Virus record (IMG/VR): IMGVR_UViG_3300010370_000191
Span: 1-27,298 of that record
Reading direction: 5' to 3' (one strand)
Origin: a virus
Length of the DNA stretch: 27,298 nucleotides
Within the stretch, counting starts at the first letter, position 1. Each line of letters begins with the position of its first letter. Shown one piece after another: positions 1-27,298 of the stretch. The notes below the pieces were generated by a model. That model was given only the letters and a program-made list of their open reading frames with translations. It searched no databases and was not told where the DNA came from. The position numbers were made by a program, and so were the translations under genes.

Positions 1-75
1 TTGCAGCAATTGGAGCGATTGCAGCGGTTGGAGGCATTGCAGCAGTTGGAGGCATTGGAGCGATTGCAGCAGTTG
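1..75 (+). repeat. 9-bp tandem repeat coding LxxLxx
   Basis: Eight consecutive 9-bp units of the form TTG(C/G)AGNNN encode LQQ-LER-LQR-LEA-LQQ-LEA-LER-LQQ, followed by a final Leu. The units alternate TTGCAG and TTGGAG cores. The array touches the window edge and probably continues upstream. It sits inside the methylase gene just before the catalytic motif. Confidence 0.8.
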
Positions 76-396
76 AATTTTTACAATCAATCTTATGAGC
101 ATATTAATATCAAACCCAATTCAATCATTTATTGCGATATTCCTTATAAGGGAACAGCAGACTACGGGTCTCAGTTTAATCATTATAAATTTTTTGATTG
201 GGCTAATTCACAAGATAATCCTGTTTTTATATCAGAGTACAACGTCGAGGATAATAGATTTCGATGTATTTGGAATGAACCGAAAACAAGCTTGATCAGT
301 CGAACAAATACTACTGGAAACAAGATAGAAAAAGTCTACGTCAACCGCTCGGGTTATGATCTAATTCTAAAGAATCTCAGAGGCAAAGGGGGATAA
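1..396 (+). CDS. DNA adenine methylase (Dam/D12 class), C-terminal part
   Basis: The visible 131 residues look like the C-terminal part of a phage N6-adenine DNA methyltransferase. A hydrophobic strand leads into YCDIPY (residues 44-49), the place of the catalytic motif IV (D/N)PPY, here with Ile for the first Pro. It is followed by KGT, a FDWAN-like helix and a strand VFISEYN, as in D12-class phage methylases. The N-terminal AdoMet-binding FxGxG motif is not in the window, so the gene almost certainly begins upstream and the TTG at base 1 is not a real start. Residues 1-25 are a Leu-every-third-residue repeat (see separate entry). The stop directly abuts the terminase small subunit gene, so the two are probably co-transcribed. 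The likely role is modifying phage or host DNA against restriction; this is inferred from the family. Confidence 0.72.
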   Translation: MQQLERLQRLEALQQLEALERLQQLNFYNQSYEHINIKPNSIIYCDIPYKGTADYGSQFNHYKFFDWANSQDNPVFISEYNVEDNRFRCIWNEPKTSLISRTNTTGNKIEKVYVNRSGYDLILKNLRGKGG

Positions 397-849
397 ATGG
401 CGAAAGGGAAAACAGGTCCTAAACCTAGTTATAGACCGGACTTTCATCCACAAGACTTTATCGAAAGATCTAAACGAGGCGAGACGTTAACGGAAATCGC
501 TGGCGAGTGGAATCTTAGCCGAACTACTGTTTACGAGTGGAATAAAAAATATAAAACAATGGCTAACGCCATAAAAAAAGGGCAAGAGGCTTGCGAAGCG
601 TGGTGGATCAAGCTGGGCAAGGCCGGAATGCTAAATGAGGCTAAGCTAAACGGAAAGCCAGTGAAGGTTAATTTAGGCTTTTATGTCTGGTTAACCAAAA
701 ACCTATTTAAGTGGAGTGATCGAGTCGAAGAAAAGCAGATTCAAAAAGTTGAGACAAAAACTTTAAGCCACAATGAAATTAAAACTATTCTTGAGAAAGA
801 CCCTTTTTTAAAAATAGGTAAAAAGAATGACGCAAAAAGTTCCAAATGA
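397..849 (+). CDS. terminase small subunit (putative)
   Basis: This 150-residue basic protein sits directly before the large terminase gene, the usual place for the DNA-recognition subunit of the packaging motor. Residues about 20-52 (DFIERSKRGETLTEIAGEWN, then LSRTTVYEWNKKY) read as a helix-turn-helix of the kind found in small terminases. The aromatic stretch around residues 66-105 may be the oligomerization region. The C-terminus is Lys-rich. An AAAGGGGGA ribosome binding site lies 5-13 bases before the ATG, overlapping the end of the methylase gene. The assignment rests on position, size and the HTH; it could be another DNA-binding packaging protein. Confidence 0.7.
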   Translation: MAKGKTGPKPSYRPDFHPQDFIERSKRGETLTEIAGEWNLSRTTVYEWNKKYKTMANAIKKGQEACEAWWIKLGKAGMLNEAKLNGKPVKVNLGFYVWLTKNLFKWSDRVEEKQIQKVETKTLSHNEIKTILEKDPFLKIGKKNDAKSSK

Positions 850-1030
850 TTCTCAAGTAGAAAGTCTAATGAAACGGATTCAAACTTTGGAAGTGACTTG
901 CCTAAAGCTTGAAGCCGAAAGAGATGCCCACATGGAAGTGATTAAGCAGCTCTTTGGTTATATCCTTAATCCTCCTGATGACTTGTTTCTAGCACAGCTT
1001 AAAGAGCATGAAATTTCATCCGGAAGTTGA
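827..1030 (+). CDS. hypothetical protein, short coiled coil
   Basis: A 67-residue protein whose first 23 bases overlap the end of the small terminase gene and whose last 23 bases overlap the start of the large terminase gene. Tight overlap on both sides supports translation by coupling. The middle (VESLMKRIQTLEVTCLKLEA and onward) has heptad-like spacing and probably forms a coiled coil. I do not recognise the family. It could be a packaging accessory protein, but only the position suggests that. Confidence 0.55.
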   Translation: MTQKVPNDSQVESLMKRIQTLEVTCLKLEAERDAHMEVIKQLFGYILNPPDDLFLAQLKEHEISSGS

Positions 1031-3383
1031 AAGAATTGCTCAAGGTCTTAAAGAGCTCCATGAATGCTGGATTCCGCATGACGGACAAGTTTTAGTCGGT
1101 GCACCTTTAATCTCAGGAGAGGTGAAAGAAGTCTTTGCACAGTGTGGGAGGAATTGGGGTAAGGCTTTAGATATAGAGACTGAAATTCCCACTCCATCTG
1201 GATGGAAAAAGCTGAAAGATGTTTTTCCAGGGGATTTAGTTTTTAATGAGAAGGGCGAGCCAACGCGCGTTATTGGTCAATCACCTATTTATAGAAACCG
1301 TGAATGTTATGAACTGATCTTTGATGATGATTCGAGAATTATAGCCGACGGAAACCATAACTGGATGACACGTTCAAAACAGGAACGGAAAAGAAAAAAA
1401 CCTCCTTCAAAAAAAACGACATTAGAGCTGATTAAACAGATTAAAGTAAGGATTGAATACAACCATCAGATTCAACTTAATCTTTCAGTTCAGTATCCTG
1501 AAAAGAAACTACCTATTGATCCTTATTTGCTTGGAGTTTGGTTAGGTAATGGAAATAGAACTCAAGCTACATTGTGCCAATACGATCAAGAGGTCATTCA
1601 GATTTTAAAAGATCGTGGATTTGAAATTACTAATCACTCTGAGCGAAATAATTACGGAGTTTTAGGCTTATTAGAGATTTTAAGAGAAAATAATCTTTTA
1701 AAAAATAAACATATTCCAAAAGATTACCTAAATGGCTCAGTTGAGCAAAGAATAGACCTTCTTTGTGGACTCATGGATACAGATGGCACGGTGAGTAAAA
1801 CTGGTAACTGTTGCTTTGATAATACGAATGAAAATATCGCCATGGACTTTAAAGAGATTGCAGAGAGTCTTGGATTTAAATGCACAGTTAAAAAACGTGT
1901 AGGGAAGCTTCGAGAGGTTGAGCATAAGCTTTGTTATCGTATTTATTTTAGTCCAAACTTCCAAATCTTTAAACTAAGCAGAAAAGCTAAGATACTTGAG
2001 CCATGGCTTAATAAACATAAAAGAAGGCATAGAACTTTAGTCGGATTTAAGAAGGTTGATTCCAGACCAGTAAAGTGTATTTCAGTAGAGAGTCCATCTC
2101 ACTTATTTTTAGCTGGCCGTCAGTTTCTCGTTACTCATAACTCTGAATTAGTTTCATACCTTCTTTGGAGGTACGCCTATACTTTTCCAGGAAGTGAGAA
2201 CTATTACTTTGCACCTTATATGAAGCAGGCTAGGGAAATCCTTTGGGCTACCAGGAGAATCCAAACGATAGGACCTCAGCATTGGATTGAAAGTGACCCA
2301 AATAATACCGAGATGAGAATCACTTTCACGAACGGCTCATTTATAAAACTAGATGGTTCAGACAATGTGGAAGCGTACCGAGGCGTCAAGCCAAAGGGCT
2401 TAACTGTGTTTGACGAGTTTAAAGACTTTAGGCCTGAGTTTTATGAGGCGTACGATCCAAACAGGGCAGCTTTTGATAGTCCTCTTATGATTATTGGAAC
2501 GCCGCCTGAGTTTGAGTGTCAGTTTACTAAGATTGCAGAGAGCTACAAGAAGGATGACACGAAGCGATTCTTTCACATGCCCACCAGTGCCAATCCTTAT
2601 ATTAGTCAGGACTGGCTAAGAAAAAAGCGAGACGAGCTCTACAATCGAGGAGAAGGCGATAAGTGGGAAAGAGAGTACGAAGCTAAATTCGTTCGAGGCG
2701 GTGCGTCTGCAATCTTTCCAATGCTGTCTAATGAAATGGTATTTCCACATGAGCAACTCATGGGTGAGCTGTGGAGAGATAGAAAGAAGCTAACCTGGAT
2801 TTTGTGGGCCGACCCTGCAGGCGCAAGCTGCTTTGCAGTTCTTTTTTGCGCAATTAACCCCTATTCAAAAGTGATCTATTGCTTAGACGAGATTTACGAG
2901 ACTGAGCAGAGTCAAATGACGGTTGGCAAGATTTGGCCACGGATTAGGGAGAAGAAAGAAGAACTGTCAGACTTTGAGTGGCGACAAGGTTACGACGAAG
3001 CAGCTACTTGGTTTGCTAACGAGGTTCTAGACCTATTCGGAGAAGGATTAGAACCTACTCGCAAGATGAAAAGTGATAAGATGACAGGCCTATCGATGAT
3101 TAAAGACATCATGCTCTCTAAGCGGATTAAGATTTCATCTCGCTGCGTCAAACTATTCTGGGAGTTTGAAAATTATAGAAGAGACTCAAGCGGAAAGATT
3201 CCTAAACTCAATGACCACTTAATCGATAACTTTCGGTATATTTTAGATAGTGAGCACTATTCGATTCTAAATGTGCCAGAACCTAAAGTTGATCCTGCGA
3301 CTACAAAATCAGGTTTTACGCCTGCTGATGACTTTCCTGACTTGTTTAGAAAAGAATCTGATATAGAATGGAGTTATGACTAG
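1008..3383 (+). CDS. terminase large subunit, interrupted by an intein
   Basis: The packaging motor ATPase/nuclease. The 791-residue precursor contains a 326-residue intein (residues 53-378); the spliced protein would be 465 residues. Walker A is GRNWGK (47-52) joined to Ser379. Walker B with the catalytic Glu is LTVFDEF (465-471), and IIGTPP (495-500) fits the ATPase coupling motif. The C-terminal nuclease domain shows WADPAG (Asp602), a central GYDEAA segment and the late DHLIDNFRY motif, the usual acidic positions of the RNase H-like fold. The extein lacks a long N-terminal extension. The start overlaps the previous gene by 23 bases. Without splicing the Walker A loop is split, so intein removal should be required for packaging. 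Confidence 0.93.
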   Translation: MKFHPEVERIAQGLKELHECWIPHDGQVLVGAPLISGEVKEVFAQCGRNWGKALDIETEIPTPSGWKKLKDVFPGDLVFNEKGEPTRVIGQSPIYRNRECYELIFDDDSRIIADGNHNWMTRSKQERKRKKPPSKKTTLELIKQIKVRIEYNHQIQLNLSVQYPEKKLPIDPYLLGVWLGNGNRTQATLCQYDQEVIQILKDRGFEITNHSERNNYGVLGLLEILRENNLLKNKHIPKDYLNGSVEQRIDLLCGLMDTDGTVSKTGNCCFDNTNENIAMDFKEIAESLGFKCTVKKRVGKLREVEHKLCYRIYFSPNFQIFKLSRKAKILEPWLNKHKRRHRTLVGFKKVDSRPVKCISVESPSHLFLAGRQFLVTHNSELVSYLLWRYAYTFPGSENYYFAPYMKQAREILWATRRIQTIGPQHWIESDPNNTEMRITFTNGSFIKLDGSDNVEAYRGVKPKGLTVFDEFKDFRPEFYEAYDPNRAAFDSPLMIIGTPPEFECQFTKIAESYKKDDTKRFFHMPTSANPYISQDWLRKKRDELYNRGEGDKWEREYEAKFVRGGASAIFPMLSNEMVFPHEQLMGELWRDRKKLTWILWADPAGASCFAVLFCAINPYSKVIYCLDEIYETEQSQMTVGKIWPRIREKKEELSDFEWRQGYDEAATWFANEVLDLFGEGLEPTRKMKSDKMTGLSMIKDIMLSKRIKISSRCVKLFWEFENYRRDSSGKIPKLNDHLIDNFRYILDSEHYSILNVPEPKVDPATTKSGFTPADDFPDLFRKESDIEWSYD
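1164..2141 (+). mobile_element. class 3-type intein with LAGLIDADG endonuclease domain
   Basis: In-frame 326-residue insertion exactly between Lys and Ser of the Walker A motif of the large terminase. Block A is ALDIETEIPTPSGW; it begins with Ala, not the usual Cys/Ser. Block B is GNHNW (precursor His117, Trp119). Block F is KCISVESPSHLF (Cys357). Block G is FLVTHN with +1 Ser (Thr376, His377, Asn378). Ala1 together with Trp, Cys and Thr at the block B, F and G positions matches the W-C-T signature of class 3 inteins, which splice through a branched intermediate on the block F Cys. Two dodecapeptides are present: LLGVWLGNG (174-182) and LLCGLMDTDG (251-260). The first has Asn where the catalytic Asp is expected. 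Confidence 0.92.
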
Positions 3384-3582
3384 CACGCTCCTTGCGTTGA
3401 TTATTTTATTTTCAATCTTAAGTATTCTAGCACTTGGTCTTTCTTTAATTGCTTTAGTCGAAGTCAAAGCAATGGCAAAGAGCACACACTCTATTCAATA
3501 CATCCCAGCTAATCCTGAGTTTGAGAAGGTCACTCAGGACTTAGAAAGTAAACTAAACAAAGACCTGTTTGAGGCGGTATGA
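3376..3582 (+). CDS. small membrane protein
   Basis: A 68-residue protein with one strongly hydrophobic segment (residues about 4-31, LLALIILFSILSILALGLSL and onward) followed by a short polar tail ending KDLFEAV. It overlaps the end of the large terminase by 8 bases and the portal start by 4 bases (ATGA), so it is translated as part of the head operon. One transmembrane helix with the tail on either side is the only confident structural statement. The family is not recognised. Small membrane proteins between terminase and portal are sometimes lysis or assembly accessories, but nothing here decides that. Confidence 0.65.
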   Translation: MTSTLLALIILFSILSILALGLSLIALVEVKAMAKSTHSIQYIPANPEFEKVTQDLESKLNKDLFEAV

Positions 3583-5801
3583 GCTACTTTTTTGATGGAG
3601 CATTAGACACTTTAGACAAAAGTTTTTCCCAACCAAAGTATCCTCTATATAGCTTAGACCTTGACGATCCTAGAAACGATCAGGACGTACTTCGATGGCT
3701 TTCCTCTGAGCTAGGATTCTTAGAGCAAGAAAATGAACCACGCATTCGAGTGATGAGAAGAAACCTTGCTCTCTATAAAGGCATTCAATACCAGGAATTA
3801 GAAACTAGGCTTGATGCAAGGGACAGAGGCACAGATAGGGCTCAAGTTGTAAGAAAGATTGTCTGTAACCACTTATATGATCTAGCCAAAAATAGGGCTT
3901 CACGTCTGATTAAATTTAAGCCTGCTGTGGCGATCCTTCCAACCAATGATGAGTTAGGCGATAAGGTCGCAGCGAAGGTAACTAAGCAATTACTTGACCA
4001 TATCTGGTATGAATCAGACTTTGAGGGAAAGATTCAAACTCAACTTGTGACTAATGCTCTTGTGATGGGTGAGAGTTATCTTTTCATTCTTTGGGATGAG
4101 GACTCAGGGGATTTGAATCCTGCTTGGGTTAAGGCATCCAAAGAGCATGGCGGGAAAGTCCCTTTGCTTGATTCAAGTGGTAATCCTACAAAAGACCCGC
4201 AAGGAAACATCGTCTATATTGATAGACCAGTAAGAACTGGTGATGTTGATTACCGAGTCTGGCTTGCATCTGAAGTTCTAATGCAAAAGAAAAAGAACTT
4301 CGTGGATGTAGACTACTGCTTTACTCGTGAGCTCGTTAATACTCAGGAGTTAAGACAACTTTACCCAGATAGTGCGTCCAAGATTAAAGATTTGGATGAC
4401 GCACAAGTTTATGACTACGAGAAAATGGAAATGCGGCCTGCAAGGGGTGAACAGGTAGTTTATACCTTCTGGCACAGACGGTCGAGAATGATGGACAAAG
4501 GCCGAAAGATTGTCTTTTTGAAAGATGTCATCTTGGAGAATACTGAGATTCCATTCTCACATGACAAACTTCCATTCATTCGTTTCACAGACATTGAGTA
4601 CCCAGGCGAACTTTACGGAGTTTCTTTCTTTGAGAATATTAAGCAGCTTACTGGCACATATAACAATATTACTAACATGCTAGTTAGAAACATTGTGCTT
4701 GCTTCGCATCCTAAGTGGATGGTTCCTGCAGGATCAGTAGCATTAGACAGGCTTGGAAATGACATGACCATTGTCCAATACAAAGGCCCAGTCGCTCCTG
4801 TGCTTGCAACAGCTCCCACAGTTCCAGCTGATGTTTTTGGGTTTAGAGAAAAGATTAAGGAAGAATTTCAGCAGATTTCAGGAGTGTTTGGAGTAAGCCG
4901 AGGTGAGCCACCTCCTGGTATTAAAGCAGGTGTAGCCCTTCAGTTCTTAAGCGAGCAGGAATCTGAGCGGTACAATGAATTAGTTCTGAAATATAACGAC
5001 ATGATTTTAAACATCGCTAAAATGACGCTTGCAGTCTGTGGCGACTACTATGACGAATCAGACGAGCGTATGATTCGAGTCATTGGAAAAAACAACCAGT
5101 GGATGACTAAGTTTTTTAATGTGGCCTATTTGGAGAAAGACTATGACATTCGTGTTCAGAATTCTTCGGCCTTGCCGAGGTCTATTGCGGCTCGTACTCA
5201 GACTCTGCTAGATTTGAATGAGCGATTTCCTGACCAGTTTACATCCGAGCAAGTTATTGACCTGTTAGATTTAGGTCAGTCTGATAAGTTCATTGACGCT
5301 GCAACCGTTGCAGTAAGAACCGCTCAGGCGGAGAACGAAGAACTATTGAAAGAAGGTAAAGATGCCCTTTCAGAGGAATCCCTTGCTCCTAAGGAGTTTG
5401 AAAACCATTTGCTCCATTGGAGAGAACATACTCGATTGGTTCAGGAGTATGCTTTCAAATACCAGACGCCTGAAGCTGTTCAAAAAAGAGTAATGAATCA
5501 CATCATGGCCCATGAAATGCTCATGATGGATCTTGCAGCGAAGAATCCTTTATTTGCTCAAGAGATTTCAAAGTTATCTCTTTTCCCGATGTTTTTTAAT
5601 CAAGTACCACAAGTTGAATCTGTAAAAGAGGAAGGTGCACCTGTTCCTGGAATGCCTAATATTCCAGTAGGTGAGATGCCTGGATTACCTGTGAATCCTG
5701 CATTAGGCGGAGAGCCACAAGTACCAGTAAATCCAAATATGCCAAATATAGAGGAGCAATTAGGCCTATCAGGGCCAGTTGAACCTAGTTCATCCGTATA
5801 A
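3579..5801 (+). CDS. portal protein
   Basis: The 740-residue protein fits the portal of short-tailed phages: the dodecameric ring at the capsid vertex through which DNA is packaged. Reasons are size, position right after the terminase, and the sequence run. An N-terminal region has RRNLALYKGIQYQ; the conserved portal core follows (NHLYDLAKNRASRLIKFKP near residue 97, ALVMGESYLFILWDEDSGD near 161, ITNMLVRNIV near 364). A segment at about 437-460 reads FGVSRGEPPPGIKAGVALQF. The last 70 residues are Pro/Gly/Val-rich and low-complexity, outside the fold. The start overlaps the previous stop (ATGA) and has a GAGGCGG site just upstream. Confidence 0.88.
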   Translation: MSYFFDGALDTLDKSFSQPKYPLYSLDLDDPRNDQDVLRWLSSELGFLEQENEPRIRVMRRNLALYKGIQYQELETRLDARDRGTDRAQVVRKIVCNHLYDLAKNRASRLIKFKPAVAILPTNDELGDKVAAKVTKQLLDHIWYESDFEGKIQTQLVTNALVMGESYLFILWDEDSGDLNPAWVKASKEHGGKVPLLDSSGNPTKDPQGNIVYIDRPVRTGDVDYRVWLASEVLMQKKKNFVDVDYCFTRELVNTQELRQLYPDSASKIKDLDDAQVYDYEKMEMRPARGEQVVYTFWHRRSRMMDKGRKIVFLKDVILENTEIPFSHDKLPFIRFTDIEYPGELYGVSFFENIKQLTGTYNNITNMLVRNIVLASHPKWMVPAGSVALDRLGNDMTIVQYKGPVAPVLATAPTVPADVFGFREKIKEEFQQISGVFGVSRGEPPPGIKAGVALQFLSEQESERYNELVLKYNDMILNIAKMTLAVCGDYYDESDERMIRVIGKNNQWMTKFFNVAYLEKDYDIRVQNSSALPRSIAARTQTLLDLNERFPDQFTSEQVIDLLDLGQSDKFIDAATVAVRTAQAENEELLKEGKDALSEESLAPKEFENHLLHWREHTRLVQEYAFKYQTPEAVQKRVMNHIMAHEMLMMDLAAKNPLFAQEISKLSLFPMFFNQVPQVESVKEEGAPVPGMPNIPVGEMPGLPVNPALGGEPQVPVNPNMPNIEEQLGLSGPVEPSSSV

Positions 5802-5818
5802 TTAAATAAGGAGTTTAA

Positions 5819-7033
5819 ATGAGTGAAAGCGCAACGCAGACTACACCGAATGTGAATGTAGAAACTGCAAGTGTTCAGGAGCCCATTGAAGTGGTAGGCG
5901 GTAGTTCTCCAGTATCCTGGGACGAACTAGGAGCTGTAAGCCAATGGCGTAAAAACCTATCTGATGAGCCTGAAGTCAAGACTGCTCAAAGGCGAGCAGA
6001 AGAAGGCGATGATTTAGATGAGGTACTTAATAAGAAAGGAGAAAAGAAAGATGCCAAAGAAAAAAGCAGCGAAGAAAAAAGTAGCAAAGAAAAAAGTAAC
6101 AAAGAAAAAGATGAAGTAAAAAGTTCTAAAGAGACCAAAGCGGTTAAGGAAGCTTTGAAGGCCTTAAAATTAAAACAAGGCGACCAAGAAGTAGAGGTCT
6201 CTCCAAATTCCTTAGTTACCGTCAAGGTAGACGGAAAATCAGTTGAGGTTCCAGTTCAAGAAGTAATTAATCGTTACTCTCAACAGCGACACCTCGATGA
6301 CCTTTTCCGTAAACATAAGGCAGAGCGTCAAGAGTTCGAAGCAAGCCGTCAAAAGATTTCAGAATTAGTTCAAAAATCGCATGACCTATTAGCTCAGAAA
6401 AAAGACCTAAAAGGGTTTATTGAAATGATGAGCGAGAGTATGGGCGTGGACGGTCAAAAACTCTATCAGGACGCTGTAGAACAGATTAGACAAGTAGTCG
6501 AAGAAGAGAGTACGTTAAGCCCTGAGGAGAGAAGGCTTAAGCATTTAGAAGCTGAAAATCAGTACTATCGAACGAAAGCAGAGGCCGCAAAAGCTGCGCA
6601 AGCAGAAACGGCTAAGCTTAAACAGATCGAGTCACAGGTTGAAAGTGTTCTAACTTCAAAGGGAATGCAAAAGTCTGACTTCGTGCAAGCGTATGACACT
6701 TTAGTTAAGAATGGGTTCAAAGCTGAGGAAATCACACCTGAACAGGTGGGCTCCTATTGGGATAATCTTAAGCTAGTTGAAACGATTGAATCGAAACTAG
6801 TTCAAGCCAATCCTGAGTTAGCTGGAAACTATGAGGAAGTGGAAAAGCTTGCAAACCTTGCGATGCAAACCGAGGCTTCAGCTGAGGAAATCGAAGAGGT
6901 TATAAATCAACTCTACGCCAATGATTCGGCAAAGAAGTTGAGTAAAAAGATTTCAAAAACAATTAAAAAGTCTCAAATGGAAAATGGGCCAAAGCGTTCG
7001 GGCTCTGATCCACTTTTCTTTGATGACATTTAG
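5819..7033 (+). CDS. scaffolding protein (putative)
   Basis: A 404-residue, highly charged protein between portal and major capsid protein, the standard place for the scaffold that directs procapsid assembly and then leaves. Residues about 60-110 are almost only Lys, Glu, Ser and Asp. A short beta-like unit follows (VTVKVDGKSVEVPVQEVINR), of a type common in phage scaffolds. The rest is long predicted helix (about 160-270, Glu/Lys/Ala/Gln-rich). An AAGGAG ribosome binding site lies 7 bases before the ATG. No protease motif is visible, so it is probably a separate scaffold and not a protease fusion. Confidence 0.75.
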   Translation: MSESATQTTPNVNVETASVQEPIEVVGGSSPVSWDELGAVSQWRKNLSDEPEVKTAQRRAEEGDDLDEVLNKKGEKKDAKEKSSEEKSSKEKSNKEKDEVKSSKETKAVKEALKALKLKQGDQEVEVSPNSLVTVKVDGKSVEVPVQEVINRYSQQRHLDDLFRKHKAERQEFEASRQKISELVQKSHDLLAQKKDLKGFIEMMSESMGVDGQKLYQDAVEQIRQVVEEESTLSPEERRLKHLEAENQYYRTKAEAAKAAQAETAKLKQIESQVESVLTSKGMQKSDFVQAYDTLVKNGFKAEEITPEQVGSYWDNLKLVETIESKLVQANPELAGNYEEVEKLANLAMQTEASAEEIEEVINQLYANDSAKKLSKKISKTIKKSQMENGPKRSGSDPLFFDDI

Positions 7034-7047
7034 AAAGGTAAATAAAA

Positions 7048-8497
7048 ATGGCACAGTTTAGTTTAAGCACAGCCTCTAATCTTTTTAAGATTAAATACGG
7101 TAAATAACTTGCCGCTCTAATGAGTAATCATTAGATGATAACTTCCGAAAATCGGTGAACCCTGAGATGGGAATACCGAGGTTGAATTTTAGGATTGAAT
7201 CAACCGTAACGCATAGAGTCTGGATGAAAAGACTCCACGAGTCGGAAGCAACCTGAAAAGGTTGAATATGTATGCTGAACTTATCGGAATTAAACGATAA
7301 GAAGTTTAGGGTAAAAAACCTAAGCGATAACAGCTGAAGTTAGCAGATAACACGTACAATAGTGCAAATGTTTTATTAGGCCGTTGCAAGAAGGAATATA
7401 ACTTCGTCGGTAAGAGAATGGACATCGCAATTCCAACCTCTTTCGCAGGCGGTGTGGGTTCCGGTTCATTGCCAATTGCAAACTACGCAAACGTGCAAGA
7501 TGCAGTGATCGAAGCTAAGAAAATGTATGCTGTAGGCTCTATTGATCGTGAAGCGATTAAAGCTGCTTCTGTCTCAGAAGGTGCATTCATCGAGCTCACG
7601 AAATTCTCAACCCAGAAGGCAGTTGAGTCTTGGATGAGAAACATGAGCCGTGCCCTTTTCAACGATGGCTCTGGCTCTTTAGGTGTGACCACTGCAGCTG
7701 TTGCAGGTGGTTCTGCTGCAGCTCCGACTGTGGTTATCTCTTCGACAACCTGGAAAGAAGCTAACTTCGAAGAAAAAGACTACATCATGATCGACAGTGT
7801 TGCGAATCCCTACAGCACATCTGCTATTTGGGAAATCACCGCTGTTGCTCCTGCTACTCGTACTCTTACTTTAGCTCGTATTGCAGGTACTGTGGATTTG
7901 ACGGCCGATGCCGGTGCAAAAACCCTCTACATGCAATATTCTAAAGATGCAGACCCAAGCGGTTTGAAAGGTGTTTTAGATGCAACCTCAGGCACTCAGT
8001 ATTCCATTACTGTGGGCCGTCGGTGGCAAGCTTCGGCTCAGATTGCAGCGAGCGGTGCAGGTATTACAGCTGACCTCCTCAACCAAGGAATGATGGAAGT
8101 GCAACGCAAATGCGGCAAGGTGCCAAATTTGATCATCACTTCTTTCACTCAGTACCGTAAACTTTTGAACATCTTGGAAGACCAAAAGCAGTACTTGCTC
8201 GATCCAAGGGCTCAAGACTTGATCGGTAAAATCAGCTTCCGTGGTTTGGAATTCATGTCCGCTGCAGGACCTGTGGGTATTTTCCCTGAGCGTTTCTGCG
8301 AAGACGATAGGGTTTACTTACTCAATGACAACTTCCTGACCCTCCATCACAGACCTGATTTTGGTTTCTTTGATGATGACGGAACTGTCCTTTTGCGTGA
8401 TGCATCTTCCGACTCTTACAGCTTCCGCTTTGGCGGATACCTGCAAGCCTACATCGTGCCTCCATTCCATGGAGTCATCAGCGGACTTGCAGTCTAA
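7048..8497 (+). CDS. major capsid protein, split by a group I intron (join 7048-7101, 7337-8497)
   Basis: The spliced reading frame gives 404 residues, beginning MAQFSLSTASNLFKIKYG (exon 1, 18 codons) and continuing KLADNTYNSANVLLGRCKKE (exon 2). The join restores a continuous capsid N-terminus. The long open frame visible in genomic DNA starts at the internal ATG 7418, which has no ribosome binding site. Exon 1 has a GAAAGG site before its ATG, directly after the scaffold gene. The protein has the features of a phage coat protein: Ala/Gly/Ser-rich, a long helix near residues 75-125, and beta-rich C-terminal parts. Unspliced mRNA ends at a TAA (7105-7107), yielding only a 19-residue peptide. 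A strong terminator follows the stop. Confidence 0.88.
7102..7336 (+). ncRNA. self-splicing group I intron (IA-like, ORF-less, 235 nt)
   Basis: Every core helix can be drawn. P1: exon CGGU (7098-7101) with GCCG (7111-7114), U.G pair at the splice site. P2: 7117-7123/7128-7134 with a GUAA loop. P3: CUUCCGA 7142-7148/UCGGAAG 7242-7248. P4: UCGGU 7152-7156/7175-7179. P5: CCC 7160-7162/GGG 7169-7171. P6: GGUUGA 7180-7185/7200-7205. P7: GCAUA 7211-7215/UAUGC 7271-7275. P7.1: GAGUC 7216-7220/7231-7235. P8: CAACC 7249-7253/7260-7264. P9: 7280-7286/7295-7301. P9.1: 7304-7310/7319-7325. P10: AACUU 7106-7110 pairs with the 3' exon AAGUU 7337-7341. The 5' exon ends in U and the intron ends in G. P7.1 suggests subgroup IA. 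No endonuclease gene is inside. Confidence 0.94.
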
Positions 8498-8512
8498 TCA
8501 ACTGAACCGATT

Positions 8513-8543
8513 GGCTAGGGGGGAAACTCCCTAGCCTATTTTT
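8513..8543 (+). terminator. rho-independent terminator after the capsid gene
   Basis: GGCTAGGG (8513-8520) and CCCTAGCC (8529-8536) form an 8-bp GC-rich stem with an 8-nt loop, followed by TATTTTT. It lies 15 bases after the major capsid stop and before the next gene. It may limit read-through from the highly expressed capsid gene into the fiber genes. Confidence 0.85.
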
Positions 8544-8560
8544 CCACGGAGAAAAAAATC

Positions 8561-8890
8561 ATGCTACGTGAAATTAAATCCCCTCAAAGACTTCCAAGAC
8601 AACTTCACTTCAAAATTGACGGTGTTTCGACTTCAAGCCTTTTGGTCGGCCAATACGATGGCGTCCTGACTGTAAATGGTACTGGAGACTACACTGTGAC
8701 TTTCAATAAGCCATTTGCTCGTGTGCCTGTAGTTTCGGCCACGGTCGGTGGAGCTGCAATTGGAGTTGCTTTGGTTTCTTCTGCTACGGCTTCCGCTGTG
8801 ACAGTTAAGACTTATGACTTAGCTGCCGCAGCTTTGGACGCTGAACTGCATCTTATGGTCCAAGGCTTTGACGCTTTAGATCAATACTAA
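8561..8890 (+). CDS. small virion protein, beta-rich (putative)
   Basis: A 109-residue protein after the capsid terminator. The sequence is rich in Val, Thr, Ala and Gly with alternating strands (TVNGTGDYTVTFNKPFARVP, then VSATVGGAAIGVALV), typical of small beta-sandwich virion proteins such as capsid decorations or fiber modules. No catalytic motif is seen. A CACGGAG ribosome binding site precedes the ATG. Its place next to the capsid gene favours a head protein, but this is inference only. Confidence 0.6.
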   Translation: MLREIKSPQRLPRQLHFKIDGVSTSSLLVGQYDGVLTVNGTGDYTVTFNKPFARVPVVSATVGGAAIGVALVSSATASAVTVKTYDLAAAALDAELHLMVQGFDALDQY

Positions 8891-8899
8891 TTAATAAAG

Positions 8900-8977
8900 T
8901 GCGCTGTAGCTCAGAGGTAGAGCTGAGTTACTCCTGACGAGGAGAACTAGGGCGAGGGTTCGAATCCCTCCAGCGCA
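8900..8977 (+). tRNA. tRNA-like element with over-long anticodon arm
   Basis: A 7-bp acceptor stem UGCGCUG (8900-8906)/CAGCGCA (8971-8977), U8-A9, D stem GCUC/GAGC (8909-8912/8920-8923) with loop AGAGGUA, and T arm GAGGG-UUCGAAU-CCCUC (8954-8970) are all canonical. The anticodon arm is not. AGUU/AACU plus CUCCU/AGGAG stack into a 9-bp stem with one bulged A and a GACG loop (8926-8948), so no 7-nt anticodon loop can be drawn. CCA is not encoded; a run of eight T follows. It could be a degenerate tRNA (a Val GAC anticodon would be the nearest reading) or a non-decoding tRNA mimic. Confidence 0.6.
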
Positions 8978-8996
8978 TTTTTTTTGAAAGGTTCTT

Positions 8997-9335
8997 ATGG
9001 CTTCAGTCAATAGGTTACAGCTTTCGAGCGGTGCGATTAGTGGAGACACGAATGGGACTGCTTATACCTTAGAAGGATTGCAATTAGACTTTGCAGGCCT
9101 TTTAAAAATTAGTGCATTAGGTGCCGGAACCAGTTTGGTTGTAAAGATTCAAACTAGTCCAGACAACTCAAATTGGATTGATTGGATCACCTTTACCACT
9201 GCAACTGCTACAGGCGGAGAAGTAGTCCGTGCAACCACTTTCGGTATGACTTATGTGAGAGCTAAATTTGATTTTACAGGCGGAACTGAAACTTGCACCG
9301 CTACTGTCGATTTATTTTATGATAAGCGCAGATAG
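8997..9335 (+). CDS. small virion protein, beta-sandwich type (putative)
   Basis: A 112-residue protein with alternating strands. The segment VVKIQTSPDNSNWIDW (about residues 47-62) is typical of small phage structural modules that measure or bind along a beta-sandwich. GTETCTATVDLFYD near the end reads as the last strand. A GAAAGG site lies before the ATG, just after the tRNA-like element. It is probably a virion surface or fiber-associated protein; the exact role cannot be read. Confidence 0.6.
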   Translation: MASVNRLQLSSGAISGDTNGTAYTLEGLQLDFAGLLKISALGAGTSLVVKIQTSPDNSNWIDWITFTTATATGGEVVRATTFGMTYVRAKFDFTGGTETCTATVDLFYDKRR

Positions 9336-9352
9336 TTTGATTTTTTTTAAAA

Positions 9353-9358
9353 TATAAT
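9353..9358 (+). promoter_or_regulatory. candidate promoter -10 box
   Basis: A perfect TATAAT lies in an AT-rich tract (T8AAAA) between the 112-residue virion gene and the long fiber gene, 88 bases before the latter's ATG. There is no convincing -35 at 17 bases (CAGATA), so the call is weak. It would restart transcription of the fiber genes after the tRNA-like element and its T run. Confidence 0.3.
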
Positions 9359-9445
9359 TCATAACTTCATTCTAGGTAAACGTGCTAGCCAAGGATGGCA
9401 CTCCGAATACACAAAGATCCGCAATAATGACGGGGAGGTTTTAAG

Positions 9446-11290
9446 ATGAGTATAAAAGGTTGGCCAACGCAGGAAAAAGACGCAAGGTTAAGTCCACAAT
9501 TCGCAACTGTTGAGCCTGTTAGAACACTTCAGCATTCACTTTCAGTTTTAGCACATCAATTCGTAAGAGAAGTAGGAACCGACACGGTCGAAGCTAGTTC
9601 AACCGTCACGGTAATTAATGCAACATCTCATGCTGCACAAGCAGGTGATGTAATTCGTTTTACTTCCGGAACTTTGAGCGGACAAGAAGTCAAAGTTTAC
9701 GCCGTTTCTACTAATGAAATTACTCTTGCAGAGGAATTACCTTCTGCTCCTGCTTTAGGCGTTGGGTTTCAAATTTTAAGACATAAGTATCCTGTAGTTG
9801 AAACCACAGGCGAAATAAAAGTCACAGGCACTTTTTCCACTACAGAAGCTGCAGTTGCCGCTGATGGTGACCCTCTTCCTGCTCTAACCAAAGTAGTATC
9901 AGGTTATGACGGTGCAGCAGTTCAGGTTTTAAAAACTGATTCAAATGGAGAGTTACAGGTTGATGTGCTCTCAAGTGCTTTGCCTACTGGAGCTGCAACT
10001 AGTGCAAAGCAAGACTCTGAAATCTCTTTATTGACCACGATTGACGCAGATACTTCCACATTATCTGCTTGTGTGAGCTCAAATAAAGTTCAAACAGATG
10101 TAAATTCCATTATTAACACAGTGGATTCGTCAAATAGCACTACGGTAGCACTTGCAGGCGGTGCAAATTTTACAGGTTCATGGGTTGAAAATAAAAACTA
10201 TGGTTCAATCCAAGTAGGAATTAAAGCAGACCAGAATTCTGCGACTGATGGAGTTGAGATTCAATTCTCCAATGATGGCTCTACGGTTCACCATTCACAT
10301 GTTTATACTTATTATACAGCGAGCGGTGGAATAGGTTACCTTTTCCAACCCGAGTTCAAATATTACAGAATTAAATTCACGAATGGAGCTGTAGCTCAAA
10401 CCAGCTTCAGCTTATCAACTACTCCTAGATCAATAGCCTTATTTCCATCTCAATATAGGATAAACACTTCCATTACAAATGAAACCCAGGCTTTGATGAC
10501 ACGAGCAGTTATCACTGGTGAGACAACTAGTGGTGGTGGAGCCTTTGTAAACGTCAAAGTCAATCCATCAGGAGCTCTTACTGTTGACTCAACTCTTTCT
10601 GCAATAGATGCAGCACTAGCTGGGCAAAAAACTATGGCAAACTCTTTGCCTGTAGTAATTGCGTCCAATCAAAGTGCAGTTCCAGCAAGTCAGTCTGGGA
10701 CATGGAATATTAATAATATTAGCGGGACAATTAGCTTACCGACAGGAGCCGCTACTGAATCCACTTTAAGTACTTTAAATGGAAAGGTTACAGCTTGTAA
10801 TACCGGAGCTGTAACGATTTCTTCTTCGGCCCTTCCAACCGGAGCTGCAACAGAAAGTACTTTAAGTACGCTTAATGGAAAAGTAACTGCTTGTAATACT
10901 GGAGCTGTAACGATTTCCTCTGCTTTGCCTTCTGGAACGAATACGATTGGCAAGGTCGATGTAAACACTTTGTCAGTTATTGACCTGTTAGATGCAGGTA
11001 TTTTAGACACTTCAAGCACGAATATTCCTGGAAGTGCATCAAGCCCTGTTCAAGTTGTCGCATCAACTGCAGCGGCTACAAAGAAGCTACAACTTTTAGA
11101 TACGACTGGAGCCTTTGTGGGAATTTACACAGGCGGTTCTGGGTCGGAAGTTTTACAATTCGTCATGGGCCCAGGCTCAGATCAAACTATTGAGCATGCT
11201 ATACCTGCTTCCACAAGAATCAGTTTAAAGCGTCTTGATTCAACCACTGCAGTCTCTACAGGGATTGTAGCGATTAACTTCATCGGATGA
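9446..11290 (+). CDS. fiber / structural protein with tandem repeats
   Basis: A 614-residue Ser/Thr/Ala-rich protein with the look of a phage tail-fiber or head-fiber polypeptide: long beta-rich, low-charge segments and no enzyme motif. Residues about 240-330 form a compact domain (SWVENKNYGSIQVGIKADQN, then VEIQFSNDGSTVHH). The segment ASQSGTWNINNISGTISLPT (from about 413) is a common phage fiber linker, followed by a two-copy 31-32-residue repeat. The C-terminal 90 residues may be the trimer tip. A GGGGAGG site precedes the ATG. It probably works with the next two fiber genes in host recognition. Confidence 0.7.
   Translation: MSIKGWPTQEKDARLSPQFATVEPVRTLQHSLSVLAHQFVREVGTDTVEASSTVTVINATSHAAQAGDVIRFTSGTLSGQEVKVYAVSTNEITLAEELPSAPALGVGFQILRHKYPVVETTGEIKVTGTFSTTEAAVAADGDPLPALTKVVSGYDGAAVQVLKTDSNGELQVDVLSSALPTGAATSAKQDSEISLLTTIDADTSTLSACVSSNKVQTDVNSIINTVDSSNSTTVALAGGANFTGSWVENKNYGSIQVGIKADQNSATDGVEIQFSNDGSTVHHSHVYTYYTASGGIGYLFQPEFKYYRIKFTNGAVAQTSFSLSTTPRSIALFPSQYRINTSITNETQALMTRAVITGETTSGGGAFVNVKVNPSGALTVDSTLSAIDAALAGQKTMANSLPVVIASNQSAVPASQSGTWNINNISGTISLPTGAATESTLSTLNGKVTACNTGAVTISSSALPTGAATESTLSTLNGKVTACNTGAVTISSALPSGTNTIGKVDVNTLSVIDLLDAGILDTSSTNIPGSASSPVQVVASTAAATKKLQLLDTTGAFVGIYTGGSGSEVLQFVMGPGSDQTIEHAIPASTRISLKRLDSTTAVSTGIVAINFIG
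10736..10924 (+). repeat. two-copy coding repeat in the fiber gene
   Basis: Two successive units (10736-10831, 32 codons; 10832-10924, 31 codons) each encode LPTGAATESTLSTLNGKV-TACNTGAVTISS. The amino acids of the shared 30 positions are identical, but many third codon positions differ (for example TTA/CTT, GCC/GCT, GTT/GTA). A partial LPTGAAT copy occurs further upstream near 9978. Confidence 0.85.
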
Positions 11291-11312
11291 TGAACTAGGG
11301 AGACCTACTTAA

Positions 11313-13337
11313 ATGCCAGCGACAATCTTTTCGGGAACTAAAGTTAAGACTCTAAAAAGCACACTAGATTTAAACGGTGGGAACGACATCATTAGTTCGA
11401 CTACCGATCCAACGTCCGTTGCAGTCAGTGCAAATATTGGATCACTCCTTCTTAATAGCTCAAACGGCAAATTATACCGAAAGAATGACTCGGGAAGTTC
11501 GACTAATTGGAGCGAAGTAGGCTCAGGCGGGACCGCTGGGATTAACTATATTACTAACCCTAATGCTGAGACCAATACTACCGGATGGGCCACTTATGCA
11601 GACGCTGCAGGCGCAAGCCCTGTAGACGGAACTGGTGGGAGTCCTAACGTCACTTGGACTCGGTCTACAACTACTCCTTTAAGAGGTTCTGCTGATTTCA
11701 ATTTTGTGAAAGATGCAGCGAATCGCCAAGGAGAGGGTGTTAGTGCTGACTTTACGATTGATAGTGCAGACACGGCAAAGGTTCTTTCGGTTTCCTTTGA
11801 CTATGAAGTTGTCTCAGGAACCTACGCAGACGGTGACTTGACCATTTACATTATTGCAGATCCTTCAGGCACTCCTGTTGTCATTCAACCTGCTGGGTAT
11901 ACGGTCCTATCTGCTACGGCCGGCACGAAAATGAAAGCGACTGCAACTTTTCAAACGCAAGCCACTGGCACGAGCTATAGGCTTTGCCTACATGTAGCTT
12001 CGACGTCGGCAAGTGCTTATACTTTAGCTCTTGATAACGTAGTGTGTGGACCTCAACCTGTTTTAATTGCTCCTGCAATGACAGATTGGAAGACTTATAC
12101 ACCAGCTAATTTAAATTTAGGAACATTAACAAGCGCAACTTTTGTCTATCGTCGAGTCGGAGATTCTGTAGAAGTAGTAGGTCGTTTTACTTCAGGAACT
12201 GTTTCTTCTGGGGACATGGCAATTGGTTTGCCTAGTGGGTTAGTCTCAGCTGGAACCGATAGAATTCCAGCGACAGCAATTTGCGGCAAAGGAAATTACG
12301 GAGTTAATACTACTAACCAAATTGATCCATTAGTTGTAGCAAGTTCAAGTTATATTTATTTCGGTGTTCAAAGCGGTTCAACTAACGGATTAGCAAATTA
12401 TAATGCAGCGAGTTTTGGATCAGGAACGACAATGAGTTTCTTTGCTCGTGTTCCAATTTCAGGTTGGTCCTCAAATGCTATAAGTTCAGCTGATACTGAT
12501 TCACGAATTATCATGGCTCAAGTTAGTTTGGCCAGTAACTATGCGGTTGGTGCCAACGCTGTTGTTAAGTATGATACAATTGTAAAAGACACATCTGCGA
12601 TGTATTCGACATCATCAGGGTTAATGACAATCCCAGTTTCTGGGTTTTATTGTATTACTACATCCAATCAAGAAAACGGTTCCACAGCTCCATTATTATA
12701 TAAAAACGGGTCCCAATTAGTTCGCTTAGCAGATTTAAGTGCTAACGTTTATGGTAGTTCTTCGTATACTGGTTATTTTAACGCTGGAGACACTGTAGGG
12801 TTATATTCTTCAGGTGCCGTTACATTTTTTGGTGGATCTCCATCTCCTTGTAACTTTGCAATCTTCAGACTCTCCGGCCCCGCAGTAGTTCAAGCAACTG
12901 AAACAGTTGCGGCATCGCTTCAACTTAGTACTAGTACGGCTGCGATCGCTAATTCTACGGATACTAAAATTCCGTTTGATGTAAAAATATTTGATACCCA
13001 CAATGCTTTTTCAACTAGCACAAACTCATACACCGTGCCTGTTACAGGTACTTATCATATTCATGGTGCATATCTGTGGAAGGGTACAACGTCAACGGCT
13101 GACTATAGGACTACACTAAATAAAAATAGTTCTCTACTTCGAGCACAATATCAACCAAGTAAATCGGGCACTGCAAACTTAGCACATGGTGTCACATTTG
13201 ATTATCTTGAAAAATTAAATGCCGGCGATGTGATTTATGTTACATGTTATCAATCAACAGGGGGAGCGTTAGCAATTTGGGGTAACGATCTCTTAAACGG
13301 TGTTGGATCTTTAATGATTGAAAGAATAGGTAACTAA
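11313..13337 (+). CDS. tail fiber / receptor-binding protein with C1q-like domains
   Basis: A 674-residue protein. Residues about 20-70 read as a short virion-attachment or trimer region (IGSLLLNSSNGKLYRKNDSG, the common label-style fiber motif). Residues 75-250 resemble a carbohydrate-binding beta-sandwich (NYITNPNAETNTTGWATY start, LALDNVVCG end). Two C-terminal units look like C1q/TNF-type trimer domains: one ending near 530 (IPVSGFYCITTS, FNAGDTVGLYSS), one ending at 674 (VPVTGTYHIHGAYLW, LNAGDVIYVTCYQS). The order attachment, sugar binding, two C1q-like heads suggests a receptor-binding fiber. An AGGGAG site lies upstream. Domain names are from pattern recognition only. Confidence 0.72.
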   Translation: MPATIFSGTKVKTLKSTLDLNGGNDIISSTTDPTSVAVSANIGSLLLNSSNGKLYRKNDSGSSTNWSEVGSGGTAGINYITNPNAETNTTGWATYADAAGASPVDGTGGSPNVTWTRSTTTPLRGSADFNFVKDAANRQGEGVSADFTIDSADTAKVLSVSFDYEVVSGTYADGDLTIYIIADPSGTPVVIQPAGYTVLSATAGTKMKATATFQTQATGTSYRLCLHVASTSASAYTLALDNVVCGPQPVLIAPAMTDWKTYTPANLNLGTLTSATFVYRRVGDSVEVVGRFTSGTVSSGDMAIGLPSGLVSAGTDRIPATAICGKGNYGVNTTNQIDPLVVASSSYIYFGVQSGSTNGLANYNAASFGSGTTMSFFARVPISGWSSNAISSADTDSRIIMAQVSLASNYAVGANAVVKYDTIVKDTSAMYSTSSGLMTIPVSGFYCITTSNQENGSTAPLLYKNGSQLVRLADLSANVYGSSSYTGYFNAGDTVGLYSSGAVTFFGGSPSPCNFAIFRLSGPAVVQATETVAASLQLSTSTAAIANSTDTKIPFDVKIFDTHNAFSTSTNSYTVPVTGTYHIHGAYLWKGTTSTADYRTTLNKNSSLLRAQYQPSKSGTANLAHGVTFDYLEKLNAGDVIYVTCYQSTGGALAIWGNDLLNGVGSLMIERIGN

Positions 13338-13449
13338 TGAAAAAGTCTAGAATAAAAAATTTGCAAGGTATTGAAATTAGACAAGTTGAAATGCTTTGAC
13401 TGGGACTGCTACAGAAAATACAGTAGCAATTTGCAGGGTTGAAAATTAA
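13337..13449 (+). pseudogene. frameshifted small structural gene fragment
   Basis: An ATG overlapping the previous stop (TAATG) opens a 20-codon frame MKKSRIKNLQGIEIRQVEML ending at TGA 13397-13399. In the -1 frame from 13393 the text ALTGTATENTVAICRVEN runs to TAA 13447-13449. ALTGTxxET-like text is common at the start of phage beta-domain proteins, so the two halves look like one 37-38-residue product separated by a single-base indel. It may be a decayed module, a sequencing error or a programmed shift. Its downstream end carries the ribosome binding site of the next gene. Confidence 0.4.
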
Positions 13450-13460
13450 GGAGCAAATGA

Positions 13461-14042
13461 ATGGCCTATACTACGCTTAGCTTAGGGTTAACTCTGACTA
13501 TCCCCACAAGTGGGACTAGGAATTGGGCCTCAACTCTTTACTCGACTACTTGGACTAAGATTTCAAACCATGGGCATACTGGAAGTGGTGATGGAAATAA
13601 AATGGTCACAGGCTCTTATACTGATCTATCTGTCACCACTGCTAAGATTGATAACCTTGCAGTTACATCGGGTAAGATTGCAAATAACGCTGTAACTAAA
13701 ACTCAGCTTTCAAAGAACCTTCCACTTTGGCAAGCCGCAACTTTGATGCCTAGCGGTACGGCTGAAACAATAGATTGGGACAATGGCAATATTCAGAAGT
13801 TAGATTTGGCTAGTGCTAGTGGAAATGTAACGTTAACGTTGAGCAACCCTATCGCAGGCGCATTTTACAAGTTATATGTGATTCAAGGAGCTGCACCTTT
13901 GGATGTTATTTTCCCAGCTTCTGTAAAATGGCCACAGGCACAGGCTCCAATTTTTTCGACATCTGCAAGTGCAGTTGATTCGGTAACTCTTTACTACGAT
14001 GGAACCAGTTATTTTGCAGACTGGCAATTAGACTATAGTTGA
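13461..14042 (+). CDS. small fiber protein
   Basis: A 193-residue protein with clear fiber features. NHGHTGSGDGN (residues about 36-46) is a common tail-fiber motif, followed by a repeat of the form KIDNLAVTSGKIANNAVTKT (about 62-81) that forms a beta-helical shaft. A C-terminal beta domain (DLASASGNVTLTLSNPIAGA, then VTLYYDGTSYFADWQLDYS) could be a tip. AAGGAG lies 8 bases before the ATG; an earlier ATG at 13457 closes after 7 codons and is not the start. It is probably an assembly partner or short side fiber next to the C1q-like fiber. Confidence 0.7.
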   Translation: MAYTTLSLGLTLTIPTSGTRNWASTLYSTTWTKISNHGHTGSGDGNKMVTGSYTDLSVTTAKIDNLAVTSGKIANNAVTKTQLSKNLPLWQAATLMPSGTAETIDWDNGNIQKLDLASASGNVTLTLSNPIAGAFYKLYVIQGAAPLDVIFPASVKWPQAQAPIFSTSASAVDSVTLYYDGTSYFADWQLDYS

Positions 14043-14050
14043 GGTGAAAG

Positions 14051-14275
14051 ATGGACCCACTTATTGGAGGCGCGGCAATTCTAGGAGCAGTTAATTTAAT
14101 TGGGGGACTTTTTAATCAAGCAAGCCAAAGAGCTCAACAAGAAAAACAGATGCAATTTAATTTGGCTCAACAACAGAGCCAATTAGAGCAAGCAGGTATT
14201 CAACAAGCAATGCAAGGAAAGCAACAGGCTCTAGCTGGGTTAGTAGAGGCTTATCGTGCTGCTTTAATGAGGTGA
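14051..14275 (+). CDS. small Gln/Ala-rich virion protein (paralog 1)
   Basis: A 74-residue protein with a hydrophobic Gly/Ala N-terminus (IGGAAILGAVNLIGGLF) and a Gln-rich helical rest, ending ALAGLVEAYRAALMR. The pattern repeats in the next gene (GAGISAGINLLGGLLGSAAQ, and DALGRLMQNYKQSL at the end), so the two are probably tandem paralogs. Such hydrophobic-plus-coiled-coil proteins among podovirus tail genes are often internal or ejection proteins, but the role here is inferred. A GAGGTGAAAG site precedes the ATG. Confidence 0.6.
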   Translation: MDPLIGGAAILGAVNLIGGLFNQASQRAQQEKQMQFNLAQQQSQLEQAGIQQAMQGKQQALAGLVEAYRAALMR

Positions 14276-14279
14276 TGAA

Positions 14280-14624
14280 ATGATTAGCCCCTTTAATCAA
14301 ACGATAGACGAGAATAGAGATATAAGTGCAATTGCAAAGTTATTTTCAAGCCAACCACAAGCAAGCGTGGCAGCTCCTCAAACTATGCAACAACCTAGTC
14401 CAGAATCTCAAATAGCAGGAGCTGGGATATCAGCTGGTATAAACTTACTAGGCGGGCTTCTTGGAAGCGCGGCTCAACAAGCTGCTCAACAAAAGAATTT
14501 AGAGTTTGAGTCAGCTCAACAGGCTACAACTGACCAAGCGAGTGCATTAATCAAGGCTCAACAAGCTCAAAGTGATGCACTGGGTAGGCTTATGCAGAAT
14601 TACAAACAGTCATTAATCAAATAG
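14280..14624 (+). CDS. small Gln/Ala-rich virion protein (paralog 2)
   Basis: A 114-residue protein separated from its paralog by four bases. It has a 45-residue Gln/Pro/Ser-rich leader absent from the first copy, then the same Gly-rich hydrophobic helix (residues about 48-66) and Gln/Ala-rich helix ending DALGRLMQNYKQSLIK. It may insert in a membrane or pack inside the virion as an ejection protein; this is inferred from composition and neighbours. Confidence 0.6.
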   Translation: MISPFNQTIDENRDISAIAKLFSSQPQASVAAPQTMQQPSPESQIAGAGISAGINLLGGLLGSAAQQAAQQKNLEFESAQQATTDQASALIKAQQAQSDALGRLMQNYKQSLIK

Positions 14625-14632
14625 GAGAAAAA

Positions 14633-14890
14633 ATGTATCAGCATAAAATGGACTCTGAATCTGAAATGGAAATTACGCCTAAAGATGAGAAGAGAGTAAA
14701 AATGCTTCATGATGAGCTGATGTCTCTTGCAGATAAGTATGACATGAGCATGGGTGATTTGATTGAAAAATGCTGTGGAATGGAAGAGGAAGAGCCAGAA
14801 GAGGAAATGGATTCAGAAGAAGAAAAAGAACCAATGGACAAAGCTAAAATTGCTTTAATCATTGGAAAGATGAGAAACAGGGGGGAGTAA
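14633..14890 (+). CDS. acidic hypothetical protein
   Basis: An 85-residue protein with a very acidic middle (MEEEEPEEEMDSEEEKEPMD, residues about 50-70) and helical flanks. It is preceded by AGGAGAAAA and abuts the adaptor gene (stop TAA directly followed by ATG). The family is not recognised. An acidic small protein next to the adaptor could be an assembly chaperone, but there is no direct sign. Confidence 0.55.
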   Translation: MYQHKMDSESEMEITPKDEKRVKMLHDELMSLADKYDMSMGDLIEKCCGMEEEEPEEEMDSEEEKEPMDKAKIALIIGKMRNRGE

Positions 14891-15817
14891 ATGAGGAATC
14901 TTGAGCAGCTAATCACTGCAAGCCGAAGGGCTACCGGAAACACAGACTATACAAGTAGTGCGGGTGTCCAGGATGAAGAATTCATTCAGGCTTTCAATGA
15001 CGCTCAAGAGGAAATTCATTCAATTATTAACGTTACATTTCCTCTCATTCTAATGACGCAGAAGTATCAAGATGTATCAATTGGGGTATCCACATATCCC
15101 ATTCCTAGTGACTGCTACATGGGTACTCGAATTGATAACATCTCTTACTCTCCATCTGGTTTAGATCAAGACTATTACCCAATTAGAAAAGGAAGTTTGA
15201 AAGAAAGGATTGACGGTATCAACGGCAATCCTTCTTTTTACTTAAGACAAGGAAGCAGTTTAATTGTCCAACCTCCTCCTCAACAGGGAGGAAAGTTAAG
15301 AATAGTATATCAAAAAGCTATTCCTTATTTAGACATTAGGCGTGGGACGGTTCAATCAGTAACGCTTACGTCTAATTCAATTACAAGTTTAGTTTTAGAT
15401 CCTGGTGCATTGGATGCATCTGCTTTGAGTGAACAGAATTTTATTTCCATTGTTGATAAGAATGGAAACACTCAAATGAAAAACATACCAGTTGATTCAA
15501 TTGATGTTGCTACAGGTACTGTAACGGTTACTCCTGGTTTTACTTTTGATTTAGGAGAAACTATTTCAGTAGGTAACTTTGCTCTTCGTGGAAAGAATTC
15601 TACAACTAATTCTCATTTGCCTGACGTTTGTGAAAAGTACTTGTTAGAGTATACGAATATGAGAATCTTTGTTAGAGATTCCTCAACGGATCAGGCAGAA
15701 GTTGCGGCCTTGATGACTAAAATCGAAGGGACTTTAAAACAGGCATTCTCGGAGCCTGATAATGACCCAGACAGAATTCCAATTATTGACCCATTTTATT
15801 TGGGTTATGAAATTTGA
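14891..15817 (+). CDS. head-to-tail adaptor protein (gp4/tail-tube A type, putative)
   Basis: A 308-residue protein. The N-terminus (LEQLITASRRATGNTDYTSS, then DEEFIQAFNDAQEEIHSIIN) has the helical layout of podovirus head-completion adaptors that extend the portal. The middle is beta-rich (SIGVSTYPIPSDCYMGTRID, LRIVYQKAIPYLDIRRGTVQ). A C-terminal helical tail (VCEKYLLEYTNMRIFVRDSS and on) contains acidic residues. Position just before the gp10-like hub supports this. A GGGGGAG site precedes the ATG. I am fairly sure of the adaptor class, less of the exact family. Confidence 0.65.
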   Translation: MRNLEQLITASRRATGNTDYTSSAGVQDEEFIQAFNDAQEEIHSIINVTFPLILMTQKYQDVSIGVSTYPIPSDCYMGTRIDNISYSPSGLDQDYYPIRKGSLKERIDGINGNPSFYLRQGSSLIVQPPPQQGGKLRIVYQKAIPYLDIRRGTVQSVTLTSNSITSLVLDPGALDASALSEQNFISIVDKNGNTQMKNIPVDSIDVATGTVTVTPGFTFDLGETISVGNFALRGKNSTTNSHLPDVCEKYLLEYTNMRIFVRDSSTDQAEVAALMTKIEGTLKQAFSEPDNDPDRIPIIDPFYLGYEI

Positions 15818-15826
15818 GGTGAGCTC

Positions 15827-18334
15827 TTGTCAGTCAATTATCAGTTTGTAAAAAGATATGAAAATCTTTCTGGAGTTGACTACAAGTCTTCTGACCTAAA
15901 ATTCCCTGAGCAATACGCTACCGCACTTAGAAACATTCAATTCACGAATACGGGTTCAATTGAAAAGAGAAAAGGCTTTCAAGGCTCTATTGAATCTAAA
16001 GGTGGCCGAGGGCTTTTCACTTATAAAGTCTACAATCCCTCAACCGGAGCTGAAACCGTAGAATTAATTGCAATTGACAATAACGCCCATAAACTTGTCG
16101 AAGGCACTTTGACTGTAACCTATTCAGGAAGTGCTGCACTTTGTGAAATCTCAATTTTATTTGACGCTACTACCTCAGACTACAGATGTAAAATAGTTGA
16201 AGGGACTTCTGAGGTTTTAAACTTTGATTTAGGCATTGGGTTTGATGAGACTAGCCCTGTAACCGTGTCTCAGTTATGCACTGCAATTGGAGCCTTAACA
16301 GGTTTTACAGCGGTTGCCACCGTGGGCACAATGCCAGCTGCTTTTTTAGATACAATCATCTCTCACAATTTAATCTCAAGTGCTTTAACTCTTAATACTC
16401 GTTATTGGTCTCAGATTAATGCCCCTCAGGACCCATTTCCTGGCAACTCTACTTATTCAAATGACGCAAACTTTGAAAATACAAGTGCTGTCCAATTATA
16501 TAACATCCTTTACCTGTCCAATGGGTATGACGCAGTTAAGAAGTATGATGGACAGAACATTTACAACGCAGGGGTTCCCTCTTGTGATGGAGTTTCTCTC
16601 GCAAATAGCACAGTAGCGGGTGTTTTAGGAAATGATGACTATAGTTACAAGGTAACCATCCTTCAAAAAGATAACCAGGGCAACGAGAATGAAGGAAACC
16701 CAATTACCTCTGCAATAGTAGACTACAACGGTAACCAAATTGACGTGACTGTAAACAACGTGCTTGCAGCGAGTGGTTACAATACTGGATGCGCTGTAGT
16801 AAATGGCACGCAAGCCGGAGTCACCACAATAACAGTTGATGATGGGACCAGTGGAGCTCATACGCTTAAAATTGGAGACACTGCTTATTTTTACGACGGT
16901 GTGTCTAGTTCTTATGTCGAGCGTCAAATCACGAATATAAGCGCAACAAGTATTACTATTGCGGGAGCTGCAGTCAACGTAACGGATAATGATGTCATTT
17001 CAAATAACTTAAGAATTGTGATTTATAGATCTAAAAATACAAGCGGAACACCAACCGTCTGGTATTCCCTAGTTGAGCTCCCAAATAATTCATTTACGGC
17101 AACCCAGACATACCGAGATAATATTGCAGACTCAGCTTTAGGAGCTATTTACATTCCTCCGGCTACTGATAGGAGCCCTCCACAAAAGGGCCGATACATT
17201 TCAACGTTTCAAGGGTTACTTGCTACAGCTGGGAACCTTTCTGAAGTAAACACAGTAAGTTTTTCTGATATAGAATCACCTGAGTATTTCCCGATCCCTG
17301 ATAACCAAATTATAGTAAATGATCTTATCGGGGATAGAATTACTGGTATTTCCCCTTCCAATGAGTTTTTCATTATTTTTCAGTCACAAAGTATTCATGT
17401 CTTATCGGGGGATTTCCAGGGACAAAGTTTTAAGGTTGACCAAGTAGCCAACGACATTGGGTGTGCAGCTCATGCTTCAATTCAAGATGTAAGAGGCGCA
17501 CTGATGTTTATGAGCCTTCAAGGGCCAAGGCTCCTTCAAGGTGGACAAGTCCCAAGAGGATTGGGTCAATATGAACAGAATCCTTTTGTAAGCAGGATTG
17601 ATCCTATCTTTGACCAGCTAGGTGAATCAGATCCAACTAAGGTTTTTAAATTAAAAAGATCTGTTAGTTTCCATGACAGAGTTCATCAGAAGTATTGGGT
17701 GTTTGTGCCTTGTGAAACAACTACTTCTGGTAAAGTATCTGCAAATTCTAATTCAGTGACTTTTGTTTATGACTACCCAAGGGACGCTTGGTTAGAGTGG
17801 GATTCAATGAATCTCGCTGGAGGTGTGGCACTCTATCAGAATGAAACCTATATTAATGAGCGTAGCTATTCAACTTTTGCTAGTGCTCTTCGTTATGTTG
17901 TTTTTAAAATTCATTCAACTGATACACAGTACGACTATGCCGACAATGCGAATGCTATATCTTGTTATTGGAAGTCTGCCTGGGACTTTTTGGGAGAAGC
18001 TTCGATTTTAAAAAGCTTTCTCGCAGTGAATGTTTTTTCGACAGGTCTTGTAGAGAATGAATTTACATTAACTTTTAGAACTGAAGTTAATTGGCTTACT
18101 GAGATTAAATCAGAAGTTTCAATTGAAATTGGATCAGGAGGTTATGGGGTAAGTCCATATGGAACAGATCAATATGGAAATCCATCTGAGCCTGCATATT
18201 CTAGGAAATTAAATAATAATAGAGTGAAATCAATTCGAGCAGTTTTAGTTAATAATGAAATGCAGAAGAATATTAACGTAACTGGTTATGAGTTTGAAAT
18301 TGCAGCTCCTTACAAGCCAAGGTTTGTCAAATGA
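15827..18334 (+). CDS. tail hub / DNA stabilisation protein (P22 gp10-like)
   Basis: An 835-residue protein in the class of P22 gp10 and T7 gp12 (tail nozzle, closes the portal after packaging). The start region LSGVDYKSSDLKFPEQYATA followed by LRNIQFTNTGSIEKRKGFQ is the family N-terminus. The core segment GRYISTFQGLLATAGN, then FSDIESPEYFP, and SNEFFIIFQSQSIHVLSGDF (about residues 465-525) is the beta-propeller part, followed by CAAHASIQDVRGALMFMSLQ. The start is TTG with GAGGTGAG seven bases before; no in-frame ATG lies nearby. It forms the tail with the adaptor upstream. Confidence 0.8.
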   Translation: MSVNYQFVKRYENLSGVDYKSSDLKFPEQYATALRNIQFTNTGSIEKRKGFQGSIESKGGRGLFTYKVYNPSTGAETVELIAIDNNAHKLVEGTLTVTYSGSAALCEISILFDATTSDYRCKIVEGTSEVLNFDLGIGFDETSPVTVSQLCTAIGALTGFTAVATVGTMPAAFLDTIISHNLISSALTLNTRYWSQINAPQDPFPGNSTYSNDANFENTSAVQLYNILYLSNGYDAVKKYDGQNIYNAGVPSCDGVSLANSTVAGVLGNDDYSYKVTILQKDNQGNENEGNPITSAIVDYNGNQIDVTVNNVLAASGYNTGCAVVNGTQAGVTTITVDDGTSGAHTLKIGDTAYFYDGVSSSYVERQITNISATSITIAGAAVNVTDNDVISNNLRIVIYRSKNTSGTPTVWYSLVELPNNSFTATQTYRDNIADSALGAIYIPPATDRSPPQKGRYISTFQGLLATAGNLSEVNTVSFSDIESPEYFPIPDNQIIVNDLIGDRITGISPSNEFFIIFQSQSIHVLSGDFQGQSFKVDQVANDIGCAAHASIQDVRGALMFMSLQGPRLLQGGQVPRGLGQYEQNPFVSRIDPIFDQLGESDPTKVFKLKRSVSFHDRVHQKYWVFVPCETTTSGKVSANSNSVTFVYDYPRDAWLEWDSMNLAGGVALYQNETYINERSYSTFASALRYVVFKIHSTDTQYDYADNANAISCYWKSAWDFLGEASILKSFLAVNVFSTGLVENEFTLTFRTEVNWLTEIKSEVSIEIGSGGYGVSPYGTDQYGNPSEPAYSRKLNNNRVKSIRAVLVNNEMQKNINVTGYEFEIAAPYKPRFVK

Positions 18335-18675
18335 AGTTTAGCGGATTTAAAATCTTTAGATCACGCGATACGATTGAGGAGGTAATAAGATACCTTTCAG
18401 TCGAACTTGCCAATTCTTTGAAGGATTTGAGCTCAGGCTTAAATAAGCTGAAATTATCTGACAACTTTGAGGGGTTTGAGGCTACATTTAATTTCAATGG
18501 AAGTGATGAGCAAGCATTTAGGCACAATGCTGGATTCATTCCTTCGCAGAGAATTATATTAAGGGCTACTTCCTTTGAAATCTGTGACGGTGATACTCCA
18601 TGGACGAAAGAGTATGTTTATTTAAAAAAAACAACTGCGGGAAGTGCTACCGCTACGGTAATATTTTTGAGGTGA
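18331..18675 (+). CDS. small tail-associated protein (unknown)
   Basis: A 114-residue protein starting in an ATGA overlap with the hub stop. The first 45 residues are helical (DTIEEVIRYLSVELANSLKD), the rest beta-like (FEATFNFNGSDEQAFRHNAG, YVYLKKTTAGSATATVIFLR). The overlap and position suggest a tail-tip or hub partner. The family is not recognised, though the helix-plus-beta layout is shared with small tail proteins near gp10-like hubs. Confidence 0.55.
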   Translation: MKFSGFKIFRSRDTIEEVIRYLSVELANSLKDLSSGLNKLKLSDNFEGFEATFNFNGSDEQAFRHNAGFIPSQRIILRATSFEICDGDTPWTKEYVYLKKTTAGSATATVIFLR

Positions 18676-18678
18676 AAA

Positions 18679-19515
18679 ATGCCTATATTTCCAAATCCCA
18701 TGTTTAGTCCTGGTTTTGTAGCTCAAGACATGGAAGATGATCGTGTCAAAAAACCTAGTAAACCCACCATTATAACAAAGCCTCCTAAAGAAGAGATACC
18801 GACTGTTTCTTTAGAGCGATTAGGGTCAGCAGAAGAGCAAGCGCAAAGAGAAAAATTAGCTCGTGACCTTATGATTCAACAGCAGGCGGCTCAAAGACAA
18901 CTAGCAGCTGCTCAAGCAAGAGCTGGGATTAGAGGAGGAGCTGCTGCAGCGCAACAGGCAAGACTTGCTCAGAATGTAGAAACCGGAAGATCTCAACAAG
19001 AAGCCGAGCAAGCTTTGCAAAGGCGTCTATTTAATTTAGAGCAATCTCAAAAAGAACAGTTTGCAAATGTAGCCTCTCAACTTGCACTTAAACAGATTGC
19101 TTCTAGTGCTGAGGGTCAAAAATTACTTTCTGATGTGGCCAAACAAAGTTTACAATCTCAATTAGACATTGCAAGAAGTGGAGGAAAGATCATCTGCACT
19201 GAATTGCATCGCCAAGGTTTATTAGATGAAAAGACTTATGAAGTTGATCAAAAGTTTGGACAGCTCATGAGAATTGAGCAACCAGAAGTGATGATGGGTT
19301 ATTGGTTGGTTGCACGTCCTATAGTCAATCTTATGCAGCGATCGAAGCTTTTCACTCATTTAATTGGATTTTTCGCTAAACCCTGGGCAAACCACATGGT
19401 CTACCTTATGGGTGCAACGTCTAAAGATAGTAGGTTTGGAAAATTAATCATGACTATTGGAAAGCCTATCTGTTTATTTGCAGCGAAACGGAGCAAACCA
19501 TATGCCCACTCTTAA
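18679..19515 (+). CDS. internal virion / ejection protein (putative)
   Basis: A 278-residue protein in two parts. Residues 1-165 are Gln/Ala-rich, polar and probably a long coiled coil (QQQAAQRQLAAAQARAGIRG). Residues 168-278 form a compact C-terminal domain beginning KIICTELHRQGLLDEKTYEV, then MMGYWLVARPIVNLMQRSKL and an aromatic end. This C-terminal unit recurs in many podovirus-type internal proteins, and I recognise it as a phage-specific domain without a biochemical function. It lies in the block of ejection-type genes. The end overlaps the next gene by 14 bases. Confidence 0.6.
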   Translation: MPIFPNPMFSPGFVAQDMEDDRVKKPSKPTIITKPPKEEIPTVSLERLGSAEEQAQREKLARDLMIQQQAAQRQLAAAQARAGIRGGAAAAQQARLAQNVETGRSQQEAEQALQRRLFNLEQSQKEQFANVASQLALKQIASSAEGQKLLSDVAKQSLQSQLDIARSGGKIICTELHRQGLLDEKTYEVDQKFGQLMRIEQPEVMMGYWLVARPIVNLMQRSKLFTHLIGFFAKPWANHMVYLMGATSKDSRFGKLIMTIGKPICLFAAKRSKPYAHS

Positions 19516-20506
19516 AGATCAAATTGAATTATTAAGAAGTCAAATTAGCCCCAATGCTGAGATTCAACCTGTGGCACTTCCTCAAGTCCCTGTAGCGGCC
19601 ACACCTCAGCAGCCACAATCATCTTTTGGCCAGAATGATTTAATTGCCCAAGCTATTTTAGGCCTTGCTCCGATCCTTGCGGGTGCAGCTTTTGGAGGAG
19701 CTCAAGGCGGAGCAATTGGAAGTGAAGCGGGAAGTAAGGCTTTGGGAGTTTTACAGACTGAAAAACAAAGAGAGTTAGAAAAAGCTAAACTTGCTAAAGC
19801 TGAGCAAGGAAAAATGCTAGAAACTGCTTTAAAACTGTCTCAGGAAGAAAGAGCCCAAAAAGCTGCAGAAAGAGCGGAGACTAGGCAAACCGAAGAATTA
19901 GCTATTTCCAAGCAAAAGTTAAGTTTAGAAGAAAAGCGTCTAATGGCGGAGCTAGGTTCAAGTAAAAGACAACTTGAGCAACTAAACCCTGCAAATAAAA
20001 CCATGGTTGAAAGCCTATCCAAAGATAGTGCGACAAAGACTGCAATTGCCAATGAGATTGCTCAGACTGTGAAGTTATTTGACGATCCAAACATTAGCGA
20101 TACTCAAAAAATTAAAGCAGGTGAGTCTCTCCTTAAAGTTTTAAACTCAACTCAAGGAAGTGACGCAGTCGGAGCGGAAGAAGCAAAAAGGTTAGGTAGT
20201 CTACTTCAATTTCAGATTGGAAATTTATTTGGTCCTGGAAAATTCATTGGTCGAGACTTGCCAGGGTTTCGGGATCAAGCTGCAACAACGGTTAATCGCT
20301 TGAGTGGTGCAGTCGAAGGAAATAAAAAACTAATCAATGAGGCGTTAGCTAATAAACCAGTAGGGATTGAACCGATTCAATTACTTGAGCAGCAGAAGAA
20401 AAAGCCTGGGATGCCCTTAGGAACCACACCTGCTTTCGCTGCGCCTCCTGCTCCTGATTTTTCTCAAATGAGTGATGAGCAATTAAAAAAATACTTGGGG
20501 TTATAA
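19502..20506 (+). CDS. internal virion / ejection protein (putative)
   Basis: A 334-residue protein. I choose ATG 19502 because CGGAG lies 8 bases upstream; an in-frame TTG at 19457 would add 15 residues inside the previous gene and has no such site. The N-terminal part has a Gly/Ala-rich hydrophobic segment (ILAGAAFGGAQGGAIGSEAG, about residues 56-75), followed by about 90 residues of charged coiled coil (KAEQGKMLETALKLSQEERA). The rest is helical, ending in FSQMSDEQLKKYLGL. A hydrophobic segment followed by a coiled coil fits a protein sent through the membrane during DNA delivery, by inference. Confidence 0.6.
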   Translation: MPTLKDQIELLRSQISPNAEIQPVALPQVPVAATPQQPQSSFGQNDLIAQAILGLAPILAGAAFGGAQGGAIGSEAGSKALGVLQTEKQRELEKAKLAKAEQGKMLETALKLSQEERAQKAAERAETRQTEELAISKQKLSLEEKRLMAELGSSKRQLEQLNPANKTMVESLSKDSATKTAIANEIAQTVKLFDDPNISDTQKIKAGESLLKVLNSTQGSDAVGAEEAKRLGSLLQFQIGNLFGPGKFIGRDLPGFRDQAATTVNRLSGAVEGNKKLINEALANKPVGIEPIQLLEQQKKKPGMPLGTTPAFAAPPAPDFSQMSDEQLKKYLGL

Positions 20507-22744
20507 ATGGCAACAAGAGATGAGTTGATTCAACAAGCACAAGCGAAATTTCAAAGAGACCAACTCATTGAAGCGGCTAAAAAGAAGTGGGAAGCAGAGA
20601 ATATTCCTGTAGCCGCACCGCCTCTCTCCGAGCAAATTGAGACAGGTGCGAGGTCTGCTTTGGAAGGTATGTCCTTTGGCGTATCTGAACCTCTTATTTC
20701 AGGAGTCAATGCAGCGGTAGGGAACCTAATTGATTCTGGTTTTGAAGCGGAAAGTCTTAAAGACTTTCTTTCAAAAAGTATTGATACCGAACGGATCAAA
20801 AGAGAATTTGCAAGCGACGTAGCAAGGCGAAAGCAGTTAGAAAAGGAAATGCCTATTACTGCAGCAGGTGGAGAGATTGCAGGAGCCTTGCTTGCTCCTT
20901 TTGGGACTATTGGAAAGGGTGTTTCAACGGTTGGAAAAGGTGCAGTTGAGGCAGCTACTCGCTTAGCAGGTCCACTTCTTGAGGCTACAAAAGTAGCAGA
21001 AGTATTACCTCAGACTGCAAAAGTGGCAAAAGCTGTCAGTGAAGCTGCAGCGACAGGAGCAGCAGCAGAAGGTTTAAAACAATTAGCTGAAGTCCCTACT
21101 GGGTTCATGGAAGAGAAAGAAAAACTTTCATTACCTGAGGTGGCTAAAACATCTGCAGCGGTTGCAGCAGGCGTTGAGGCTATTCCAATTATAGGACGTG
21201 CGATTAAAGCTGGAGGAGCAAAGGCTCTTTCTGCTTTCGGTGGAGTAAAAGAACAGACAATTAAAGAATATTTAAAAAGATCAGAGCCTCTTCTTCCAGT
21301 TACTACTGAAGCTTTAAAAGATCAGGTTGATAATGCTTTAAACCGTGTTCAATCGGTATTAGTTGAACAGCGCAAGCAAGGTGCAGATGATTTACTTACT
21401 GCAGTCAAAGCACTTAAAGATAAAGTAATTCAAGGATCCAAAGAAAGTTACGATATTCTTGAAAAAGCAGGATTAGCTGAAAAAGGAGCTGAAAAAGTTA
21501 TTTCAGCTAAGGACATTTTAAAAAATATTGATCAACAGATTAGGGCTCAGAGTAGTCCTGCAGCGGGTGTTCTTCTCACTCCTTTGAGAGAAACCGTTAC
21601 TAATAAACTGACTGATTTATATGGCCGAGTGCAATCATTAGCAGAAGAGGTAGGGCCTAAGTTTTCACTTCCTACCGCTAAGCAAATCATACAAGCGTTG
21701 GATGAAATCACAGAATTCTCGATTGCTGAGGGTCAATTCAGCTCAAGATTAGACCAATCCTTAAAAAACATTAGGAGCAATTTAAATCAAAAGTTAAGAA
21801 CCTTAAGTCCTGAGTATGCTCAAAAAATGGACGAGGTCTCCAAAGACGCAAGGCTTCTTGAGACTGCTTCTGACATTTTTGGAACTGAGCAAAAAGCCTT
21901 ATCCAATTTACAGACTTTAGCTGTAGGGAAAAACCCACGAATTAATGAATTAGCCAACGCACTTGAGGGCTCTACAGGAGTTAAGATCTCAAGGGGAGTG
22001 GAAGCGATTAAAAAGACCATTCCAGTTGAAAAGCTAGACCCTAAAACCACACAAGCCTTTTTGAAAGGTGTGATGAGTGGAAGGTCAATTGAAAGCAAGA
22101 GAACTTTAAAGCAGTTGTCTGAATTAGCTGATGAGGACTTAGTCAGACTTGCAGACGATGCGGCCATGAGTGCTGAGTTTGAAAAGTTAACCATGAATGG
22201 TTCTAGGGATGTTAACTTCTGGAAAGAAGTATTAGGAGGCTTAACATTCGGTGGAGCGTTTGCGGGCTCTACAGGTGCAGTTATGGGAGCAGGAGTAGGC
22301 TACCTAGTTAAGACTTTTGGAGCTCCTGCAACCAAGAAAATTCTAGATGGTGTGATTTCAGTTCGAGGAATTCCTACGGTTGAGAAGTTATCTGATGCCT
22401 TAGCTGATGTAACTCCTGAGGTTAGAAAGAACTTAGTCGAAGGATTTGCAAGAGCAACAGTAACTGGAATGCAGAAGGATGAGCCCAAAGTTGTAAAGTT
22501 AGATCCAACGGCTTCTCAAACTGCTATTTTAGATTTAAAACGATCTAATCTTGATTCGATAACTAAAGCAAAAGCGATTCAAGGACTACAAAGTAATAAT
22601 CAGATTCCTACTGATATATTAAAAAGATATATGGTCGGTGAGGTTCCAAAAACACCGATTACTCTCCCTAAAAGAAAAGAAGACGTACTGAAAGAAGACC
22701 GGCCTGAAATATTGAAGGCTTTAGACAACGTGAAAGGAAAATAA
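20507..22744 (+). CDS. large ejection / internal virion protein (putative)
   Basis: A 745-residue, Ala/Lys/Glu-rich, mostly helical protein directly abutting the previous stop. Gly/Ala hydrophobic segments (AAGGEIAGALLAPFGTIGKG near 120; FGGAFAGSTGAVMGAGVGYL near 580) could cross or disturb membranes. Long coiled-coil-like helices lie between. No transglycosylase active-site motif is evident, so an enzymatic role is not claimed. Size and place as the last and longest gene of the block fit the largest ejection protein of a short-tailed phage. Confidence 0.65.
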   Translation: MATRDELIQQAQAKFQRDQLIEAAKKKWEAENIPVAAPPLSEQIETGARSALEGMSFGVSEPLISGVNAAVGNLIDSGFEAESLKDFLSKSIDTERIKREFASDVARRKQLEKEMPITAAGGEIAGALLAPFGTIGKGVSTVGKGAVEAATRLAGPLLEATKVAEVLPQTAKVAKAVSEAAATGAAAEGLKQLAEVPTGFMEEKEKLSLPEVAKTSAAVAAGVEAIPIIGRAIKAGGAKALSAFGGVKEQTIKEYLKRSEPLLPVTTEALKDQVDNALNRVQSVLVEQRKQGADDLLTAVKALKDKVIQGSKESYDILEKAGLAEKGAEKVISAKDILKNIDQQIRAQSSPAAGVLLTPLRETVTNKLTDLYGRVQSLAEEVGPKFSLPTAKQIIQALDEITEFSIAEGQFSSRLDQSLKNIRSNLNQKLRTLSPEYAQKMDEVSKDARLLETASDIFGTEQKALSNLQTLAVGKNPRINELANALEGSTGVKISRGVEAIKKTIPVEKLDPKTTQAFLKGVMSGRSIESKRTLKQLSELADEDLVRLADDAAMSAEFEKLTMNGSRDVNFWKEVLGGLTFGGAFAGSTGAVMGAGVGYLVKTFGAPATKKILDGVISVRGIPTVEKLSDALADVTPEVRKNLVEGFARATVTGMQKDEPKVVKLDPTASQTAILDLKRSNLDSITKAKAIQGLQSNNQIPTDILKRYMVGEVPKTPITLPKRKEDVLKEDRPEILKALDNVKGK

Positions 22745-22747
22745 ATC

Positions 22748-22924
22748 ATGAATTACGAAAATGGACTTGAAGGAAAAAAACCAAGTGAAAAGCCAAAAAT
22801 GGAAGCCAAGCTTGGGGGTTCTTTAGGCTCGAAACTAGATAAGCAGGCCGACGTAAAACAAAAAGATAATGCTGTTTATGTGAAAGCTGGTATTGAGGAT
22901 CAAAAGAAACAAGCAGGAGTCTAA
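22748..22924 (+). CDS. hypothetical 58-residue protein
   Basis: ATG 22748 opens a 58-codon frame MNYENGLEGKKPSEKPKMEA ending DQKKQAGV, just three bases after the ejection protein stop and just before the strong terminator. The composition is Lys/Glu/Gln-rich with Gly and no hydrophobic core, so it may be disordered. Its position as the last gene of the operon and the in-frame spacing support coding; the family is not recognised. Confidence 0.5.
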   Translation: MNYENGLEGKKPSEKPKMEAKLGGSLGSKLDKQADVKQKDNAVYVKAGIEDQKKQAGV

Positions 22925-22949
22925 GACTTCTTCCCTTTTCCTGTGAGTT

Positions 22950-22983
22950 AAGCCCTAGCTATATTTGGTTAGGGCTTTTTTTT
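22950..22983 (+). terminator. rho-independent terminator ending the structural operon
   Basis: AAGCCCTA (22950-22957) pairs with TAGGGCTT (22970-22977) around a 12-nt loop, with a T run to 22983. It lies 25 bases after the last gene of the virion block. Confidence 0.9.
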
Positions 22984-23031
22984 CTTCTTAAAATCCAATC
23001 TTAATAGTATGAGTTTTTCAAAGGGGAATAT

Positions 23032-23181
23032 ATGCCGCTTAAAAAAGGCTCATCTCAAAAGACCATTTCAAAAAACATTAGTCAGCTAGTAAGCAAAGAA
23101 GGCTACCCACAGAAGCAAGCAATCGCTATTGCTCTTTCAAAAGCAGGGAAAAGCCGAAAGAATGCTAAAAAGGGCACTTAA
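23032..23181 (+). CDS. small conserved phage protein (DUF6496-type)
   Basis: A 49-residue basic protein with a conserved layout: [20 protein letters not shown], then [19 protein letters not shown]. Short phage proteins of this pattern are common and are usually listed as DUF6496; the function is unknown to me. The strong site AAGGGGAA lies 5 bases before the ATG. It starts the short transcription unit after the terminator. Confidence 0.75.
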
Positions 23182-23386
23182 AGCTTGTCAAATGTATTGT
23201 CTCAGCTGCGCTAAGATTGCGTCGGCTCACAGTTCAGGGAAGTGTCAGGCTTGCAGGAAGGCTCCTTGCTTTTATTGCGGAGAAAAGTTTCTAAACAAAG
23301 TTGAGCCTCCGGTATGTGCGGCCTGTCGCAGATTGACGATGATACAGCGTGAAAAGCTTCGTCAACTGATTTTACGCACGCACTGA
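23162..23386 (+). CDS. CxxC zinc-ribbon-like protein
   Basis: A 74-residue protein from ATG 23162 with four CxxC pairs: CLSC (13-16), CQAC (28-31), CFYC (36-39) and CAAC (52-55), enough for two zinc sites. The rest is basic (RREKLRQL-type end), so nucleic-acid binding is possible. A TTG at 23129 or ATG 23192 are other starts; 23192 would still keep all four pairs. The start overlaps the previous gene by 20 bases. The last 176 bases lie antisense to the VRR-NUC nuclease gene. The clear cysteine pattern is the reason to accept it. Confidence 0.6.
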
Positions 23387-23681
23387 TGGCACCGAGTGCT
23401 TTCATTTCATCTAAGAAAGCTTTTTGGTGGGGTGATAATTTTCCGGTTTTACTTTTGACCTCAAGGCAAATCATTCGTCCTTTATAAATACCTAAGATGT
23501 CTGAGACCCCATTGATCTGATACTTCGATGGCCTTCTGAATATTTTCTTCTTAGGATCAAATATACCGACGCTTTGGTTTTTCCAGACCTTGCAACCAGG
23601 AAGAAGTGAAAGGGCATGGAGAATTGCATTCTCGATGTTTTTTTCTGAAACTTTAAATATAGGCTTCTTTTTTTTAATCAC
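23211..23681 (-). CDS. VRR-NUC family nuclease
   Basis: A 156-residue protein from GTG 23681, read leftward. The nuclease core is a PD-(D/E)xK type: Glu17 in SEKNIENAILHAL, Asp61 in NGVSDILGIYKG, and Glu74-Val-Lys76 in MICLEVKSKTGKLSPHQKAF. VRR-NUC proteins of phages act on structured or free-end DNA, for example in recombination, and this fits ERF and SSB on the same strand. Residues past about 113 ([20 protein letters not shown] and on) extend past the usual end of the fold and lie antisense to the zinc protein gene. No ribosome binding site is obvious; AGTCGG is weak. Confidence 0.82.
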   Translation of the reverse strand: MIKKKKPIFKVSEKNIENAILHALSLLPGCKVWKNQSVGIFDPKKKIFRRPSKYQINGVSDILGIYKGRMICLEVKSKTGKLSPHQKAFLDEMKALGAISACVKSVDEAFHAVSSSICDRPHIPEAQLCLETFLRNKSKEPSCKPDTSLNCEPTQS

Positions 23682-23710
23682 CGACTAACTTTACACGGTA
23701 TGAGGTTCTT

Positions 23711-24229
23711 ATGAAAAGATTTGATCTAGCATTCGAGCACATTCTTAAAGTAGAGGGAACACAATACACGAATCATTTAGCGGATAAGGGAGGTCCTACA
23801 AAGTTCGGAATTACTCTTAAAGCGTACCAGGGTTCTAACCCTGGTGCGAATGAGGAAAGTATAAAGAACCTGACAGTTGAGCAAGCTAAAATGTTCTACG
23901 TGGAACACTTTTGGAAGCCTTTAAAATGTGACTTACTTACTGATGATAGACTAGCTCTTATTATATTTGACCAAGGTGTGAATCGAGGAATTGGAAGAAT
24001 TGTAAAATCTATTCAGAAAGTTTTAAACCTAACGGTTGATGGAGTTTTTGGTCCTAAGACATTAACAGAATTGACGCTTTGCAATGCAAATAAGGTGGGA
24101 CTCGACATTATTTTAGACGCACAAAAATCATATATTGAAATCGTGAAAGCTAACCCAAGTCAGGTTATTTTTTTACATGGGTGGCTAAATAGATTGAATG
24201 GTTTATTAAAGGTGTTATTAGAAGTGTAA
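23711..24229 (+). CDS. endolysin, GH108 muramidase with peptidoglycan-binding domain
   Basis: A 172-residue glycoside hydrolase family 108-type lysozyme that cuts the peptidoglycan glycan chain to release phage. The N-terminal motif LKVEGTQYTN (Glu15, here EGT for the usual EGG) followed by DKGGPTKFGIT is the family active-site region, and FDQGVNRGIGR near residue 90 continues the fold. A PG_binding_3-like part follows (NLTVDGVFGPKTLTELT, about 108-124). There is no signal peptide, so it needs a holin or similar for release. The start is 29 bases from the divergent nuclease gene, with TGAGG before the ATG. Confidence 0.87.
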   Translation: MKRFDLAFEHILKVEGTQYTNHLADKGGPTKFGITLKAYQGSNPGANEESIKNLTVEQAKMFYVEHFWKPLKCDLLTDDRLALIIFDQGVNRGIGRIVKSIQKVLNLTVDGVFGPKTLTELTLCNANKVGLDIILDAQKSYIEIVKANPSQVIFLHGWLNRLNGLLKVLLEV

Positions 24230-24290
24230 TGGTTGGAAACGGACACAACCAGGGTTTGCAACTGTACTATCTCGTAATACGCTCTTGTTT

Positions 24291-24321
24291 CCTGGCTAGA
24301 ACTTAAAAAATTCTAGCCAGG
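24291..24321. promoter_or_regulatory. perfect 11-bp inverted repeat
   Basis: CCTGGCTAGAA (24291-24301) and TTCTAGCCAGG (24311-24321) flank a 9-nt A-rich loop, downstream of the endolysin and 17 bases before the next start codon. No T run follows on either strand, so it is not a typical terminator. It may be an RNA hairpin that stabilises or insulates messages, or an operator. Confidence 0.6.
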
Positions 24322-24338
24322 TTAAGTGTGGGGGAAAT

Positions 24339-24479
24339 ATGGAAAAAAATAATGTGCACCTTTTGCTTTTAGTTTTACTTGGCGTGTCAGAGAGTCTTGC
24401 TCTAATGCCTGTGGTAAAATCTAATTCAATCTGTCAACTCGTTATCAATGTTTTAAAGTTTCTAACACATAAAGAGTAG
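24339..24479 (+). CDS. small membrane-type protein, lysis cassette (46 residues)
   Basis: ATG 24339 with GGGGGAA just before opens a 46-codon frame MEKNNVHLLLLVLLGVSESL, then ALMPVVKSNSICQLVINVLK. The first 30 residues contain one hydrophobic helix and the second half another amphipathic one. It lies between endolysin and the other lysis-type genes. A holin or antiholin-like role is possible from size and place, but there is no decisive motif. Confidence 0.55.
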   Translation: MEKNNVHLLLLVLLGVSESLALMPVVKSNSICQLVINVLKFLTHKE

Positions 24480-24482
24480 CGA

Positions 24483-24692
24483 ATGTTTGAAGGGCTAATT
24501 GCATTCTTTCAAATTTTACCTAAACTCTTTACAGTCATGAGCCAGCTAGGTCATTGGATTAAACAAAAGCAGGTTCAGTCCTGGTTGGATAACTTAGAAA
24601 AGTCTTTCGAGCAAGTGGAGAATGCAAAAACGCCTGAGGAGAAACAAAATGCAGCTCAAGCATTGGTCCGTGCTATTCGCAATTCTAAGTAG
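24483..24692 (+). CDS. small amphipathic protein, lysis cassette (putative)
   Basis: A 69-residue protein with a hydrophobic first 25 residues (FEGLIAFFQILPKLFTVMSQ) and a charged helical tail (NLEKSFEQVENAKTPEEKQN). The spacing of four bases after the previous gene and the overlap with the lipoprotein gene indicate coupled translation. The LEKSFEQVENAKTPEEKxxAA pattern recurs in phage lysis cassettes. It is probably membrane-anchored; whether it is a holin or a spanin partner cannot be told. Confidence 0.6.
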   Translation: MFEGLIAFFQILPKLFTVMSQLGHWIKQKQVQSWLDNLEKSFEQVENAKTPEEKQNAAQALVRAIRNSK

Positions 24693-24897
24693 TGCATCTT
24701 GCAAGAATGGCCCTAGGGTTTCCATTTGTTTAATTGATTCGGAAAGACAAGTGTTACAATGCTCAGATGCAGAAGAGAACAAATTTACTCTTCCGCTAAA
24801 AGATGCCGAAAACTTCGTGTGCACTAGTCCAAAGGATGCCCAAAAGATCTTTAAAGAGTTGCAGGAAAAAAATGCTTCTTGTTTGACTGGGTTTTAA
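24649..24897 (+). CDS. lipoprotein, o-spanin-like
   Basis: I choose ATG 24649, preceded by GAGGAG, not the in-frame start at 24622. The product MQLKHWSVLFAILSSASCKN has a short positive N-terminus, hydrophobic core and lipobox (SSAS-C18), so it should be a lipoprotein made of 65 mature residues. Small lipoproteins at the end of a lysis cassette are usually outer-membrane spanins or related lysis factors. No inner-membrane spanin partner with a clear coiled coil is seen except the overlapping 69-residue protein. The gene is nested over 44 bases of that gene. It supports a Gram-negative host. Confidence 0.68.
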   Translation: MQLKHWSVLFAILSSASCKNGPRVSICLIDSERQVLQCSDAEENKFTLPLKDAENFVCTSPKDAQKIFKELQEKNASCLTGF

Positions 24898-24920
24898 ATT
24901 AATTAATTTTTAATTAAAAC
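24892..24920. terminator. AT-rich palindromic spacer, possible bidirectional terminator
   Basis: TTTTAAATTAATTAATTTTTAATTAAAA-type sequence with nested TTAATTAA repeats lies between the convergent lysis and early operons. The helix would be only A-T pairs and thus weak, with T tracts on both strands. It is the only candidate signal in this 32-base convergent gap. Confidence 0.3.
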
Positions 24921-24929
24921 TTTAAAAAC

Positions 24930-25325
24930 TCATTTCAACTTTGTTTTTTCGTTGAATTCGTGTGTCTTCTCTTTCAAGTACTGATCCCAATCACTCTTTG
25001 CGTAATGTTCATTCCATTGATCGCCTGACCAATTCTTTTTAGAAGGTTCTGGCTTATGAATGATAACTTTGAGTTCATGAATACATTCTTGTGTAGGGTC
25101 TAAGACCATGATGGCTCGACATATGGCGCAAGACCTTTGAACCTTCCTGATAGCCTGAGCAATGGCTTTTTCATATTCAAGACCGACACCTAATTTGACA
25201 TTCAAAGGGACTTCATTGAACTCGATAATGTGTCCTTTAATATAAGCTTCAGTGTCATGATAGGAGACGAATGTTTTTTTATTATCGAATGTAATTCTAT
25301 CATTTTTTTTTAGCTTCAAGCGCAT
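24930..25325 (-). CDS. hypothetical protein, last gene of the early operon
   Basis: A 131-residue protein read leftward. The N-terminal part is beta-like and basic (MRLKLKKNDRITFDNKKTFV, then SYHDTEAYIKGHIIEFNEVP). A CAIC pair (about residues 86-89) and a Trp-rich tail (KKNWSGDQWNEHYAKSDWDQ) follow. It overlaps the MazG-like gene by 26 bases. The family is not recognised. One CxxC is too little to claim zinc binding. Confidence 0.55.
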   Translation of the reverse strand: MRLKLKKNDRITFDNKKTFVSYHDTEAYIKGHIIEFNEVPLNVKLGVGLEYEKAIAQAIRKVQRSCAICRAIMVLDPTQECIHELKVIIHKPEPSKKNWSGDQWNEHYAKSDWDQYLKEKTHEFNEKTKLK

Positions 25326-25584
25326 CGAGATAACCTTGCATTCTATTTAATTTGAAATTCTTTTCCTTATTAATGGCATGATCTGAAAATATAATGCGCA
25401 ATTGCTCAATTAAAATCTCTACGTCTGCAATCTCTTGTAAAAGATCGCATGCCCCTTTTTTTCCACGGATAAAATGGGAGATTGCCGCTATTAATTCTCC
25501 GCATTCCTCTTGAGCCATTCTCATTTGGGTTTCTTCACCGAAATGTTTGAGCCATTTTTGGTACAATTCTGAGTTTGGGTTCAA
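25300..25584 (-). CDS. MazG-like nucleoside triphosphate pyrophosphohydrolase
   Basis: A 94-residue protein of the all-alpha NTP pyrophosphatase type, which removes pyrophosphate from (d)NTPs or alarmones. The metal-binding signature is present: EECGEL (Glu26, Glu27, Glu30) and EIAD (Glu51, Asp54), with the long helices expected for a single four-helix domain. The start TTG overlaps the previous stop (TTGA); GAGGG lies about 10 bases before it, and the next Met is too far in. Phages carry MazG-like enzymes to manage nucleotide pools or stress signals; the substrate here is not known. Confidence 0.78.
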   Translation of the reverse strand: MNPNSELYQKWLKHFGEETQMRMAQEECGELIAAISHFIRGKKGACDLLQEIADVEILIEQLRIIFSDHAINKEKNFKLNRMQGYLDALEAKKK

Positions 25585-25907
25585 ATCATGCCCTCAAGTT
25601 CTTTTTTGGAAAGTCTATGAATAGTTTTGTCTAAAATATCGAACATTTGATCTAGTTCATTTTCTAAAAACGGTTGCAGTTGAACTATTCGTTTATTATC
25701 GATCACAATATGAATGCAATAATAAGATTCACCTTGATAAGCTAAAAGTTCAATGTGATGGTCAAGGTAAGAGAAGTGTCTTGATTCAATAGGAGAATTC
25801 GCTTTGGCGGTAATAAAAGTTAGAATTAAAACTAGAGTTAAACCGCTAGCCAAGGCTAACAACTCAAATTTATAGCTCTTTAATATGTCTTTGGTCTTCT
25901 TCATCAT
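25581..25907 (-). CDS. one-helix membrane protein
   Basis: A 108-residue protein with a positive N-terminus (MMKKTKDILKSYK) and one transmembrane helix (about residues 14-34, FELLALASGLTLVLILTFIT), so type II or a signal anchor, followed by a small soluble part (RHFSYLDHHIELLAYQGESY and on) with a helical end. It overlaps the 51-residue gene before it by 38 bases and the MazG-like gene after it by 4 bases. The family is not recognised. Confidence 0.6.
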   Translation of the reverse strand: MMKKTKDILKSYKFELLALASGLTLVLILTFITAKANSPIESRHFSYLDHHIELLAYQGESYYCIHIVIDNKRIVQLQPFLENELDQMFDILDKTIHRLSKKELEGMI

Positions 25908-26025
25908 ACTGAGCCCACCTTATTTTTAATGCGTTAATTTTCTCACGCATCTCTACACTTGTTTCGGATAGTTCAGTTAACTTTTTTAAAATGTGTTCTA
26001 AAATAGAATCAACTGATTCGTCCAT
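25870..26025 (-). CDS. small helical protein (51 residues)
   Basis: ATG 26025 overlaps the SSB stop (TAATG), and the frame runs 51 codons: MDESVDSILEHILKKLTELS, then VEMREKINALKIRWAQYDEE. It is one long charged helix, possibly a coiled coil. The start overlaps by a single base and the end overlaps the membrane protein gene, so translation coupling is likely. It fills a gap that would otherwise be empty in a packed operon, which supports coding. Confidence 0.6.
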   Translation of the reverse strand: MDESVDSILEHILKKLTELSETSVEMREKINALKIRWAQYDEEDQRHIKEL

Positions 26026-26465
26026 TAAAACGGAATATCAGAATCATTCATGGGTTCAAATGGAATCATGGGTTCCAATGGAATTTGCCCACGGTTAGGA
26101 AAAGCTTCGGTATTCGGTGGAAAGACTTCCGGCTCAGGCTTACGCTTTCTTTCCAAAATGTGAATCTGTTTAGCAATGACCTCAAAAGAGGTTTTTTTCT
26201 CACCTTCTTTTGAGGTCCATTCTCTAACGGAAATCTCACCCTCAACCATAAGTGGAGTGCCCTTATCAATCAAAGGAGAGACTTTCTCTGCTAGCTTTCC
26301 AAAGGTCTGAATACGAATCCAATTAGTACTTTCAAGCCAGGACCCATCCTCTTTTTTATAAGCCTTCCGCACAGCTAAGCTTAAGCCTAATACTGGAAGT
26401 TGATTTGGGGTGTAGCGGAGATCTGCTTTAGATCCTGAATTGCCAATTAGGTAAACACGGTTCAT
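26025..26465 (-). CDS. ssb: single-stranded DNA-binding protein
   Basis: A 146-residue SSB with OB fold at the N-terminus (MNRVYLIGNSGSKADLRYTP, FSLAVRKAYK-like strand, WIRIQTFGKLAEKVSPLIDK, LMVEGEISVREWTSKEGEKK) and a Pro-rich linker ending in the acidic tip DSDIPF, the site that binds partner enzymes in bacterial SSBs. It coats ssDNA during phage recombination and replication. AGAGG lies 9 bases before the ATG. It is next to the ERF annealase in the same operon, a common pairing. Confidence 0.92.
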   Translation of the reverse strand: MNRVYLIGNSGSKADLRYTPNQLPVLGLSLAVRKAYKKEDGSWLESTNWIRIQTFGKLAEKVSPLIDKGTPLMVEGEISVREWTSKEGEKKTSFEVIAKQIHILERKRKPEPEVFPPNTEAFPNRGQIPLEPMIPFEPMNDSDIPF

Positions 26466-26466
26466 C

Positions 26467-27216
26467 TTAAAGACCTCTTTTAATCATTTCCTTTTTAATC
26501 TCTAATACAAGCTGGCCAAAGGTAGTTACATCCTTGTGGTTTGGGTTAGCTTGTAAAAAAACAGTCACGTCAGTTTTTAATGCTTGAAGCTGTTCATCAG
26601 AAAGATCAAAAAGTTTTTTACCTTTCAGATTTCCTAATGGGATTTCATAACTATTCGTTGTATTCTGTAATCCAGGTTGGTTCTCTTTGTGCCCTGCTGC
26701 GATGTGTGAAACGCTCTCTTTAAAACCGCCCGAGGCACTGGCCACCGCTTTTGACCCGCCTAGGTTGTCCTTAAACATCTCACCATTCGGTTTAGAGGGA
26801 GCGTTTTTCGCCTTAGAATTATCTTGTAAATCAACTTCATCGTCCTCACAGATTTCAAATGCCATAAACCAAAGGTAGCGTCTCAAATAGCTGTGAGTCG
26901 CTCCTAGGTTCTGAATGTCCTGTGCACCTTTCATATTCGCTGCAGAGGTTGAGGCAATAAACTCAATTGGAGGAAGTGTAGGGTCTTCTGAGTCGTAAAT
27001 CTTAAGACTGCAAGTATCCCCTGGTGGAATATTAATCACCGAGCATAACCCCACTTCGTGAAGTATTCTTAAAGCCGCTGGCAAGAAGTCTTCTAGTTTA
27101 AAGTAGTAGTAGTTTGAAAATTTATTAAAGCCGGTTTTTTTTAGGTCTTCTTTCAGAAGCAAATACCTAGCTTTCGAAAGCTTTTGATAGTGATTTAAAC
27201 TTTTTTCAGTTTTCAC
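26467..27216 (-). CDS. erf: ERF family single-strand annealing protein
   Basis: A 249-residue recombinase from GTG 27216. I prefer this start because GGGAG lies 6 bases before it; the TTG at 27246 would add 10 residues with no site. The core matches the ERF family: FSNYYYFKLEDFLPAALRIL, then GLCSVIN strands, and GAQDIQNLGATHSYLRRYLW ending in the acidic EICEDDEVD (the RRYxxxxxF-xDD pattern). The C-terminal 100 residues are a linker plus a helical tail (LFDLSDEQLQALKTDVTVFL). ERF forms rings that anneal complementary strands, as in phage P22, which fits the P22-like module order. SSB follows directly. Confidence 0.87.
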   Translation of the reverse strand: MKTEKSLNHYQKLSKARYLLLKEDLKKTGFNKFSNYYYFKLEDFLPAALRILHEVGLCSVINIPPGDTCSLKIYDSEDPTLPPIEFIASTSAANMKGAQDIQNLGATHSYLRRYLWFMAFEICEDDEVDLQDNSKAKNAPSKPNGEMFKDNLGGSKAVASASGGFKESVSHIAAGHKENQPGLQNTTNSYEIPLGNLKGKKLFDLSDEQLQALKTDVTVFLQANPNHKDVTTFGQLVLEIKKEMIKRGL

Positions 27217-27265
27217 TGTTGTCTCCCAAATAAATAGTTGACCCAAATATGTTGTAAAAAGCCCT

Positions 27266-27277
27266 TCGGTATACCGA
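27266..27277. promoter_or_regulatory. 12-bp perfect palindrome in the early leader
   Basis: TCGGTATACCGA is a perfect palindrome 50 bases before the ERF start codon on the minus strand. It is the size of a repressor or Cro-type half-site pair. Minus-strand TTGTTA at 27293-27298 could be a -35 for a promoter overlapping it, but the match is poor. It may be the operator of the early operon. Confidence 0.45.
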
Positions 27278-27298
27278 TAGAATATATCGTCATAACAA

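Follow-up and report, generated by a model that had tools for sequence, protein, structure and literature searches.

The major capsid gene of this phage is interrupted by a stretch of 235 nt, which is almost certainly a group I intron with catalytic activity, probably of the IA type frequent in phages. Its patchy distribution, discordant with that of the host gene, points to occasional transfer. We give this reading as a whole a probability of about 96%. The window, which is the whole stretch of viral DNA analyzed, has 27,298 nt. Judged from its sequence, the region 7102-7336 constitutes an entire group I intron without an ORF, resembling the IA type and with a P7.1 helix, whose splicing is predicted. 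Through this predicted spliced reading, the start of the capsid gene is corrected to ATG-7048. The correction applies to a phage group without any relative in the phage-record collection we have searched: a tblastn search with the capsid protein found no match there.

Capsid gene and intron structure

The elements of the split gene and of the intron are the following:

7048-7101 (+): exon 1 of the major capsid gene, 18 codons (MAQFSLSTASNLFKIKYG), final U at the 5' splice site; homologous N-termini of intronless relatives
7102-7336 (+): predicted group I intron, 235 nt, ORF-less, terminal (omega) G at 7336; fold, guide pairing, covariation and covariance model
7105-7107 (+): in-frame stop, second intron codon (TAA); TGA, TAG and TAG in three relatives
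7106-7114 (+): internal guide, which pairs with both exons (P1 and P10)
7111-7114 with 7098-7101 (+): P1, GCCG with CGGU of exon 1, U.G at the splice site; invariant in four copies
7106-7110 with 7337-7341 (+): P10, AACUU with AAGUU of exon 2; one double change across relatives
7116-7135 (+): P2 hairpin, 8 bp (7116-7123/7128-7135); 5 pairs with compensatory changes
7142-7148 and 7242-7248 (+): P3, 5' and 3' strands; compensatory changes in 4/7 pairs
7152-7179 (+): P4 (7152-7156/7175-7179), around P5 (7160-7162/7169-7171); MFE and covariation
7180-7205 (+): P6 (7180-7185/7200-7205); compensatory changes in 3 pairs
7211-7215 and 7271-7275 (+): P7, 5' strand GCAUA and 3' strand UAUGC, expected G-binding helix; invariant in four copies
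7216-7235 (+): P7.1 hairpin (7216-7220/7231-7235); compensatory changes in 4/5 pairs
7249-7264 (+): P8 (7249-7253/7260-7264); compensatory changes in 2 pairs
7280-7301 (+): P9 (7280-7286/7295-7301); compensatory changes in 4/7 pairs
7306-7323 (+): P9.1 (7306-7310/7319-7323); compensatory changes in 3/5 pairs
7337-8497 (+): exon 2 of the major capsid gene, 386 codons plus stop; Pfam SU10_MCP, PHROG major head protein

Exon 1 ends in UACGGU, and the insert lies between codons 18 and 19. Exon 2 starts with AAGUUAGC. Joining both exons gives an open reading frame of 18 + 386 = 404 amino acids, as claimed in the initial annotation, whereas the frame which starts at ATG-7418 codes for only 359, so that the first 45 residues would be lost in automatic annotation. 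The shorter frame matches SU10_MCP and major-head PHROGs, beginning at an internal position of the profiles only: its residue 16 aligns with position 67 of phrog_14242, which is what a protein without its N-terminus should show.

The minimum free energy (MFE) structure of the intron RNA has -79.9 kcal/mol (z = -7.46), a value not equaled by any of 200 shuffled sequences. It includes P1, P2, P3, P4, P5, P6, P7.1, P8, P9 and P9.1. P7 alone of the expected helices lies outside it; this is the pseudoknot partner, which completes the P3/P7 pseudoknot. The guide 5'-AACUUGCCG-3' forms 9 bp with the joined exons CGGU|AAGUU, with a U.G pair at the 5' splice site. When the first 60 bases of the intron are shuffled, a 9/9 pairing appears in just 0.9% of cases. 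The terminal U7101 of exon 1 pairs with G7111 in P1. As for the extra helices of the IA type, between the 5' strand of P7 and the 3' strand of P3, P7.1 is present and covaries; P7.2 was not seen.

Four different copies of the intron, of 231-243 nt, are found at the same site: that of the window and those of three other phages (L006, L020 and L031). All four present the group I core helices P3-P8 and the P3/P7 pseudoknot, keep the terminal U of exon 1 and the terminal G of the intron, and have a guide which pairs 9/9 with both exons. Both the group I identity and the fixing of the splice sites by P1 and P10, proposed when the sequence was first annotated, are borne out. An alignment of these four sequences covers twelve named helices with 65 pairs, or 260 base-pair cells. 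Standard pairs occupy 98.1% of the cells, compared with 81.4% in shuffled alignments, and slid controls do not exceed 43%. In this count, the structure is favored over its slid versions by having been drawn from the window sequence. Changes on both sides are found in 29 of the 65 pairs (16.2±2.2 in shuffles, at most 5 in slid controls); among the other three copies, such double changes are less subject to this bias. For covariation, the score is 0.590, compared with 0.225 for shuffled and at most 0.151 for slid alignments. Compensatory changes are seen in P2, P3, P4, P5, P6, P7.1, P8, P9, P9.1 and P10. P1 and P7 do not vary among the four copies, so that covariation in P7 is silent either way. 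The double change in P10 is a case in point: the A7107-U7340 pair of the window is G-C in the other three copies, so that the guide has kept pace with a silent change of the capsid exon.

The stop which ends the exon 1 frame occupies the second intron codon in all four copies, with different triplets. An in-frame stop after the upstream exon is a possible means to keep ribosomes off a folding intron (review, PMC3984707). The stops in the four copies fit such a role, a suggestive agreement only.

Splicing would proceed as follows. Ribosomes starting at ATG-7048 reach the stop near the beginning of the intron, as can be read in the sequence. The intron would fold in the transcript, as covariation indicates. 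According to the conserved mechanism, P1 would present U7101, where a guanosine bound in P7 would cut; P10 would align exon 2, with G7336 marking the 3' site. Ligation of the exons should then give the mRNA for the 404-residue capsid protein.

Distribution and history

A scan of IMG/VR yielded 53 homologues of the capsid protein. An alignment-based scan gave 80, in contigs largely shared with the first scan, and three more in genome contigs. In this second set, the frame is continuous across the junction in 78 of the 82 loci which contain the gene start (L229 was counted by eye). The junction KIKYG-KLADN is encoded exactly by intronless relatives, the closest with 94% amino acid identity: in L002, ...NLFKIKYGKLADNTYNSANVLLGR... 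is continuous, and the protein is 94% identical over the 359-amino acid part. Removal of the intron restores the host frame, and the intronless homologues are contiguous over the junction. A capsid start at ATG-7418 is rejected, since these homologues carry the segment encoded by exon 1 uninterrupted; the comparison with intronless proteins suggested in the initial annotation contradicts homologues starting at the equivalent of that codon. The homologues in genome contigs are found in three distant MAG contigs, with 43-51% identity, and the intron is absent from them.

An insert at the identical base is found in four of the 82 loci: L001, L006 (243 nt), L020 (234 nt) and L031 (231 nt). L001 is the same phage as the window, a separate 8010-bp contig 99.95% identical over positions 4626-12635. 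A DNA pattern search specific for this site did not find any other locus with the insert. Assembly artefact as the origin of the insert is rejected in view of the separate contig and of the three additional phages which carry it.

L035 also carries an intron of this RNA family (174.9 bits), near the C-terminus of the same capsid gene. It has 267 nt and follows U884; its excision restores the conserved HRPDFGFFDDDG / HRPDFGFFDDDGTV, as in relatives. Its guide CGGAAGGUCCAA pairs 12/12 with UUGGAU|UUUUCG, which is matched by 0.5% of shuffles, the intron boundaries having been picked by eye to restore the protein. L035 lends separate support to the guide rule. It shares with the window intron the RNA family and the capsid gene family, and differs in length, in its C-terminal site and in its P1 (GUCCAA) and P10 guides.

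Other genes are also split. In a sample of relatives, the spliced flanks identify the terminase large subunit as host gene in L126 and L068, and an unrelated major head protein in L111 and, weakly, in L077. The L111 intron (5763-6020) interrupts a phrog_422 gene, and its exon 1 ends in UACGGU too. L077 contains two closely related introns (532-784 and 824-1081), separated by an exon of about 60 bp, in a probable head-protein gene.

There is no homing endonuclease ORF within 7102-7336, as initially noted, nor any open frame of more than 78 residues from stop to stop. The HNH, HNH_3, GIY-YIG and LAGLIDADG_3 profiles have no match in the contig fragments of L006, L020, L031 and L035. In L068, a LAGLIDADG endonuclease ORF, confirmed by profile, adjoins the intron core on its 5' side, so that parts of this intron lineage do carry endonucleases. 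LAGLIDADG-like ORFs appear to adjoin the core on the same side in L115 and L109; profile confirmation refers to L068 only.

The intron and the capsid gene do not tell the same history. The intron tree separates the window and L020 from L006, L031 and L035 (support 99/98), while the capsid tree places the window with L006 and L002, and L031 with L032. Forcing the window and L006 together on the intron is rejected by the AU test (p=0.004), as are the intron groupings forced on the capsid (p=3e-5 or lower), in a test based on five short sequences, with non-independent paired sites and a clade selected once the pairwise identities were known. This conflict suggests exchange between phage lineages. 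Strictly vertical inheritance of a group I intron, with repeated loss and no such exchange, would affect only the mobility part of our reading. The identical site in all four copies is what it predicts, but the conflict between the trees and the lack of the intron in most relatives go against it, and we consider it unlikely.

Under our preferred reading, occasional transfer among related phages would take place by recombination or with an endonuclease acting in trans, as the distribution indicates. The routes might include homing of the collaborative kind, which uses a free-standing endonuclease, and reverse splicing (both discussed in PMC3984707), as well as ordinary recombination between co-infecting phages; we rank recombination or trans homing first. 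A more ambitious proposal is that of an endonuclease-free intron lineage which has entered phage capsid genes again and again, its insertion being directed by the guide, either by reverse splicing or aided in trans, with P1 and P10 re-aimed at each new site. It is drawn from the two sites in this capsid gene family and from the unrelated capsid gene of L111, with its UACGGU exon end, and appears improbable. In any case, since the distribution is patchy and discordant and no endonuclease is encoded, the way in which such introns spread is directly testable.

The sole LAGLIDADG_3 match in the window corresponds to an intein in the terminase large subunit (1008-3383). It comprises about residues 54-378, with a LAGLIDADG domain, and is placed at the Walker A motif, with borders GRNWGK|ALDIETEIPT...VTHN|SELVSYL; its first residue is seemingly Ala, not Cys. 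Twelve relatives have the same terminase without these residues. The packaging and capsid genes of a single phage are thus split by protein-splicing and RNA-splicing elements, respectively. Just past the capsid gene and the ORF which follows it lies a tRNA-Val (anticodon GAC, 8899-8979); the capsid gene of L035 likewise has a tRNA (1675-1754) on its downstream side. Positions 23211-23681, on the minus strand, give a weak VRR-NUC nuclease match (E 3e-4), under the Pfam cut-off.

Detection by covariance models

The Rfam model RF00028 does not match the window, either at its gathering threshold or at E<=5. The initial annotation had named the lack of such a match as an argument against an intron. 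Nevertheless, at E<=1 the same model finds nothing in the contigs of L006, L020, L031, L035, L077 and L068, and only one gathering-level intron match among 20 loci. RF00028 misses nearly all close relatives, so its silence on the window is uninformative, and we have rejected it as an arbiter of intron identity.

We have built another model, R1, solely from the four capsid intron copies. It detects the tail intron of mycobacteriophage BAKA: the match ends at 28460 which, minus the 10 nt of exon in the model, agrees with the published 3' end at 28450, whereas the position of the 5' end is inexact. R1 also matches within 16607-17553 of Twort, at one place in T4, and at 8863-9083 of LittleE, in the capsid-gene region (E 9e-6). 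At several places in these four records, RF00028 scores overlap R1 matches. Splicing of the BAKA and LittleE introns has been shown by RT-PCR (PMC3706429). A core pattern found 85 stretches in IMG/VR, and R1 matched 79 of the 79 which were scanned; selected with an intron-derived pattern, they are uninformative on overall frequency. Searched by BLASTN against phages and plasmids, the intron had partial matches only. RF00028 is therefore blind to a clade of compact phage introns which a simple four-copy model recovers, as judged from the 79 pattern-selected stretches. Given this blind spot, the annotation of capsid and terminase genes in viral metagenomes is probably often truncated.

The RF00028 result might also indicate a decayed copy which does not splice, with ATG-7418 as the only start of the capsid protein, or with a sister phage without the intron as its source. 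This is very improbable: compensatory change keeps the pairing in every variable core helix, both the terminal G and the stop close to the 5' end are conserved, and 78 intronless relatives have the N-terminal segment. Finally, ribosomes might bypass the 235 nt of an unspliced RNA as in T4 gene 60, since the insert is structured and its beginning has an in-frame stop, shortly after a codon for Gly, but the T4 bypass covers about 50 nt, the insert has the full set of group I core helices as well as the terminal G, P10 and the U.G of P1, most helices covary, and the same RNA model detects introns proven by RT-PCR, so that we give this explanation practically no credit. A spliced group I intron is the reading we retain.

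Comparison with known systems

Mycobacteriophage LittleE likewise has a group I intron in its major capsid gene, spliced out in late expression; it differs in its size (about 820 nt), its LAGLIDADG-like ORF, and its unrelated capsid gene and site (PMC3706429). The BAKA minor-tail intron, the best proven match of R1, resembles that of the window in being compact (265 nt), endonuclease-free and located in a structural gene. On the other hand, its host is a tail gene, with another guide and other exons (PMC3706429). In Staphylococcus phage Twort and Escherichia phage T4, R1 matches overlap RF00028 matches, and the best introns are well above the RF00028 cut-off, unlike the clade of the window. 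In uncultured Jug phages, group I introns of small size (average about 206 nt) are abundant and terL is often split (PMC12363816); splicing of these introns has been seen in metatranscriptomes (PMC12363816). Jug phages are nevertheless huge gut phages, their introns were found with subtype models, and their likeness to the window is one of description (PMC12363816).

The opinion in the initial annotation that capsid genes seldom contain such introns holds only in part, considering the proven case of LittleE (PMC3706429) and the related intron in at least one unrelated capsid gene, that of L111. In summary, group I introns were already known in a capsid gene (LittleE, PMC3706429), in a small form without an internal endonuclease gene (BAKA, PMC3706429) and in uncultured phages (PMC12363816). 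Our results add a further, well-supported case, and with it the exact correction of the gene, the Rfam blind spot, a second site and a discordant history.
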